Positions 1 through 64,000 of a stretch of 64,000 nt of DNA are shown in pieces; position 1 is the first letter of the stretch; each line of letters starts with the position of its first letter. The stretch covers positions 1 through 64,000 of the forward strand of contig DATGHU010000005.1 in NCBI GenBank assembly GCA_035307765.1. Reading direction: 5' to 3'. Under the pieces are notes generated by a model, which had not been told where the DNA came from, made no database searches, and was given only the letters and a program-made list of their open reading frames with translations. Source of the DNA: a bacterium. GTDB taxonomy: Bacteria > Sysuimicrobiota > Sysuimicrobiia > Sysuimicrobiales > Segetimicrobiaceae. The position numbers were made by a program, and so were the translations under genes.

Positions 1-348
1 CTCTACCAACCCTCCGTGAAGCTCCTCCGCAAGCAGCGCGTGGGCGCCCGGATCTGCCGCCAGTATGATCGCCCGCAAACGCCCTTCGATCGGCTCCTGG
101 CCTCAGGGGTCGGCGACCCGGCCGCCCTCCGCGCCTTGCAGGGTCTCCGCGCTCGCCTGGATCCCTTTGCCCTGGCGGCCGCCATCGACCGCAAACTCCA
201 GCGGATCTATCGGCTCGCCAATCGTCGGCACACGACCCTGCCGCCCCCTGCCGCCCCCTGCCGTCAGCGCGCGCTTCACCCCACGCCCCCGTCACTGGAA
301 CAACGATTGGCTCTTCCCCACCCGCCCGCACCGTCGCAGCCGCGCTAG
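1..348 (+). CDS. DDE transposase/integrase, C-terminal fragment (5' end outside window)
   Basis: An open frame enters the window at base 1 and ends with a stop at 346-348, leaving about 115 residues. It begins LYQPSVKLLRKQRVGARI and continues with a YDRPQTPFDRLLAS segment. This is the usual C-terminal tail of integrase-core transposases (QPS-x-K, then Y-x-x-P-x-TP-x-x-RLL). The catalytic DDE core would lie left of the window. The last 50 residues are rich in Pro and Arg and look less conserved, so the true end of the conserved protein may be earlier. The fragment could be the end of an intact IS copy or a remnant. No terminal inverted repeat was recognised between it and lgt. Confidence 0.6.
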   Translation, partial: LYQPSVKLLRKQRVGARICRQYDRPQTPFDRLLASGVGDPAALRALQGLRARLDPFALAAAIDRKLQRIYRLANRRHTTLPPPAAPCRQRALHPTPPSLEQRLALPHPPAPSQPR

Positions 349-408
349 GGCCCCGGTAAGAATTTAAATGACGCGACGATCCCCCTCCCGGTTAGATTCT
401 TAAATGAG

Positions 409-436
409 TTGACACGGGCGAGGGACACCCTATACT
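409..436 (+). promoter_or_regulatory. sigma70-type promoter of lgt
   Basis: A perfect -35 TTGACA (409-414) is followed after 16 bases by -10 TATACT (431-436). The expected transcription start, about 443, is only about 4 bases before the lgt start codon at 447. The mRNA would be leaderless or nearly so, and no Shine-Dalgarno sequence is present. Confidence 0.75.
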
Positions 437-446
437 GAGGCCGTCC

Positions 447-1193
447 ATGCACCCGGTGCTCGTGCGACTCGGCCCGTTCCTCCTCCGCTGGTACGGCGCC
501 ATGATGGCCCTGGCGATGACCCTCGGCGTCGCGTTGACCGCCCGCTTCGGCGAGCGGTTTGGGATCGCGAGATCCCTGATCGTCGATTCGCTGGCGTTCC
601 CCTTTCTGGCCACGCTCCTGGTCGGGGCGCGCGTCGGATACGTCGTGTCGCATCCGCAGGAGTTCCTGGGCGACCCTCTGGCGATCATTCGCCCCCCGTA
701 TGCCGGGTTGGCCTCCCACGGCGCGATTGCGTTCGGGCTCGCCTTCCTCGCGCTTTGGTGCCGTCGCCACCGGGTACCGATCTGGCGGCTCACCGATGCG
801 ATGGCGCCGGCGATCCTCGTGGCGATCATCCTCGTGCGGTGGGGGAATCTCATGAACGGGGAGCTGTACGGCGATCCCACGACGCTCCCCTGGGGGATCG
901 TCTTTCCGGGGGTGTCGGGGGGGGCGCGCCACCCGCTCCAGCTCTACGAGATGGCGGGGACCGCGCTCATCCTCGCCTGGATCGTCCGGGCCGGGGGGCG
1001 ACGTCCGTACGACGGCTGGTTGTTTTGGACGGCAATGATCGCGTCGTCGACCCTGCGGTTTCTCCTCGACCTGCTGCGCAGCGCGGACCGCACCGCGGCG
1101 TTTCTGACCTGGGGGCAGATGGCGGCCCTGGTCCTGATCATCTGGGGGATGTGGTTCCTCCGCTCGCACCACGCCGCCGACCGCGCCGGCTAG
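447..1193 (+). CDS. lgt: Prolipoprotein diacylglyceryl transferase Lgt
   Basis: Transfers a diacylglyceryl group from phosphatidylglycerol to the lipobox cysteine of prolipoproteins in the cytoplasmic membrane, the first step of lipoprotein maturation. The 248-residue protein has the family length and about seven hydrophobic segments. Diagnostic stretches are GARVGYV near residue 65, SHGAIAFG near 90 (region of the conserved His), NGELYGDPTTLPWG near 135 and RHPLQLYE near 157. The ATG at 447 lies about 4 bases after the predicted transcription start, so translation is probably leaderless. The gene converges on fixX. Their stop codons share a palindromic CTAG (1190-1193). Confidence 0.93.
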   Translation: MHPVLVRLGPFLLRWYGAMMALAMTLGVALTARFGERFGIARSLIVDSLAFPFLATLLVGARVGYVVSHPQEFLGDPLAIIRPPYAGLASHGAIAFGLAFLALWCRRHRVPIWRLTDAMAPAILVAIILVRWGNLMNGELYGDPTTLPWGIVFPGVSGGARHPLQLYEMAGTALILAWIVRAGGRRPYDGWLFWTAMIASSTLRFLLDLLRSADRTAAFLTWGQMAALVLIIWGMWFLRSHHAADRAG

Positions 1194-1474
1194 CCGTGCT
1201 GCCACTCGATGCCGAAACCTCCCCGCGGCAGCCGCCAATCGATGTTCCGGTAGGGGCAGCCGAGCACGCAGGATGTGCACTCGACGCAGTTGTCGTGGGA
1301 CACCACGATCTTTTCGCTGTCCCAGACGTAGACGTTCGCCGGACAGAAGGTCGTGCAGGGTCTCTTCCACCGCGTCCCGCAGGCCTCCAGGCAGACCCGC
1401 TGGTCCGTGATGCTGATGTGCGACCGCTTGTCGTGTTTCCACCGCAGCATGTAGAGCTTCTCCTCGATTTTCAT
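1190..1474 (-). CDS. fixX: FixX-type ferredoxin partner of ETF-quinone oxidoreductase
   Basis: A 94-residue iron-sulfur protein that delivers electrons between the FixC flavoprotein and the quinone pool. Eight cysteines are visible: 28, 32, 40 and 44, then a classical CxxCxxCxxxCP cluster motif at 63, 66, 69 and 73. Length and the CPYRNIDW ending are typical of FixX. The start chosen is the ATG at 1474, which overlaps the fixC stop as ATGA, so the two are translationally coupled. No fixA or fixB is in the window, so the electron-transfer flavoprotein itself must be encoded elsewhere. The gene converges on lgt with a 4-base stop overlap. Confidence 0.88.
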   Translation of the reverse strand: MKIEEKLYMLRWKHDKRSHISITDQRVCLEACGTRWKRPCTTFCPANVYVWDSEKIVVSHDNCVECTSCVLGCPYRNIDWRLPRGGFGIEWQHG

Positions 1475-2772
1475 CCCATCGCCCTCCACCCTTCGTACGC
1501 ATCGCGGATCAGGCGCCACCACGGCCGCCGGGCGAGCAGCCGGCGGAGGATGCGGCGCTGCTTCTCACGTTTGCCCATACCGTCCACGGTCAACATCTCG
1601 TGGATCGCCTCGCTCAGCAGCTCCGGGTAGATCGCCAGCAGCTCGGCGCGCCGCTCGACCAGGTCGGGCAGGCGCTCGTACTTCCGGAGATCCTGGAGGA
1701 CGAAGGAGGCCTCCAGCAGCTCCCGGTACTGGGACAGCGTCCGGGCGGACCAGTCCCCGCTCCGCTTCGCCTGGATCGCGGTCTCCCCGGCCATGCGCCC
1801 GGCGGCCATCGCCAGGTTGCTCCCCTCGCGGTGGAGGTTATTCACCATCATCGCCGCGTCCCCCACGACCATCACGCCGTCGTCGAAGAGGCGCGGCATC
1901 GCCCGGAAGCCGCCTTCCGGGATCGCATGCGCCAGGTACTCGCGGACCGCGCCGCCCCGCAGGAGGGGGGCGACCATCGGATGCCCCTTGAACCCTTCCA
2001 GCAGATCCCAGGGGGTGATCCGGGTCTCCATGAACTGGGAGATGAGCGCGCCGATCCCGACGGACAACGACTCGCGGTTCGTGTAGATGAAGCCGTACCC
2101 CGCCATCCCGCGGGTCACCGCGCCGTAGACCTCAATCGTCGCGCCGATCCCCGGCTCGAGCGTGAACCGCTCCTCGATCGCTTCTGCCGGCAGCGCGATG
2201 ATCTCCTTCACCACCAGCGCCATCTCGTTGGGCGCCAGCGGTCGGCTCAGCCCGGCCTTCTGCGCGAGGAACGAGTTCGCCCCGTCGGCGATCACCACGA
2301 GGGGGGCGCGCAGGTCCCCGTCCTCGCGGCCGGTGCGGACCCCCACGACCCGACCGCGCTCCCGGATCACATCCTCGACGGTGGTTCCGGGAATCAGCAG
2401 GACGCCCGCGGCCTCCGCCTGCTCCGCAAACCAGGCGTCAAAGGGGACCCGCAGGACGGTGAACGCGTTGGGAGGCTCGGTGGAATGGGGAAGGTGTTTG
2501 TGGCCCGCGGTCACCGCGCTGTCGGCGGTGGTGAGCCACAGCCGCTCATCGGTGACGACCCGCTCCATCGGCGCGCTCTTCCAAAACTCCGGCACGACGT
2601 CGGCCAGCATCCGCCCGTACATCACGCCGCCCATGACGTTCTTCACGCCCGGCCGCTCGCCGCGCTCGAAGAGCACGACGCTGAGGCCGGCGCGCGCCAT
2701 CGTCAGCGCGGCCGACACGCCGCCGGGGCCCGCCCCTACCACGATCGCATCGAACTCCGGGTCGGAAGCCAC
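1471..2772 (-). CDS. fixC: FixC-type electron-transfer flavoprotein:quinone oxidoreductase, flavoprotein subunit
   Basis: FAD-containing dehydrogenase that oxidises reduced electron-transfer flavoprotein and passes electrons, with FixX, to membrane quinone. The 433-residue protein starts with a Rossmann FAD site GAGPGG (13-18) followed by the acidic LFERGE end of the second strand. It has a second FAD motif VMVVGDAA near 297, typical of the GR2/FixC family. The start is a GTG at 2772, eleven bases after the nuoN stop, so fixC-fixX is the tail of the nuo operon. Linkage to complex I suggests co-regulated feeding of the respiratory chain from fatty-acid or amino-acid oxidation. Related geranylgeranyl reductases share the fold, but the adjacent FixX favours FixC. 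Confidence 0.88.
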   Translation of the reverse strand: MASDPEFDAIVVGAGPGGVSAALTMARAGLSVVLFERGERPGVKNVMGGVMYGRMLADVVPEFWKSAPMERVVTDERLWLTTADSAVTAGHKHLPHSTEPPNAFTVLRVPFDAWFAEQAEAAGVLLIPGTTVEDVIRERGRVVGVRTGREDGDLRAPLVVIADGANSFLAQKAGLSRPLAPNEMALVVKEIIALPAEAIEERFTLEPGIGATIEVYGAVTRGMAGYGFIYTNRESLSVGIGALISQFMETRITPWDLLEGFKGHPMVAPLLRGGAVREYLAHAIPEGGFRAMPRLFDDGVMVVGDAAMMVNNLHREGSNLAMAAGRMAGETAIQAKRSGDWSARTLSQYRELLEASFVLQDLRKYERLPDLVERRAELLAIYPELLSEAIHEMLTVDGMGKREKQRRILRRLLARRPWWRLIRDAYEGWRAMG

Positions 2773-2783
2773 GGCCCGAGATT

Positions 2784-4220
2784 CTACCTGACCGCCCGGG
2801 CCGCCTGCTCGACTGCCGCGGTGAACGCCGCGGGGAACACCCCCAGCCAGAGCACGCCCAAGGTGGCGAGCACCAGCGCCGCCCCCACGAACCCGTTGCG
2901 CACCACCTGCACCCCAGGCGGCCCTTCACCACTCCACGCGACGTAGGCGACGCGGAGGTAGTAGTACACGGAGACCACGCTCGTGAGGACGCCCACCAGC
3001 GCGAGGGCGGTCTGGTGCCCCTCTAGGGCGGCGCGGAACAGATACAGCTTGGCGATGAACCCCGCCGTCGGCGGCAGCCCCGCCAGCGACACCATGAACA
3101 CGATCAAGGCGGCGGCGGCCCACGGCGCCCGGCCGGCCAGGCCGGCCAGATCCTCCACCCGGTCGGCCTCCTCCCCTCGCCGCTCGAGCAGCAGCAGCAC
3201 GCCGAACGCTCCCAGGTTCATGCTCGCGTAGACCAGCAGATAGAAGAGCACGCTCGAGACCCCCGCCGCTCCCCCTGCGGCGACCCCGATCAGCAGATAG
3301 CCGGCATGCGCGATCCCCGAGTAGGCCAGGAGCCGCTTGAGGTTCGTCTGGAACAGCGCGGCCAGGTTCCCCACCACCAGCGTCACCATCGCCAGCGCCG
3401 CCAGGATCGGGGCCCACTGCGCGGTGAGCAGGGGGAGGCCCAAAGGAAACACCCGCAGCAACCCGGCGAACGCCCCGATCTTCGCCACGACCGACATGAA
3501 CGCCGTGACCGGGAGCGGTGCCCCCTCATAGACGTCGGGCGCCCAGGCGTGGAAGGGGACCAACGCCGCCTCGAACGCCAGCCCGATGGTGACGAGCCCG
3601 ATCCCAATGCGGAGCAGCGGGGAGGGCGACGCCAGGGCAATCCGGCGGAGGTCGATCGACCCGGCCGCGCCGTAGATCAGCGCGACGCCGTACACGAAGA
3701 AGGCGGTGGCGAAGGCGCCGAGGAGGAGATACTTCAACCCGGCTTCCTGCGACCGCTCGCTCCGCCTCGCCATCCCCGCCAGCACGTACAGGGGCAAGCT
3801 CAACAGCTCGAGGCCCAAGAACAAGGTGATCAGCGTCGCGCTGCCCGCCATCAACATCGCCCCGACCGTGCTCAGCAAGACAAGCGCGTAGTACTCGCCC
3901 GCGGGCAGCCGGACTCGGGTCAGGTAGGCCGGGGAGAGCAGAATGCCGACGCCCGCCGTGGCCAGAGCCGCGAGATCGGCGACCCGGGTCAGGGAATCGC
4001 GGATGTACGTGCCGGCAAACGCCGAGCCGTGCGTTCCGCTCCCCAGATCCCAGATCAGCGCCAGCGCGACCGCGACGAGCGCCCACCACGCCGTGCGCGT
4101 CGTGGGGACCTCGGGTTCGAGCGTCGCCCCGGTGCTCCACGCGTCCTGGAGCAGCACGAAGAACGCTGCCACCACACACACCAGCTCCGGCGCGATCAGC
4201 GCCAGGTCCCCGCCTCTCAC
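2784..4220 (-). CDS. nuoN: NADH-quinone oxidoreductase subunit N
   Basis: Antiporter-like membrane subunit of complex I that takes part in proton pumping. The 478-residue protein is almost entirely hydrophobic, with about 14 membrane segments and the proton-antiporter core (PF00361-type) in its middle, including a segment reading LVPFHAWAPDVYEGAPLPVT. The start chosen is the GTG at 4220, which overlaps the nuoM stop as GTGA and gives the usual family length. A longer in-frame reading would add a charged, low-complexity extension overlapping nuoM and is rejected. It is the last nuo gene before fixC. Confidence 0.95.
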   Translation of the reverse strand: MRGGDLALIAPELVCVVAAFFVLLQDAWSTGATLEPEVPTTRTAWWALVAVALALIWDLGSGTHGSAFAGTYIRDSLTRVADLAALATAGVGILLSPAYLTRVRLPAGEYYALVLLSTVGAMLMAGSATLITLFLGLELLSLPLYVLAGMARRSERSQEAGLKYLLLGAFATAFFVYGVALIYGAAGSIDLRRIALASPSPLLRIGIGLVTIGLAFEAALVPFHAWAPDVYEGAPLPVTAFMSVVAKIGAFAGLLRVFPLGLPLLTAQWAPILAALAMVTLVVGNLAALFQTNLKRLLAYSGIAHAGYLLIGVAAGGAAGVSSVLFYLLVYASMNLGAFGVLLLLERRGEEADRVEDLAGLAGRAPWAAAALIVFMVSLAGLPPTAGFIAKLYLFRAALEGHQTALALVGVLTSVVSVYYYLRVAYVAWSGEGPPGVQVVRNGFVGAALVLATLGVLWLGVFPAAFTAAVEQAARAVR

Positions 4221-5758
4221 CGCGCGCGGCTCCCACTGGCCGCCCCGCGGGCGAGGGGCGCGGCGACCTCCCCCGCCGGGAACCGCTCCAGGAGCGCCTG
4301 CACCGTCGCCTCGCTCCGCACCAGGAGCGGATGCGGGTCGAACCCGACCCATAGGATCGCCGCGATCAGCGGCACAAGGAGCGCGACCTCTCCGCGGCGG
4401 AGGTCCGGCGTCGACCCAAGGCCGTCCCGCAGCGGCCCGTGGAAGATCCGGCCGACGAAGGCGAGCAGGTACGCCGCCGCGATCACAACCCCGAACGTCG
4501 CGATCACCGCGTCGGCCGGCCGCGTCTGAAAGGTCCCCAGGAGAATCAGGAACTCACCGATGAACCCGTTCGTGCCCGGGAGCGCGAGCGACGACAGGAC
4601 CACGATCATCGTCGCGCCGGCCAGCGCCGGGGTAACCGCCGCCAGGCCGCCGTACTCGGCGGCCTCGGTGCGGCCCGTCCGCCGGATGAGCATCCCGGCG
4701 ATCAGGAACAGCGCCCCGGTGCTGATGCCGTGGTTGATCATCTGGATGAGGCTCCCCTGCATCGCCGTCTGGTTGAACGCAAAGATTCCCAGCAGGATGA
4801 ACCCCATGTGGCTCATACTTCCGTAGGCGAGCAGACGGCGCAGATCGCCCTGCGCCCACGCGATCGCGCCGCCGTAGAGGATCCCAATGACGGCGAGCGT
4901 CGAGAGGAGGGGGCCGAACGCGCGCGCCGATGCGGGGAACAGCGGCAGGCAGAACCTCAAGAAGCCGTAGGCTCCGGCCTTCGCCATCACCGCCGCCAGC
5001 AGCACGGTCACCACCGGCGGGGCCGCCGCGTAGGCGTCGGGCAGCCACGTATGCAGCGGCCAGACCGGCATCTTGATCGCGAAGGCCACGGCGAACGCCA
5101 GGAACAGCAGGTCCGCCATCGCCCCGGGGAGCCCCAGCGGATGCGCGAGCAGCGCCGGCAGATCGAAGGTGGGCCGTCCGAGAAGGATCCCGCCCTGGAG
5201 GTACACCGCCACGAGCCCGAGCAGCATCAGCACGCTGCCCGCCATCGTGTAGAGGAAAAATTTGATCGCCGCCGGCGCCCGTCCGGGCCCGCCCCACAGC
5301 GCGATCAAGAAGTACATCGGAATCAGCATCCCCTCCCAGAACACGTAAAACAGGACGAGATCTTGGGCGAGAAACATCCCCAGCATCCCCCCCTCGAGGA
5401 GGAGGATCGTGATCGTCAACGCCTTCGTCCGCCCCTCCACCTGTGTCCCGGCGGCCACGAGCGCCAGAGGGAAGAGCAACGCGGTGAGCGCGACCAGGCT
5501 GACCGATAACCCGTCGACGCCAAGGTGATAGGTCAACCCGGCCACCGGGACCCACGGGACCTTCTCCTCGAACTGCAGCGAGGCCACGCCCGGCACGAAC
5601 CGCCACCACACCAGGGCCGCGATGACAAACACGACCCCGGCGGTGGCGACCCCGATTCGTCGAATCGTGTGTTCGTCTCCCCGGTCCACCGCCGCGACCG
5701 CGGCGGCGCCGGCGAGTGGGAGGACGATCAGCCAGCTGAGCGGGCCCATCAACGCCAC
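4217..5758 (-). CDS. nuoM: NADH-quinone oxidoreductase subunit M
   Basis: Antiporter-like proton-pumping subunit of complex I. The 513-residue polytopic protein carries the conserved TM5 glutamate region FWEGMLIPMYFLI near residue 140 and the proton-channel loop KMPVWPLHTWLPDAY near 230. It also has the IAWAQGDLRRLLAY and SHMGF signature. The start at 5758 overlaps the end of nuoL by 10 bases. Its stop overlaps the nuoN start as GTGA. Confidence 0.96.
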   Translation of the reverse strand: MALMGPLSWLIVLPLAGAAAVAAVDRGDEHTIRRIGVATAGVVFVIAALVWWRFVPGVASLQFEEKVPWVPVAGLTYHLGVDGLSVSLVALTALLFPLALVAAGTQVEGRTKALTITILLLEGGMLGMFLAQDLVLFYVFWEGMLIPMYFLIALWGGPGRAPAAIKFFLYTMAGSVLMLLGLVAVYLQGGILLGRPTFDLPALLAHPLGLPGAMADLLFLAFAVAFAIKMPVWPLHTWLPDAYAAAPPVVTVLLAAVMAKAGAYGFLRFCLPLFPASARAFGPLLSTLAVIGILYGGAIAWAQGDLRRLLAYGSMSHMGFILLGIFAFNQTAMQGSLIQMINHGISTGALFLIAGMLIRRTGRTEAAEYGGLAAVTPALAGATMIVVLSSLALPGTNGFIGEFLILLGTFQTRPADAVIATFGVVIAAAYLLAFVGRIFHGPLRDGLGSTPDLRRGEVALLVPLIAAILWVGFDPHPLLVRSEATVQALLERFPAGEVAAPLARGAASGSRAR

Positions 5759-7650
5759 ATCCAGTAGACGAGGATCAGGAGCGCGCCGACCAGCACAAAC
5801 GCCGCGTAGTGCCGGAGGTATCCCGTCTGGCCGCTCCGGAGCGCCTCCCCGGATCGGCCGATCGTGCGGGCCACCCCGACGACCGCGCCATCGATGACGA
5901 CCCGATCGCCGACCGAGAGCAGCCGGGCCAGCGAACGGGCGGGGCGGGTCACCGCCGCGGCGTAGAGGGCTTCAATATAAAACTGGTGGCTCAGAAGCTG
6001 CGCCAGGGGGAGGATGGTGCCGCGGAGCGCCCGGCGGACGTACGCCAGCCATCCCAGGGCGACGCCGAGGAACGCGACCGCCACGCTGGCGAACACGAGA
6101 ACCCCCTCCGCCACCCCTGAGCCGCCGGCCCGGAGCGCGAACTCCCCGCCCACGCTCAGGACGGGATGGAGGAAACGCTCCAGCGTCCCGGGCCGGCCGA
6201 ACGACCAGCCCAGCGCCCCCCCGATCGCCGCAAGCACGGTGAGCACCCACATCGGCCCGCGCATCGACGGGGGCGGGTCGTGGGCCGCGACGCGCGCGCC
6301 GTTCGTCGGCGTTCCGAGGAACGTCAGCGCGTACGCGCGGACGGTGTAGACCGCGGTGAGCCCCGCCGCCAACACCCCCACCCCCCACAGCCAGACCCGC
6401 GCGTGAAAGGCCTGCGAGAGGATCAGATCCTTGCTGAAGAATCCGCTGAGCGGGGGAATCCCGACGAGGGCCAGACCGCCAACGGCGAACGCCGCAGCCG
6501 TCTGGGGCAGCCGGCGGCCCAACCCGCCCATCCGGCGCATGTCGGTCTCCCCCCCCAGCGCATGCATCACGCTGCCCGCGGCAAGGAACAGCAGGGCCTT
6601 AAAGAAGGCATGCGAGGTCAGGTGGAAAATCCCGGCCCCGAACGCCCCCACCCCGACCGCGAGAAACATGTACCCGAGCTGGCTGATCGTGGAGTAGGCC
6701 AGCACCCGCTTCAGGTCCGGCTCCACGAGGGCCGAGGCCGCGGCGAACACCGCCGTCACCGCTCCCACCGCCGCGATCACATCCATGGCCAGCGGCGCGC
6801 GGAGAAACACGGCGTGCAGCCGCACGATCAGGTAGACTCCGGCCGTCACCATCGTCGCGGCGTGGATCAGCGCGCTCACCGGCGTGGGGCCTTCCATCGC
6901 GTCCGGAAGCCACACGTGCAGCGGGAGCTGCGCCGACTTGCCGGCCGCCCCCGCGAACAAGAGCAGCGCCAGGGCGGTGGCGGCCCCTCCCCCCAGCGCG
7001 AGCCGCCCGGCGGCCTCCCGCGTCATCACCACGAAGTCCGTCGTCCCAAAGATCCCGAACGCCAGAAAGATGCCCAGGAGAAACCCGACGTCGCCGAGGC
7101 GGGTCACGAGAAACGCCTTGACGCCGGCCGCCGCGGCCTGGGGGCGGGCATACCAGAAGGCGATCAAGAGGTAGCTGCAGAGTCCGACCCCCTCCCAGCC
7201 GATGAACATCACGACCAGATTCCCGGCAAGCACGAGGGTGAGCATCGAAGCCATGAACAGGTTCAGGTAGGCGAAATACCGCGCGAACCCCGGATCCTCG
7301 GCCATGTAGCCCACGGAGTAGACGTGGATCAACAGCCCCACGCCGCTGACGACGAGCCCCATCGTCACCGAGAGCTGGTCGACGATCAGGCGCAGCGGGA
7401 CCTGGACCGGCCCGGTGGCGATCCACGAGTAGAGGTCGACGGCTCGCGGCAGGCTCCCGGGCGCCCCCCCGCCGAGCGGAAACCGCTGGATCCACCACAA
7501 GAGCCCGACGGACGCCACGAACGCCGCGGCGACCGTTCCGCAGGCGATGGCGGCGACGGCCGCGCGCCGCAGGCGCGCCCCCCACAGGCCGTTCACCGCC
7601 CATCCGGCCAGCGGCAGCGCGGGGATGAGGACCACGAGGAACGGGATCAT
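5749..7650 (-). CDS. nuoL: NADH-quinone oxidoreductase subunit L
   Basis: The largest antiporter-like subunit of complex I, at the distal end of the membrane arm, with a long lateral amphipathic helix. The 633 residues contain GWEGVGLCSYLLI near 150, the LPLHVWLPDAMEGPTPVSAL channel signature near 245 and DLKRVLAYSTISQLGYM near 312. The C-terminal 150 residues hold the lateral helix and last membrane anchor. It follows nuoK by 24 bases and overlaps nuoM by 10 bases. Confidence 0.96.
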   Translation of the reverse strand: MIPFLVVLIPALPLAGWAVNGLWGARLRRAAVAAIACGTVAAAFVASVGLLWWIQRFPLGGGAPGSLPRAVDLYSWIATGPVQVPLRLIVDQLSVTMGLVVSGVGLLIHVYSVGYMAEDPGFARYFAYLNLFMASMLTLVLAGNLVVMFIGWEGVGLCSYLLIAFWYARPQAAAAGVKAFLVTRLGDVGFLLGIFLAFGIFGTTDFVVMTREAAGRLALGGGAATALALLLFAGAAGKSAQLPLHVWLPDAMEGPTPVSALIHAATMVTAGVYLIVRLHAVFLRAPLAMDVIAAVGAVTAVFAAASALVEPDLKRVLAYSTISQLGYMFLAVGVGAFGAGIFHLTSHAFFKALLFLAAGSVMHALGGETDMRRMGGLGRRLPQTAAAFAVGGLALVGIPPLSGFFSKDLILSQAFHARVWLWGVGVLAAGLTAVYTVRAYALTFLGTPTNGARVAAHDPPPSMRGPMWVLTVLAAIGGALGWSFGRPGTLERFLHPVLSVGGEFALRAGGSGVAEGVLVFASVAVAFLGVALGWLAYVRRALRGTILPLAQLLSHQFYIEALYAAAVTRPARSLARLLSVGDRVVIDGAVVGVARTIGRSGEALRSGQTGYLRHYAAFVLVGALLILVYWMWR

Positions 7651-7674
7651 CCCTGCCGCCGTCCGGTGCGGGCC

Positions 7675-7980
7675 CTACCCGCGGAGGAGGTGCACGTCAT
7701 CGATGTCCACCGTCTCACGGGATCGGAAGATGTCGACGATCATCGCCAATCCGATCACGACCTCCACCGCCGCGACCACCAAGATGAAGAACACCACCAC
7801 CTGGCCGTCCACCGAGCCGTGCAGGCGCGCAAACGTCACCAGGGCCAAGTTGGCCGCGTTGAGCATCAGCTCGATCGACATGAAGACCACCAGCGCGGAC
7901 CGGCGGACGAGCACCCCCACCATCCCCAAGGTAAACAGGACGGCGCTGAGTGCCAGATGGTACGGGGCGGGGACGATCAC
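7675..7980 (-). CDS. nuoK: NADH-quinone oxidoreductase subunit K
   Basis: Small MrpC-like membrane subunit of complex I with three membrane helices. The 101-residue length is the family norm. The core [16 protein letters not shown] contains the conserved membrane glutamate needed for proton translocation. The start chosen is the GTG at 7980, overlapping the nuoJ stop as GTGA. A much longer in-frame reading upstream lies antisense-like across nuoJ and nuoI and is rejected. Confidence 0.95.
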
Positions 7981-8513
7981 CGGCCGCCCTCGCCGCTGCC
8001 GGAGGGGGGCGCTCCGGTCGCGGCCGCGGGAAGCCGCTTCCCCAGCGCAACCGCCCCGATCATCCCGATCAGCAGCACCACGGACGCCGCCTCGAACGGG
8101 AGGAGAAACCGCGAGAAGAGCGCCCGCCCCACGTCCTGAACCGTGCCGAACTCCTCCCCGGTCGCGGCGGGGGGCCGGCCGGCGCCGGCCACGACGAACA
8201 GAAGGACCAGGCCGACCGCCGTGCACAGGGGAATCCCCCAGGCGGTCGGCAGCACGGGGCGGAGCCGAGGCTCCTCTCCGCTGCGCGCGTGGAGGAGCAT
8301 GATGATGAACACGAAGAGCACGACGATCGCCCCGGCATAGATAATCACCTGCAGCGCGGCGATGAACTGCGCGTCGAGGAGGAGGTACTCGACCGCCAGG
8401 CTGCCGAGGACCAGCAGCAGGGACAGCGCGCTGTGGACCGGGCGGCGCGACGCGATCACCCCGACCCCTCCGGCGAGGGCGAGACCGGCCACCACCGCGA
8501 AGAGGACCGCCAT
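7977..8513 (-). CDS. nuoJ: NADH-quinone oxidoreductase subunit J
   Basis: Membrane subunit of complex I with five helices that links the quinone site to the antiporters. The 178-residue protein has the signature [18 protein letters not shown] near residue 57, which includes the TM3 region that forms a pi-bulge in known structures. The C terminus is a short Gly/Ser-rich tail. Its ATG is immediately adjacent to the nuoI stop, and its stop overlaps nuoK. Confidence 0.95.
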
Positions 8514-9002
8514 CTAGATCTCCCGGTTGGGATCCCGTCCCGATTCGCCGGGGACGCGCTCGGTCAGCCGCTCCTTCGTATAGATGAGCGAGTCGCGGGT
8601 GTAGCCGGAGAGCTCGTACTCGTGCCCGAGAACGATGGCACCGGTCGGGCACGCCTCCTCGCAGAACCCGCAGAAGATGCACCGCAGCATGTTGATCTGG
8701 AAGTCGGCGGCGTACCGCTCCCCCTTGGAGATGGGACGCAGCGGATCGTTCTCTTCCGCCCGCACGTAGATCGACTGACTGGGGCAGGTGATCACGCACA
8801 GTTCGCACCCCACGCACCGCTCCATCCCGTCGGCGAAGAGCGTGAGGTAGTGCCGGCCCTTGAACCGTCGCTGGACCGCGGGCTTCTCTTCCGGATAACG
8901 GATCGTGATCGGCCGGCGGAAGAGGTACCGGCCCACGATCCCCAGCCCTTTCACCGTCGCCCAGGTCCGGCGGAGGCGTTCCTCGAGCGCGCCCGGCCTC
9001 AT
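8514..9002 (-). CDS. nuoI: NADH-quinone oxidoreductase subunit I (2x[4Fe-4S])
   Basis: Peripheral-arm ferredoxin subunit carrying clusters N6a and N6b, passing electrons toward N2 and quinone. The 162 residues contain two complete CxxCxxCxxxCP motifs at C63/66/69/73 and C108/111/114/118. The ATG at 9002 overlaps the nuoH stop as ATGA. Longer in-frame starts lie inside nuoH and are not needed. Confidence 0.96.
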
Positions 9003-9991
9003 CCCGCGCCCCCGCGCCAGACCAGCAGGACGGCGGTGATCGCGAGGTTGGCGAGGCCCACCGGGATCAGCACCTTCCACCCCAACGCCATCAGTTGATC
9101 GTAGCGCAGCCGGGGGAGCGTGGCCCGGATCCAGATGAAGAGGCAGACCACCGCGAAGACCTTGATCAGGAACCACAGCACGGAGGGGACCCACGGGCCC
9201 TGCCACCCGCCGAGGAAGAGGGTCGCGATCAGGGCCCCCATCGTGATCACCCCCACGTACTCGCCGAGATAGAACATCGCGAACGCGAACCCACCGTATT
9301 CGGTCTGGTAGCCGGCGGTCAGCTCCTGCTCCGCCTCGGGCAGGTCGAACGGAGCGCGGTTCGTCTCGGCGAGACCCGCCACGAGGAAGAGGAGAAATGC
9401 CACCGGCTGCGTCAGGATGTACCAGCCGCGCGTCTGCGCGCGGACGATGTCGACCAGGCTGAGGGAGTTCGCCATCATCACGACGGCCAGCACGGCGAGC
9501 CCCAGCGTCAGTTCGTAGGAGATCACCTGGGCGCTGCTGCGCAGCGCGCCGAGCAGTGAGTACTTGCTGTCCGAGGCCCAGCCTCCCAGAATGATCCCGT
9601 AGACGCCGACGCTGCTGGCGGCGAGCACCAGCAGTATACCGACGTTGACGTCGGCCACGTACAGCGCGATCTCCCGGCCGAACAGGTGGATCGGCGGCCC
9701 GATCGGGATCACGGCATACACGAAGAGGGCCGCCACCACCGTGATGATCGGCGCGAGCGTATACACGAGCCGGTCGGCCTGGGCCGGCACAAAGCTCTCC
9801 TTGAAGATCAGCTTGATCCCGTCGGCGAGCGGCTGCAGCAGGCCGAACGGTCCCACGCGGTTTGGGCCGATCCGCAGCTGGAAGCGCGCAAGCAACCGGC
9901 GCTCCAGCAGCGTGACGTACGCGAACGCCGTCAGCACCGCGCCCAGGATCACCGCGCTTCGGATCGCATCCACGAGGATCGCCGCGAGCAT
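8999..9991 (-). CDS. nuoH: NADH-quinone oxidoreductase subunit H
   Basis: Membrane subunit that forms the quinone-binding chamber with NuoB and NuoD. The 330-residue, eight-helix protein has the conserved loop [19 protein letters not shown] near residue 40, and [18 protein letters not shown] near 211 with the acidic E-channel residues. It follows nuoG by 16 bases and overlaps nuoI by 4. Confidence 0.96.
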
Positions 9992-10007
9992 CTCCCCCGC
10001 CGCTCCG

Positions 10008-12479
10008 TTACCCGGCCGCGTCCGCCGCGACCAGCGCCTGCACGGTCACCCTCACCGGTCCTCGCTCGTCCTCCAGGCGGGTGACCGGCGCCGCATCGAA
10101 TCCCCGGGGAATATAGACCCCGCCGGGGTGCACCCCCGCCCAAATCCGCGCGGGGAGCCGCAGCGTTCCCCTGAGGGAATGGACCTGGCACGGCGCGCCA
10201 TCCACGAGACCGAGGCGTGAAGCGTCCTGGGGGTGAACCACCACGAACGGCTCGCCGGCCTGGTGGCGAATCCCGGGGCAGCGGAGCGCCATCGTGCCGC
10301 GATCGAAGAGGCGGCTTCCCGTGAGCAGCGCGAAGTCGCCGTCCCCCCCGGGCGGCAGCGGGCCGACCGATGCGGCCGCGGCCTCCACCGGCGGGCGCGG
10401 CGGCGCGAGTCGGGCGCCGTCCCTCCACCCGGGGACCAACGAGCCGATCTGCGCGAACACGTCCTCCCACCCCGCGGCGCCCACCTCGGTCCCGAGCCGG
10501 GAGGCGATCTGCGAGAAGATCCAGGCATCGGACCGGGCCGTGCCCGGGCCGAGCCTGGCCTGATCCTGCCGCAAGACGCGCCCCTCGATGTTGCAGACCG
10601 TCCCGGCCTTCTCGGCAAAGCTCAAGGCCGGCAGCACGACGTCGGCGGAGGCGGCGGTTCGGGTCAGGAACAGTTCGTGCACGACGAGAAACCCCAGCCG
10701 CCGGCGGGCCTCGGCCCAGGCGGTCGCGTCGGGGTAGTCCGTCGCCGGGTCAGCACCGGCCGCGCAGAGGACGGCCAGCGCACCGCCCCGGGCGGCCTCG
10801 AGCATGCCGCGGACCGTGAGGCCGAGGACGGTCGGGACGGCCCGCCCCCACGCCGCTTCCACCGCCGCCCGCGCCCCGGGGTCCCCCAGCGGCCGGTATC
10901 CGGGGAGCATGTCGGGGAGCAGTCCGAGCACCTGAGCCCCCCCGCTGTTCCCGCGGCCGCGCAACACTCCGAAGTCGGCACCCCCGTACGCGGCACGGAG
11001 CCCGTCCAGCGCGGTGAGCACCTGCGCGGTGTCCGGCCGCTCCAACGCGGCCCGCCCGACCAGGACCAATCGCCGGCCCGCGCCTTCGAGCGCGGCGGCG
11101 GCGGCGCGGATCTGGGCGGCCGGAACCTCCGCCCCCGCCGCGGCGGCCTCGGGCGGCACGCATCCCGCCAGCGCGCCGAGCAGGGCCACCTCGGCCCCCG
11201 CCCGATGCACGAGCACGTGGTGCGCCCACCGCCCGATCTCGAGATCCCACGGGGCGACGATGATCAGACGGGCGCCGCGGTCGATCGCCTTCTTGACGCG
11301 CAGCCAGATGATCGGATACTCCTCGGTCAGGTCGCACCCCGCGAGGACGATCGCGTCCGCCCGCTCGACATCCCCGATGGGGATATCGAGCCCCCACGGC
11401 GTCCTCGCCGCCGGCTGCGGATGCGCGGTCTCCGTGCGGAAGTCGATCGAGTTGGTCCCGACGATCCCCCGAAACAGCCTCAGCAGGAGGTAGTTGTCCT
11501 CGTTCGTCGTCCGCGCCCCGCCCATCACGCCGACGCGTTCCGGCGGCGCGGCCCGGAGGGCCTGCGCCACCCGGTCCAGCGCCTCGTCCCACGTCGCTTC
11601 GGCGAGCTCGCTCCCGCGGCGGACGAGGGGGACGGTCAGCCGCTCCGGGCTGTTCGCAAACTCGTACCCGAAGAACCCCTTGTCGCACAGCCAGATGTCG
11701 TTGATCTCGGGATGCTCGCGCGGCCGCGTCCGGATCAGCGCCCCGCCCCGGACGTCGAGCTGCGTCGTGCAGCCGCAGCCGCAGTGGGGACAGACGCTCC
11801 GGACGTGCTCGTTGTCCCACGGCCGGGCCCGGAACCGATAGGTCGCGCTGGTCAGCGCCCCCACCGGGCAGATCTCGATCGTGTTGCCGATGAACTTGCT
11901 GCGCACCGGCTCCGTAAACGGCGTGCCGATCTGGCTGTGGTACCCGCGCTCAAACCCCTTCAGCGCATCGTCCCCCGCCAGGATCTCGCCGAACCGGACG
12001 CATCGCCAGCAGAGGATGCACCGTTCGCGGTCGAGGACGAGGATCGGCCCCATCGGGATGTGCTTGCGGAACGTCCGCTTTGTCTCGATGAACCGGCTCT
12101 GCCCGGGCCCGAACTTGAGCGTGTTGTCCTGGAGCGGACACTCGCCGCCCTTATCGCAGATCGGGCAATCGAGCGGGTGGTTGACCAGGAGGAATTCGAG
12201 AATGCCCTGCTGGCCCAGCCGCACCCGCTCGGTTTGGGTGCGGACCACCATATCCTCGCCGGCTTCCTGCGTGCAGGAGGTGACGAGCTTGGCCATTTTC
12301 TCGATCTCCACGAAACACATCCGGCAGGCTCCGAGCGGGGGCATCCGATCGTGGTAGCAGAACACGGGGATTTCGACCCCGAGCTGACGGGCCGCCTGCC
12401 ACACCGTCGTCCCTTTGGGGACGGCCACCGGCCGGCCGTCGATGGTGAGGTGGACCATCGGGATCCTCTCCTCGCTCAT
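10008..12479 (-). CDS. nuoG: NADH-quinone oxidoreductase subunit G
   Basis: Large iron-sulfur subunit of the NADH-oxidising arm. The 823 residues hold a [2Fe-2S] site (C41, C52, C55, C69), a His-Cys [4Fe-4S] site (H101, C105, C108, C114), a second [4Fe-4S] set (C154, C157, C160, C204) and the extra N7 cluster (C230, C233, C237, C265). A degenerate molybdopterin-oxidoreductase domain fills the rest. Presence of the N7 ligands places it with the long bacterial NuoG type. The start is the ATG at 12479, preceded by a GGGGGAA ribosome site. The 58 bases between nuoF and nuoG are the largest gap in the nuo cluster. Confidence 0.95.
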   Translation of the reverse strand: MSEERIPMVHLTIDGRPVAVPKGTTVWQAARQLGVEIPVFCYHDRMPPLGACRMCFVEIEKMAKLVTSCTQEAGEDMVVRTQTERVRLGQQGILEFLLVNHPLDCPICDKGGECPLQDNTLKFGPGQSRFIETKRTFRKHIPMGPILVLDRERCILCWRCVRFGEILAGDDALKGFERGYHSQIGTPFTEPVRSKFIGNTIEICPVGALTSATYRFRARPWDNEHVRSVCPHCGCGCTTQLDVRGGALIRTRPREHPEINDIWLCDKGFFGYEFANSPERLTVPLVRRGSELAEATWDEALDRVAQALRAAPPERVGVMGGARTTNEDNYLLLRLFRGIVGTNSIDFRTETAHPQPAARTPWGLDIPIGDVERADAIVLAGCDLTEEYPIIWLRVKKAIDRGARLIIVAPWDLEIGRWAHHVLVHRAGAEVALLGALAGCVPPEAAAAGAEVPAAQIRAAAAALEGAGRRLVLVGRAALERPDTAQVLTALDGLRAAYGGADFGVLRGRGNSGGAQVLGLLPDMLPGYRPLGDPGARAAVEAAWGRAVPTVLGLTVRGMLEAARGGALAVLCAAGADPATDYPDATAWAEARRRLGFLVVHELFLTRTAASADVVLPALSFAEKAGTVCNIEGRVLRQDQARLGPGTARSDAWIFSQIASRLGTEVGAAGWEDVFAQIGSLVPGWRDGARLAPPRPPVEAAAASVGPLPPGGDGDFALLTGSRLFDRGTMALRCPGIRHQAGEPFVVVHPQDASRLGLVDGAPCQVHSLRGTLRLPARIWAGVHPGGVYIPRGFDAAPVTRLEDERGPVRVTVQALVAADAAG

Positions 12480-12537
12480 CGCTTCGGTTCCCCCGTTCCG
12501 ATCCGCATCGGGCTTCCCCCCGCCGGGCCGCTCCCGC

Positions 12538-13812
12538 TCACGCCGGCACGCCGCCCGCGGCCCGGACGTCACACGTCCCGGTCTTGATGTGGTGTTCGAA
12601 CTCCGGGCGGAAATACTTGAGCGATGCCCTCAGGCTCGGCGGCACGCTCTCGCCCAGCAGGCAGAAGCACGTCCCGGTCATGTTCCGAGCGATTCCGTCC
12701 AAGAGGTCGAGATCCTCCATCCGCCCCCGCCCCTCCAGGATCCGGTCGAAGATCTGGGTCAACCAGATCGTCCCCTCGCGGCACGGGGTGCACTTCCCGC
12801 ACGACTCGTCACGGTAGAACTCCGCGTGCCGCCGCATCACCGTCGGGATGCAGGTCGAGTCATCCATGACGATGATCGCACTCGACCCGAGCATCGACCC
12901 GGCCTTGGCCAGCGACTCGAAGTCCGCCGGGGTATCGAGGAGGTCCGGAAGGATGATCGCCGACGACGACCCGCCGGGAAACACCGCCTTCAGCGTCCGG
13001 CCCGGCCGCAGCCCGCCGGCGTGGTCGAAGATGATCTCGCGCAGCGATGTGCCGAGCGGCAGCTCCTTCACCCCGGGGTCGACCACGTGGCCCGAGACCG
13101 AGTAGAGCACGGGCGGCCCGTACGCGCGGTAGCCCTCCGCACCCAGCGCGATGATGTGCGGGAGGTGGCAGAGCGTCTCCACGTTGTTCAGGACGGTGGG
13201 GTGGCTGTACAGCCCCTTCACCGCGGGATAGTACGGGGGTTTGGGGCGGGGAAACCCGCGGTGCCCCTCGAGGCTCTCCAGCAGGGCCGTCTCCTCGCCG
13301 CAGATATACGCGCCGGCACCGCGGTGGATCACCACCTCGAGGTCGAATCCGCTCCCCAGGATGTTCTTCCCGAAGTACCCGCGGGCGTAGGCGTCGGCGA
13401 GCGCCCGGGTGAGCCGTTCGTAGGCGGTGAAGAATTCTCCGCGCAGGTAGACGAACCCCCGGTGCACCTGGTTTGCCACGCAGGCGATCATGATCCCCTC
13501 CAGCAGTTGGTGGGGATCCTCCTCCAGCAGCGTGCGATCTTTGAAGGTTCCCGGTTCGCTCTCGTCGCCGTTCACGACGAGGTAGCGGGTCTCCCCCTCG
13601 CGCTTCGGCGTGAGCTTCCACTTGCGAGCGGTGGGGAAGCCGGCCCCCCCTCTGCCGCGAAGCCCGGCGCCCTCCACGATCTCGACGACCTTGTCGGGAG
13701 TGAGGTCGCGCAGGACGGTCGTCGCCGCCCGGTAGCCCCCGGTCTGCAGGTAGGCGTCGATCCGCTCGCGGCCGGGTTGACCGAAGTATCGGGTCAGGAG
13801 CGGGCGCGCCAT
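12538..13812 (-). CDS. nuoF: NADH-quinone oxidoreductase subunit F (NADH/FMN)
   Basis: NADH-binding flavoprotein that oxidises NADH and holds FMN and the N3 [4Fe-4S] cluster. In 424 residues the FMN loop GRGGAGFPTARKW sits at 53-65. The cluster ligands are C338, C341 and C344 (CGKCTPC) plus C384. The order of nucleotide-binding, SLBB and helical cluster domains is standard. Only one base separates its start from the nuoE stop. Confidence 0.97.
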   Translation of the reverse strand: MARPLLTRYFGQPGRERIDAYLQTGGYRAATTVLRDLTPDKVVEIVEGAGLRGRGGAGFPTARKWKLTPKREGETRYLVVNGDESEPGTFKDRTLLEEDPHQLLEGIMIACVANQVHRGFVYLRGEFFTAYERLTRALADAYARGYFGKNILGSGFDLEVVIHRGAGAYICGEETALLESLEGHRGFPRPKPPYYPAVKGLYSHPTVLNNVETLCHLPHIIALGAEGYRAYGPPVLYSVSGHVVDPGVKELPLGTSLREIIFDHAGGLRPGRTLKAVFPGGSSSAIILPDLLDTPADFESLAKAGSMLGSSAIIVMDDSTCIPTVMRRHAEFYRDESCGKCTPCREGTIWLTQIFDRILEGRGRMEDLDLLDGIARNMTGTCFCLLGESVPPSLRASLKYFRPEFEHHIKTGTCDVRAAGGVPA

Positions 13813-13813
13813 C

Positions 13814-14287
13814 CTACTTCAGCCCGGCGAGGAGATCGTCGATCGTCCCGACGGTGACCCGCGCGTGCCGCTCCGCGTTCACCAGGAGCACGGGCGCCTC
13901 TTCGCACGCCGCCAGGCACTGCACCGCTTCCAGCGTCACCCGGCCGTCCGCCGTGGTCTGGCCGGGGCGAATCCCCAGGCGGGCGCACAGGTGGCTCACG
14001 ACCCCCTCGCAGCCGTTCAGGTAGCAGGACAGGTTCGTGCAGATGCGGATGTGGTACCGTCCGGGAGGCTCGAGATGAAACATCTCGTAGAAGGTGGCGA
14101 CCGACATCACCTCGGTCAGCGGAAGGCCGAGCGCCTCCCCGACGTCGGCCATCGCCCCCTCGGTGAGGTAGCCGATCTCCTCCTGCGCGGCGTACAGCGC
14201 CGGCATCACCGCCGACCGCGTCTGTGGGTAGAGCCGGGTGAGGCGGGCGATCTCCTCGAGGGCGGCCTGAGAAAGCGCCCGAGCCAT
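13814..14287 (-). CDS. nuoE: NADH-quinone oxidoreductase subunit E ([2Fe-2S])
   Basis: Thioredoxin-fold subunit with the N1a [2Fe-2S] cluster. The 157 residues contain the ligands C83 and C88 (Cx4C) and C124 and C128 (Cx3C). The start at 14287 shares one base with the nuoD stop (TGATG). A NuoE/HoxE-like protein can also serve hydrogenases or formate dehydrogenases, but its place in a complete nuo operon settles the role. Confidence 0.96.
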   Translation of the reverse strand: MARALSQAALEEIARLTRLYPQTRSAVMPALYAAQEEIGYLTEGAMADVGEALGLPLTEVMSVATFYEMFHLEPPGRYHIRICTNLSCYLNGCEGVVSHLCARLGIRPGQTTADGRVTLEAVQCLAACEEAPVLLVNAERHARVTVGTIDDLLAGLK

Positions 14288-15465
14288 CAGCGGTCCACGT
14301 CCCCGAGGACGATATCGATGCTGGCGATCGCCATCACCACATCGCCCAAGGGACGCCCCTCCACCATCGCGGGGAGCGTCTGCAGGTTGTAGAAGGACGG
14401 GGCCCGGACATGGACCCGGGCGGGCCGGTTGCTGCCGTCGCTGACGACGAAATATCCCTTCTCCCCGCGCGCCGATTCGGTGGCCACGTAGGCGTCGCCG
14501 GCCGGAGGGTGGATCCCCTCGCTCACCAGCTTGAACTGGTGGATCAGCGCCTCCATGCTCCCGATGAGTTCGCGCCGCGGGGGCAGCGCGATCTTGCGAT
14601 CATCGGTGATCACCGGCCCCGCCGGGAGCCGCTCCAGGGCCGCGACCGCGATGCGGCGGCTCTGGCGCATCTCTTCCATCCGCACCTTGTACCGGGCATA
14701 GGCGTCGCCCTCGTTCCGGGTGGGGACGTCGAAGTCGAACTCGTCGTACCCGCCGTACGGCAGCAGCTTGCGGACGTCGTGCCGGATCCCGGACCCTCGA
14801 AGCACCGGCCCGGTCGCACCGAGCGCGATCGCCTCCCGGGACGACAGGACGGCGACGCCCTCGGTCCGCTCCCGCCAGATCAGGTTGTCGTCGAGCAGCG
14901 CCTCGTATTCATCGACCCGGCGGGGGATCTCCTCGAGAAACGCTCGCGCCGCCGGGAAGAACTCCTCCGGCAGGTCTTCCGCAACCCCGCCCGGCCGGAA
15001 GTACCCCGGCATCATCCGCTGCCCCGAGACCATCTCCGAGAGATCCAGGAACCGCTCCCGGTCCGCAAAGCAGTACAGAAACGCGCTGGTGACGTTCAGG
15101 TCGAGCGTGGCCGCTCCAAGGTAGACGAGGTGGCTGGCGATCCGATTGAGCTCGCACATCAGGATCCGGATGTACCGGGCACGGGGCGGCGGGGTGATCC
15201 CCAACAGGCGTTCCACCGATTGATAGAACGCCATCTCCTCCAGGTAGCTCGCCACGTACTCGATCCGGTCGACGAGCGTCACGTTCTGGAGGTAGGTGCG
15301 CGTCTCCATCTCTTTCTCGATCCCGGTGTGGAGGTACCCGAGAACCGGCGTACACGTCCGGACGACCTCCCCCTCAAGCTCCAAGATGAGCCGCAGCAAC
15401 CCGTGGGTCCCGGGATGCTGGGGCCCCATGTTGATGGTGAGGGTCTCTCGGGTCAGCTCGCTCAT
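14287..15465 (-). CDS. nuoD: NADH-quinone oxidoreductase subunit D
   Basis: The 49-kDa-type subunit that forms the quinone site and touches cluster N2. It is related to the large subunit of NiFe hydrogenases but lacks its metal cysteines. The 392-residue protein starts with INMGPQHPGTHGLLRLILEL, whose His and Gly residues line the quinone pocket, and ends with DIVLGDVDR, the usual NuoD terminus. It is encoded separately from nuoC, with an ATGA overlap. Confidence 0.96.
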   Translation of the reverse strand: MSELTRETLTINMGPQHPGTHGLLRLILELEGEVVRTCTPVLGYLHTGIEKEMETRTYLQNVTLVDRIEYVASYLEEMAFYQSVERLLGITPPPRARYIRILMCELNRIASHLVYLGAATLDLNVTSAFLYCFADRERFLDLSEMVSGQRMMPGYFRPGGVAEDLPEEFFPAARAFLEEIPRRVDEYEALLDDNLIWRERTEGVAVLSSREAIALGATGPVLRGSGIRHDVRKLLPYGGYDEFDFDVPTRNEGDAYARYKVRMEEMRQSRRIAVAALERLPAGPVITDDRKIALPPRRELIGSMEALIHQFKLVSEGIHPPAGDAYVATESARGEKGYFVVSDGSNRPARVHVRAPSFYNLQTLPAMVEGRPLGDVVMAIASIDIVLGDVDR

Positions 15466-16022
15466 TCGCTCCCCGGGGGCGGGTCGCCCCCCGATCCCGA
15501 CGGGCTGTGCGGGCGGAAGAACGGGATGATCTCGCTGGGCACCTTGGGGGTGTGCCCTTTAAACTCCACCGCTTCCTCGGTCAACGGAAAATCGCGCCGC
15601 AGGGGATGGCCTTCCCAATCGTCCGGCATCAGGATCCGCCGGAGGTCTGGGTGCCCGTCAAACACCACCCCGAACATGTCGTAGACCTCGCGCTCCGGCC
15701 ATCCCGCGCCCGGGTAGACGCCCACCGCGGTGGAGAGATGCGGCGGTTCCCCCTCCACCTGGACCTTGACCGTGAGCCGATCGGCGCCGCCCCCCTGCCC
15801 CAGGAGGTATACGATCTCAAACCGGGGCGACGCCGGCAACCGGTCCCAACAGGTCAGGTCGACGAGACAATCGAGGGCGAGATGCGTCCGGGCCGCCGTG
15901 AGGACCTCGAGCAGCACCCCCGGGGTCGCGAGTAGAACGGCGCGCCCCCCCTCATCGCGCGGAGTGGTGAGCCCCCACGGCACATGCGGACGAAGCCGGT
16001 CGAGGATCGACTGCTGATCCAT
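15462..16022 (-). CDS. nuoC: NADH-quinone oxidoreductase subunit C
   Basis: The 30-kDa-type subunit of the peripheral arm, without cofactors, which helps anchor NuoD. The 186 residues include the family block WPEREVYDMFGVVFDGHPDL followed by RRILMPDDWEGHPLRRDFPL. The C-terminal Pro/Ser/Gly tail is disordered. It starts 15 bases after the nuoB stop. Confidence 0.95.
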   Translation of the reverse strand: MDQQSILDRLRPHVPWGLTTPRDEGGRAVLLATPGVLLEVLTAARTHLALDCLVDLTCWDRLPASPRFEIVYLLGQGGGADRLTVKVQVEGEPPHLSTAVGVYPGAGWPEREVYDMFGVVFDGHPDLRRILMPDDWEGHPLRRDFPLTEEAVEFKGHTPKVPSEIIPFFRPHSPSGSGGDPPPGSE

Positions 16023-16037
16023 GGGCGGGCCGGGGGC

Positions 16038-16529
16038 TCAGGGAGCCCGCCTGACGGACGATCCGTGAGCAACTTTCTCCTGGAGAAGCTGAAACCCGTG
16101 GATCAGCGCTTCGGGTCTGGGCGGGCACCCGGCCACGTACACGTCGACGGGGATGATCTTGTCCACGCCCTGCACGACGGCATAGTTATTGTAGAGCCCC
16201 CCCGTGCTGGCGCAGTCCCCCATGGCGATCACCCACTTCGGCTCGAGCATCTGATCGTAGATGTGGCGGACGACCGGGGCCATCTTCTGGCTCACCCGGC
16301 CGGCGACGATCATGAGGTCGGATTGGCGCGGGGAAGCCCGGAACAGCTCGGACCCGAACCGGGCAATGTCGAACCGCGATGCGGCGGTGCACATCATCTC
16401 GATCGCGCAGCAGGCCAGCCCGAACTGCACGGGCCACATTGAGCTCTTGCGCGCCCAGGCCACCATCCGATCCACGGTCGTCGTGAGCACGTTCCGCTCG
16501 ACATCGTGCTCGGTGGTGATCACTCCCAT
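16038..16529 (-). CDS. nuoB: NADH-quinone oxidoreductase subunit B
   Basis: The PSST-type subunit carrying cluster N2, the last cluster before quinone. The 163 residues hold the tandem cysteines C40-C41 ([10 protein letters not shown]), C106 (GDCASTGG) and C135 ([10 protein letters not shown]), a complete N2 ligand set. The start chosen is the ATG at 16529, overlapping the end of nuoA by 10 bases. The longer in-frame reading upstream lies within nuoA and is rejected. Confidence 0.96.
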
Positions 16530-16876
16530 TCCAGCGCCTTCCGCTTCAAGAGATAGACGTACCCGCATCCCAAGATGGCGAGGAAGGTGAACATCTCGAG
16601 GAGCCCCGACCTCCCCAGGGCACGCACGAGCACCGCCCACGGGTACACGAACACGATCTCGACATCGAAGAGGATGAACAGCATCGCGATGAGGTAGTAG
16701 CGGATCGGCACCCGCCCCTGCGCGCTGCCGATCGGCCAGACCCCGGATTCGTAGGGGAGCGACTTCTCCAGCGAGGGGAACCGGCCGCCCGCCAACCGGT
16801 GCAGTCCAAGCAGCGTCACCGCCAGCAGCGTCGCGAGGATGAGATGGACGAGTACAGGGACATACGCGGACATCAT
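16520..16876 (-). CDS. nuoA: NADH-quinone oxidoreductase subunit A
   Basis: First gene of the complex I operon. A 118-residue three-helix membrane subunit with the signature [20 protein letters not shown] (a variant of YECG) and [16 protein letters not shown]. The usual cysteine of the loop is replaced by Ser-Gly here, which is common in some phyla. Two ATGs at 16876 and 16873 are possible starts. The predicted transcription start falls at about 16877, so the message may be leaderless. Confidence 0.94.
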
Positions 16877-16883
16877 TACGATT

Positions 16884-16912
16884 ATGATTGCAGACTTGGG
16901 AGACCCTGTCAA
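16884..16912 (-). promoter_or_regulatory. Promoter of the nuo-fix operon
   Basis: On the minus strand a perfect -35 TTGACA (16907-16912) is followed after 17 bases by AATCAT (16884-16889). The -10 hexamer is directly preceded by TGC, giving an extended -10. The expected start of transcription is about 16877, next to the nuoA ATG. No ribosome site fits in between. The -10 match is only 4 of 6. Confidence 0.55.
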
Positions 16913-17003
16913 CGACACCGGTGCGGCGCCACCGGCGGGCGCGCGACTCTGGAAGGCCCCGCGCACGCGAGGTATGATGGCGTGTGGAAAGGAGGCGACA
17001 ACG

Positions 17004-17261
17004 ATGGCAACTTGCTTGAAGTGCGGGAAAGAGTTCAGGTTGGGGAGCGCGGGCTGGATGGCCAGACTGGAAGGACCCGCGGCGGGGATTCTTCCCGAGT
17101 CGCGCCTCAAAAAGATCCTCATCTGCCCGGACGATTTCGGCAAACTGGGACCGGTACAAAAGGGATCTTGGCACGAGCACATCGATCCCCCGAAGGGTGG
17201 GCCGACGCGCGAGAAGCGCATCGGTCGTCTGGGCGACGCGCAGGTGCCCGACGAGGAGTAA
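17004..17261 (+). CDS. Small zinc-ribbon-like hypothetical protein
   Basis: An 85-residue protein beginning [11 protein letters not shown] with one clear CxxC near the N terminus and a third cysteine in LICPDDF near residue 41. It may bind a metal or have lost half of a zinc ribbon. The rest is basic and rich in Gly and Lys, with no membrane segment. The start is supported by a GGAGG at 16991-16995, eight bases upstream. It is transcribed divergently from nuoA, and a TATGAT at 16973-16978 could be its -10 element. I do not recognise the family, so its function is unknown. Confidence 0.6.
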
Positions 17262-17447
17262 CGACCTTTACCCGCACGCTCTGTCGGTCATCGATGCGGT
17301 CCCGGGGGGGAGTCGAGGCGCATCGCCGTGCCGTCGGCATGCCCGTCGACCTGCGGATCGCAGGCCGGTGCGCCCGCGGGGGATCCGAAGCATGCCCGGA
17401 AGAGGACCTTGTGTGCACCCAGACAGCTCCATCCGGAGGTGAGGGGT

Positions 17448-18044
17448 ATGGCGTTTATCGAGACGATTCCGCCGGAAGAAGCCACCGGCGCGCTTGCGCA
17501 AGTCTACGAGGGCGATCTCAAGAGCACAGGCGCGGTGGCCAACCACACCCGGGCGCTCAGCCTCCGGCCGGACGTCACGACGGCATGGCGCGCCCTCAGC
17601 ATGGCCGTCCGCGCCCACATCGATCCCCGCCGGTATGAACTGATCACCACCGTCGTTGCCGCCCGTTTGCGGTGCAGTTACTGAACGCTCGCTCACGGAG
17701 CGGTGCTCCGTGGACAGTTCTTCCAGCAGGGAGAGGTGGAAGCCATCGTTCGGGATTACCGGCACGCCGGGCTGGCCGCCGCGGACGTCGCCATGCTCGC
17801 GTTCGCGGAAAAGGTCACGCTGCACGCTTACAGGGTGACGCAAGCGGATGTGGATGAACTGCGGGGCCACGGCTTCGCCGACGCCGAGATCCTCGACATT
17901 ATCCTGGCGGCTGCGGCCCGGAACTTCTACAGCCGGGTGGTCGATGCGGTGGGCGCCGTGCCCGATCCGGAATACCTCGACCTCGAGGCGGGCCTGCGGC
18001 TGGCGCTGGCGGTCGGGCGCCCATTTGGGGAGCCGGCCGTATAG
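17448..18044 (+). CDS. AhpD-like/carboxymuconolactone decarboxylase-family peroxidase, candidate selenoprotein (in-frame UGA, CxxU)
   Basis: One continuous reading frame of 199 codons is interrupted only by TGA at 17682-17684 (codon 79). The UGA falls exactly where the AhpD family has the second cysteine of E-x11-C-x2-C-x3-H. Here the residues are E64, C76, codon 79 and H83, with flanks ARLRCSY and TLAHGAVLR. The downstream half (about 119 codons) stays in the same frame and looks like the normal C-terminal half of uncharacterised peroxidase-related proteins. A hairpin with a GGU loop follows the UGA at a distance suited to a bacterial SECIS. GGAGGTGA at 17434-17441 supports the ATG at 17448. 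The likely role is thiol- or selenol-dependent reduction of hydroperoxides in the cytosol. The alternative is a nonsense pseudogene. Selenocysteine machinery genes were not found in this window. Confidence 0.75.
17691..17715 (+). promoter_or_regulatory. Candidate bacterial SECIS element
   Basis: Directly after the in-frame UGA (17682-17684), CACGGAGC (17694-17701) pairs perfectly with GCTCCGTG (17705-17712), closing a three-base GGU loop. A U-G pair (17693/17713) and, beyond one mismatch, a G-C pair (17691/17715) extend it. The loop begins 18 bases past the UGA. Known bacterial SECIS elements lie within the coding region, with an apical loop containing G in its first positions about 16-37 bases downstream of the UGA, and this fits. 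Confidence 0.65.
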
Positions 18045-18054
18045 CACAGCGCCG

Positions 18055-18074
18055 CTCGGCCGCCGGGGGCCGAG
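18055..18074. terminator. Hairpin between convergent genes
   Basis: CTCGGCC (18055-18061) and GGCCGAG (18068-18074) form a 7-bp GC-rich stem with a six-base loop, between the stop of the AhpD-like gene and the stop of the cysteine desulfurase. There is no T-run, so a role as terminator is only suggested by position. Confidence 0.35.
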
Positions 18075-18117
18075 ACGTGGAAGCGGGGACCTTCGATGGT
18101 TGGGGGGGGAGGCGGCT

Positions 18118-19257
18118 CTACGCCGCCTGCCGGAGCCGGGTCACCACTTTGCCCAGGACATCGAGCGCGTAGGTCACGTCCGCGTCGGTCGTCCCGCGGC
18201 CCAGGGTGATCCGGACGGCCCCGGCGACCAGGCGCGGGGGCAGGCCGAGCGCCTGAATCACGTGGGACGGCTCGATGCTGCCGGACGTGCAGGCCGAGCC
18301 CGAACTGACCGCCACTCCTTGCAGATCGAGCCCCATCACCAGCGACTGGCTGTCGGCGCCATCGAACGATAGGTTGATGTTGTTGGGGAGGCGCCGGACC
18401 GGATCACCGTTCAGATGCGCCCCGGGTAGTGCCATCGCTTCGCCAATGAACCGATCGCGGAGGGCGGTGAGGCGCGCACGCTCCGAGTCCATTTCCTGCG
18501 CGGCGACCCGAAGAGCCGTCCCAAACCCGACGATCCCGGGGACGTTTTCGGTCCCGCCCCGCCGCCCGCGCTCATGGCTTCCCCCGTGCTGCGTGGGGAG
18601 GAGCGGAGTGCCGCCGCGGACGTAGAGCCCCCCTACTCCCTTCGGCCCGTACCGCTTGTGGGCGGACATCGAGAGGAGATCGACGTGAAGGGCGCCGACA
18701 TCGATCGGGGCGGCGCCCACCAACTGGGTCGCGTCCGAGTGATACGGGATGCCCCGGTCGCGGCAGATCGCGCCGATCTCCGCCACCGGCTGGAAGGTCC
18801 CGATCTCGTTGTTGGCCGCCATCACCGAGACGAGCACGGTGTCCGGGCGGAGACTCCGGCGCACCTCTTCGGGATCGACAATGCCCCGCCCGTCCACGGG
18901 GACATAGGTGATCGCATACCCCCGGTGCTCGAGAAAGCGGCAGGCCTCCAGGACCGCGTGGTGCTCGATCGCGGTCGTCACAATGTGCCGGCCGCGGCCC
19001 TCCGTGGCGAGCGCCACGCCGAGGACGGCCAGGTTGTCGGACTCGGTGGCGCCGCTCGTCAGGACGATCTCGCTCGCGCGCCCGCCGATGGTCTCCGCCA
19101 CCTGCGCCCGCGCGTGATCCACCGCGCCCCTCGCCTCTTGCCCGAACGCGTGCATGCTGCTGGCGTTGCCCGCCCGTTCGACGAAGAACGGCAGCATCGC
19201 CTGGAGGACGCGCGGGTCGACCGGAGTGGTCGCCGCGTGGTCCAGGTAGACCTTCAC
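18118..19257 (-). CDS. Cysteine desulfurase (IscS/NifS family)
   Basis: PLP enzyme that removes sulfur from cysteine as an enzyme persulfide for Fe-S clusters and thiolated tRNA. Family members can also use selenocysteine. The 379 residues start with YLDHAATTP. They contain the PLP lysine K201 in SMSAHKRYGPKG and the catalytic cysteine C323 in the loop SSGSACTSGS, which marks group I (IscS/NifS) rather than SufS. It begins 10 bases after the MerR-like gene, probably one operon. The adjacent convergent gene is a candidate selenoprotein, which makes a selenium role imaginable but unproven. Confidence 0.93.
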   Translation of the reverse strand: MKVYLDHAATTPVDPRVLQAMLPFFVERAGNASSMHAFGQEARGAVDHARAQVAETIGGRASEIVLTSGATESDNLAVLGVALATEGRGRHIVTTAIEHHAVLEACRFLEHRGYAITYVPVDGRGIVDPEEVRRSLRPDTVLVSVMAANNEIGTFQPVAEIGAICRDRGIPYHSDATQLVGAAPIDVGALHVDLLSMSAHKRYGPKGVGGLYVRGGTPLLPTQHGGSHERGRRGGTENVPGIVGFGTALRVAAQEMDSERARLTALRDRFIGEAMALPGAHLNGDPVRRLPNNINLSFDGADSQSLVMGLDLQGVAVSSGSACTSGSIEPSHVIQALGLPPRLVAGAVRITLGRGTTDADVTYALDVLGKVVTRLRQAA

Positions 19258-19267
19258 CGCACCCGCC

Positions 19268-19633
19268 TCACCGCATCCGTCGAGCGGGCGAACTTCGGGC
19301 GTCGGCGGCGCCGCCCAGCGGCCGGCGCCGGGAGTGGGGCTTCGGCCGGGCGATCACCCAGTCGCGGTCGATCGAAGCGGCAGCGCTCTGTTCGAGGAAC
19401 TGCTTAACCTCGGGGAGCGGCAGACGCTTGGCTTTGAGCAAGTACGTCGCCCGCTGGAGGTGCTCGACATCCTGCCAGGAATACAGCGGGCCCGCGCGGG
19501 GCGCGCGCGCGCGCCGCGACCGGGTTGCGGGCGGGATGCCGTGCGTCCGGAGGCGCCGAAGCGTCCTCGGGGTCAACCCGGTTAACCCCGCGACGATTTG
19601 AGGGGAGAGAAACGGAAACGTAAGATCCTGCAT
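19268..19633 (-). CDS. MerR-like helix-turn-helix regulator
   Basis: A 121-residue DNA-binding protein with an N-terminal winged helix of MerR type: SPQIVAGLTGLTPRTLRRLR (helix-turn-helix, residues about 10-30), then LYSWQDVEHLQRATYLL. A short helix PLPEVKQFLE follows and a basic tail. It lacks the metal-binding cysteines of metal sensors. The start is the ATG at 19633, supported by GGAGG nine bases upstream, and an extended -10 promoter lies just beyond. It precedes the cysteine desulfurase by 10 bases, so it may control sulfur or Fe-S supply the way IscR does in other bacteria, although it is not an IscR homologue. Confidence 0.72.
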   Translation of the reverse strand: MQDLTFPFLSPQIVAGLTGLTPRTLRRLRTHGIPPATRSRRARAPRAGPLYSWQDVEHLQRATYLLKAKRLPLPEVKQFLEQSAAASIDRDWVIARPKPHSRRRPLGGAADARSSPARRMR

Positions 19634-19669
19634 GCCGGGGACCTCCAGGGAAGAGTGCGGACGCATCAA

Positions 19670-19678
19670 ATTATAGCA
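19670..19678 (-). promoter_or_regulatory. Extended -10 promoter of the merR-like/iscS pair
   Basis: On the minus strand TGCTATAAT (19670-19678) is a perfect extended -10 box. No good -35 is visible, which is common with extended -10 promoters. The expected transcription start is about 19663, giving a leader of about 30 bases that contains the ribosome site. Confidence 0.65.
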
Positions 19679-19892
19679 TCCGGGAGCGCCCCGAGGGAAC
19701 CTCGCGCCCCCCGTCTCTCGGTGGGTGGCTGACGTCGCTTCTCACCGGGTCGGGCGGCGCTGAAGGGGAGTCGGCCGTGGATGTAGAGGAGGGTCAGGTC
19801 GAGGGGTTGGGCTCGCCGGACCTTCGAGACCACGCCCTCGGCGCCCCTCCCGCGTCTCGAACCACGGCCGGTCGCGACGGGCCGGGATTGGA

Positions 19893-20876
19893 GTGGGCCG
19901 TACCGACGTGACTGGCACGCGAGTCCTGGTGACCGGCGCAACCGGCATGATCGGGGCCGCCATCGTCCGCGCCCTGCGGGCCCGGGGGCGATCCGTTCGC
20001 GTCCTTGCCCGGGCTCCCGATCGAGCCCGCGCCCTCTTCGGGTCCACGGTGGAGATCGCTGCGGGGGACCTCGGCGAACCCGAGAGCCTCGAGCGGGCAT
20101 GCGACGGCATCGGGGAGATCCATCACGCTGCGGCCCTGCTCGGCCTGCAGTCTCCGGACGACAAAATCCTGGAGACGAACGTAGGGGGCACCCGGCGGCT
20201 GCTGGCGGCGGCCCGAAGCCGCGGGGTGAGGCGAATCGCATTCACGAGCTCGGTCGCCGTCTACGGGGACCGTTCCGGGTACGACATCCCCGAAGACGCG
20301 CCTCCGTACCCCGGAGGCGCCTACGGGATCTCGAAGGTCCGAGCGGAAGAGCTGCTGCGGGAGGCGGAGCCGTCGGTCGACTGCGTGATGGTGCGCCCGT
20401 GCATCGTGTACGGGGCGGGCGATCGGTACTTCCTCCCGCAGCTCAGGCGCATCGCGGCGCTGCCCCTCCTCCCCCTCCCCGATGGCGGGCGTCACGTGCT
20501 GGACCTCGTCCACGCGGAAGACGTCGCAGCCGCGCACCTCATCGTCATGGAGCGCGGCCGGCCCGGCGACGCCTACAACGTGACCGACGGTGCCTCCTAC
20601 CCGGTGAGGCAGGTGATTCGCTGGATCGCCGGCGCCCTGGGGCGATCGCCGCACCTGCTGCCCCTCCCGCGATGGGTGGCCTCAGCGCTGGTCCGCCCGG
20701 CCCGGATCGCCGGGCGGCTCGGGAGGATCCCGGCGCTCGCCGGCCTCTCGCGGCATGACGTCGGGGTCTTCTACACGGACCGCCACTTCGACATCAGCAA
20801 GATCCGCTCGCTCGGGTACGCACCGCATCATCAGGCCGGCGAGGGAGTGCGGGCGGTCCTCCTCGGTTCCCCGTAA
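19893..20876 (+). CDS. NAD-dependent epimerase/dehydratase (extended SDR)
   Basis: A 327-residue extended short-chain dehydrogenase. The Rossmann motif GATGMIGAAI lies near residue 15. The catalytic Ser of FTSSVAVYG sits near 119, and the YxxxK pair is in YGISK near 148. The fold is that of nucleotide-sugar epimerases or dihydroflavonol/3-beta-hydroxysteroid-type reductases, and the substrate cannot be told from sequence alone. The GTG at 19893 is used as start. A second GTG at 19908 is an equally possible start with little effect on the fold. The gene stands alone, diverging from the MerR-like gene. Confidence 0.82.
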   Translation: MGRTDVTGTRVLVTGATGMIGAAIVRALRARGRSVRVLARAPDRARALFGSTVEIAAGDLGEPESLERACDGIGEIHHAAALLGLQSPDDKILETNVGGTRRLLAAARSRGVRRIAFTSSVAVYGDRSGYDIPEDAPPYPGGAYGISKVRAEELLREAEPSVDCVMVRPCIVYGAGDRYFLPQLRRIAALPLLPLPDGGRHVLDLVHAEDVAAAHLIVMERGRPGDAYNVTDGASYPVRQVIRWIAGALGRSPHLLPLPRWVASALVRPARIAGRLGRIPALAGLSRHDVGVFYTDRHFDISKIRSLGYAPHHQAGEGVRAVLLGSP

Positions 20877-20937
20877 TCGCATTGCGCCGCCGGTTCGTCA
20901 TCGGGCGCGCGGCGCCGGTCCGCCCCGCCGCACTCGA

Positions 20938-21711
20938 TCACGGCTTCGACGCGACGAGGGTCAGCCAGTGATGGCGGAAGCGCCACTCCCCGCCGACGAG
21001 GGCGGGCTGCATGCCGGCCCGATCGCCCTCCGCGGACCGGCGCAGCATCTCCTTGAGCCGTGGGACGACCTCGTCCGGGGTTGCGGCCAGCCGGCACCAC
21101 TCGCCGAGTTCGCGAACCTGCACGCCGGACGCCCGTCCGGTGATCGTCAGGCCGCACGCGGTCACGAGCGCTTCGAGGCCGGCCGGGCTGCGCACCTCGA
21201 CGTGCGACGGATCGCGGAGGCGTTCGATCTCGTTCTGCCGGGCCCGCGCCGCGTCGTCCGCGGAACCGACCAGGTCGCCCACCGCGATCCTCCCCGCCCC
21301 CCGGCAGACCCGCACCATTTCGTCAAGAACTCGCCGGGGATCCGCAAAGTGGTGGATGGCCATCGTGGTCGAGACGATCGTGAACGCCCGATCGCGAAAC
21401 GGCAACCGCTCGCCCTCTCCGCGGACGACCTGCAGGGCCGCGGGGGGGCGCGCGCCGGGCTCCCGCCGGACGATCCCGAGCATCTTCATCGTCAGGTCGA
21501 GTCCCACGGCCATCCGGACGTGCGGGACGAAGGCCCGCAGCAGCCGGCCCGGCCCGCAGGCCACGTCCAGGAGGAGGTCGGCGGAAGTCGGCGCCGTCAG
21601 GCGAAGCAGGGTGTCGATCTCCGACAACCTCCCGATCACCCCGCTGGCGGCAAACACCTCGGCGGTACGGCTGAACCGCTCCTCGTTCAGGCGCCGGATC
21701 CGCGGATCCAT
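20938..21711 (-). CDS. Class I SAM-dependent methyltransferase
   Basis: A 257-residue methyltransferase of the UbiE/Methyltransf_11 type. The SAM-binding motif I is LLLDVACGPGRLLRAF near residue 50. A motif near 110 reads FTIVSTTMAIHHFADPRRVL, and motif III is GRIAVGDLV. The ATG at 21711 shares one base with the stop of the PHP phosphatase gene (TGATG), so they are translationally coupled. Substrate unknown. UbiE-like quinone methylation is one option, but the C-terminal half does not show a decisive signature. Confidence 0.82.
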   Translation of the reverse strand: MDPRIRRLNEERFSRTAEVFAASGVIGRLSEIDTLLRLTAPTSADLLLDVACGPGRLLRAFVPHVRMAVGLDLTMKMLGIVRREPGARPPAALQVVRGEGERLPFRDRAFTIVSTTMAIHHFADPRRVLDEMVRVCRGAGRIAVGDLVGSADDAARARQNEIERLRDPSHVEVRSPAGLEALVTACGLTITGRASGVQVRELGEWCRLAATPDEVVPRLKEMLRRSAEGDRAGMQPALVGGEWRFRHHWLTLVASKP

Positions 21712-22541
21712 CACAGCGGCACCATCGTCCTGACACGGCCGGCGAAAGTGGCCACCTCCGTGTACCCGGCCTCCCTCGCCGCGGCCGCGGCCCGGTCGAA
21801 ATCCCTGCCCACGTCCTCGGGCAGGTGGGCATCTGAGTTGATCAGCGTGGGGACCCCCGCCCGACGGCAGGCGCGCAGGAACGCCGGCGCCGGGTAGATC
21901 TCCCCCACCGGTTTGCGCCACCCCGCGGTGTTGATCTCGGCACAGACCCCGGCGCGGGCAAACGCCAGCGCGGCGGCCTCATAGAGTTCCGAGATGTCCA
22001 CCTTCGGCCGGTAGCCGAACACCTTGATCACGTCCGCGTGCCCAATGACGTCGAAGCAACCGGTCTCGGCCGCCCGCGCGATGATGCGAAAGTACTGCCG
22101 ATAGGCGTCGTGGACGTCCCGGCGCTCCCACTCGCCGACCAGGTCCGGATTGTCGAACCCCCACCACTCGCCGCCCCGATCCTGCGGGGGCAGCCAGTGC
22201 ACGGAGCCGATCGTGTAATCCCACGGGTAGGCGCGGATCGCGCGCTCGAGCGCGGCCTCGAACCCCGGAATGTAGTCCCACTCCAGCGCCACCCGGACCG
22301 GCAGCCCGGCGCCGCGCGCCTGCTCGATCAGCCGGAGGTACGTGTCCAGGGACTCGGTGTTGCGCTCGTCCACCCAGGAAAGGGAGGCGGGGTAAATGGC
22401 GCGGCACTCGCGGAACCGGTGCGGGTGCTCGCTGAAGCCGATCTCGCGGAGCCCCCGCTCCTGTGCGATCGTTACGAACCGCTCCAGCCACTCCAGGGTC
22501 CACGGCCCCCGCTCCAGGTGCATGTGGTAATCGGTGCTCAT
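21711..22541 (-). CDS. PHP-domain phosphatase (histidinol-phosphatase-like)
   Basis: A 276-residue metal-dependent phosphoesterase of the PHP superfamily. Metal ligands visible include DYHMH at the N terminus, SEHPHRF near 36, GSVHW near 118, GHADVIK near 169 and NSDAH near 240. These are the four classical PHP motifs and match monofunctional histidinol-phosphate phosphatases (HisK type). No other histidine-biosynthesis gene is nearby, so the substrate may differ. It is coupled to the downstream methyltransferase. Confidence 0.82.
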   Translation of the reverse strand: MSTDYHMHLERGPWTLEWLERFVTIAQERGLREIGFSEHPHRFRECRAIYPASLSWVDERNTESLDTYLRLIEQARGAGLPVRVALEWDYIPGFEAALERAIRAYPWDYTIGSVHWLPPQDRGGEWWGFDNPDLVGEWERRDVHDAYRQYFRIIARAAETGCFDVIGHADVIKVFGYRPKVDISELYEAAALAFARAGVCAEINTAGWRKPVGEIYPAPAFLRACRRAGVPTLINSDAHLPEDVGRDFDRAAAAAREAGYTEVATFAGRVRTMVPL

Positions 22542-22566
22542 CGTCTCACCCTTCGCCCGATCCGCG

Positions 22567-23316
22567 CTATCGCAGCACCGTCCCGCCGTCGACGACGAGC
22601 GTATGCCCGGTGATCGACGCGGCGTCGTCCGAGACGAGAAACACCACGGCGTTGGCGATCGCCTCGGGCGCCCCGACGCGCTTGAGCAACGACACCGCGC
22701 CCAGCCGTACGCGGACGTCGGCGTTCCACCCCGGCCGGGATTCGACGATCCCCGGGGCGACGGCGTTCACCCGGATGTGGGGCGCGAGCTCCAGGGCCAG
22801 GCGCCGAGTGAGCATGATCACTCCCGCCTTGCTCGCCGCGTAGGGCGCGGAGGTCTCGTAGCCCGGTCGCGGCGAGAGCCCGCCGCCGCTGGCCAGGTTG
22901 ACGATGACGCCGGACTGCTGGGCCTGCATGATCCGCGCCGCCGCTTGGGTGCAGAGAAACGTCCCTTTGAGGTTGACGCCGACCACCCGGTCCCAGTCCG
23001 CCTCGGTCACCTCGAGCAGGGGGGCGCGGCTAAACACCCCGGCGTTGTTCACGAGAATGTCCACCCGGCCGAACGCCCCGTGGACCTCGCCGATCATGCG
23101 GCGCACCTCCGCGGCGTCGGAGACATCGGCCCGAACCCGCAGGGTGCGTGCGCCGAGCCGCGTGGCGTCTTCCGCCGCCGCGGCCGCCCCCTCGGCACTC
23201 TCGTGGTAGTGCAGCGCGAGCGCGGCGCCCTCTTGGGCCAGCGCCTTCGCGATCGCCCGGCCGAGCCCCCGGCCGGCGCCGGTGACGAGGGCAACCTTCC
23301 CGGTGAAACGGCGCAC
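22567..23316 (-). CDS. SDR-family oxidoreductase (FabG-like)
   Basis: A 249-residue classical short-chain dehydrogenase. The cofactor motif TGAGRGLGRAI is at 12-22 and NNAG near 90. The catalytic Ser region LASGGG lies near 141 and the active site YAASK near 157. The C-terminal GHTLVVDGG signature is typical of 3-oxoacyl-ACP reductase-like enzymes. An Arg after the first Gly-rich turn and no acidic residue at the end of strand 2 suggest NADP use. The start is a GTG at 23316. It forms a same-strand string with the phosphoesterase upstream (14 bases) and the PHP gene downstream (25 bases). Confidence 0.85.
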   Translation of the reverse strand: MRRFTGKVALVTGAGRGLGRAIAKALAQEGAALALHYHESAEGAAAAAEDATRLGARTLRVRADVSDAAEVRRMIGEVHGAFGRVDILVNNAGVFSRAPLLEVTEADWDRVVGVNLKGTFLCTQAAARIMQAQQSGVIVNLASGGGLSPRPGYETSAPYAASKAGVIMLTRRLALELAPHIRVNAVAPGIVESRPGWNADVRVRLGAVSLLKRVGAPEAIANAVVFLVSDDAASITGHTLVVDGGTVLR

Positions 23317-23330
23317 GGCCCGGTCCAGCC

Positions 23331-24029
23331 CTAGCCGGAGACGCGGGCGATCCGGAGGCGCCGGGCGAACGTCGCCCCGTCCGGATGGGTGTTCGTGAGC
23401 AGTTCCTGGGCGACGGGTTCGACGTCATAGGACACGCGGACGATTTCAGCGCGCCACCGCCCCCCGCTCAGCTCACAGATCGCAAACGACGGCTGGGGGA
23501 TCCCGTCGAAGGGGAATCCGACGCTGCCCGTGTTGACGACCAGCCCGCCCGCGACCTCCCGAGCGTAGGGCCGGTGGATGTGCCCGTAGACCAGCGTCCG
23601 GGTACGCGCCTGCTCGAACAGGCGCGCGATCTCGTGGGGGGAGGCATCGGGCTCCAGAACATCGCTCAGGCTGGTGGGGGTGGCGTGGACGACCACCAGC
23701 GGCGGTTCTCCCGGAGGCTCGACGCGGTGGGAGCTCGGAAGCGCCCGCAGGAACGCCTCGTGACGCGGGAGGAGCCGCTGCCGCGCCCAAGCCACCACGC
23801 TGCCCCCACCCTCCTCGATCCCCGCGATCCACACGTCGGTGTTGCCCAGGACGGTCGGGTACCGGCCCTGCATGAGGCGATCCATCGCCTCGCGCGGCCG
23901 GGGTCCGCCGAAGGCCAGATCTCCCCCGTTGATCACCTGATCGAACGGGCCCCGGGCCGCCAGCTCGGCCAGCACCGCCTCGAGGGCCCGGAGGTTACCG
24001 TGAACGTCCGAGAAGATCGCTACGCGCAT
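23331..24029 (-). CDS. Metallophosphoesterase, YfcE/DUF2437-like
   Basis: A 232-residue calcineurin-like phosphoesterase. The metal-binding motifs are in order: DVHG (residue 8), GGDLAFGG near 36, GNTD near 62, VVHATP near 110, and GHIHRPY near 148. A closing VNTGSVGFP matches the family of small YfcE-like phosphodiesterases, which hydrolyse phosphodiesters or nucleotide second messengers. The physiological substrate is unknown. It sits 28 bases from the Nudix gene in the same direction. Confidence 0.85.
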   Translation of the reverse strand: MRVAIFSDVHGNLRALEAVLAELAARGPFDQVINGGDLAFGGPRPREAMDRLMQGRYPTVLGNTDVWIAGIEEGGGSVVAWARQRLLPRHEAFLRALPSSHRVEPPGEPPLVVVHATPTSLSDVLEPDASPHEIARLFEQARTRTLVYGHIHRPYAREVAGGLVVNTGSVGFPFDGIPQPSFAICELSGGRWRAEIVRVSYDVEPVAQELLTNTHPDGATFARRLRIARVSG

Positions 24030-24057
24030 CGCCGGCTCCTCGCCGAGCGCGGGGGAC

Positions 24058-24684
24058 CTACCCCCGGCCCGCGCTGTGGGGGATCGAGACGTCGAACACC
24101 ACCTGGAGAAACTGGGTGATCACCCGGGCGGTGGCCCCCCAGACCAGGTCCGATCCGATCGAATAGAAATAGATCAGCCGGGGGTCGCCCCCTCGATCCC
24201 ACGTCTCCGTCCGGACGTTCCGGGGATCGAGCAGCACGCGAATGGGCACCTCGAGCACCGCCTGCACCTCGCCCGGGCTCAGCCGAAACGGGTAAGGGTA
24301 CGGGATGCTGCCGACGAACGGGGCGAGGACGAACCCGGAGACCACGGTCTCCTCCTCCGTCAGGGACCCCAGGATGGTGATGTCCTCAACCCGCACCCCG
24401 ATTTCCTCGCTGGTCTCCCGGACCGCGGCCGCCTGTGGCGACTCGTCCGGTTCGATCACCCCCCCCGGTAGCGAGATCTGCCCCTTGTGGCGCTCGACCG
24501 TATCGGTCCGCTTCGTGAGCAGCAGCGCCGCCTCCCCCCCGCTGTGCACGATGGGGAGCAGCACGGCCGCGCGTCTCAGCCCGGGGGCCAGCGGCCTGGG
24601 CGCCCCACCCCGCGCGGCAAGAGCATCGCGGATACGCGTTCGAAGTGCCTCAGGGTCCGTCAGCAGTCCTTGGATTGCCGCCAC
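24058..24684 (-). CDS. Nudix hydrolase, CoA-pyrophosphatase-like
   Basis: A 208-residue Nudix protein whose box is intact: GGVIEPDESPQAAAVRETSE followed by EIGV. Upstream, LLTKRTDTVERHKGQISLPG matches the extra motif of the NudL/CoA pyrophosphatase group. That group cleaves CoA to 3',5'-ADP and phosphopantetheine. The start is a GTG at 24684 with GGAGAGAGG upstream. An extended -10 box lies at 24708-24716. It heads the minus-strand run down to the methyltransferase at 20938. Confidence 0.88.
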   Translation of the reverse strand: MAAIQGLLTDPEALRTRIRDALAARGGAPRPLAPGLRRAAVLLPIVHSGGEAALLLTKRTDTVERHKGQISLPGGVIEPDESPQAAAVRETSEEIGVRVEDITILGSLTEEETVVSGFVLAPFVGSIPYPYPFRLSPGEVQAVLEVPIRVLLDPRNVRTETWDRGGDPRLIYFYSIGSDLVWGATARVITQFLQVVFDVSIPHSAGRG

Positions 24685-24707
24685 CCGCCTCTCTCCAAAA
24701 CGTTGTA

Positions 24708-24716
24708 ATCATATCA
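24708..24716 (-). promoter_or_regulatory. Extended -10 promoter of the Nudix-phosphoesterase-SDR-PHP-methyltransferase run
   Basis: On the minus strand TGATATGAT is an extended -10 (TGn followed by TATGAT at 24708-24713). The expected transcription start is about 24701, leaving a 17-base leader that just holds a GGAGAGAGG ribosome site before the GTG at 24684. Confidence 0.55.
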
Positions 24717-24875
24717 CAGAAGGCGCACCGCGCCGGACCCGCCGCCGGCATGGGAGGGAGGGTGCCGCGGGCAGCGAATCTGTGATGTCCGAGGTATCGT
24801 GGATGTCCAAGGAATCCCCGAACGGCCCGAGAATCGAACCCTTCGCCGCGAGAGATGTTCGACGGGGGATCGGCG

Positions 24876-25721
24876 ATGCCTAACCGCCTCACCGACCCCA
24901 GCACGATGCGCGGCCGGGCGGTCGACTCCGTGACGCGCCCCGACGGGCGCGAGATCACGATCTACGCCGTCCGGCCGGTGGTGATGTTGCTGGCGGCGAC
25001 GCCCGACTCCGATCGGCTCGCCGCCATGGCGGCGCGGCAATGCTACACCGCGGGGAGCGTCCTCGATCTCCCGCAGCCCCTCTCCGCCAAGCAGACCACC
25101 CATCTGGTCAATCGAGTCGTATCGGCCGGGCACACCAGCTGCATCGAGCACAACCAATTCGTTTTCGGCATCCGGGGGATCTCGCGGAGCTGCTCCCACC
25201 AATTGGTGCGCCATCGGGTGGGGTGGTCCTTCGAACAGCAGAGCCAGCGGTACGTCGACTTCTCCACGCAGGAGGCGGTGGAGGTCGTCATCCCGCCGAC
25301 GATCCTTCGGATTCCCGAGATGCTGAAGTCGTTTCTCGAGCCGATCAAGGCGGCCGTGCAGGCGTACTTCACGCTGCGGGACGAGCGGGTGCACCAGGAG
25401 GACGCCCGCTATCTGTTCAACAACGCGTTCGAGACGAAACTCATCGTCTCGGCGAACGGCCGCGCGCTCCTGCATTTCTTTGAGCTCCGGACGTGCAACC
25501 TCGCCCAGTGGGAGATCCGCTGGCTGGCGCACCTGATGCGCGCCGAGCTCCAGGATGTCGCGCCGGAGATCTTCAAGTTCGCCGGACCCACCTGCATGAC
25601 GCAGAGGATTTGTTGGGAGGGGCCACGTGGGGCCAAGTGCCCCCGGCTGACCTCGACCGGCGCCGAACTGCGGGACCGGACCCCCGCGGCGGTGGGGGAG
25701 AGGACAACGCCCGTCTTGTAA
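24876..25721 (+). CDS. thyX: FAD-dependent thymidylate synthase ThyX
   Basis: Makes dTMP from dUMP using methylene-tetrahydrofolate and FADH2, and replaces ThyA in many bacteria. In 281 residues the ThyX signature RHRVGWSFEQQSQRY occupies 112-126. The first position after the spacer is W-S instead of the commoner xxS-N, within family variation. HTSCIEH near 86 and LRTCNLAQWEIR near 225 are further conserved blocks. The ATG at 24876 follows GGGGG by seven bases; an ATG 21 bases upstream lacks a ribosome site. The ferredoxin promoter lies across its stop codon. Confidence 0.94.
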   Translation: MPNRLTDPSTMRGRAVDSVTRPDGREITIYAVRPVVMLLAATPDSDRLAAMAARQCYTAGSVLDLPQPLSAKQTTHLVNRVVSAGHTSCIEHNQFVFGIRGISRSCSHQLVRHRVGWSFEQQSQRYVDFSTQEAVEVVIPPTILRIPEMLKSFLEPIKAAVQAYFTLRDERVHQEDARYLFNNAFETKLIVSANGRALLHFFELRTCNLAQWEIRWLAHLMRAELQDVAPEIFKFAGPTCMTQRICWEGPRGAKCPRLTSTGAELRDRTPAAVGERTTPVL

Positions 25722-25746
25722 GGTATTAAGGGGGGTAGAGTATAAT
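25716..25746 (+). promoter_or_regulatory. Promoter of the 7Fe ferredoxin gene
   Basis: TATAAT at 25741-25746 is a perfect -10. TTGTAA at 25716-25721 could be the -35, with a long 19-base spacer, and it coincides with the thyX stop codon. The expected start of transcription is about 25753, giving a 27-base leader with GAGAGGAGG as the ribosome site. Confidence 0.6.
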
Positions 25747-25779
25747 GGACCCGAAGCCCGCGAGAGGAGGCACCGAAGA

Positions 25780-26073
25780 ATGACCTATACCATCACCGAG
25801 CCGTGTATCAACGTCAAAGATCGATCGTGTGTGGAAGTCTGCCCGGTCGATTGCATCCATCCGAAGACGGACGAGGATAACGGCGAGGTCATGCTGTACA
25901 TCCACCCGGACGAGTGCATCGACTGCGGTGCGTGCGAGTCGGTCTGCCCGGTCACGGCGATCTTCGCCGAGGCGGACGTCCCCGACAAGTGGAAGGGGTT
26001 CACCGAAATGAATGCGGACTACTTCAAAATGAGCAAGGAAGAGTTCGAGGCCAAGCACGGCCGCGCCCCTTAG
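25780..26073 (+). CDS. fdxA: 7Fe-8S ferredoxin (FdxA type)
   Basis: A 97-residue soluble electron carrier. C9, C17 and C56 fit the [3Fe-4S] ligand pattern, while C21, C46, C49 and C52 fit the [4Fe-4S] cluster. C25 corresponds to the extra free cysteine of the Azotobacter-type seven-iron ferredoxins. The C-terminal extension of about 35 residues (DKWKGFTEMNADYFKMSKEE) is also characteristic. A natural partner in this window is the KorAB oxidoreductase. It has its own promoter and a strong terminator. Confidence 0.9.
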   Translation: MTYTITEPCINVKDRSCVEVCPVDCIHPKTDEDNGEVMLYIHPDECIDCGACESVCPVTAIFAEADVPDKWKGFTEMNADYFKMSKEEFEAKHGRAP

Positions 26074-26094
26074 GGATCGCGCCGGTTGAATCCT

Positions 26095-26129
26095 GGAACC
26101 CCCGGCGCCGACTAGCCGCCGGGGGTTCC
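26095..26129. terminator. Bidirectional terminator hairpin between fdxA and threonine aldolase
   Basis: GGAACCCCCGGCG (26095-26107) pairs perfectly with CGCCGGGGGTTCC (26117-26129), a 13-bp stem with a nine-base loop. It lies just past the ferredoxin stop and overlaps the last codons of the convergent aldolase gene. T-rich tracts are weak on both sides. Confidence 0.65.
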
Positions 26130-27176
26130 CGCTTTCGCCTTTCCCAACACCGTCTGCGCGACGTCCACCGCCCGCTCGATGTCGGATTGCGTGACGTCGA
26201 GGTGGGTGACCGCGCGGATCCGCGTGCGCCCCGTCGCGCCCACCCGCACCCCGCCGGCAAGGAGTCGGGTCGCCGCCTCCTGCGCGGTGATCCCGAGCCC
26301 GGCCACATCGAAGAACACGATATTGGTCTCGACGTGCGCGACGTCGATGCCGATCCCCGGAATCTCCGCCAGCCCGCGGGCCAGGATCTTTGCGTTGGTG
26401 TGGTCCACGGCGAGCCGTTCGACGTGGTGGTCGAGCGCGTACACCCCGGCCGCGGCGATGATGCCGGCCTGCCGCATGGCGCCGCCGAAGAGGTGCTTGA
26501 ACCGCCGCGCCTCCTTGATGAAGGCGCGATCCCCAGCCACCAGCGCACCGACGGGACAACCCAACCCTTTCGTCAGACAGAGCATCACCGAGTCGTAACC
26601 GCGGGTGTGTTCGGAGGCCGGGACGCCCGAGGCGGCGGCGGCGTTCAAGAGCCGCGCCCCGTCCATGTGCGTATGCAATCCGTGGCGGTGCGCGGTCTCG
26701 GCGACGGCCCGCAGCCGGTCGACCGGCCACACCGTCCCCCCGCCGTAGTTGCAGGTTTGCTCGACGCAGACCAGCCGGGTGCGCGCGTAGTGGGGGTTGT
26801 CGGCCTTGATCTGCTGCTCGACCTGGTCGGCGGTGAAGACCCCCCGCGCCCCGGCCACCGTGTGCAGCATCACCCCGGAGAGGAGCGCGGGCCCTCCCGC
26901 CTCGCTGGTGACGATGTGGGCGTGCTCTTCGAGGATCACCGCATCCCCAGGCTGGGTGTGCACCTTGACGGCGATCTCGTTGGCCATCGTCGCCGAAGGC
27001 AGGTAGAGTGCGCCCTCTTTGCCGAGGAGCGCGGCCGCGCGCTCCTGGAGCGCGTTGACGCTGGGATCTTCCTGGCGCTGTTCGTCCCCAACCGGGGCCT
27101 GGGCCATGAACGCCCGCATTCCGGCGGAGGGCCGTGTCGCGGTATCGCTGATCAGATCGATGATCGTGCTCACCAT
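26112..27176 (-). CDS. ltaE: Low-specificity L-threonine aldolase
   Basis: PLP enzyme that splits L-threonine or allo-threonine into glycine and acetaldehyde. The 354-residue protein begins with IDLISDTATRPSAGMRAFM, the usual start of the family (SDTxTxP). It has EEHAHI near 84 with the stacking His, MDGARLLNAA near 160 and the PLP lysine in LTKGLGCPVG near 191. The ATG at 27176 is preceded by AGGGGG. A longer start ten codons upstream lacks support. Its 3' end overlaps the shared terminator with fdxA. Confidence 0.9.
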   Translation of the reverse strand: MVSTIIDLISDTATRPSAGMRAFMAQAPVGDEQRQEDPSVNALQERAAALLGKEGALYLPSATMANEIAVKVHTQPGDAVILEEHAHIVTSEAGGPALLSGVMLHTVAGARGVFTADQVEQQIKADNPHYARTRLVCVEQTCNYGGGTVWPVDRLRAVAETAHRHGLHTHMDGARLLNAAAASGVPASEHTRGYDSVMLCLTKGLGCPVGALVAGDRAFIKEARRFKHLFGGAMRQAGIIAAAGVYALDHHVERLAVDHTNAKILARGLAEIPGIGIDVAHVETNIVFFDVAGLGITAQEAATRLLAGGVRVGATGRTRIRAVTHLDVTQSDIERAVDVAQTVLGKAKAGTPGG

Positions 27177-27236
27177 GTCCCCCTTTGCGGAATTGTGCCG
27201 TCTCACCCAACGGGTCGGGGTTGAGGGACGGTCAGG

Positions 27237-27728
27237 CTACGCCGGCGCGGACGTCATCGGCACCGCGGGCCACAGCATCGCCAGCAGCGCGGCCACGGCC
27301 TCGAGGAACTCCTGGTCCGCGGGCCCGAACGCGTCCAGCGTCCTGCCGTCGATGTCGATCTCCCCGATCACCCGCCCACCGGCGCGGATCGGCACAACGA
27401 TCTCGGACCGCGTGGAGGCGAAGCAGGCGAGGTACCGGGCGTCCGCGCGCACGTCCGGCACGATCTCCGTCCGGCCGGAGGCGGCGGCGGCCCCGCATAC
27501 CCCGGTGCCGATCGGAATGCGGGTATGCTCGGTCGCCTCCGGCCCCTTCCAGGGCCCCAGGACCAAATCCCGCCCTTCCACCCAGTAGATGCCCACCCAA
27601 TCGTAATGCGAGAACCGGTCGCTTAGGTATTCGACCACCCGGGCGGGGGCCTCTCGAGGCGTCTCCGCGATGATCTTCCCGATTTCGCACACAGCGTCGT
27701 AGTCCACGGCCTGAAGGACCACGGGCAT
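27237..27728 (-). CDS. GAF-domain protein, free methionine-(R)-sulfoxide reductase-like
   Basis: A 163-residue single GAF domain resembling E. coli fRMsr (YebR/MsrC). The core DWVGIYWVEGRDLVLGPWKG is followed by RIPIGTGVCG and RYLACFAS. Two of the three catalytic-relay cysteines are present (the GVCG and LACF positions). The first, which in YebR lies in IACVRIP, is replaced by His (TEHTRIP). The enzyme could work with the two-cysteine mechanism or act as a sensor. The start chosen is the ATG at 27728. A longer reading would overlap the promoter of the divergent SufR-like gene and is unlikely. Confidence 0.72.
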   Translation of the reverse strand: MPVVLQAVDYDAVCEIGKIIAETPREAPARVVEYLSDRFSHYDWVGIYWVEGRDLVLGPWKGPEATEHTRIPIGTGVCGAAAASGRTEIVPDVRADARYLACFASTRSEIVVPIRAGGRVIGEIDIDGRTLDAFGPADQEFLEAVAALLAMLWPAVPMTSAPA

Positions 27729-27872
27729 CCCTCGCACGGCAAATTGCGGTCGCTTTGATGTTTCTGCATGGGTGGCCGCCCCCCCCTCTTCTGCGAACAT
27801 ATGTTCGTTCGATTCTATCGCGACCCGCCCCACCACCGGCCCGAGCAGCGGGTCCCGGGGCGGCACGGGCTC

Positions 27873-27881
27873 TGATAAAAT
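27873..27881 (+). promoter_or_regulatory. Extended -10 promoter of the SufR-like regulator
   Basis: TGATAAAAT (TGn plus TAAAAT) stands 20 bases before the ATG at 27901. The expected start of transcription is near 27888, leaving a leader of about 13 bases. Confidence 0.45.
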
Positions 27882-27900
27882 AATGGGCGAGGGCGACCCG

Positions 27901-28536
27901 ATGACAACCACCCGTCAGGAAATCCTCTCGCTGATCAAACACAAGGGGCCGATGACGGTCCACGAACTCAGCCTCAACCTGCGGATCACCCCGATGGGGG
28001 TGCGCCAGCACCTCGCGATCCTGGAGCGCGACGGGTTCGTCCGGTCGAACGGGATCCGCCGGGGCCAGGGCCGTCCCAGCCGCCTCTACGCGATCAGCCC
28101 CCAGGGCGACAATCTGTTTCCGCGGACCTACGAGCAGCTCGCCCAGATGCTGCTCGACGACCTGCGCACGGTCAAAGGGGAAACGACGATCGACGAAGTG
28201 TTCGAGCACCGGCGAAAGCGGCTCGTCGAGCAGTATCGTGCCAGGATGGCGGGGCGGGAGTTTCGGGACAAGGTCGCGCTCCTGGCCAAGGCGCGGGACG
28301 AGGACGGGTATCTGGCCGAACACGCACAGCTCGACCGCGATCGATTCATCCTCATCGAGCACAACTGCCCGATCCGGGCGGTGGCGGAGGCCCACCAGCA
28401 AACCTGCCGCTGCGAGATGGCGCTGTTTCAAGAAGTCCTCGGCGCCGACGTGGTCCGCACCGACCACATCCTCGGCGGCGCCCCGCACTGCCGGTACGTC
28501 ATCACCCGCCCCCCCGACGCCGGCTCGAAACCGTAG
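27901..28536 (+). CDS. SufR-like winged-helix regulator with Fe-S ligand cysteines
   Basis: A 211-residue transcription factor. The N-terminal winged helix (residues 1-68) reads TTRQEILSLIKHKGPMTVHE then LRITPMGVRQHLAIL, typical of the ArsR/SufR group. The C-terminal domain has C156, C169 (spacing x12), C171 and C197 in the block HNCPIRAVAE to GAPHCRYVI. SufR uses such cysteines to bind a [4Fe-4S] cluster and represses suf operons when replete. The usual CRWE is CRCE here, adding a cysteine. No suf genes are in the window, so its targets are unknown. It diverges from the GAF protein gene and lies upstream of an MBL hydrolase. Confidence 0.75.
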   Translation: MTTTRQEILSLIKHKGPMTVHELSLNLRITPMGVRQHLAILERDGFVRSNGIRRGQGRPSRLYAISPQGDNLFPRTYEQLAQMLLDDLRTVKGETTIDEVFEHRRKRLVEQYRARMAGREFRDKVALLAKARDEDGYLAEHAQLDRDRFILIEHNCPIRAVAEAHQQTCRCEMALFQEVLGADVVRTDHILGGAPHCRYVITRPPDAGSKP

Positions 28537-28619
28537 CCGCGCGGGGCCACCGCGCAGGATTTCCCGCATCCGGCAGCGGATCATTTTCCCATCCCCACCA
28601 CCACTGAGGAGGGCAACCA

Positions 28620-29303
28620 ATGGCGACGCTCACCTACTATGGGCATTCCACCTGGGGGCTCGAGACGCGGGGGGTCGCCATCCTGATCGACCCCTTCTTT
28701 ACGGGCAACCCCCTGACCACGGTCAAGCCCGCGGACCTGCCGGCCAACTTCATCATCCTCACCCACGCCCACGGGGACCACTATGGGGATACGGTGGAGA
28801 TCGCCAAGCGCACGGGCGCCACGCTGATCTCGAACTTCGAGATCGTCAACTACTGCCAGAAGCAGGGGGTGGCGAACGCGCACCCGCTCCACCTGGGAGG
28901 TGGCCACACCTTCCCGTTCGGCCGGGTGAAACTCACCGTCGCGCACCACGGGTCGTCGTTCCCGGACGGGAGCTATGGGGGCAATCCGGCCGGGGTCGTG
29001 CTCGAACTCGAGGGAAAGCGCCTCTATAACGCGGGGGACACCGCGCTCTTCTCCGACATGTCGCTGATCGCGCAAGGGGGCCTCGACTTGGCAATCCTGC
29101 CGATCGGAGACAATTTCACGATGGGGCCGGAGGATGGGGCGGCCGCGGCGAAGCTGCTGCGCGCCCGCACGGTCATCCCGGAGCACTACAACACCTGGCC
29201 GGTGATCGAGCAGGACCCGGAAGCCTTCAAGCGGCGGGTCGAGGACGCGACCGATTCCAAGGTCGTGGTGCTGAAGTCCGGGGAAACGTTCAAGATCGCG
29301 TAG
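28620..29303 (+). CDS. MBL-fold metal-dependent hydrolase (UPF0173 family)
   Basis: A 227-residue metallo-beta-lactamase-fold protein of the UPF0173/YtkL group. Metal ligands are seen in YGHST (residue 8), THAHGDHYGD (49-58), AHHGSS near 111 and NAGDTALF near 140, ending with a histidine in IPEHYNTWP near 184. These proteins hydrolyse phosphodiester, lactone or similar bonds, and no specific substrate is established. GAGGAGGG just upstream gives a good ribosome site. The next gene starts eight bases after its stop. Confidence 0.87.
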   Translation: MATLTYYGHSTWGLETRGVAILIDPFFTGNPLTTVKPADLPANFIILTHAHGDHYGDTVEIAKRTGATLISNFEIVNYCQKQGVANAHPLHLGGGHTFPFGRVKLTVAHHGSSFPDGSYGGNPAGVVLELEGKRLYNAGDTALFSDMSLIAQGGLDLAILPIGDNFTMGPEDGAAAAKLLRARTVIPEHYNTWPVIEQDPEAFKRRVEDATDSKVVVLKSGETFKIA

Positions 29304-29311
29304 GCCCCGGC

Positions 29312-30271
29312 GTGCCGACCGATGTGACCACCCTCGACGAGATCCAAAGCGCCGGTCGGGTCATCGCCGGCCGCCTCCATCGCACGCCGCTCGTTCGCTC
29401 CACCGCCCTGGGGCGGCAGACCGACACCCGGCTGTTCCTGAAGGCGGAGGTGTTCCAGAAGACCGGGTCGTTCAAACCGAGGGGCGTCCTCAACAAACTC
29501 GCCACCCTTACCCCCGGCGAGAAACGGCAGGGACTGATCACCATCTCCGCCGGCAACCACGGCCAGGCGGTGGCCTACGCCGCCGCGCTGGAAGGCCTCA
29601 CCTGCGTCGTCGTCATGCCGGCCTACGCCAGCCCGGCGAAGGTTGCGGCCTGCCGCGGGTACGGGGCGGAGGTGATCGTCGGCGGGGACGTCCATCAGGC
29701 GTTCGCCAAGGTCGGTGAGCTGCAGAAAGCGCGCGGGCTGACCCTGGTGCATCCGTACGACGATCGGCACGTGATCGCCGGGCAGGGCACGATGGGGTTG
29801 GAGATCCTCGAGGACCTGCCGGAGGCGGAGGTCGTGGTCGTCCCGATCGGCGGCGGGGGGCTCATCTCGGGAATCGCCGCGGCGGTCAAGCTGACCCGCC
29901 CGACCATCCGGGTCATCGGCGTGGAGCCGCAGGGCGCGCCGACCCTCCGCCGGGCCCTGGACCACGGCGCTCCGGTCCGACTGGACTCCGTCGACACGAT
30001 CGCCGACGGGTTGACCGGTCCAATCGCCGGCGAGCTTACGCTTGAGGCGGTTCAGCGGTTCGTCGACGACGTGCTCCTGGTATCGGACGAGGAGATCGCC
30101 GCGGCGATGTGGCTGATCCTTGAGCGCACCAAGCTCCTCGCCGAGCCGGCCGGCGCCGCCGCCACTGCCGCGCTCCTCTCCGGCCGGCTGTCCCTCCCCT
30201 CCCGGGCTACGGTCGTCGCGGTGCTCAGCGGCGGGAACGTGGACCGCGCCCGATTGAAAGCGCTGCTCTAA
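29312..30271 (+). CDS. Threonine/serine dehydratase (PLP fold II)
   Basis: A 319-residue PLP enzyme that deaminates threonine to 2-oxobutyrate or serine to pyruvate. The PLP lysine is in KTGSFKPRG near residue 55. The carboxylate loop is SAGNHGQAVA near 80, the phosphate-cradle glycines VPIGGGGLISG near 175, and a SGGNV motif closes the fold. It lacks the C-terminal ACT regulatory domains of biosynthetic IlvA, so it resembles the catabolic TdcB or serine racemase group. The GTG at 29312 starts eight bases after the MBL gene stop, one operon. Confidence 0.9.
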   Translation: MPTDVTTLDEIQSAGRVIAGRLHRTPLVRSTALGRQTDTRLFLKAEVFQKTGSFKPRGVLNKLATLTPGEKRQGLITISAGNHGQAVAYAAALEGLTCVVVMPAYASPAKVAACRGYGAEVIVGGDVHQAFAKVGELQKARGLTLVHPYDDRHVIAGQGTMGLEILEDLPEAEVVVVPIGGGGLISGIAAAVKLTRPTIRVIGVEPQGAPTLRRALDHGAPVRLDSVDTIADGLTGPIAGELTLEAVQRFVDDVLLVSDEEIAAAMWLILERTKLLAEPAGAAATAALLSGRLSLPSRATVVAVLSGGNVDRARLKALL

Positions 30272-30307
30272 GGGGCCTCCCCCGCGGCCGCCGGGACGGG
30301 GCGGCGA

Positions 30308-30940
30308 TCACCGAAACGGCAGGACGAGGAACACCAGAAGATCCCATACAACGTGGGAGACCACCAGCGGCGCGATGCGGCCGATGCGAAGGTAGAGGAA
30401 CCCCCAAAATCCGCCGGCGACCAGCGCCGCCACGATCAGCATTGGGTTTGCGGCGGCGAGGTGAACCCCCCCGTAGATGGCCGTCGCCGCCGCCCACCCC
30501 AGCCGGGGCCCAAACCGCGCCACCAGTCCCCACTGCACCACGCCCCGCCAGAAGAGCTCCTCTCCCGGTCCGATCACGAGGAGCAGCAGGACCGCGATCA
30601 CCCAGGCGGGCGCCTGCGATCGCAGCAGGTAGACGCTGGTGATCTCCTGAGGGGCGAGCGGCAGAACGCGGCCCACAACGGCGCGCCCAAGCGCAAAGAT
30701 CCCGTAGAGCACCGCCGCCGACGCCGCCCCCGTGGCGAGATCACTGATCCGGATCCCCTCTTCGATGGGAAACGCGCCCCGGATGCGGAGCGCGAGGAGC
30801 CCGAGTCCGCCCACCCCGGCGGCCATCAGCGCCCAGAAGTTGCCCGGCCGCCACGCGAAGATCACGATCCAGACGAGCGCAGCCGCCGGGATCGCCCACG
30901 CGATCGCCCCGGACGTGTCAGGGCGACGAGCCGTGGCCAC
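30308..30940 (-). CDS. CPBP-family intramembrane metalloprotease
   Basis: A 210-residue polytopic membrane protein of the CAAX-protease/bacteriocin-processing (Abi, CPBP) family. Motif 1 is EELFWRG near residue 143, motif 2 GGVHLAAANP near 170 supplies a histidine, and motif 3 SHVVWDLLVF near 197 the last His/Asp. About six membrane segments are visible. The start chosen is the GTG at 30940. Longer in-frame starts would cross the HemQ promoter on the other strand. Such proteins process prenylated or leaderless peptides or act in immunity, and the substrate is unknown. Confidence 0.78.
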   Translation of the reverse strand: MATARRPDTSGAIAWAIPAAALVWIVIFAWRPGNFWALMAAGVGGLGLLALRIRGAFPIEEGIRISDLATGAASAAVLYGIFALGRAVVGRVLPLAPQEITSVYLLRSQAPAWVIAVLLLLVIGPGEELFWRGVVQWGLVARFGPRLGWAAATAIYGGVHLAAANPMLIVAALVAGGFWGFLYLRIGRIAPLVVSHVVWDLLVFLVLPFR

Positions 30941-31013
30941 GAAGGTGCCTCCGCGTCCGCGCACCGGCAGAGACCGCCGGGTGCGCGGGGTGTCGATCCA
31001 GCGACCCGAGAGA

Positions 31014-31022
31014 TGATACAAT
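31014..31022 (+). promoter_or_regulatory. Extended -10 promoter of hemQ
   Basis: TGATACAAT (TG at 31014-31015, TACAAT at 31017-31022) lies so close to the gene that the expected transcription start, about 31029, is the A of the ATG. No ribosome site is present, which points to a leaderless mRNA. Confidence 0.65.
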
Positions 31023-31028
31023 GGTGTC

Positions 31029-31721
31029 ATGAAGGGCGGGCACGGGAGCGCCACGCAGGATTTTGTGCACTACGCCTTCTACAAGTGCCGGCCGGAGTGG
31101 CGGCTGCTGCCGGATGGCCAGAAAGAAGCCGGCGCCGCGGAGTTCCTCGGCGCCGTCGACCGCTTCAGGGACACGATGATGATGGAGACCTACTCCACGC
31201 TCGGGCTCAGGACCGATGCCGACTTTCTCATCTGGAAGGTGTGTGAGGAACTCCCGCCGCTGCTCGACATGGCCGACGCCCTCAACCGGACCGGCCTCGG
31301 CCGATTCCTCGACCTGCGGCACTCGCTCCTCGCCCTGACCAGGCGATCGGTGTATACGCGGGAGGAACCCCTCGAGGGGTCCTTCAAGGTGGACCCGGGC
31401 GAGGGCACCTACTTGTTCGTCTACCCTTTCGTGAAGACCCGCGAGTGGTTCGCGCTGCCCCTCGACACCCGCCGGCGAATGATGGGGGAACACATTCGGA
31501 TCGGTCACGAGTACCCGGACGTACAGCTGCACACCGCGTACTCCTTCGGCCTTGATGATCAAGAGTTCGTTGTCTCGTTCCTCACGGACCATCCGAAGCG
31601 CTTTCAGGAGCTGGTGATGAAGCTGCGGGAGACCGAGGCCAGCCGGTACACGCTGCGGGACACTCCGATCTTCACGTGCGTCAAACGCCCGCTCCCGGAG
31701 ATCATCCGGTCGCTCGGATAA
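31029..31721 (+). CDS. hemQ: Coproheme decarboxylase HemQ/ChdC (chlorite-dismutase family)
   Basis: Likely catalyses the last step of the coproporphyrin-dependent heme pathway, decarboxylating coproheme with peroxide to heme b. The 230 residues follow HemQ closely: Y132 in VYPFVK corresponds to the catalytic Tyr147 of Listeria HemQ. H155 in MMGEHIRIGH corresponds to the proximal heme ligand H174. The following FGLDDQEF and FQELVMKLRETEASRY blocks are also conserved. The distal glutamine (Q187 in Listeria) is His168 here. Chlorite dismutase proper is less likely because it needs a distal Arg in another context. No other heme gene is in the window. The mRNA appears leaderless. Confidence 0.85.
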   Translation: MKGGHGSATQDFVHYAFYKCRPEWRLLPDGQKEAGAAEFLGAVDRFRDTMMMETYSTLGLRTDADFLIWKVCEELPPLLDMADALNRTGLGRFLDLRHSLLALTRRSVYTREEPLEGSFKVDPGEGTYLFVYPFVKTREWFALPLDTRRRMMGEHIRIGHEYPDVQLHTAYSFGLDDQEFVVSFLTDHPKRFQELVMKLRETEASRYTLRDTPIFTCVKRPLPEIIRSLG

Positions 31722-31750
31722 CCGGGGCGCGGCGGAGGGCCGCGGACGGG

Positions 31751-32194
31751 TCAGCGCTCGTACCAGAGCGTCTGGGGACGGAGGTTCCTGGAGATCCCGA
31801 GCTGAGCGGCCATCATCGTCGTCCACGCCAGAAACCCATCGACCATCGTCAGCGCTTCGTCTTCGACCTCGTCGGGATCGAGATCGGACTGCTGGGCGTG
31901 CCCCAACAGGTCGCCGATCCCGTTGCAGAAGGTGCCGATGTCTTCGAGGAGTTCCGAGGCGACCCGCCGGGCCGACGTGCCGATCACCGGGGACTGCGCC
32001 CGAGAGGAGCGGGAGCGGAGGCGCGCACTTTGTGCGGCGGACCACTCCACAAGATCCTCCAACGCGTAGACCGCCTCGCCGGGACCGCGCTCCATCACCA
32101 GCGTGACGAACCCCTGACACCCCCGCCAGACCTGGCGGATAAGGCCGGCCAAGAACCGTTTCTCGTACGTCGTCAATCCTTTGGTCTGCTTCAC
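31751..32194 (-). CDS. Hypothetical protein
   Basis: A 147-residue soluble protein, mainly helical, starting at a GTG at 32194. Its sequence opens TKGLTTYEKRFLAGLIRQVW, and the C-terminal part has an acidic stretch DLDPDEVEDEALTMVDGFLA. No known motif, membrane segment or signal peptide was recognised. It converges with hemQ, with a 29-base gap, and diverges from the helicase gene. Codon-position GC bias and lack of stop codons support it as real. Function unknown. Confidence 0.6.
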   Translation of the reverse strand: MKQTKGLTTYEKRFLAGLIRQVWRGCQGFVTLVMERGPGEAVYALEDLVEWSAAQSARLRSRSSRAQSPVIGTSARRVASELLEDIGTFCNGIGDLLGHAQQSDLDPDEVEDEALTMVDGFLAWTTMMAAQLGISRNLRPQTLWYER

Positions 32195-32277
32195 GTCGAT
32201 CGCTCCACAGGCACTCCTCGCCTCGTGCCGGTCTGGTTCGACGGGGACGGAACGCCCTCCTCTGGAATGTGAGCGCG

Positions 32278-34629
32278 ATGCGACCGAAATCGACGCTGGC
32301 AGACCTGCTCCGCGGCGTGGGCGAGGCCCCCGCCGGTCCGTTCGCCCCCGCAGCGTTTCAGCTGGCCGCCCTGGCCGCGCTGGCGCGCGGAGATGTTCTG
32401 GTCTCCGCGCCCACGGGCAGCGGCAAGACCTGGATCGCTGAGCAGGAGATCGCTCGGTTCCTCGCGCGGGGGCGAGAGGCCGCCGACGGCGCGGTGCGCC
32501 CGGCCGGACGGATCTGGTACACGGCGCCGCTCAAGGCGCTCTCCAATCAGAAGTTTCGCCGACTCCAGGGGTTGTACGGGGCGGAGGCCGTCGGACTGCT
32601 CACGGGCGAACGTCGGGTCAACCCGCGCGCCCCGGTCCTCGTGGCGACCACCGAAATCCTCCGCAATGCCTGCTACGACCCCGCCGGAACCGCCCCGCCC
32701 CCCGAGGTGATCGTGCTCGATGAAGCGCATTACCTGGCCGATCTCGAGCGCGGCACGGCCTGGGAAGAGATCCTCCTCCTCGCCCCGCCACAGACGCGCC
32801 TGCTCCTCCTCTCCGCGACGATTCCGAATGCGCAGCAGCTCGCGGCATGGCTTGGGGAGGTTCGCGGGCACGTCCCGGAGGTGGTGACACTCGATGCCCG
32901 TCCGGTGCCGCTCCAGTTCCTCCTCGCCGACGGCGCCGGCCACCTGCTCCCCCCCGATTCGCACGCCGTGACCTCGCGCGGCCGCCACGGCCGATGGCTG
33001 CGGACGGCCGCGGAGGCACTCGATCACCGCCACCTCACCCCGGCGATCCTCTTCTTTCCCAGCCGCCGCGAATGCGACGAGGCGGCGCGTCTGCTGGGCG
33101 GTCAGCCGGCGCCGGACGAAGCGCGGCGCGTCCAGCGCCTGCAGCCCTGGCTCGATCAGGTGCCTCAGCTGGCCCAGCACCCGCTGCTTCCCGCACTCCG
33201 GCGCGGCGGGGTGGCCCCCCATCATGCTGGCCACCTCACGGGGTGGCGGATGTGCGTTGAAGACCTGCTCGAAGCCGGGCTGATCCGCTTCGTCTGCGCC
33301 ACCACGACCCTGGCCGCCGGCATGGACGTACCGGCCCGGACGGTGCTGCTGTCCACCCTGTACCGAAACGGGCCGGCGGGGCCGGAATCGCTCACCCCAA
33401 CGGAGTTCCATCAGATGACCGGACGGGCGGGACGGCGGGGGCGCGACGCTCTGGGTGTCGCGGTGATCGCGGTGGAAACCCCGTCCGAGGCGGACGACGG
33501 CCTCGCGCTGGCCGCCGCCGCCCCGGATCCCGTCGCCTCTGCGTTCACCCCTTCCGACGCCCAAGTGCTGAACCTGCTGATGCGAACCACGATGCGGGAG
33601 GCCGAAGCGCTGCTGCGGCGGTCGTTTGCCGCCTACGAGCGGCGGCCGCGGATCGAGGAACTGCGTCGGCGCCTCGCGGCGCTCCCCCCCGACCCGCTGA
33701 CGGACCGACCCTGCGCGGACCGGCTCGCCACGCGCGGACGGTTCGAACACCTGCTGCGGCGGCTGCGCCGGGCGCGCCGCAAGCGATCCGAAGCCGCCCC
33801 GGAGGTCGCGGAATTGGCGCGCGCGGTCGTGGCGATGCCCTGCACCGGCTGCCCGGTCGTGGAGCGGTGTCTCGCCACCCGGCGAGATCTGCACACCGTC
33901 GAGCGCAGGAGGCGCCGGCTTCAGGACGAGATAGCAGACCTCGAAGATCAGGAAGTTCGACTGTTCCAGCTGCGCGCCGGCGTCCTGCGCGACCTCGGCT
34001 ACCTCGACGCCGAACGACGCCTCACGGCGCAGGGGCGGGTGGCCGCGCGGATTCGCCACCCGCGGATGCTCGTGCTCGCCGAAGCGGTCCGCATGCGGAT
34101 CCTCCCGGCCGACCCGGCGGCGCTGGCGGCGGTCACCGGCGCGCTGGGCACCGAGCGTATCGGGCGGCCGCCGCTGAGACGCGGGATGCGCTTCGGGGAT
34201 CGCCGCGAGCCGCGCCACCGCGGAATGTACGCGCCGCGCGCCGCCGACCTTCGCGGCCCCGACTCCTCCTCGGGAGGTATCCCCCAGCAGGCCCGCCGCG
34301 CGATCATCGGCCTGCGGGGGATCATCGCGGCCCTCAATCAACGGCGGCGGGCCGTCGGCCTTCCCGAGGATGCGGTGGAACGAGAGTTTGCGCCGATCGG
34401 CGACGGCCCGGCCCCGGCGTTCCAGCGTGCCGCCGCCGTCGGGGCGTGGGCCGCGGGCCGCCCGTGGGAGGAGGTCATCTCCCGGCACGGTCCGTCGGAG
34501 GGCGACCTCCAGCGCCTGATCTGGCAGGCCGCGGAGATCCTCGCCCAACTCGAGGACCTCCCCCCCGGCCCGCTCCAGGACGCGGCGCGGGCGGCGCGGC
34601 AGAACATGCTGAGACCCCCGATCCTCTGA
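32278..34629 (+). CDS. Ski2/HelY-like DEAD/DEAH-box helicase
   Basis: A 783-residue superfamily 2 helicase. Motif I is SAPTGSGKTW near residue 45, motif II DEAH near 147, motif III SATIPN near 180. The helicase C domain ends with ATTTLAAGMDVPARTV near 340 and the motif VI arginines in HQMTGRAGRRGRD near 380. The C-terminal 350 residues resemble the DSHCT-like helical region of Ski2/Mtr4 and actinobacterial HelY, including a small cysteine cluster MPCTGCPVVERCL near 527 that may bind metal. Role in RNA turnover or DNA repair is possible. ATG 32278 is used; a GTG three codons upstream is an alternative. Confidence 0.82.
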   Translation: MRPKSTLADLLRGVGEAPAGPFAPAAFQLAALAALARGDVLVSAPTGSGKTWIAEQEIARFLARGREAADGAVRPAGRIWYTAPLKALSNQKFRRLQGLYGAEAVGLLTGERRVNPRAPVLVATTEILRNACYDPAGTAPPPEVIVLDEAHYLADLERGTAWEEILLLAPPQTRLLLLSATIPNAQQLAAWLGEVRGHVPEVVTLDARPVPLQFLLADGAGHLLPPDSHAVTSRGRHGRWLRTAAEALDHRHLTPAILFFPSRRECDEAARLLGGQPAPDEARRVQRLQPWLDQVPQLAQHPLLPALRRGGVAPHHAGHLTGWRMCVEDLLEAGLIRFVCATTTLAAGMDVPARTVLLSTLYRNGPAGPESLTPTEFHQMTGRAGRRGRDALGVAVIAVETPSEADDGLALAAAAPDPVASAFTPSDAQVLNLLMRTTMREAEALLRRSFAAYERRPRIEELRRRLAALPPDPLTDRPCADRLATRGRFEHLLRRLRRARRKRSEAAPEVAELARAVVAMPCTGCPVVERCLATRRDLHTVERRRRRLQDEIADLEDQEVRLFQLRAGVLRDLGYLDAERRLTAQGRVAARIRHPRMLVLAEAVRMRILPADPAALAAVTGALGTERIGRPPLRRGMRFGDRREPRHRGMYAPRAADLRGPDSSSGGIPQQARRAIIGLRGIIAALNQRRRAVGLPEDAVEREFAPIGDGPAPAFQRAAAVGAWAAGRPWEEVISRHGPSEGDLQRLIWQAAEILAQLEDLPPGPLQDAARAARQNMLRPPIL

Positions 34630-34700
34630 GCCACCCGGCGGGCAGGGAGCGCCCGGCGGACGAGGAAGTTCCCAGGCAGGCCCGGAAGGCCCACGCTCCC

Positions 34701-35900
34701 ATGGCCATCCCAACCGGCCCGCTCACGGGCCTCACCGTCCTGGATCTCTCCACGATCGTCTCGGGGGGAACCGCCACCTCCATGCTTGCCGACTTGGGGG
34801 CGCAGGTCGTCAAGATCGAGCACCCCAAGGGAGGCGATCCCCTGCGGTCGTGGGGGCCGTTTCTCTCCGGTCAGTCCGTCTGGTGGAAGGTCGTCTCCAG
34901 GAACAAGAAGTCGATCACGCTGAACCTCGGCGAACCCCGCGGTCAGCAGGTGCTCGCCGATCTCGTGGCCCGCGCCGACGTGCTGGTTGAGAATTTCCGG
35001 CCGGGAACGCTGGAACGGTGGGGGCTGGCCCCGGACGTCCTCCTCGGACGGAATCCCCGGTTGGTGGTACTGCGCATCTCGGGGTTCGGGCAGACCGGGC
35101 CGTACCGGCACCGTCCCGGGTTCGGCACGGTCGCAGAGGCGATGAGCGGTCTGGTGGCCATCACCGGGTTTGCGGACTCTCCGCCGCTGGTGCCGGCGAT
35201 TCCCCTGGCCGACGAGGTCGCGGGCCTTACCGGAGCATTCGCGGTGGTGTCGGCGATCCACCACCGCGCCGAATCGGGCCGCGGACAAGTCATCGACGTC
35301 AGCCTCTACGAACCCCTCTTCCGGCTGCTCATCCCGCACGTCACCCAGTACGCGGGCCTGGGGGTTCTGGCGGGGCGGGTCGGGAACGAGTTCCCCGACG
35401 CCGCGCCGCGCAATCTCTACCGGGCCGGGGACGGAACCTGGATTGCCTTGTCCGCTACCAGCCAGCGAGTCTTCCAGCGGCTGGCAGCCGCGATCGGGCG
35501 CGCGGATTTGGTGGACGACCCCAAGTTCCGGGACAACGCGGCGAGGGTCGCACACCGCGTGGAGCTCGACACCATCATCGGCGCCTGGATGGCCGCCCGG
35601 ACCCAGGAGGCGATCCTCCAGCACCTCGAGGAGTGTGGGGCGGTCGCCGGTCCCGTCTACGACGTGCCGCGGATCCTCGAGGATCCCCACTACGCCGCGC
35701 GCGAAGACGTGATCAGGGTCAGCGACCCCGACCTCGGCGATCTGCAGATGGTGGGAATCGTTCCCAAGTTCTCCGAAACCCCCGGGGCGGTGACCCACCC
35801 CGGCCCGACGCTGGGGCAGCACAACCGGGAAATCTACGGCGGCTGGCTCGGGCTCGACGACGCCGCGCTTGCCCGCCTCTCCGAGGAAGGAGTGGTGTAG
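34701..35900 (+). CDS. CaiB/BaiF family (class III) CoA-transferase
   Basis: A 399-residue family III CoA-transferase that moves CoA between carboxylic acids through an aspartyl-CoA thioester. Characteristic blocks are LTVLDLSTIVSGG at the N terminus, ADLGAQVVKIEHPKGGDP near 30, the NFRPGTLERWGL signature near 97 and a GQVIDVSLYEP segment near 195. PAIPLADEVAGL near 172 contains the Asp expected for catalysis. It heads a four-gene operon with an MmgE/PrpD protein (one base apart) and a two-subunit fumarase-type hydratase. The partner acids are likely C4-C6 dicarboxylates such as succinate, mesaconate, citramalate or itaconate, which is inference. Confidence 0.88.
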   Translation: MAIPTGPLTGLTVLDLSTIVSGGTATSMLADLGAQVVKIEHPKGGDPLRSWGPFLSGQSVWWKVVSRNKKSITLNLGEPRGQQVLADLVARADVLVENFRPGTLERWGLAPDVLLGRNPRLVVLRISGFGQTGPYRHRPGFGTVAEAMSGLVAITGFADSPPLVPAIPLADEVAGLTGAFAVVSAIHHRAESGRGQVIDVSLYEPLFRLLIPHVTQYAGLGVLAGRVGNEFPDAAPRNLYRAGDGTWIALSATSQRVFQRLAAAIGRADLVDDPKFRDNAARVAHRVELDTIIGAWMAARTQEAILQHLEECGAVAGPVYDVPRILEDPHYAAREDVIRVSDPDLGDLQMVGIVPKFSETPGAVTHPGPTLGQHNREIYGGWLGLDDAALARLSEEGVV

Positions 35901-35901
35901 C

Positions 35902-37278
35902 ATGGCCTCCGTCCACGCACCGGCGTCGCACGCGACCAGGGCGCTCGCGGAGTGGGTGGCATCGCCCCACTCGCTCCCCGAACTCACGACAACGATGGCC
36001 AAGCGATGCGTCCTCGACTGGCTGGGGGCGGGCTACGCCGGATGCGACACCCCGGCGGGAAGGATCGCCACCCGGCTCGCCGCCGCCCTCGGTGGGCCGG
36101 AAGAATCCACGTTGCTCGGCGGTCGCCGCGCGGGCTGCACCGCCGCGGCGATGGCCAACGGCATCACCTCCCACGCCGTCGAGATGGACGACCTGCACCG
36201 GCCGTCGGTGATGCACCTCGGCACCGTCACGATCCCGGCGGCGCTCGCGCTGGGGGAGCGCGAACACTGCACCGGCCGGCGGCTCCTCGAGGCGATCGCG
36301 TGCGGGTACGAAGTAGGGGCTCGGGTCGCCGAGGCCTGCGGGGTTGCCCACTACCGATTCTGGCACGTCACCGGCACCGCGGGCACCTTTGCCGCCGCCG
36401 GTGCGGGGGCGGTCATCCTGGGCCTCTCCCCGCAGCAAACCCGCGATGCCCTGGGGAGCGCCGGGACGATGGCGGCGGGATTGTGGGAGTTTCTTGCGGA
36501 CGGCACGATGAGCAAGACGCTGCACGCGGGCCGGGCGGCCGAGACCGGAGTCCTCTCCGCGCTGCTCGCGCGCGACGGGTTCACCGGCTCCGGTACCATC
36601 CTCGAGGGGGAAAAGGGCATCCTCCGCGCGATGGCCGGGGGCGGGACACCGGCCCGGCTCACGGACGGTCTCGGCGAGGGGTACCGCATCGACGAGAACT
36701 CGTTTAAGCTCCACGCGGCCTGCGGGCACATCCACCCGGCGATCGACGCCGCGCTGGAGTTGCGGCGGCGGGGCCTGCGGACGGACGAGATCGCCCGCGT
36801 CCACGTCCGGACCTTCCGCGTGGCGATCGAGGTGACGGGCATCCCGAATCCCCAAAACCCCTACCAGGCGAAGTTCAGCCTCCCCTTCTGCGTGGCGCTC
36901 GCGTTGGCGCGGGGACGTGTCGGGCTCGGAGAGTTTACGACCGACACCCTCGCCGATCCGGCGCTGCGGGCGCTGGCCGACCGCGTGACGTACGCCGAGG
37001 ACGGGGGGCGTACGGCCGCGTATCCCGACCGATGGGGGGCGATCGTGGAAGTCCAGGGTAAGCGCGGGGACCGGCACGAGGTGCGGGTCGACACACCGAG
37101 GGGAAGCCCGGACAATCCCGCGACCGACGAAGAGTTGCTGGACAAATTCACCGCCCTCTCCGCGTCGAGACTGTCCGCGGAGCGGCGCGCCCGGGTGGCC
37201 GAAGCCATCGGCGCCATTGATCAAGCCTCGGACGTCACCGCGATCTCGTGGGGGAGCGATGCGGACGATCGACGCTGA
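35902..37278 (+). CDS. MmgE/PrpD family protein
   Basis: A 458-residue all-helical/alpha-beta enzyme of the family containing 2-methylcitrate dehydratase (PrpD), immune-responsive-gene-1/cis-aconitate decarboxylase and iminodisuccinate epimerase. Family blocks are CVLDWLGAGYAG near 34, MANGITSHAVEMDD near 84 and HVTGTAGTFAAA near 156. LHAACGHIHPAID near 270 includes the active-site His/Cys. The exact reaction cannot be inferred from sequence. It begins one base after the CoA-transferase stop, and its 3' end overlaps the next gene by 20 bases. Context suggests a dehydration or decarboxylation of a tricarboxylic or branched dicarboxylic acid. Confidence 0.88.
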   Translation: MASVHAPASHATRALAEWVASPHSLPELTTTMAKRCVLDWLGAGYAGCDTPAGRIATRLAAALGGPEESTLLGGRRAGCTAAAMANGITSHAVEMDDLHRPSVMHLGTVTIPAALALGEREHCTGRRLLEAIACGYEVGARVAEACGVAHYRFWHVTGTAGTFAAAGAGAVILGLSPQQTRDALGSAGTMAAGLWEFLADGTMSKTLHAGRAAETGVLSALLARDGFTGSGTILEGEKGILRAMAGGGTPARLTDGLGEGYRIDENSFKLHAACGHIHPAIDAALELRRRGLRTDEIARVHVRTFRVAIEVTGIPNPQNPYQAKFSLPFCVALALARGRVGLGEFTTDTLADPALRALADRVTYAEDGGRTAAYPDRWGAIVEVQGKRGDRHEVRVDTPRGSPDNPATDEELLDKFTALSASRLSAERRARVAEAIGAIDQASDVTAISWGSDADDRR

Positions 37279-38101
37279 GGCGATCACCCAGTCGGTCCGG
37301 AACCTCTGCATCACGGTCAACCACCAGATGGGGGCGGACATGCTGGCCGCCTTGGAGCGCGCGCGGGCGATCGAGGAATCGGAGATCGGCCGTTCGGTTC
37401 TCGATCGTCTGCTCGAAAACGCCCGTGTCGCCCGGGAGCAGTGGTTCCCGATCTGTCAGGACACCGGAACCGCCGTGGTGTTCGCCGACGTCGGCCAGGA
37501 CCTCCACATCACCGGCGGGCCGGTGGAAGAAGCGATCAACGAAGGCGTGCGTCGGGGGTATCGGGACGGGTACCTGCGTGCGTCGATCGTGCGCGGACCC
37601 CTCGATCGCGTCAACACCCAAGACAACACGCCGGCGATCGTCTACTACCGGGTCGTCGGGGGAGACCGGCTGACCCTGTCGATGCTCGCGAAGGGCGCCG
37701 GGTGCGACAACATGAGCCGGCTGGCGATGCTGACCCCTTCGGAGGGTTACGAGGGCGCGGCTGAGTTCGTCACCCGCTGCGTCTCCGAGGCCGGCCCGAA
37801 CCCCAGCCCGCCGCTCATCGTTGGGGTGGGGATGGGCGGGACGTTCGAGCGAGCGGCGCTCCTGAGCAAGCGCGCGCTCCTCCGGCCGGTGGGCGACCCC
37901 AACCCCGATCGGCGCCTGGCGGAACTGGAAGCGGATCTCCTGCGCCGCATCAACGATCTCGGCATCGGCCCGGCCGGGTTCGGGGGGCGTATCACCGCCC
38001 TCGCCGTTCACGTCGACAGCCACCCCACTCACATCGCCAGCCTGCCCGTCGCGGTCAACCTCGACTGCCACTCCCACCGGGCGGGGCACGTCGTCCTATG
38101 A
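37259..38101 (+). CDS. Class I fumarase/tartrate dehydratase-type hydratase, alpha subunit
   Basis: A 280-residue alpha subunit of a two-subunit, oxygen-sensitive iron-sulfur hydro-lyase (FumA N-terminal/TtdA-like). Expected [4Fe-4S] ligands are C66 in ICQDTGTA and C270 in VNLDCHSHR. The middle ligand, normally Cys in a CPP motif before IVGVGxGG, is Ser183 here (NPSPPLIVGVG), although a cysteine lies a few residues upstream (TRCVSEAG). Either the cluster site is altered or the nearby Cys substitutes. Family members hydrate fumarate, mesaconate or tartrate. The ATG at 37259 overlaps the MmgE/PrpD gene, and the stop overlaps the beta subunit as ATGA. Confidence 0.87.
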   Translation: MRTIDAEAITQSVRNLCITVNHQMGADMLAALERARAIEESEIGRSVLDRLLENARVAREQWFPICQDTGTAVVFADVGQDLHITGGPVEEAINEGVRRGYRDGYLRASIVRGPLDRVNTQDNTPAIVYYRVVGGDRLTLSMLAKGAGCDNMSRLAMLTPSEGYEGAAEFVTRCVSEAGPNPSPPLIVGVGMGGTFERAALLSKRALLRPVGDPNPDRRLAELEADLLRRINDLGIGPAGFGGRITALAVHVDSHPTHIASLPVAVNLDCHSHRAGHVVL

Positions 38102-38670
38102 CGCGGGCGCGCATCCCCCTCCGCGCGCCGTTCGCCCCGGATGAGGGGGAGCGTCTCCGCGCCGGCGATCAGGTGCTGATCTCCGGGGTCATCTACACCG
38201 CTCGGGATGCCGCCCACGAGCGTTTGATCCGCCTGCTCGGGGCCGGGGAGCCGCTGCCGGTCGACCTCCGAGGACAGGTGATCTATTACTGCGGCCCGAC
38301 CCCGGCCCGCCCGGGTCGGCCGATCGGGGCCGCCGGTCCCACCACCGCATCGCGGATGGATAGCTACACCCCCGCCCTGCTCGCCTACGGAATCCGTGGA
38401 ATGATCGGTAAGGGACGCCGATCCCCGGAGGTACGGGCGGCGATCCGACGATGTCGGGCCGTCTACTTTGGGGCCGTGGAGGGGACGGCGGCGCTCTTGG
38501 GAGAACGGATCCGCACCGCCGAGGTGATCGCGTTTCCCGACCTGGGGGCGGAGGCGATCTTCCGGCTCCAGGTCGATGACTTCCCCGTGGTCGTCGTCAA
38601 TGACGTCGCCGGGGGTGACCTCTACGAAGAGGGACGGGCGACGTACCAGAAGGGCGGGGGCGATCACTAG
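38098..38670 (+). CDS. Class I fumarase/tartrate dehydratase-type hydratase, beta subunit
   Basis: A 190-residue beta subunit (FumA C-terminal/TtdB-like) completing the hydratase. It has GDQVLISGVIYTARDAAHER near 23-42, where the Thr/Ala/Arg/Asp block binds substrate. IYYCGPTPARPGRPIGAAGP near 61 and TTASRMDSY near 81 contain the conserved TSxRMD-like loop. GKGRRS near 103 holds the catalytic lysine region. The start overlaps the alpha subunit by four bases, ensuring equal synthesis. It ends the operon; a 446-base non-coding stretch follows. Confidence 0.88.
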   Translation: MTRARIPLRAPFAPDEGERLRAGDQVLISGVIYTARDAAHERLIRLLGAGEPLPVDLRGQVIYYCGPTPARPGRPIGAAGPTTASRMDSYTPALLAYGIRGMIGKGRRSPEVRAAIRRCRAVYFGAVEGTAALLGERIRTAEVIAFPDLGAEAIFRLQVDDFPVVVVNDVAGGDLYEEGRATYQKGGGDH

Positions 38671-39116
38671 TTCGATATCCATCGGGCGGAGCAGGGAATC
38701 TACGTTCGCATGGGAATAGTCCTGATAAGCTGGCGCCGCGAAGCGACGAAGCGGGCCTCAACGGGAAGCATCCCAGCGCAGCGATATGGGTCGGATACAC
38801 GGTCGTGGGATGCTCGAGTCCACATAAGGAGGCACCACTCTAACCAGTTACATGAGTGCCGGATTCCGGGCGATCAAGAGTCGCTGCGGCATCTCACGCC
38901 GCAAAATCCTCCCAAAAATATCGGCGATGCGCCGATCGAGGAGGATAGTGTCTCTGGCACCCGGCAGCTTGCAGTGAATATCCGGGGCAGCACATCGGGG
39001 CAGGGTGCGGCCAATGGCAACCCGGTTGGCGTTACCCGCATTTGGTATGGCAGGCGACAACGGCGGATAGGCCCGAACAACCCCAGCCCGGAATCCGGCT
39101 AAGCTCTTCGGCGTGC
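38671..39116. other. 446-base structured intergenic region
   Basis: No credible gene was found here. It contains a hairpin with arms AGCATCCCA (38767-38775) and TGGGATGCT (38806-38814), an AAGGAGG at 38827-38833 not followed by a start at normal spacing, and an inverted-repeat-bounded segment (38858-39099). It also holds two small hairpins: TGCGGC/GCCGCA around 38885-38903 and ATCGGCG/CGCCGAT around 38920-38940. The local sequence is less GC-biased than neighbouring genes. It could be a MITE-like element, a structured leader for the HD-GYP genes or a small RNA. I did not match it to a known riboswitch. Confidence 0.6.
38858..39099. repeat. 242-bp segment bounded by 14-bp perfect inverted repeats
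   Basis: GCCGGATTCCGGGC (38858-38871) is the exact reverse complement of GCCCGGAATCCGGC (39086-39099). The interior has no gene but several short stems. No clear target-site duplication was seen next to the repeats. Size, terminal repeats and lack of coding capacity resemble a miniature inverted-repeat element, but a second copy would be needed to prove this. Confidence 0.45.
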
Positions 39117-40352
39117 ATGCGTATCCGCCTCAGTGATATCCCGACCACAGTACGAGGCCATGTCTTCGGACTGATTCTGGTTTACGTCCCCCTCGCGGTC
39201 TGGGCGTTCCCGCAGAGCCGCCCGGTCGTGGTGACCGGAATCGCCACGATTTTTGCGCTGACGTACCTCGTCAAGCCGATCCCGAACCCCTCGGGCGGGA
39301 GCACCTTTCCAAACAACAGCGTCAAGATCGTCGCCGCCCTGGTCTGGATGCCGCAAGAGGTCCTGATCGGAGTAGCCTTAGGCTCCTGTCTCGGCCTCCT
39401 CCTGTTTCGCAAGTACACCTGGTGGCTCGCCGTCATGAACGGCGCAACGTGGGGGCTGGCCGCCGGAGCCGCGACCCTGGCGGCCCACCTGGTGATCCCA
39501 ACTGCACCCACCATTGCCGACCTGGCCGTCGCCGCCCTCATTGCGGTCGTCACGAACCGCGTCGTGAACGAAAGCACGTTCTCGGTCTACCAGTCCCGAC
39601 GGTTCGGCCATCCGTATCTTCCCACTTGGCTCCACAATATCTTCGATCAATGGCCCAGCCAGATCTTCGCCGCCCCCATGGGGATCGTCCTGGCGACCCT
39701 GGCCGTGCGCACGGGGTCGCCTTTGTGGGCGCTCGCCCTGACCGGGGTGTCGGCGATCGCGCTCCCGATCCCACGCCAAGAGCTCGCCTACTACCACAGG
39801 GCCCGAGAAATGCTGGGCGAAATCGTGGAGGCCGTGGTGCGGGCCATGGAAGGCATCGATCCGCGCACGCGCGCCCACGGAGACCGCGTCGGCACCTTGG
39901 CCGCGGATGTCGGACGGCGGTTGGGGATGCCGGAAGAGTTTCTTCGAGCCGTCCAACTCGCGGCGCGGCTGCACGATGTCGGCATCCTGGCCGGCCCCGC
40001 GGGGTCGCCGACACCCGAAGACCGGGCGCCGATCGGCGGTCGGATTCTCGCACGGTTCCCGGATCCGATGGTCGCTCAAATCGTCCGCGGCCACCACGAA
40101 CGGTGGGACGGCCAGGGGGTGCCCGACCACACACGCGGGAATGCGATCCCTTTGGGCGCCCGCATCGTCGCGGCGGCGGAGATCTACGACTGCGCCGTGG
40201 AGGGGCTTCCCCCTTACGAGAACCCGCTGTCGCCGCAGGAGGCGGCGAGCCATCTGCTGTCATTGGCGGGCACGGTCCTCGACCCAAAGATCGTCATCAC
40301 CCTGCTCCGCGCCGCGGCGGAGCAGAGAACAGAACTCGATGCGGCCGGATGA
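39117..40352 (+). CDS. Membrane protein with degenerate HD-GYP domain
   Basis: A 411-residue protein with an N-terminal block of about six hydrophobic helices (residues 12-215) and a C-terminal HD domain (about 225-400). Conserved HD residues include H254 (RAHGDRV), H286-D287 and the HHERWDG block. However, the HDxGK lysine is isoleucine (HDVGI) and the GYP signature is GVP (DGQGVPD). Catalysis of c-di-GMP is therefore uncertain, and it may be a regulatory partner. The next gene overlaps it by four bases (ATGA) and has a related layout with intact motifs, so the pair looks like a duplication that diverged. Confidence 0.78.
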   Translation: MRIRLSDIPTTVRGHVFGLILVYVPLAVWAFPQSRPVVVTGIATIFALTYLVKPIPNPSGGSTFPNNSVKIVAALVWMPQEVLIGVALGSCLGLLLFRKYTWWLAVMNGATWGLAAGAATLAAHLVIPTAPTIADLAVAALIAVVTNRVVNESTFSVYQSRRFGHPYLPTWLHNIFDQWPSQIFAAPMGIVLATLAVRTGSPLWALALTGVSAIALPIPRQELAYYHRAREMLGEIVEAVVRAMEGIDPRTRAHGDRVGTLAADVGRRLGMPEEFLRAVQLAARLHDVGILAGPAGSPTPEDRAPIGGRILARFPDPMVAQIVRGHHERWDGQGVPDHTRGNAIPLGARIVAAAEIYDCAVEGLPPYENPLSPQEAASHLLSLAGTVLDPKIVITLLRAAAEQRTELDAAG

Positions 40353-42874
40353 CATCCCCTCCCCCGCACGGAAGGCCGTCGCTGCGGATCGTGTTCGTCA
40401 CGATCCTCCTCGCCGTAGAGGTTCTCGCAGCCCTCCTCATCGCGATCAAGAACTGGACGAGCGCAGGCGGCACGGCCGTCCTCATCACGGCGCTCACCAT
40501 TATCGTGCTCGACTTCTTTCCCATCCACCTGGATCCCGCCGGCGAGCTCCGGCTGACAAGCGTCATCACCATCCCCACACTGGTGCTGTTCGGTTGGCCG
40601 ACGGCCCTGCTCGGAGCGGCGATCGGCTCGATCGCCAGTATCTTCCACCAACCGCGGGGAGACACGCTAATCCGGTGCACCGAGCGGCTGGCGTGCCTCG
40701 TCGCCGCTGCGGCCGTCGTCGCGGCGTTTGGGATATCACGGCCGGGCGACGACGTCGGTGCGGTGGTCTACGCCGCCTTGGGGTACACGTTGATCCGCAC
40801 CCTCGTCATTTCCACGCGCATGCACACGCAGGAGGCGATCGCCTGGTCGAGGGCGTTCCGGTTCCTGATGAACGCGACCTTCTTTCATTTGGGGGTGTTC
40901 ACCGCCGTCGCGGTCATCACGGTGTGGCTCGTCAACAGCGACCCGTCGGCGGCCAGCCGCCTGCTCGGCCCGATGCTCGCCGCGGGTGTGACGCTGCAAC
41001 TCTACCTCCCGCGCATCCTCCGCGGCCAGGAGCAGCGCCGGGTGCTCGCCGCCGTCTCGGTCCTGGCCGCCGCCGTCGACGCGAAAGATCCCTACACCGC
41101 CGGCCACTCGGCGGACGTCGCCGAGTTGAGCCGCCGCGTCGCCCGCATCTTGAATCTCGACGAACCGGAAGTCCATCGCGCGTACCTCGCCGGACTGCTG
41201 CACGACGTCGGCAAGATGGTCGTCCCCTCCGGCGTCTTGCTGAAACCGGGCAAGCTCACCCCTGAGGAATGGGAAGTCATGCGCTCGCACGTCGAGGCCG
41301 GTGTGCACATCGTCGAAACGATCGGAGGGCTGGCGGGGGTCGCCCCTATCGTGGCGGCCAGCCACGAGCAGCTTGACGGTCGCGGGTATCCCGCGGGGCT
41401 GCAGGGCGACGCGGTCCCTCTCGGCTCACGCATCAACCTGGTGGTCGACGCCTATAACGCGCTGACCACAAATCGACCCTATCGAGCCGCCCGCTCTCCG
41501 GAAGCGGCGATTCAGGAACTCCAGAAGCACGCCGGGACGCAGTTCGATCCTCGGGTGATCGCCGCCCTCTGCACCGCCCTGGGGTCCCCGCAGCCCACGG
41601 GAGCACCCGGCCCGACAACAAGTCGCGGCACGGGCTGGCTCCGGCCCCTGACGCTCCTCCGCCGTCCCGCCTACGGCCTGCTCTGGGTCGGGCAGTTGGT
41701 GAGTTTTCTCGGAGATGAGATCTTCACCATTGCGCTCACGGCCTGGGTGCTGGCGCTGACCCACTCTGCGACCCTCGTGGCGCTGACGTTCATCATGGCC
41801 ACGATCGGCCAGGGGCTGCTCGGATTCTTCGCCGGGGCGCTGGCGGACCGGATGGACCGCCGCGGGTTGATGATCGTCGCGGACCTGTCCCGGGCCGCGT
41901 TCGTCGCGGTCCTCCCCCTGATCATCCTCCACTCGCTTCCCGCCGGATTCGGCCTCCTGATCCTGATCAACGTCGGGACGGTGTTCTTCAGGGCGGCGGT
42001 CTACGCGCTGATGCCGTCGGTCGTGCCCACCGACGACCTGCCGACGGGGAACGCGTTGTTCGTCTCGACCGAACGGATCGCGGAGATCGTCGGCGGGCCG
42101 TTGGGGGGGGTCCTCGTTGTCGCCCTGGGCTACCAAACGGCGTTCTATATCGACGCCGGGACGTTTCTGTTCAGCGGAGTGTGCGTGGGCCTGATGCCGG
42201 TCGCGTGGCGCATCGGGCTGGGCGGCGGGCAGCCAAAGAGGATCTTCACCGAGATCGGCGACGGCCTCCGCTACATCTGGCAGACCCCGCTGCACCGCCT
42301 CTTGGCGTTGCTGATCTTCCCCGGGTACCTGACCCTGGCCTTCGCGGCGCTCCGCGCGCCGATGATCATCCAAACGGCGGGGCTGCCGGTCCTCGCCTAC
42401 GGCATCATCACCGGCGCGGTCGGCGTGGGGAAACTCGTCACCGTCATCGCCCTCACCTTCTCGGGAAAACGGTGGGCCAACGTGCCGTTCACCGTCATCA
42501 TGTTCTTGCTCACGTCACTGGCGATCGCCTGGTTCGGCTCGGGCTTGGGGTACGAGACCCTGCTTGCGGCGGCGTTCCTGTTCGGCGTCGGCAACATCGC
42601 GACCAAGATCGCCAACGAGACGATCTCGATGGGCAATACGCCCTCCGCCATCCTCGGGCGGTTGATGGCCAGCCGCCAGGTCTTCATTGCCGCGACGACG
42701 CTGGTCGGGACGTTGGCCTTCGGCCGGCTGGCCGATCTCGCCGGCCCGCCGGACGCCATCGTCCTGCTGGGGGCCGTCTCAGGGGTCGGGACCTTCGCGG
42801 TATGGATCCTGGGGGGCCAGCGGGCGGCCCACGACCGTCCGGAGCGGCACGTTCCCGATAGCGCGGCCGAATAG
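40349..42874 (+). CDS. Membrane HD-GYP phosphodiesterase fused to an MFS transporter
   Basis: One 841-residue reading frame with three parts. Residues 1-235 are an N-terminal membrane region similar in layout to the upstream gene. Residues about 240-420 are an HD-GYP domain with a full motif set: H253, H285-D286 with K289 (HDVGK), SHEQLDGRGYP with GYP at 346-348, and DAYNALTTNRPYR. Residues about 435-825 form a complete major-facilitator transporter with about 12 helices and the loop ADRMDRRG, like the EntS/MFS_3 exporters. HD-GYP proteins hydrolyse c-di-GMP or cyclic GMP-AMP. The fusion suggests that second-messenger turnover and export are physically linked. No stop, frameshift or ribosome site separates the parts. 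Confidence 0.82.
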   Translation: MTSPPPHGRPSLRIVFVTILLAVEVLAALLIAIKNWTSAGGTAVLITALTIIVLDFFPIHLDPAGELRLTSVITIPTLVLFGWPTALLGAAIGSIASIFHQPRGDTLIRCTERLACLVAAAAVVAAFGISRPGDDVGAVVYAALGYTLIRTLVISTRMHTQEAIAWSRAFRFLMNATFFHLGVFTAVAVITVWLVNSDPSAASRLLGPMLAAGVTLQLYLPRILRGQEQRRVLAAVSVLAAAVDAKDPYTAGHSADVAELSRRVARILNLDEPEVHRAYLAGLLHDVGKMVVPSGVLLKPGKLTPEEWEVMRSHVEAGVHIVETIGGLAGVAPIVAASHEQLDGRGYPAGLQGDAVPLGSRINLVVDAYNALTTNRPYRAARSPEAAIQELQKHAGTQFDPRVIAALCTALGSPQPTGAPGPTTSRGTGWLRPLTLLRRPAYGLLWVGQLVSFLGDEIFTIALTAWVLALTHSATLVALTFIMATIGQGLLGFFAGALADRMDRRGLMIVADLSRAAFVAVLPLIILHSLPAGFGLLILINVGTVFFRAAVYALMPSVVPTDDLPTGNALFVSTERIAEIVGGPLGGVLVVALGYQTAFYIDAGTFLFSGVCVGLMPVAWRIGLGGGQPKRIFTEIGDGLRYIWQTPLHRLLALLIFPGYLTLAFAALRAPMIIQTAGLPVLAYGIITGAVGVGKLVTVIALTFSGKRWANVPFTVIMFLLTSLAIAWFGSGLGYETLLAAAFLFGVGNIATKIANETISMGNTPSAILGRLMASRQVFIAATTLVGTLAFGRLADLAGPPDAIVLLGAVSGVGTFAVWILGGQRAAHDRPERHVPDSAAE

Positions 42875-42933
42875 CGGCGGACCTGGACGGGCGATCCCGC
42901 GCCGGTTCGGCCCCCACCTACCGGGGGCTCCAG

Positions 42934-43839
42934 CTACGACACCCGGACCGCGGTGTTCCTCAGGACACCGATCTCTTCGGCTCCGATCTCAATCACATCC
43001 CCCTCCTCGCACGCGAACTCATCAGGGGGGACGATCCCCGTCCCCGTGAGGAGCACGGTCATGGGGGGAATGTCATTGGCGCGACGCAGATAGGTGACAA
43101 GTTCCGCGATGGGCCGCCGGATCCGGGCGGTGCTGATCTCACCCCGAAACGCGGTCCGGCCCCGCCGCTCGATGCGGCACCACAGGGTCAGCCGCCCGGC
43201 CGCCGACGCGTCGGCGAGAAAAATCGTCGGGCCGATGCTGCAGCAGGCGCGGTAGATCTTCGTCTGGGGAAGGTACAACGGGTTCTCCCCCTCGATGTCC
43301 CGGGCGCTCATGTCGTTGCCGAGTGTGTACCCCAGTACCTCCCCGCCGCCGCCGAGCACGACTGCGAGTTCCGGCTCCGGGACGGTCCAGCGCGAGTCGG
43401 CGCGGATCCCGACCGGGGCGTTCGGCCCGACGCAGCGGGACGCCGTAGCTTTGAAGAAGACCTCGGGCCGTACGGCGTCGTAGATTTTGTCGTAGATCCC
43501 CACGGTCGTGGTTTCCGCGAGGCGCGCCTCCCGGCTGCGCTCGTAGGTTACCCCCGCCGCCCAGACCTCGGGTGGGGTTACCGGAAGGAGCAGATGCGGA
43601 GCGTCGGGATCGGGAGAGCGATCGAGGTCGCGGTAGGAGTACGACGGTGCCGGCCCCCGCAGATTCCCCACGAAATCGCGGAGGCTCCCGCCGGACGGGG
43701 TGCGGCGGGCCAGGTCGACCAGTGCATCGAAGGACTCCAACGCGGGCGCATCTGGAGGGACCAGCTCTCTGATCGTCTCGCCTTCGCACACGCCGAGCCT
43801 GGCCCCCTGCCCGGGGATCCAGTACCGGACGATCCGCAT
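42934..43839 (-). CDS. Fumarylacetoacetate-hydrolase family protein (2-keto-3-deoxy-sugar-acid dehydratase-like)
   Basis: A 301-residue FAH-family enzyme. VWAAGVTYERSREAR near 92, WTVPEPELAVVLGG near 150 with metal-binding glutamates, and LGNDMSARDIEGENPLYLPQ near 171 are the signatures. They most resemble 2-keto-3-deoxy-D-arabinonate dehydratase and related 2-hydroxyhepta-2,4-diene-dioate enzymes. The former product is 2-oxoglutarate semialdehyde, one step from 2-oxoglutarate, the substrate of the upstream korAB. The gene starts 39 bases after korB on the same strand. The exact substrate is not certain. Confidence 0.82.
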   Translation of the reverse strand: MRIVRYWIPGQGARLGVCEGETIRELVPPDAPALESFDALVDLARRTPSGGSLRDFVGNLRGPAPSYSYRDLDRSPDPDAPHLLLPVTPPEVWAAGVTYERSREARLAETTTVGIYDKIYDAVRPEVFFKATASRCVGPNAPVGIRADSRWTVPEPELAVVLGGGGEVLGYTLGNDMSARDIEGENPLYLPQTKIYRACCSIGPTIFLADASAAGRLTLWCRIERRGRTAFRGEISTARIRRPIAELVTYLRRANDIPPMTVLLTGTGIVPPDEFACEEGDVIEIGAEEIGVLRNTAVRVS

Positions 43840-43878
43840 GCGCGCTGCTCCTCGGGCGACGGTGTGGGGACGCGGGGC

Positions 43879-44739
43879 CTAGCGCAACCCCTCAAGCATG
43901 GGGGTGAGATCGATTCCCTCCAGCTCTTTCGCCCACATCGGCAGGCGCTTCGCCGGCACCCGCTGCCGGGGGTGACGGTAGATCACCCCTAGGGGCAATT
44001 TTCCTCGGCGCTCGAAGTCGCGCAGAAGATCCCAAGCGGCATCCTCGCGGCTCGCATCATGGCTCGCCGGCACCGACTCGCAGTGCGCGCGGAACCAGTC
44101 GTAGGTGTTGAACTTGTTATACGTGACGCACGGAGAGAAATCGTTCACCACGGCGAATCCCTTGTGGCGTACCGCCTCGACAAACATCTCGGTGGCATGT
44201 TTGGGGTCCCCGGAAAACGACTGGGCGACAAACGACACGCCGCACGTCAGTGCCAGCTTGACCGGATCGATGAACGGGGGGTGCTCCTCTACCGACGTCA
44301 GGTACGGCTGGCCGAGCCCGGCGGAAGGAGAGTCCTGCCCTTTGGTCAAGCCGTAGACTCCATTGTCCATGATGACGAGGGTGATGTCTGGATCCCGGCG
44401 GCAGGTGTGGACGAAATTCTCCACCCCGATCGCCAGCGTGTCGCCATCACCGGCCAGCGCGAGCACGGTCAGTTCGGGATTTGCCATCTTGGCGCCGAGC
44501 GCATAGGCGAGCGCGCCGCCGTGCGTGCCGTAGAACGAGTTCCCGTTCAGGTAGTTTCGGATCTGGCCCGAGCAGCCGATGCCGCCGACGAGGAAGAGTT
44601 CCGACGGGGTGAGTTCGAGCGCGGTCAGCGCGGCTTTGATGGAGTTGAGCACCGCATAGTCGCCGCATCCGGGGCACCATTGGATCCGATGCCGTGGGGT
44701 GGCGTTCTGCTCCCAGATCGACTTCGTCGCCTCAGCCAT
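43879..44739 (-). CDS. korB: 2-oxoacid:ferredoxin oxidoreductase, beta subunit
   Basis: Thiamine-diphosphate subunit that decarboxylates 2-oxoacids (2-oxoglutarate or pyruvate) and passes electrons through its [4Fe-4S] cluster to ferredoxin. The 286 residues have WCPGCGDYAVL near 21, GGIGCSGQ near 52, the TPP motif GDGDTLAIGVENF near 97 with N126 downstream (IMDNGVYGLTKGQ), and FSPCVTYN near 201 for the last cluster cysteine. YGLTKGQDSP resembles 2-oxoglutarate-type (KorB) enzymes. The start overlaps korA by eight bases. Confidence 0.9.
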   Translation of the reverse strand: MAEATKSIWEQNATPRHRIQWCPGCGDYAVLNSIKAALTALELTPSELFLVGGIGCSGQIRNYLNGNSFYGTHGGALAYALGAKMANPELTVLALAGDGDTLAIGVENFVHTCRRDPDITLVIMDNGVYGLTKGQDSPSAGLGQPYLTSVEEHPPFIDPVKLALTCGVSFVAQSFSGDPKHATEMFVEAVRHKGFAVVNDFSPCVTYNKFNTYDWFRAHCESVPASHDASREDAAWDLLRDFERRGKLPLGVIYRHPRQRVPAKRLPMWAKELEGIDLTPMLEGLR

Positions 44740-46606
44740 CGGTACCCGCCTCGACCATAATGGGCTCTTTGCCTCCCAACCGCACCGCCTTGGCCCCGTT
44801 GTGCGCCACCTCGTGAACCGCCCTGACCACCTCGGACGGGTAGAACGGGCGGCCGTTGTACTTGAGCACCCGCCGGACGGGGATGACGCAGTGGGCCTGG
44901 ATCAACTCGGCCAACTGGCCGGTGTAGTTGTGCTCGCAAACGATCACGCGCTCTGCGGCTTCCAGGATGGGCTTCGCGAGGTGGGTGGGGAACGGCCAGA
45001 GGTGGGTGAAGTGCACGACCACGGCCGGCGTCCCCTCGGCCTCGAGGCGCTGCTGCGCCTCCAGCAGCGCGGGCTTGGTCGACCCCCACCCCACGATGGC
45101 GAGGCCCCCGGCGGCCGAGCCGTAGACTTGTGGCGGACGCGCGTCGTGTTGAAGGTAGCTGACCATCTTCCGCATCCGCTTGTCCATCATCGCCACGCGT
45201 TTTGCGGGTTCGGTGGTGACGAATCCAAACTCGTCGTGCTCGGTGCTGTTGATCTTGCTCACGCCGCCCCGCGTGCCGGGGATCAACCGAGGAGAGACCC
45301 CCGACTCGGTGATCCGATAGCGGAAGTATCGCTCCTCTCGCACCTGCGCCTCCGCGGCGACCTGTCGTTTGATGGCCGTCCGCCCCGAGTGGAAGACCGA
45401 CTCCGGCACCGTCACGCGCCCCTCGCTCAGGTTGAGGTCCGTCATGAAGTACACGGGGCACTGGTAGACCTCAGCGAGCCGCACCGCCTCATGGATCAGC
45501 GTGTAGCACTCCTCGATCGTCGACGGCGCCAGCACAATCCGCGGGATCTCGCCGTGGCCGCCGGTCGTCACCAGGTAGAGATCGCCCTGCTCGGCCTTGG
45601 TGGGCATCCCGGTGGAGGGGCCGGCCCGCATCGCATCGACGATCACCAAGGGGGTCTCGGTCACGCCCGAGACCCCGAACTCCTCTACCTTCAGCGACAG
45701 GCCGGGGCCGCTCGTCCCGATCATGCTCACCGCTCCCACGGCGCTCGCGCCGAGCGCCGCGCGAATCGACTCGCGCTCGTTGGCGCCCTGGAGCGCGCGC
45801 CCCCCGTACTGAGGAAGGTACCGTTCCATGAATTCGAGGATCGACGACGCGGGAGTGATCGGATACCCCGCGTAGAACCGGACGCCGGCCTCGATCGCGC
45901 CGATGACCAAGGCTTCGTTTCCGGCGATGTAGACCGCCGGGCTGGGGTGTTGAAGCGGCTCCAGGCGGTAGCCAACGTTCGGCCACCGGCGCTCCGACAG
46001 AATGGCTTCAACCGCCGCGCGCCCGCGGCGGGCCGCCTCCATGTTGAGATTGACCAGATCGGGGCCCTTCCGGCCGAACCGCTCTTCCAGAAGACGGCGC
46101 AACCACCGCTCATCTTGATCGAACTCCAGGAGGCGGAAGAGCGCCCCGGTCATCACGACGTTCTTCACAACCTCTTTCTTCAGGTCACGCAACGCGATTT
46201 GGCGAGCGGGGATCGGGAAAACGTGAACCCCCCGGGCCTCCAACCGATCCGCCGGCACGGCCCCGGTGGAGCTGTCGTAGAGGAGCACCCCCCCGTCAAC
46301 CAGGTGTCGGCCGTGCCGCAGCAGCGTGTCCCGGTTGGGCTGCTCGGGGACGTCGATGTCGACGTCATACTCCAGCCCGACGAGAATGTCGATGGCCTCG
46401 TCTCCCCAAGAGAGGGACGGGCCATCGGAGATCATCAGAGGGTCATACTGGTGCGCCCCGTAAATCGTCGAGGCGAACCCCCGTTCCAACGCCATCACGT
46501 GTAGCCCGGTCCGGCTGAGGATCCGGCCAAGGAGATCGGTGATCGTCGATACGCCGTCCCGCAGCTGCATACCACCAATGAGCAGCTTCATCCGGTTCAC
46601 TTTCAT
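44732..46606 (-). CDS. korA: 2-oxoacid:ferredoxin oxidoreductase, fused gamma-alpha subunit
   Basis: A 624-residue partner of KorB. Residues 1-190 form the gamma domain (KLLIGGMQLRDGVSTITDLL, then ALERGFASTIYGAHQ). The alpha domain follows from about 220, with YAGYPITPASSILEFM near 255 and NERESIRAALGASAVGA near 290. The C-terminal transketolase-like domain ends with EHNYTGQLAELIQ. The gamma-alpha fusion is typical of KorA/OorA in many bacteria. The start at 46606 follows AGGAGG by 12 bases. Fdx at 25780 could be an acceptor. An extended -10 box is found 100 bases upstream. Confidence 0.92.
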   Translation of the reverse strand: MKVNRMKLLIGGMQLRDGVSTITDLLGRILSRTGLHVMALERGFASTIYGAHQYDPLMISDGPSLSWGDEAIDILVGLEYDVDIDVPEQPNRDTLLRHGRHLVDGGVLLYDSSTGAVPADRLEARGVHVFPIPARQIALRDLKKEVVKNVVMTGALFRLLEFDQDERWLRRLLEERFGRKGPDLVNLNMEAARRGRAAVEAILSERRWPNVGYRLEPLQHPSPAVYIAGNEALVIGAIEAGVRFYAGYPITPASSILEFMERYLPQYGGRALQGANERESIRAALGASAVGAVSMIGTSGPGLSLKVEEFGVSGVTETPLVIVDAMRAGPSTGMPTKAEQGDLYLVTTGGHGEIPRIVLAPSTIEECYTLIHEAVRLAEVYQCPVYFMTDLNLSEGRVTVPESVFHSGRTAIKRQVAAEAQVREERYFRYRITESGVSPRLIPGTRGGVSKINSTEHDEFGFVTTEPAKRVAMMDKRMRKMVSYLQHDARPPQVYGSAAGGLAIVGWGSTKPALLEAQQRLEAEGTPAVVVHFTHLWPFPTHLAKPILEAAERVIVCEHNYTGQLAELIQAHCVIPVRRVLKYNGRPFYPSEVVRAVHEVAHNGAKAVRLGGKEPIMVEAGTDG

Positions 46607-46706
46607 AGTCGACTGCTGCCTCCTGGAGCCGCAGGGGGGGGAGCGTGGCGGGGCGCACTAACCCTATTCACGCCCGAGCGTCGCGGCTCAAGCCTTCCGA
46701 CAGAGT

Positions 46707-46715
46707 ATATTAGCA
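46707..46715 (-). promoter_or_regulatory. Extended -10 promoter of korAB
   Basis: On the minus strand TGCTAATAT gives an extended -10 (TGn plus TAATAT, 46707-46712). The expected start is about 46700, with a leader of roughly 94 bases before the korA ATG. Confidence 0.5.
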
Positions 46716-46998
46716 CTTCTTCCCCGGTTTCTCTACCTTAAGACCCGAAGCGCGCCTCAGCCACCCTCCCCCTGCGCAGGCCATGGGTCGGTCCGACGGG
46801 ACGTCGATGCGCAGCCTCGTCGCCGCCGACATGCTGATCCCCCGAACCACGCACTGCCCCAGGCCAGACGGAACGGACAGCGACGTGTACCGGATCCGGG
46901 CTGTAAGCCGTCCACCAGGAACGTTGCGATCGAGCCAACCAAGGCCAGCGTAACTCTATCCGCAAACCGCCGAGCACCGTCCAGTCAGGATATAGCCT

Positions 46999-47023
46999 CC
47001 CGCCTACCGCTGCGGCGGGTTTT
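46999..47023 (+). terminator. Intrinsic terminator-like hairpin with T-run
   Basis: CCCGCC (46999-47004) pairs with GGCGGG (47014-47019) across a nine-base loop and is followed by TTTT (47020-47023). The upstream transcript it would end is not identified. Confidence 0.5.
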
Positions 47024-47055
47024 CATTCTCCACCTTTAGATGTTCTCCTGGGGCC

Positions 47056-47079
47056 GGGACGATTGACCCGTCCCCTTTT
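47056..47079 (+). terminator. Second terminator-like hairpin with T-run
   Basis: GGGACG (47056-47061) pairs with CGTCCC (47069-47074) with a seven-base loop, followed by CTTTT. It lies 33 bases after the first hairpin on the same strand. Confidence 0.4.
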
Positions 47080-47356
47080 AGAAAAGCGAAGCAACCCCGA
47101 GGCTATAGGTTTCCCCCGTTCGCTCCTCATGCGATCTGGGGCCCCTCCCGCACATCCGTTGCTCGTTGAACGCATCCGGGGGACTCCGCGACCAGAGATG
47201 TGGCATTCGCTTACTCGGATCGACCTCAGGCGAAAGCGCACACCGACAGCCGCCAGGGGGACCGACACCTTCAACCGCACCCACGCAACCTCCAAGGACA
47301 TATGGGGGCGGTTCAACGGCCTCACGAAAGCCACCCCGGCCATCAGCCACACGTTT

Positions 47357-47385
47357 TTGATAACGAACATACATGCGCTTATCAT
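47357..47385 (+). promoter_or_regulatory. Promoter of the acetate permease-acs operon
   Basis: TTGATA (47357-47362) and TATCAT (47380-47385) each match the sigma70 consensus at five of six positions, with the ideal 17-base spacer. The expected start of transcription is near 47392, giving a leader of about 120 bases before the ATG at 47512. Confidence 0.65.
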
Positions 47386-47511
47386 CGCCGCAGGAGGAGC
47401 CACGTGGGCCATCGCGAAGGGGAGCCACACTCGGGGGGGGGGTTGCCTGGGCGCGCTTATTGGTCGCGTTTTGGCCAGTGCGGCCCGCCTCACAAAAGGG
47501 AGGGATCCCGC

Positions 47512-48099
47512 ATGGCGGTAGAAGGGAAACCGGCTCTTGCCGTAGCTGATCCTGCTCCGCTCGGGCTCGGTGGTTTCGCCCTTACCACGTTCGTTCTCAG
47601 CGCTCACAACGCTGGCTGGGCCCCCGATATCATCTGGATCGGTCTCGCTCTCTTCTATGGGGGGGCCGCTCAGTTCTTGGCGGGGATGTGGGAGTTCAAG
47701 AACAAGAACACTTTCGGCGCCACCGCGTTTTCGACGTACGGCGCGTTTTGGTTCAGCCTCGCCACGTTCGTCCTGCTCCAGATCTTCGGCAAGGGCGTCT
47801 CGCAAGCCGATTTGCTGCCGGCGCTGGGATGGTTCGTGCTCGCCTTCGCCATCTTCAATACCTACATGATGTTCTGGAGTACCCGGACCAACACCGCAGT
47901 GTTCCTCGTGTTTCTGACCCTGGAGATCACCGAGATCCTGCTCTTCATCGGATTCTTTTCAGGGTCGGCGATGTTCATCCACTGGGGCGGATATATCGGC
48001 GTCATCACCGCCCTCGTTGCGTGGTATACGTCGGCGGCGGGGGTCATCAATAGCATGTCACCAAAGCCGGTGCTACCGGTCGGCGGTCCGATGTGGTGA
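47512..48099 (+). CDS. SatP/YaaH-type acetate permease (GPR1/FUN34/YaaH family)
   Basis: A 195-residue membrane protein with six hydrophobic helices. The family signature is DPAPLGLGGFALTTFVLSAH near residue 11 (NPAPLGL in most members), followed by HNAG and GLALFYGGAAQFLAG. These proteins carry acetate and succinate with protons or as channels. The ATG at 47512 follows AGGGAGG. An in-frame GTG at 47404 with its own AGGAGG would add 36 hydrophilic residues and is less likely. It is directly upstream of acetyl-CoA synthetase, a logical uptake-activation pair. Confidence 0.9.
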   Translation: MAVEGKPALAVADPAPLGLGGFALTTFVLSAHNAGWAPDIIWIGLALFYGGAAQFLAGMWEFKNKNTFGATAFSTYGAFWFSLATFVLLQIFGKGVSQADLLPALGWFVLAFAIFNTYMMFWSTRTNTAVFLVFLTLEITEILLFIGFFSGSAMFIHWGGYIGVITALVAWYTSAAGVINSMSPKPVLPVGGPMW

Positions 48100-48220
48100 C
48101 CGCCGCGGATCATCGCGCGGGTGGCGTCGGCTGGGCCCGAGGCCACCGGTCGTCTTCGAGGAAGTAGGACGGCGCGCCATTGCGCCTAATCTATGGGAAG
48201 GTCGTACATAAGGAGGTTCG

Positions 48221-50332
48221 ATGCTAATGGCTGATGTTCCTGAGAACCCTGCCGTGATCGAGGTCAGCGAAGCGGAGATCGCCGTCCACTGGAAGGAAGA
48301 AGAACTCTACTATCCGCCCGCCAAGTTCATCGCCCAGGCCAACCTCGCCGATCCATCGGTTACCGAGAGATTCAGTCTCGACCGGTACCCGGAATGTTTT
48401 CGGGAGTACGCCGACCTGCTGACCTGGGATAAGTACTGGCACACTACGCTCGACACGAGCGATGCGCCGTTCTGGAAGTGGTTTGTCGGCGGCAAGCTCA
48501 ACGTCTGCTACAACTGCGTTGACCGGCACCTCGGCCAGTACAAGAACAAAGCGGCGTTCATCTGGGTCCCGGAGGCGGTGGATGAACCGCACGTGGTCAT
48601 CACCTACCAGGAACTGTACTCCCGGGTCAACGAGGTGGCCGCCCTGTTGCGCGACTTCGCGGGCCTAAAGGCCGGTGACCGCGTCACGCTCCACCTCCCG
48701 ATGACCCCGGAACTCCCCGTCACGATGCTGGCGTGCGCCCGGTTAGGCGTCATTCACTCCGTGGTCTTCGGCGGGTACAGCGGAGAGGCGTGCGGGATCA
48801 GGATCGCGGACTCCGGGAGCCGCGTCCTTATCACCATGGACGGTTACTATCGGAACGGCAAGGTGATTGACCATAAGGTGAACGCGGACATCGCCTTCAA
48901 AACGGCCGAGAAGGAAGGCCAGAAGGTCGACAAGATCCTGATCTGGAGTCGGTTCCGCGATAAGTCCGCCTCCAGCACCCCTATGGTCAAGGGCCGGGAC
49001 TACCTGATGAACGAAGTCCTGAAGGACTATGCCGGCCGGAGGGTGGAGCCCGTGTCGATGGACGCGGAAGCCCCCCTCTTTCTCATGTACACGAGCGGGA
49101 CGACCGGACGGCCGAAGGGCTGCCAGCATCGGACCGGAGGGTACCTGGCATACGTGGCCGGGACCTCGAAGTACATCCAGGACATCCACCCGACGGATGT
49201 CTACTGGTGCTTCGCCGATATCGGGTGGATCACAGGACATTCCTATATCGTCTACGGCCCCCTCGCGCTGGCCGCGACCAGCGTCATGTACGAAGGTGTT
49301 CCCACCTATCCTGACGCGGGGCGCCCGTGGCGCATCGCCGAGCGCCTCGACGTCAATATCTTCCACACCTCACCGACGACGGTCCGAATGCTCCGCAAGG
49401 TCGGCGCGGACGAGCCCAAGAAATACAAGTATCACTTCAAGTGTATGACGACCGTCGGGGAGCCGATCGAGCCGGAGGCGTGGCGGTGGTACTACGACGT
49501 CGTCGGCAGGCGGGAGGCCGTCATCACGGACACATGGTGGCAGACAGAGAACGGCGGATTTCTCTGCAGCACGAAGCCGGCCTTGGATCCCATGAAACCC
49601 GGAAGCGCCGGCCCCGGCATGCCCGGGATCTTCCCCGTCATCTACGATGAGGAGGGGAAGGAAGTCCCTCGGGGTTCGCAAAAAGCCGGAAACATCTGCA
49701 TCCGCGCCCCCTGGCCCGGGATTATGCAGACGATCTGGGGCGACCGCGACCGCTATATCAAGACGTACTTCGCGAAGTACTGCAAGAACCCGAAGAGCAA
49801 GGACTGGCGGGACTGGCCATACTTTGCCGGCGACGGCGCGCTGTATGCGGCCGATGGGTACTTTCGGATCCTCGGCCGGGTCGACGATGTGATCAATGTG
49901 GCGGGCCACCGCCTCGGCACCAAGGAGTTGGAGTCGGCGTGCCTCACCGTCCCCGAGGTTGCGGAAGCCGCGGTGGTTCCCGTGGTGGATGAGCTGAAGG
50001 GGCGGGTGCCGGAGGTGTACGTTTCGCTCAGACCGGGTGTATCCTCCAGCAAGCAACTCCAGGAAAAGATCGTTCGCGCGATCGAAACGACGATCGGCAA
50101 AATCGCCCGGCCGAAAGAAGTGCGCATCGTCCCCGACATGCCGAAGACCCGCTCGGGCAAGATCATGCGCCGAGTTCTCGCAGCGATCTCGAACACGATG
50201 GACACCGGAGACATAACGACGTTGGCGAACCCCGATGTCGTCGAACAGATCCGCGAGGCGGTCCAGGGCAAAGGGCGGGTCGCGACCAAGGCGGGACCCG
50301 AGGACATCAAGCGCTTCGGGGATGTCTCGTGA
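48221..50332 (+). CDS. acsA: Acetyl-CoA synthetase
   Basis: Activates acetate to acetyl-CoA with ATP through acetyl-AMP. In 703 residues the AMP-binding P-loop is MYTSGTTGRPKG near 289. The acyl-binding block is TDTWWQTENGG near 438, the hinge region GYFRILGRVDDVINVAGHRL near 547, and the acetylatable lysine motif TRSGKIMRR near 647. The protein is about 50 residues longer than E. coli Acs, mainly by insertions around 520-530 (YIKTYFAKYCKNPKSKD). The ATG at 48221 has AAGGAGG six bases upstream. A perfect hairpin about 145 bases downstream may end transcription. Confidence 0.94.
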   Translation: MLMADVPENPAVIEVSEAEIAVHWKEEELYYPPAKFIAQANLADPSVTERFSLDRYPECFREYADLLTWDKYWHTTLDTSDAPFWKWFVGGKLNVCYNCVDRHLGQYKNKAAFIWVPEAVDEPHVVITYQELYSRVNEVAALLRDFAGLKAGDRVTLHLPMTPELPVTMLACARLGVIHSVVFGGYSGEACGIRIADSGSRVLITMDGYYRNGKVIDHKVNADIAFKTAEKEGQKVDKILIWSRFRDKSASSTPMVKGRDYLMNEVLKDYAGRRVEPVSMDAEAPLFLMYTSGTTGRPKGCQHRTGGYLAYVAGTSKYIQDIHPTDVYWCFADIGWITGHSYIVYGPLALAATSVMYEGVPTYPDAGRPWRIAERLDVNIFHTSPTTVRMLRKVGADEPKKYKYHFKCMTTVGEPIEPEAWRWYYDVVGRREAVITDTWWQTENGGFLCSTKPALDPMKPGSAGPGMPGIFPVIYDEEGKEVPRGSQKAGNICIRAPWPGIMQTIWGDRDRYIKTYFAKYCKNPKSKDWRDWPYFAGDGALYAADGYFRILGRVDDVINVAGHRLGTKELESACLTVPEVAEAAVVPVVDELKGRVPEVYVSLRPGVSSSKQLQEKIVRAIETTIGKIARPKEVRIVPDMPKTRSGKIMRRVLAAISNTMDTGDITTLANPDVVEQIREAVQGKGRVATKAGPEDIKRFGDVS

Positions 50333-50476
50333 TCACCCCCGCGCCGGTCGAAGGAGGAGGGGAGATTCCCCTCTAGCGGGGTGTGGGTAACCGGGGCGCA
50401 CCGGTACCCCTGCCGATGCGAGAGGCCCTGGTGCCCTCAGTGTTGCGCGACCGATCGGTGCCGGAACGCGATCGAT

Positions 50477-50510
50477 GGGTAGCCCCCGGAGCAAACTCCG
50501 GGGGCTACCC
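50477..50510. terminator. Perfect 15-bp hairpin downstream of acsA
   Basis: GGGTAGCCCCCGGAG (50477-50491) pairs without mismatch with CTCCGGGGGCTACCC (50496-50510), closing a CAAA loop. No T-run follows. It is a likely transcription stop or mRNA-stabilising structure for the permease-acsA operon. Confidence 0.6.
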
Positions 50511-50739
50511 GGTAAGGGATGGCGAACCAACGTAGCATAGGATCACGCCCGCGGAAACGGACGTGGACTCCGTCACGGGTCGCGGACTACGGTCCGTCCT
50601 AACGCGGGGAAGACGTCCGGCAGCCGTTGCGTTTGGTGCGGGCGGGGTAGAGCGAGATAGTTTGACGCCAACCTGGCAGGACCATGGTACAACCCGTACC
50701 CGCACCTCGTGCCTTTTCCCCAGTGCTCCAGACGGGGCG
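50511..50739. other. Gene-free segment between acsA hairpin and insertion sequence
   Basis: Together with 50333-50476 this makes about 370 bases without a gene. Apart from the hairpin described separately, I see no promoter, RNA or conserved reading frame. The IS element target duplication begins at 50740. Confidence 0.5.
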
Positions 50740-50747
50740 CCGTCGTT
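50740..50747. repeat. Left target-site duplication of the IS
   Basis: CCGTCGTT, repeated exactly at 52134-52141 on the other side of the element. Depending on where the ends are drawn the duplication is seven or eight bases. Confidence 0.7.
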
Positions 50748-52133
50748 TGGATGCATCTAAAAGTCTGTGATGGAGGGAACGAACAGGGCCCACCGTAGGG
50801 GGTAAGGTGACCAGACCAAACCCAGGAGGTGAGCCCTGTGAAGGAGATGACTCTCCCCTTCCGTCTGAGCATAGTCCTGACACAGACCGATGTCCACTGG
50901 GTGGAAGCGCAGTTGCTGGAGCAGCGGACGAAGCTCTTTCTGGAGGCGCTACACCAGGTGCTCGCGCACATCGAGGGGGAGGTCGTGCCGCGGGCGACGG
51001 CCTGTGAGCGCTGCGGCGGGCGGCTGGTGCGCAATGGGCAGGTCCCCCTGGTGCTGGAGACGCTGTTGGGGCGCGTGGACTATGCGCGGAGCGACTGCGG
51101 TGCCGGGGGTGCGGCGCGGACGTGTACCCGTTGGATGCGGCGCTGGGGCTGCTGCCGGGGAGTGGGAGTACGCTGGGAGTGCGGGAGCGGGCGCTGTGGG
51201 CGGCGGTGGAAGTGAGCTATGCGAAGGCCGGGGCGTTTCTGACGAAGTTCGCCGGGCTGGAGGTCAGTCACGGCAGTATCCACCGGTGGGCCGAGGCGGA
51301 GGGGCGGCTGGTGGAGGTGGAGGAGCGCGGGGCCCAGGAGGCGACGTTTGGGGGGCACCCGAGCGGGCGTGGGGAGCGACCGCCGGGGCCGGCGCGGCTG
51401 TACGTGCAGATCGACGGGACGCTGGTGCACGCGCGGCGGGCGGGGGAGATGGAGTGCAAGGTGGGAATCGTGTATAGCCAGCGGGCGGCGGTGTCGCGGG
51501 GACGGATCGCGCTGCTAGATAAGCGGACGTACGCGTCGTTTGACGATGCGGCCACGTTTGGGGAGCGGTTCTGGGTGCGGTGTGCGGCGGCAGGGGCGGC
51601 GGGAGCCGAGCAGATCGTGTTTGTGAGTGATGGGGCGCCGTGGATACACACCTTACAGCGGGGGTACTTTCCTGGGGCGCTGGTGGTGCTGGACCCGTGG
51701 CATCTGGCGCGGCAGATCCAGATGGCGTGGGGGGCGGACAGCGGGGGGCTGGTGGCGCGCAGTCTGGCCGACGCGTGGCGGGGAGACGTCCAGCGTCTGA
51801 TGCGGCGGCTGCGGGCCTGCTTGGCGCAGGAGCGGGATCGGGAACGGCGGGCGAAGGGGCGAGATCTGCTGGGGTATGTCGAGATGAACCGCGAAGGGAT
51901 TGCCAACTTGGCCCGATTCGAGGCGACCGGGTCCGGCGCGATGGAGAAGACGGTCGACGTCCTGGTGGCTCACCGCTACAAGAAGCGCGGCATGAGCTGG
52001 AGTCGGGGGGGATCGGGCGCTCTGATGCGGCTCCGGCTGCTCAAGGCGAATGGCGAATGGGATCGCTACTGGACCCGCCGCCGTGGGGCCTTTGCGCGCC
52101 GCGCGGCCTGATCACAGACTTTGGGATGCAACC
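50748..52133 (+). mobile_element. Insertion sequence, about 1.39 kb, with terminal inverted repeats and target-site duplication
   Basis: TGCATCTAAAAGTCTGTGAT (50752-50771) and the reverse complement of 52111-52130 (TGCATCCCAAAGTCTGTGAT) match at 18 of 20 positions. Two further G pairs lie just outside. The octamer CCGTCGTT occurs immediately outside on both sides (50740-50747 and 52134-52141), the expected target duplication. Inside is one transposase gene read left to right. The element sits between the acsA hairpin and the HU gene. The close match of the ends and the intact duplication suggest a fairly recent insertion. Confidence 0.85.
50838..52111 (+). pseudogene. IS transposase (ISLre2/ISKra4-like), frameshifted
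   Basis: Two overlapping frames together make one transposase. The first starts at GTG 50838 behind AGGAGGTGA and runs with ACERCGGRLVRNG (a zinc-binding CxxC). Near 51095-51115 the protein continues in the -1 frame as CRGCGADVYPLDAALGLLPG to a stop at 52111. The second part has LYVQIDGTLVHAR (first catalytic Asp), FVSDGAPWI (second Asp region), and GAMEKTVDVLVAHRYKKRGM (acidic residue near the end), the pattern of large DDE transposases with an N-terminal zinc finger. One missing base explains the shift. Programmed -1 frameshifting at the GGGGG run (about 51106) is possible but the slippery site is not canonical. The family name is uncertain. Confidence 0.75.
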
Positions 52134-52141
52134 CCGTCGTT
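52134..52141. repeat. Right target-site duplication of the IS
   Basis: CCGTCGTT, the partner of 50740-50747. Confidence 0.7.
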
Positions 52142-52271
52142 CCGGACGGTTGACCGTGACGGACGTCACCTCTGACAGTTCCGCCATAGGCGGGTCCGAT
52201 GCCGCAGTCGGGAAGAAATCGGTCCGCGGCACGCGGTGCCGCGGACCCGACCAACCTGTACCACGAACGGA

Positions 52272-52544
52272 CTACTTCACTGCGGCCTTAAGCTCCTTCG
52301 CAGCCGTGAACCTGGGAACCGTGCGTGCGGGGACGCGTACCGGCTCACCCGTCTGCGGGTTGCGGGCAATGCGCGCCTTGCGCTTGGAGACCTTGAACGA
52401 ACCGAACCCGGGGAACCGAACGCGATCGCCCTTCTTAAGGGCAGCGGTGAGGAGGTCGGTCACCTCGTCGACAACCCGCCCCCCTTCTGCCTTGCTCACC
52501 TTGAGCTTCTCGGCCAGCTTCGCCGCAAATTGTGCCTTCGTCAT
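52272..52544 (-). CDS. hup: HU-family DNA-binding protein
   Basis: A 90-residue histone-like protein that bends and compacts DNA as a dimer. The C-terminal arm ARIARNPQTGEPVRVPARTV contains the intercalating RNPxTG turn, preceded by GDRVRFPGFGSFKV. The ATG at 52544 with AGGAGGGACGT upstream is preferred over an ATG seven codons earlier. It stands alone. The IS element lies 138 bases beyond its 3' end. Confidence 0.94.
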   Translation of the reverse strand: MTKAQFAAKLAEKLKVSKAEGGRVVDEVTDLLTAALKKGDRVRFPGFGSFKVSKRKARIARNPQTGEPVRVPARTVPRFTAAKELKAAVK

Positions 52545-52941
52545 ACGTCCCTCCTGCTCCGTCATCGATTAGTGCTCGGGAGTAGGGTGTTCGGGGGACA
52601 GAAGCCGTTTCCTTCTGCGAGCCGTGTCATATTTGGTCCCGGCGAGAACCCCCACCGCCGGGGCGGCGGGTAGCGCACGCCCGGTCGTATGTTCACGACG
52701 GCCGGGCGCCCATGTTCCAGCCGACATGCCGTCCCTCCCCTGGGGCGGCGAAATCCGCCGCGAACTCCGGCGTCAGGATTCATACCCGGTCGTCCTCTTG
52801 CGCCTGGAAGGCCGGCGTTCTCCGGGGCCCGGAAACCAAGCCGTGACGGGAAATCGGGTGGAGGAAGCCGAATCCTCTCCGGGGTGCATCAGTCGACCGG
52901 GCCAACACCCCAGACTGGGCGTTGAGGGAGGGGAAAGTCAC
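52545..52941. other. Intergenic region between hup and an exported protein
   Basis: About 400 bases without a convincing gene, holding the promoters of the two divergent genes. Small GC-rich hairpins are present, for example CCCGG-TCGT/ACGA-CCGGG around 52680-52706. No clear -10/-35 pair could be assigned. Confidence 0.45.
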
Positions 52942-53475
52942 ATGCGAACCGTGCTCGCGCTCTTCATGGCCATCGCCGTCTCAACCGTCGCCGTCCCGGC
53001 TCAGGCAGGGGAAATCCAGGTCCCAGCCGGCACCTCGGTGTTGCTCAAGTTCCTCGACCCGGTGGACTCCGCCACGATCACCGAAGGCGCCACGGTGAAG
53101 TTCGAGGTGGCCGCGAACGTCATCGTCCAGCGGGCGGAAATCTTCCGCCAGGGCACCCCGGCGCAAGGGGTGGTGACCGACGTCTCACAACCGGGGATCT
53201 TCGGGAAGAACGCGCGGGTCCACGTCGCCTACTTGGAGGTGACGGCGACCGATGGGCGCCCGGTGCGCCTCTCGCCGCTTGATATCTCCGCCGACATGAT
53301 CCGGCAGGCCAAGGACGCCGGCGCGGCGGGAGGAGCGAGCCTGGCCGGGATCATCATCCTCGGACCGGTCGGGCTGGCGGCGGGGGCCTTCATTCGCGGC
53401 GGCCACGTCAGCGTTCCGGCAGGAGCCGTCGGGACCACCAAGGTGGTGGAACCGTTCAAGCTCGAGACTCCTTAA
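52942..53475 (+). CDS. Exported hypothetical protein
   Basis: A 177-residue protein with a clear signal peptide: MRTVLALFMAIAVSTVAVPA, probably cleaved after AQA (residue 22). The mature part begins EIQVPAGTSVLLKFLDPVDS and has beta-rich stretches (SATITEGATVKFEVAANVIV), then a glycine-rich hydrophobic segment near 130-150 (GASLAGIIILGPVGLAAGAF). This pattern recalls periplasmic beta-sandwich proteins of unknown role. The start follows GGGAGGGG. Its TAA stop overlaps the stop of ilvD as a palindromic TTAA. Confidence 0.7.
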   Translation: MRTVLALFMAIAVSTVAVPAQAGEIQVPAGTSVLLKFLDPVDSATITEGATVKFEVAANVIVQRAEIFRQGTPAQGVVTDVSQPGIFGKNARVHVAYLEVTATDGRPVRLSPLDISADMIRQAKDAGAAGGASLAGIIILGPVGLAAGAFIRGGHVSVPAGAVGTTKVVEPFKLETP

Positions 53476-55157
53476 AACCCCACGACGGCCCCCTGCGCCG
53501 ACGTGGACACCAGCGCGGCGTACTTGGCAAGCGCTCCCGTTCGGTAGCGAGGTTGTGGCGCACGCCACGCCTTCAGCCGGGTCTGGAGCTCCTCGGGCGC
53601 GATCTGCAGATCGAGCCGCCGGTTAGGAACATCGATGTCGATCATGTCGCCATCGCGGACGACGGCGATCGGGCCGCCGTTCGCCGCCTCGGGGGCGACG
53701 TGGCCAATGACCAGGCCGTGCGAGGCGCCGGAGAACCGCCCGTCCGTGATCAGGGCGATCTCCTCGCCGAGACCCTGGCCGTAGATGGCGCCGGTGACGG
53801 AAAGCATCTCCCGCATTCCCGGCCCCCCCTTCGGTCCCTCGTTGCGGATGACGACGACATCTCCCTTCGACAACGTGCCGCGGACGACGGCGGCCATGGC
53901 GTCCTCTTCGCGTTCAAACACCCGGGCCGGCCCGCGAAGCGCGAGGCGTCTCACGCCGGCGGTCTTGATCACCGCTCCGTCAGGCGCCAGCGATCCGCTG
54001 AGCACGGCCAGGGTCCCGCTCGACGAGATCGGGGTGCGAAACGGCCGGACGACATCCTGTTTCTCGGCCCGCCGGACGTCCTTGAGGTTCTCGGCCATGG
54101 TGCGTCCGGTGACCGTCAGAACCCCGCCATGGAGACACCCCCCCTCCAGCAGTTCCCGAAGGATCACGGGCACTCCACCGACCTTGTCCAGGTCCGCCAT
54201 CGTGTACCGACCGCCCGGGCGCAGGTCGGCGATGTGCGGGGTCCGGCGGCTAATCCGGTCGAAGTCCGCCAGTTCGAGCGGGACGCCCGCCTCGCGGGCG
54301 ATCGCCAGCAAGTGTAACACTCCGTTGGTCGACCCGCCCATGGCCACGAGGGTGGTGATAGCGTTCTCGAAGGCCTCCCGCGTCAGGATGTCCCGCGGCC
54401 TCACGCCGTCAACGAGGAGCCGCATGACGGCCTCGCCCACCTGGTGGCAGAGCTGCGGCCGGCGCGGGTCGACCGCGGGGATGGAGGCGCTCCCGGGCAG
54501 CGACATCCCCAGCGCCTCCACGCACGAGGACATTGTGTTGGCCGTGAAGAGCCCGCCGCACGAGCCTGCGCCGGGGCAGGCGACGCACTCGAGACGGTAG
54601 AGATCCGCGTCGCTCATCTTCCCCTCGGCATGGGCGCCGACCGCCTCGTAGACATCCCCGATCGTCACATCCCGACCATCAAAATGACCGGGCATGATGG
54701 TTCCGCCGTAGAGGAAGATCGCCGGCACGTTGAGGCGCGCGATCGCCAGCATCATCCCTGGGAGACTCTTGTCGCACCCGGCGATCGCCACCAGCCCGTC
54801 AAACGCCTCCGCCACGACCATCAGCTCAACGGAATCGGCGATGATCTCGCGGCTGACAAGCGATGCTTTCATCCCTTCGTGGCCCATGGCAATCGCATCG
54901 CTGACCGCGATGGTCGTAAACTGGATGGGAGTGCCGCTCGCCGACCGAACCCCTTGTTTGACATCCTTGGCGTCGACATCGAGGTGGAGGTTACAGGGGG
55001 TCACTTCGTTCCACGACGACGCGACGCCCACCAGCGGCTTCTTCAGATCGCCGTCCTTGAGCCCGGTTGCCCGGAGCATCGCCCGATGCGGCGCGCGCTC
55101 GGGGCCTTCCGTGACCTGCTTCGAGCGGGATCGCGGGTCGGTTGCCGTCCTGGCCAT
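53472..55157 (-). CDS. ilvD: Dihydroxy-acid dehydratase
   Basis: Fe-S dehydratase of branched-chain amino-acid synthesis (dihydroxy-isovalerate or -methylvalerate to the 2-oxoacid). The 561 residues have SSWNEVTPCNLHL near 50 (first cluster Cys), AIAGCDKSLPGM near 120 and CVACPGAGSCGGLFTANTMS near 190. The C-terminal block ALITDGRFSGASHG is typical of IlvD/Edd dehydratases; the spacing favours IlvD over phosphogluconate dehydratase. The ATG at 55157 has AGGAGG ten bases upstream. No other ilv gene is in the window. Confidence 0.93.
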   Translation of the reverse strand: MARTATDPRSRSKQVTEGPERAPHRAMLRATGLKDGDLKKPLVGVASSWNEVTPCNLHLDVDAKDVKQGVRSASGTPIQFTTIAVSDAIAMGHEGMKASLVSREIIADSVELMVVAEAFDGLVAIAGCDKSLPGMMLAIARLNVPAIFLYGGTIMPGHFDGRDVTIGDVYEAVGAHAEGKMSDADLYRLECVACPGAGSCGGLFTANTMSSCVEALGMSLPGSASIPAVDPRRPQLCHQVGEAVMRLLVDGVRPRDILTREAFENAITTLVAMGGSTNGVLHLLAIAREAGVPLELADFDRISRRTPHIADLRPGGRYTMADLDKVGGVPVILRELLEGGCLHGGVLTVTGRTMAENLKDVRRAEKQDVVRPFRTPISSSGTLAVLSGSLAPDGAVIKTAGVRRLALRGPARVFEREEDAMAAVVRGTLSKGDVVVIRNEGPKGGPGMREMLSVTGAIYGQGLGEEIALITDGRFSGASHGLVIGHVAPEAANGGPIAVVRDGDMIDIDVPNRRLDLQIAPEELQTRLKAWRAPQPRYRTGALAKYAALVSTSAQGAVVGF

Positions 55158-55300
55158 CAGTTGGGAGCCTCCTGCCGAAGCCTGTAAACGCCGCAACGGT
55201 CGGCACACACAGGGAATGCTCGCCCCTTCTGCAGATGCACGTGCGAGTCCTGCCCGCGGCCCCAGGACTGGGCGGGTCCGTCGACGAACACCTGCGCCCG

Positions 55301-55444
55301 ATGATCAGGCTGAGCTGTCCGCACTGCCACACGTCCTTCCTTCGCCTGACTGCGGCCGATGACGATGAAGAAGTGGTATGCCCTCACTGCCTGCGGCCGT
55401 TCGTCCCTGAGGAAGAGGAATGGGTTGATCCGGAAGACGAGTGA
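55301..55444 (+). CDS. Tiny zinc-ribbon protein
   Basis: A 47-residue protein with two CPHC knuckles (SCPHCHTSFLRL near residue 5 and VCPHCLRPFVP near 28) separated by an acidic loop, ending in a very acidic tail (EEEEWVDPEDE). It would bind one zinc. A longer in-frame start exists at 55142, but the region before M at 55301 does not look conserved. There is no strong ribosome site. Its last 61 bases overlap the 3' end of the convergent NHL gene. Moderately sure it is real. Confidence 0.55.
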   Translation: MIRLSCPHCHTSFLRLTAADDDEEVVCPHCLRPFVPEEEEWVDPEDE

Positions 55445-56406
55445 CTGGACTTCGGCGTGATCCGCACAAACTTTCGGAAGCTGCGGGCCTCCCGCGGCGG
55501 ATCGAGCTGGCGTCCGTACATCGTCCAGGAGACTTCTCCCACGTAGAGATCCCCGTGCGAATCGACGGCGATGGCGTGGGGCGCCAGAAACTGTCCCGCT
55601 CCCTCCCCCGGCAACCCATCGCCCAATCGGGCGAGCAGCTGGTCGCGGAGCGTGTAGATGCCCACCCGGGCTCCGAGGTTCGCCACCCCGGTGCTGACCG
55701 GAAGGCTCGGGCCAAGCTCCCCCACATACACCCGCTCGCCATCCGGATCCCGCTGATCGATAAACAACCCGCAGGGGCGGTACAGATTGTTCCACTGGGT
55801 TTCAAACTTACCCTGCGGGTCGAAGACCTGAATCCGGTGGTTCTCCCGATCGGCGACGTAAACGAACCCCTCGCGATCGACGCAAAGGTTGTGGGGGAGG
55901 TTGAACTGCCCGGGATCGGTGCCGGGCTCGCCCCACGAGAACAACAACGTGCCGTCGGGCGCATACTTGTGGACGCGAGAGTTCCCGTAGCCGTCGGAGA
56001 TGTACAGCGAACCGTCCTGTGCCAGGGCCACATGGGTGCACCGGTTAAACGGCCGACCGCTCCGGATCGGCGCCGGCTTGCCGGGGGCCCCAATCGTCAG
56101 AAGAACCTTTCCGTCCAGCGTGCACTTCCTCACGGTGTGGTCCCCGTCGTCGGTCAGGTAGATCGTGTCGTCTGCACCCATCGTCACGGCGTGCGGCCGG
56201 GCGAAGACGCCCTCCCCCCACGACGCGAGGAACGCCCCGTCCCGGTCAAAAATCGTCACCGGGTGCTCGCCCCGACTGAACACATGCACGCGATCCTGGC
56301 GATCGACCCCCACGCCGGAGACCTCCTTAAAGGTCCACCCCGCGGGAAGCTTTGCCCAGTCCTCCACGACCTCAAAGACGTACTCGCCGTTCCCTACCCT
56401 CGCCAC
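55384..56406 (-). CDS. NHL-repeat beta-propeller protein (peptidyl-alpha-hydroxyglycine lyase-like)
   Basis: A 340-residue propeller built of NHL repeats, such as FARPHAVTMGADDTIYLTDD, FNLPHNLCVDREGFVYVADR with ENHRIQVFDPQGKF, and FLAPHAIAVDSHGDLYVGEV. Similar bacterial proteins are annotated as 6-bladed propellers or resemble the PAL domain of peptide-amidating enzymes. The substrate is unknown and no signal peptide is visible. The C-terminal Ser-rich tail (SSHSSSGSTHSSSSGT) is encoded antisense to the acidic tail of the zinc-ribbon gene, so the true conserved end may be earlier. Confidence 0.8.
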   Translation of the reverse strand: MARVGNGEYVFEVVEDWAKLPAGWTFKEVSGVGVDRQDRVHVFSRGEHPVTIFDRDGAFLASWGEGVFARPHAVTMGADDTIYLTDDGDHTVRKCTLDGKVLLTIGAPGKPAPIRSGRPFNRCTHVALAQDGSLYISDGYGNSRVHKYAPDGTLLFSWGEPGTDPGQFNLPHNLCVDREGFVYVADRENHRIQVFDPQGKFETQWNNLYRPCGLFIDQRDPDGERVYVGELGPSLPVSTGVANLGARVGIYTLRDQLLARLGDGLPGEGAGQFLAPHAIAVDSHGDLYVGEVSWTMYGRQLDPPREARSFRKFVRITPKSSHSSSGSTHSSSSGTNGRRQ

Positions 56407-56904
56407 AGAGCCACCTCGCGCACCGAGATCAATTCACCGGGATCGATTTCCAGCGCATCGCGGAGGTCCCCTGCTCCTCCCCCCGATGCGCCCACGACTC
56501 GGGCCCCAAAGTCCCCTTACAATCCACACCGCCCGACGACGCTTCACCCTCGCGGGGCGTTTACGTGGCTCGAGCGGGACTACCGCAGACGGCGATTCGC
56601 TGGCAGTTCGACCGCCCGATAGTAGTACCCGCACCCCCTCTTCCGCTCGCGATGATCAACTGCAATCGATCCCGCTTCTTGAACCCCCGATGTCGACCGA
56701 CTCCTCCGGGGGGCCGGGACTCAACAGCGGCAGGTTTATTGATCCCGCTGCTCGATCAGGCGCGGGACACGGCCCTGATGAACGCCGTATCGGCGGGCGA
56801 TGTCCCCGCGACCGTGAAGGGAACCAGAGCCAACTCCTCCTCCTCGAGTATTCGCGCCACGCACATCGCACCATCGGCATTCGGACGAAGGCAGGGTCCC
56901 TCCG
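56407..56904. other. About 500-base gene-poor region
   Basis: Only weak, short open frames are present. One plus-strand frame at about 56750-56810 reads ARDTALMNAVSAGDVPATV, which resembles an ankyrin-repeat helix and could be a remnant, but the surrounding sequence does not continue as repeats. No promoter or RNA was recognised. Confidence 0.45.
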
Positions 56905-58206
56905 TCACGGCGGCCCGACGGTGAAGAGCACTGGGTAGTTCGCTCCCCCTTCGCTCATCGTGGATATGCGCAGATGCCCGTTCGCCGTTGGGGGCAGGTG
57001 GACCGTCGTCACCGTCCGGGGGGGGCCAGGCCCCACCGACGGAATATCGAGCAGGGCCCCGTTCACCAGCAGGGTCGCGCCTGCCAATCCGCTGTTGGCA
57101 TGGATGGCCAGTGCCACGGTGGTAGGGTGCGCGGTTGGGTTGGTCAGTTGAACGTCAAACGTGTAAATCACGCCGTAATTCCCATGCAGCGGCTCCCCGC
57201 TCACCTCGTCCCGCAGGAGGTCTTCGTTCGCACCCACCCACATCATTGGTTCCGGGCCGCCGACCGCGTACGAGAAGCTCCGGGCGACGACGGGGGGCCC
57301 GACCACTCCTCGTTGATGCTGTGTATCGAGCGGCAGGATCCGGCTGAACACCGGAGGCTCCCCCCTCCGTGGGAATTGGGCGGCCAGCTGCACTTCCACC
57401 CCCGAGCCCTCAAGCACCGCGATCTGCGCGAGACCGCTGGCCACATCGTTGGGAGGCACGCGGGTGGCCAGCAGCGGGATGATCCCGTTCGGCGGGAGTT
57501 GGAGGAACACCCCGGCCCGCGCCCAGTACTGCTCCAGGAATCCCCTGGCCGCCGTGTGCCCGGCCCGAAGCTCGTCGGGGTGCGGCCCCCCCGTCGCGCC
57601 CACGATCAAGAGCCGCACGGGCGAGGGGGTAGGATTGACGAGGGTGAGGATCAGCCACATGTTGCGATCGGTTCTGCCATTTTGATGGTGGTACAGGATG
57701 CGAGCGGTCTGCGAGGCACCGAGGGTTCCGGCATCTAAGATGCCGTCGTCGCTAACGGTCTCCGGACTATCGCTCACCAGCAGTCGCTGCGCATCCCGCC
57801 CAACCGCCGGCGTGTTCGTGAGCGTCACCGGGACGACCCAAATGAGGGGGGCTCCTTCGGAGGTGGTGATGTCGAGCTTCGTCAGGACCGTAACAGACCG
57901 TCCCGGGGAAAGCGGACTCAGAACCGGCTGCGTGCCGGCCAACACAATCTCCGCATCCTCGAGCTGCGGGAACGCGATGTGAGCGGCCATTTCAATGGCC
58001 AGACGGAGCGTGTGGACAGGCGTCGGGGCCCCGGCCACCTCGACGTGAAATGGCGAACTGAGCCGAACCACCGCACCACGACTGTGCGCCAGGGGATAAA
58101 AAACGGAGATGAGGACGGCGGCCACAACCGCCAGGAGGGGAAGCACCCCCCCAACTTGGCGTCGGCAGTTGATGTGAGTGTGGTCTTGCCTGACCAATAC
58201 CCCCAT
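56905..58206 (-). CDS. Exported or membrane-anchored protein of unknown function
   Basis: A 433-residue protein with one N-terminal hydrophobic segment (residues about 20-40, GGVLPLLAVVAAVLISVFYP) acting as a signal anchor or uncleaved signal. The remainder is beta-rich and neutral, with repeated extracellular-looking stretches such as VWVVPVTLTNTP-like and YTFDVQLTNPTAHPTTVALA. This suggests beta-sandwich domains facing outside. The start at ATG 58206 has no good ribosome site, so a start further in is possible. I do not recognise the family. It stands alone and reads toward the 500-base gene-poor region. Confidence 0.65.
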   Translation of the reverse strand: MGVLVRQDHTHINCRRQVGGVLPLLAVVAAVLISVFYPLAHSRGAVVRLSSPFHVEVAGAPTPVHTLRLAIEMAAHIAFPQLEDAEIVLAGTQPVLSPLSPGRSVTVLTKLDITTSEGAPLIWVVPVTLTNTPAVGRDAQRLLVSDSPETVSDDGILDAGTLGASQTARILYHHQNGRTDRNMWLILTLVNPTPSPVRLLIVGATGGPHPDELRAGHTAARGFLEQYWARAGVFLQLPPNGIIPLLATRVPPNDVASGLAQIAVLEGSGVEVQLAAQFPRRGEPPVFSRILPLDTQHQRGVVGPPVVARSFSYAVGGPEPMMWVGANEDLLRDEVSGEPLHGNYGVIYTFDVQLTNPTAHPTTVALAIHANSGLAGATLLVNGALLDIPSVGPGPPRTVTTVHLPPTANGHLRISTMSEGGANYPVLFTVGPP

Positions 58207-58625
58207 ACCCTCTTACGGCATCCGATGCGATGTGTTCTTCGACTCTCGGCTCCTTTCCTACCGCAAAAGAGTGAAGAGGCTCCGCGATACCGGCGTCACT
58301 CGAACACCTCAGCCCAGGTCGCCACGCGTTTCAGAGCCGGGCGACGCAGGCACTGATTGCCATGCTCGCCGCTTCGCCGAAAACAGCCTCCTGAAAAGAG
58401 GATGGCATGCGCCGAGGGGGAGAATGGCGCCGGTCGCGGGCGCTTGTCGGAAATCGAGACGGCTGGGAGCGGTGGTCACCGAACGCCGGCGTCCGCGACG
58501 TCGGCCCGGCGCCTTGCGCCGCCAACGCCTTCGGACGGGGGTGAGTCACGATCCCTTCTATGAGGCACCCGTGGGTTAGCTCGCTTCGTGGTTCTGGCAA
58601 CATCAACGCAAACCCATGATACGTA
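58207..58625. other. Intergenic region between the exported protein and tRNA-Phe
   Basis: About 420 bases with no supported gene. Short open frames on both strands have no ribosome site or family resemblance. No distinct hairpin terminator for the tRNA was identified. Confidence 0.45.
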
Positions 58626-58701
58626 TGGTGCCGGGGGACGGAGTTGAACCGCCGACACGGGGATTTTCAGTCCCCTGCTCTACCACCTGAGCTACCCCGG
58701 C
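58626..58701 (-). tRNA. tRNA-Phe (anticodon GAA)
   Basis: A 76-base cloverleaf including encoded CCA. The acceptor stem GCCGGGG (58695-58701, read on the minus strand) pairs with CCCCGGC (58630-58636), followed by A and CCA. The D arm has GCTCAGGTGGTAGAGC, the anticodon stem-loop is GGGGACTGAAAATCCCC with anticodon GAA, and the T loop is GTTCAACTC. Confidence 0.95.
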
Positions 58702-58717
58702 GCCGAGAACCGGTTTG

Positions 58718-58747
58718 AGTATAGCCGACGGTCCCGCCCGCGAGCAA
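58718..58747 (-). promoter_or_regulatory. Promoter of tRNA-Phe
   Basis: On the minus strand TTGCTC (58742-58747) and TATACT (58718-58723) are separated by 18 bases. The expected start lies about 10 bases before the mature 5' end of the tRNA. Confidence 0.65.
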
Positions 58748-58867
58748 GGGCACGTGCCGGCCCAGTAGAAGCCGTGTGAGGCGATTCACAGCGTGCGCGG
58801 TCCCCCCCCGCTATGCTGGGCCGTGGAAAGCCCAGAGCTTTTACGCATACGGGAGGAGGTCGCGGTG

Positions 58868-59215
58868 GTGAATCTTCCGACGCAGCAACCAATCGGGGAG
58901 CACCTTGATGAGGGGAGAACGACACGGGTGACCTTCGCCCACACCCTGCGCATTGAGACCGGCGACGAGGGGACCGACGGCACCGCAGCACACGAGGCCC
59001 CGGACGCCGAATCGATGCTGTGGCAATGGTCGCTGAAACAACGGGACGACGGGAAACCGTCTGCGGAGACCCTGAGCCGGTTCGATCGAGTATGGGAGGC
59101 GTTTGTGGCGGGCGAGACGCGCCCCCGTGTGGATGCCCAGCCGGAGAGGAAACGCAGAACAAAAGCGCGGCCGTCATACCCGATGTCGATCTTGCCCGGG
59201 AGCATCGACCGCTAA
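58868..59215 (+). CDS. Hypothetical protein
   Basis: A 115-residue protein starting at GTG 58868, with AGGAGG eight bases upstream. It is hydrophilic, with an acidic middle (DEGTDGTAAHEAPDAES) and a basic C-terminal tail (QPERKRRTKARPSYP). No motif, membrane segment or cysteine pattern was recognised. It converges with the glucan synthase gene. Function unknown. Confidence 0.55.
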   Translation: MNLPTQQPIGEHLDEGRTTRVTFAHTLRIETGDEGTDGTAAHEAPDAESMLWQWSLKQRDDGKPSAETLSRFDRVWEAFVAGETRPRVDAQPERKRRTKARPSYPMSILPGSIDR

Positions 59216-59294
59216 GCCGATCGATCGGAAACACCATCTGGCGAGGGGCTGCGCGTGATTACGATCGTCCACTCGTCGCTCCGCGACGGCATGC

Positions 59295-62200
59295 TCAGGC
59301 TAGTGGGGCGGTCTTAGGCGTCTGTGGCGTGAGGGCGTCCCTTGGATTCCCCATCACGGCGTGGACCACGTGAAGCCGCTCATCGTCCATAAGCTGAATA
59401 GCGGATGGGTCGACGGCGTTGCCGTCAAGGGTCGCCTCCGCGATCCCGCGACATTGCCGACCCGCGTTCACCACGGTAATCTGGTAGCGGCTACGACCGA
59501 TGTGCCAGGTGATCGAGTAGCCTGGCCAGGAAGCCGGAATACACGGGTCGAGCGCGAACGTGGAACCGTGGCGCGTGAGCCCTAGGATACTCTCGAGGCC
59601 CAGGCGATACAACCATCCGGCGGATCCCGTATACCACGTCCACCCTCCCCGGCCCATGTGAAGGGGATGGGCATAGACGTCCGCCGCGACCACGTAGGGC
59701 TCCACTTTGTATCGCTCTACGTCTTGCCGGGACCGCGCATGGTTGATGGGGTTCAGCATGTGAAAGAGCTCAACCGCTTCGTCCCCGTTCCCGAGCTTCG
59801 CGATCGCCATGGCGGTCCAGACGGCGGCATGCGTGTACTGGCCCCCGTTCTCCCGGATGCCCGGCACGTAGCTCTTGATGTAGCCCGGGTCGAGCGCTGA
59901 CTTGTCGAACGGTGGAGTCAAAAGCAGAATGACGCGCGCCGGCCGGTTGATGAGCAGGGTGCGCACGGCGTCCATCGCACGCTCGGCGTGCTGAGCCGGA
60001 GCCGCGCCGGACAGGACCGCCCAGGACTGGGCGATCGCGTCGATCTTGCACTCGTCGCTTTGTGCCGATCCCAGGGGCGTTCCGTCGTCGAAGTAGCCCC
60101 GCAGGTACCAGTTACCGTCCCAGGCGAGTTCGAGGACCTGCGCCAGCCGGGCGGCTTCGCTTTGATACCTGGCGGCCCTGACGTTATCGGTGCGCGCTTC
60201 ACACAGTGGCGCGAAACGGCTCAGGACCGCGTACAGGAACCAGCCCAGCCACGTACTCTCGCCCTTCCCCAGATGCCCGACGCGATTCATTCCATCGTTC
60301 CAGTCGCCGGAACCGATCAGCGGCAGTCCGTGCGCGCCGGCCGTGAGCGCACGATCGATCGCCCGCACACAGTGCTCATACAGTGTCCCATTCTCGGTGG
60401 ATACCCGCGGGCTCTCGTAGGCCTCGAGTTGCCCCGACGCAAGGGCCGGCGCCTCCAGGAACGGCGCCGGGGCATCAAGCACGGCCTGATCTCCGCTGGT
60501 CTCCACATAGTGCGCGACCGCATAGGGGAGCCAGAGAAGATCATCCGAGCATCGGGTCCGCACGCCGACGCCGGTCTCCTGGTGCCACCAGTGTTGAACG
60601 TCCCCTTCGGTAAACTGCCGACTGGCCGCCCGGAGCAGGTGGTCCCGGGTAAGATCGGGGCGCACGAAGGTCAGCGCCATCACGTCCTGGAGCTGATCGC
60701 GGAACCCATACGCGCCTCCCGGCTGGTAGTATCCCGAGCGGGCCCACACCCGCGAGCTCAGATCCTGGTACAGGAGCCAGCTGTTCATGATCAGGTCGAA
60801 TGAATCATCGGGCGTGTGCACCTGCACGGTGCCGAGCACCTCGTCCCACCGTGTCCGCACGGCCTCGGCGACGGCCTCGGCGGCCGCCACGGTACCGTGG
60901 CGCCGCATCAGCTCATCCGCTTCAGACCGGTCCTTCCCCTGTCCCAGCAGGATGAGGAGGCGTCGTGTCTCCCCCGGTTGCAGCTCGATGCGCGTGTGAA
61001 GCGCGGCGCATGGATCCAGACCAGCGCCGCACCGTCCGGATAAATGGCCTCGGCCGAGCGCGGCAGGCCGCGTTAACGAACCGTTGCGGCCCAGGAACTC
61101 CAGCCGGTCGCCACAGGCCGAGGTGAGTTCTTCACTCACCATGGCAAAGCCGACGCGGCCGCCGAACGCCTGGTTGTAGGAATTGCGTGCCAGGATCGCG
61201 TGCAACTCGAGATCGACCTCGGTCACGACGTGGAGGTGGTCGCCGGCCCGCGGGGGCCCGAGGGCCCATTCGTTGTAGGCGAAGATGTCGAGGCTCAACG
61301 GTCGATCGGTATGGTTCGTGAGCGTGAGCAGCGAGAACTTCACCGGATCGTCGGGATGCACAAAGACGTGGAGTTCCTGGGCCACACCGGGCATCACGTG
61401 AGAAAACCGGGTCATCCCAGCGGAGTGCCGCACCATCCACCGGCCGCTGCCGCCGCTGCGGCGCATCGGCCCAGGCGTGGCGGCCCATGCTTCGCCCGTG
61501 TCGGCGTCGCGCAGGAAGATGGCTTCCGCGGTCGGATCGATGATCGGATCGTTCGGAAAGGGGGTCAGCCGGTGCTCCCGGCTGTTCTCGGCCCAACTGC
61601 ACGATCCCCCCGAGGCCGTCACGATGGTGCCGAACCCCGGATTCGCGAGCACGTTGGCCCAAGGCATCGGCGTCTCCCGGTCACCGTCGAGCACCACCAC
61701 GTACTCGCGACCCTTGTCGGCGAAGCCGCCCAGCCCGTTACCGAACATGAGCGACGGCGCCTCCGGAACCGGGGGGACGATTTCCCCGGCTCTCGATCCG
61801 GCGGTGCGGCGGGGAACGAAGGCGGCCGGCCACTGTGGCTCGGGCGCCGGCACGTCAAGTTGGCTCGCGAGGTCGCCGCGGTCGCCGCTGAGGACCGCGC
61901 GCGCCGCGGCGGCGAGGAGCAGGCAGCCGGCCTCCCCCAGGACATCCCCGCGCAGCAGGAAAACGCCGCCGGGACGGCCCTTCCACCCCGCCCACGATCC
62001 ACTTTCCAGGAGCGTCTCAAGCTGCTTGTGGACTTCATCGCGGTAGCCGATCGGGTGGTCGTTGAGGATCACCACGTCGGCGCTCAGCCCCTTCAGGCGC
62101 CAGACCTCTTGGGCCTTCAGGACGCTCTGCACCAATGGGAGCGCGTTCTCGTCTAACACGCGCACGAGCAGGATGGGAAGATCGCCGGAGATGCCGTACC

Positions 62201-64000
62201 GCCACAGCTCGGGTTGCCCCAGCGCGTTGCGCGCCAGGACCTCCGGCTCCGCCCGCAACGAGGCATTTGTGTAGAGGACGCGCGAGGCCAGCCGCATGAA
62301 CTGCTGGAACTCTTCGGGAGTGAGAGCCAGGTGGCGGAGTTCGATGCGAGCGTGGGTGAAAGCGAGGGCGAAAGCGCGCGCGGCGGTCGCGGGATCATGA
62401 TAGCGCTCCGCGAGCGTGACCGCCGCCCCCCGATCCGGCGCCATCCCGGTCGAGAACGCAAGGCGGATGAACCCTCCCGCGGCCAAACGGACGCGCAGTC
62501 GCAGGCTGGCTATGGGATCGAGCACGGCGCCCGTCGCGCCGGAAAGAGGTCGGCCATCGAGGGCGATGGGATCGTCAGGCCCGTGCCCGCGCCCCAGGAA
62601 CGCGGCCCGATCAGTCTCCCACTCGACCGGGCCCTGCATCTCCCCTTCGACGGCGAGAACGTGCACGGCCCAGGCGCCGGGTTCGCCGGTGAGATGAGGC
62701 CGCTTCCCGCACAGCAGCGCCGCGCTAGCCGGGAGAAACGCCGTCTCCAGGTAGAGTTTGCCGATGCCGGCATGGGCCAGGTCTTCCGCGGGGGACGTCA
62801 GCGCGAGCTCAACATAGCTCGTCACCTCGATTACTCGCAGCCGGTCACTGGTGTTGGTCACCGAAAGTCGACGCACTTCGACGTCGTCTTCGAAAGAGGT
62901 CGTGATCTCGAGTTGCGTGTCGAGCTCGTCGTCCCGACGGCGGAAAACGGCTTTGTCTGGGAAAAAGGTGACGAGGTATTCTTCCGGTGCCTTGTCCATC
63001 GGGTGGAAGGCCGCGGACCAGACCGACCTGCTGTGGACATCGCGCAGGTAGATGAACTGGCTTCCGAGGTCGCGCGTGCGGTCTTCCCGCCATCGCGTCA
63101 CGGCAAGGCCCCGGCATATCGAGGCGCCGCCCCCCGCGTTCGTGACGACCGCCGTATAGTTGCCGTTCGAGAGAAAGTGCGCCTCAGGATAGGGCGTGTG
63201 CGGGGTCCGGAACCGGCGGACTGCGCCCCCGCCCGCCGTCGGCGCGATCGGCGTCGCCTCGGCGGGCCTGGCCTGCACGACGGAGTAATGTCTGGTAAGC
63301 CGCTCTTGCAGCAGCAACTCCGTCGCTTGCACCTTTGGATCCGCGTGAAACCACTCTTGCATGGTGGAACGGCGCAGCACGTTGTCCAGGGCGACGAGGG
63401 ACATCCCCTGATGGTGGGCAAGGAACGCCCTGACAACGACGCCCGCCGCGCGGCCCCCTCTCTTGTCCGTCCGATCGCTCGCCTCGCTGGAACCGGACGT
63501 CGAGTAGTCGATGGCATCGTAATAACCAAAGCGTCCCTCCAGACCCTCTCGCGAGAGCCGCTCCATGTTCCGAACGGCCCGTTCCGGGTCTACCAAAGCG
63601 GCCAGAAGGGTGGCGTAGGGGGCGATTACCAAGTCATCCGCCAACCCCCGTTTCAATCCCAGCCCGGGTACGCCGAAGGCCTTGTACTGGTAATGCCCCC
63701 ACCGATCGAGGAAGTTGAACGCCGATTCCGAGATGCCCCAGGGAACCCCGTGGGCCTTCGCATATTCGATCTGGACGCGAACGACGTTCGCGTACGTTTG
63801 ATCGAGCAGCGTCCCGGGGTACGTCCGCGTGAGGAGGAGTGGCATGAGGTATTCGAACATCGACGCGCTCCACGAAACCAGGGTGGGGCGTCCGCCGGCG
63901 CTGACGAGCGCGCGTCCCAGCTGAAACCAGTGGTCCTGCGGAACGTCCCCCTTCGCGATCGCGATGAAGCTCGCCAGCCGCGCCTCCGAGGCGAGAAGAT
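59295..64000 (-). CDS. ndvB: Cyclic beta-1,2-glucan synthase-like protein (NdvB/ChvB type), C-terminal part
   Basis: About 1,568 codons, open to the right edge, so the N-terminal glycosyltransferase and membrane region are outside the window. The visible part starts with [20 protein letters not shown] and [14 protein letters not shown] (glycoamylase-like domain). This is followed by two glycosyltransferase-36/GH94 beta-sandwich regions and a C-terminal (alpha/alpha)6 GH94 barrel with the catalytic [13 protein letters not shown]. In NdvB the GH94 part phosphorolytically trims chains and sets ring size; beta-1,2-glucans act in osmotic adaptation and envelope function. Outside Proteobacteria such proteins are also found and may make linear or other glucans. 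No frameshift is seen. Confidence 0.9.

Follow-up and report, generated by a model that had tools for sequence, protein, structure and literature searches.

Question and reading proposed

The gene at 17448-18044 (+ strand) of the window, by which we mean the whole 64,000-nucleotide stretch of DNA analysed here, carries one TGA within an otherwise open frame, which raises the question of whether that UGA is a stop, a lesion or a selenocysteine (Sec) codon. An earlier note on this DNA had favoured Sec in an AhpD-like peroxidase, pointing to the open frame, to a strong hairpin 3' of the UGA, to the low odds of a random nonsense mutation and to UGA serving as an ordinary stop in neighbouring nuo genes. 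It proposed a search for selA, selB, selD and tRNA-Sec, a bacterial SECIS check and an alignment of homologues, and held that a genome without selA/selB/selC, or close relatives with the same stop and decayed downstream sequence, would speak against Sec. Our analysis indicates that UGA 17682 very probably specifies selenocysteine, at catalytic residue 79 of this AhpD-like gene, with sequence-level support coming from the conserved in-frame UGA, the presence of Sec machinery, a hairpin constrained at the RNA level, the protein family and the fold.

Gene structure and neighbourhood

The frame begins at ATG 17448, eight bases 3' of a predicted GGAGG ribosome-binding site (17435-17439, + strand), ends at TAG 18042-18044 and would encode a 198-aa protein whose codon 79 (17682-17684, + strand) is the only in-frame TGA. 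The Sec read-through translation, ...RRYELITTVVAARLRCSYU79TLAHGAVLR..., contains the pattern E64-x11-C76-x2-U79-x3-H83, formed by the relay glutamate (17637-17639, + strand), the first active-site cysteine (17673-17675, + strand), the predicted Sec at the second active-site cysteine position and the relay histidine (17694-17696, + strand), whose codon also lies within the SECIS stem; the placement of the UGA at the second Cys of an E-x11-CxxC-x3-H motif is confirmed. Third-position GC is 0.81 5' and 0.82 3' of the TGA, giving both halves a coding look, and sequence and composition agree with the earlier claim that the frame is open on both sides. Because nuoA, B, C, D and F in the window all end in UGA (nuoE ends in TAG), UGA is a normal stop here, as had been claimed. 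Standard gene calling would truncate the product at residue 78 and overlook the catalytic Sec. A crude filter on third-position GC and stem length for other TGA-interrupted frames in the window returned nothing and missed the 17448-18044 gene itself. Elsewhere in the window, ARAGORN calls a 94-nt tRNA-Gly (gcc) at 22244-22337 (- strand), which is without Rfam support and probably false.

On the + strand the gene has no companion; it is transcribed divergently from the nuo operon and convergently with a class-V aminotransferase gene (cysteine-desulfurase-like). Among the relatives examined, orthologues lie apart from both the nuo genes and the aminotransferase, which is why we dropped the idea of functional ties with complex I or the class-V aminotransferase. 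The only neighbour seen beside more than one of the orthologues examined is a luciferase-like monooxygenase, which accompanies two, and neither ahpC nor another redox-partner operon occurs among their immediate neighbours. Since no conserved neighbourhood was seen, the assignment of function rests on family and active site.

Protein family and predicted fold

The read-through protein scores 35.7 bits against Pfam CMD PF02627 (gathering cut-off 23) and, over residues 11-175, 96.4 bits against NCBIfam TIGR01926 (peroxidase-related enzyme; curated cut-off 81.8), and it contains the AhpD-type active-site pattern E-x11-C-x2-C/U-x3-H. It falls below the cut-offs of NF041238 (AhpD_rel_CFYUT; 51.8 against 175) and NF053654 (GroundWater_YciW; 29.2 against 310). 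A profile search with eight orthologues matched D. radiodurans AhpD 6k40 and the peroxidase-related structures 2oyo, 2pfx, 3c1l and 2prr. The AlphaFold model (pLDDT 90.7) is all-helical with an AhpD-core fold, and it superposes on those five structures at a TM of about 0.75-0.83, on the debrominase Bmp8 (6ohi) at about 0.70 and on M. tuberculosis AhpD at only about 0.45-0.5. The protein is a member of TIGR01926, the peroxidase-related branch of the CMD/AhpD superfamily, rather than AhpD proper, so that the original label of AhpD-like peroxidase holds for the superfamily and not for AhpD itself.

Selenocysteine machinery of the host genome

The gene belongs to a 3.82-Mb metagenome-assembled genome (MAG) of an uncultured bacterium, 96% complete and 1.5% contaminated, and all four components sought are present in it. 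Contig C13 holds a tRNA-Sec with a UCA anticodon (C13:88379-88468; 72.1 bits, cut-off 47), selB (C13:91072-92943; 333 bits together with its neighbour in the frame, cut-off 242) and selA (C13:93049-94164, running to the contig end; 502 bits, cut-off 268), and selD lies at C34:292205-293125 (393 bits, cut-off 125). None is missing, where their absence had been named as evidence against Sec. An in-frame TGA is also present in selD (...VACAGUASKLS...), making it another selenoprotein gene, and a second CMD-family gene with an in-frame TGA (CPFU) at C34:377175-377423 (L110:1309-1917, - strand) has a SECIS-like 7-bp stem with a GGGC loop 3' of the TGA, bringing the genome to at least three selenoprotein genes including selD. 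Given this machinery, the TGA in selD and the second TGA-containing CMD-family gene, we regard Sec use as a settled, established trait of this genome. An N-terminal selA piece also sits at the start of another contig (C50:3-365); it resembles the C13 selA with an overlap that is not identical, and is either a second, partial selA or a product of strain mixture.

Hairpin 3' of the UGA

A bacterial SECIS-like hairpin occupies 17693-17713 (+ strand), with stem TCACGGAGC / GCUCCGUGG and loop GGU at 17702-17704. The published bSECIS criteria call for a loop of 3-9 nt with a G in its first two positions, a stem of 4-16 bp, a distance of 16-37 nt from the UGA and a minimum free energy of at most -7.5 (PMC13188914), and the SECIS check proposed for this site gave agreement on all four, the structure having a GGU loop, 9 bp (one of them G-U), a 17-nt gap from UGA to loop and a folding energy of -15.8 to -17 kcal/mol. 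Taken singly, the hairpin is only modestly unusual and nothing exceptional for a GC-rich gene: its folding z is -1.64, 16 of 200 shuffles fold equally well or better, a stem as long arises in 84 of 5000 synonymous recodings, and one as long follows 24 of 1868 codons in neighbouring genes. The GGU-loop hairpin of the earlier argument is therefore real, and by these figures weaker on its own than had been claimed.

The comparative evidence is of another order. Across codons +4 to +9 (CAC GGA GCG GTG CTC CGT), the commonest codon has a mean share of 0.96 in 13 Sec rows of the alignment versus 0.58 at other conserved codons, and in 14 Cys rows the same six codons give 0.58 versus 0.55 elsewhere. 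Because only synonymous choice was counted, protein conservation is excluded as the cause, and RNA-level constraint can explain why these hairpin codons are frozen in the Sec forms. Across 14 Sec rows no change is seen in the G that opens the loop or in the U two positions further on, and the stem is maintained among them through two compensatory pairs plus two G-U changes, a small number because the stem sequence is almost invariant. In L039 and L041 the loop has four bases, GGUC, and their pairs are therefore undercounted in the seven-pair register. In the distant Sec rows L030, L036 and L037 the hairpin was not found at the same place. Mean folding energies of Sec and Cys forms overlap (-12.9 versus -11.1), so energy alone was discarded as proof and as a Sec/Cys discriminator, and codon conservation was used. 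Unlike the fold of the single sequence, the conservation of the hairpin among relatives is what we take as decisive comparative evidence, far beyond chance.

Selenocysteine and cysteine forms among relatives

A TGA occupies the same codon in seven other genomes of the order, at 47-83% identity and in frames that are otherwise open, with none of the downstream decay in close relatives that would have spoken against Sec. All seven order-mates have selB over cut-off, and six of them have tRNA-Sec matches that we count as strong, at 65 bits or above; the seventh, G040, is 85% complete. No selB match over cut-off was found in the MAG of L056, and this absence and that of tRNA-Sec in G040 could be assembly gaps. 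In the other four genomes searched from the same genus, two of them 64-68% complete, no orthologue was found. One same-genus genome in which no orthologue was found (G001) has two selB and two tRNA-Sec matches over cut-off (C34, C11).

Scanning 84,980 species genomes turned up 61 relatives, among which TGA occurs in four 'Armatimonadetes'-labelled MAGs (matching four of the order-mates) and four Chloroflexota MAGs, and TGC or TGT in nearly all of the rest, including Bacteroidota, Actinomycetota, Pseudomonadota and Thermaceae, so that the proposed alignment does reveal Cys/Sec exchange at codon 79. The viral contigs searched held no relative of the gene. Matches to selB over cut-off occur in three of four Chloroflexota Sec hosts and in four of the 14 Cys hosts tested. 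On a quick tree of 76 rows with long branches, the Sec/Cys label needs at least six changes, and exact counts of gain and loss are unsafe on such a tree; a single Sec origin among the sampled rows was rejected by an AU test on the same quick tree. Most of L063, L066-L069 and L071-L105 have serine in place of the first active-site Cys and keep the second (SxxC), and are apparently one-Cys versions; L026 has SxxU.

The codon is TGC in L053 (L053:5001-5585), a Cys row whose host is a selB-bearing Chloroflexota MAG, yet the tree places it amid Sec rows and it retains CATGGGGCGGTCCTCCGT, a half-decayed form of the hairpin. It looks like a possible recent change from Sec to Cys, judged from one sequence and with the direction read from its placement and hairpin. 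Genes for TusA and DsrE are found immediately 5' of the L053 gene. We would tentatively suggest, at somewhat less than even odds, that the 'Armatimonadetes'-labelled order has long possessed Sec-containing TIGR01926 peroxidases, in common with Chloroflexota, and that conversion to Cys has happened on more than one occasion, with the decaying SECIS of L053 as a remnant. If so, the family would be a good model for how uncultured bacteria lose Sec. The Cys/Sec pairs, together with hairpin codons frozen in the Sec forms, offer a clean comparative set for Sec gain and loss.

Alternative readings of the UGA

A pseudogene could have arisen by nonsense mutation or sequencing error, since a TGC or TGT codon is one base from TGA and Cys is common at this position in homologues. 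That account is most improbable when the same TGA recurs, in frames that are otherwise open, both in seven order-mates (identity as low as 47%) and in Chloroflexota, when the codons 3' of it are conserved at the RNA level and when the genome carries Sec machinery; the earlier view that a random nonsense mutation is unlikely gains weight from this conservation in independent genomes. No more credible is a true stop that leaves two half-proteins, an upstream ORF of 118 aa and a restart at GTG 17703. An ORF with a GTG start does span 17703-18044, but the split would fall between C76 and H83 and break up the catalytic helix pair, Cys homologues are single uninterrupted proteins of comparable length, and a ribosome-binding site is not evident in the sequence 5' of 17703. 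Still less probable is a UGA reassigned genome-wide (e.g. to Trp or Gly) or read by a non-Sec suppressor tRNA, for although the frame would be open with any residue at the UGA, five nuo genes in the same window terminate with it, the position aligns with the Cys of homologues, and the genome has a proper tRNA-Sec and SelB.

The alternative that deserves more room accepts the selenoprotein and gives it another redox role, as an AhpD-fold oxidoreductase such as a Trx-like adaptor or a Bmp8-like reductive dehalogenase. The match of the model to Bmp8, the lack of ahpC or a redox-partner operon beside the orthologues, and the fact that several of the closest solved structures are named uncharacterized all lean this way, but the closest structures are peroxidase-related AhpD-core proteins and the AhpD relay residues E, C, C/U and H (PMC3141380) are retained, and we consider such a role possible, if unlikely. 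A peroxidase role appears the likeliest for the Sec protein on the strength of its family and active site.

Predicted mechanism

In the selenocysteine reading, SelB carrying Sec-tRNA(UCA) would bind the GGU-loop hairpin just 3' of UGA 17682, and selenocysteine would be inserted at residue 79; with too little selenium the product would end at 78 residues. In the folded protein Sec79 is predicted to take the place of M. tuberculosis AhpD Cys133, beside C76, E64 and H83, where it may act as the nucleophile attacking peroxide or another electrophilic substrate. C76 would then resolve Sec79 to a selenenylsulfide, which some thiol donor would presumably reduce.

Comparison with known systems

A relative resembling a Sec-to-Cys reversion with a half-decayed SECIS, here L053, is apparently unreported. 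No report of Sec use in the 'Armatimonadetes'-labelled lineage was found, and because the literature coverage was partial and lineage names vary, the evidence is weak that such use is, as it appears to be, new. This host lineage is what separates the present gene from the CxxU forms of PMC13188914 and PMC1088965, for which the literature searched has no such host.

Among structures, the protein shares its fold and a nearly full-length sequence match with D. radiodurans AhpD 6k40 and with 2oyo, 2pfx, 2prr and 3c1l, whereas 6k40 and 2oyo, the two chains compared by residue, have Cys and not Sec at the position. The proton relay residues of M. tuberculosis AhpD, Glu118, Cys130, Cys133 and His137 (PMC3141380), have the same spacing as E64, C76, U79 and H83, but the overall structural match to that protein is weak and its catalytic helix pair lies near the C-terminus. 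NF041238 (AhpD-related (seleno)protein, CFYUT) and NF053654 (YciW-related) are likewise CMD/AhpD relatives that match over most of the protein, yet with scores far under both cut-offs it is a member of neither. As the earlier note had stated, AhpD-like CxxU selenoproteins are known in bacteria: COG2128 forms were described in 2005 (PMC1088965), and a TIGR01926 form is in the table of PMC13188914, which our gene resembles in scoring above the cut-off of the same family model, in its CxxU and in its downstream bSECIS hairpin. Since that TIGR01926 CxxU form had already been recorded, the kind of selenoprotein is a known one; the gene brings Sec use in an uncultured lineage into view and leaves the general picture of bacterial selenoproteins unaltered.
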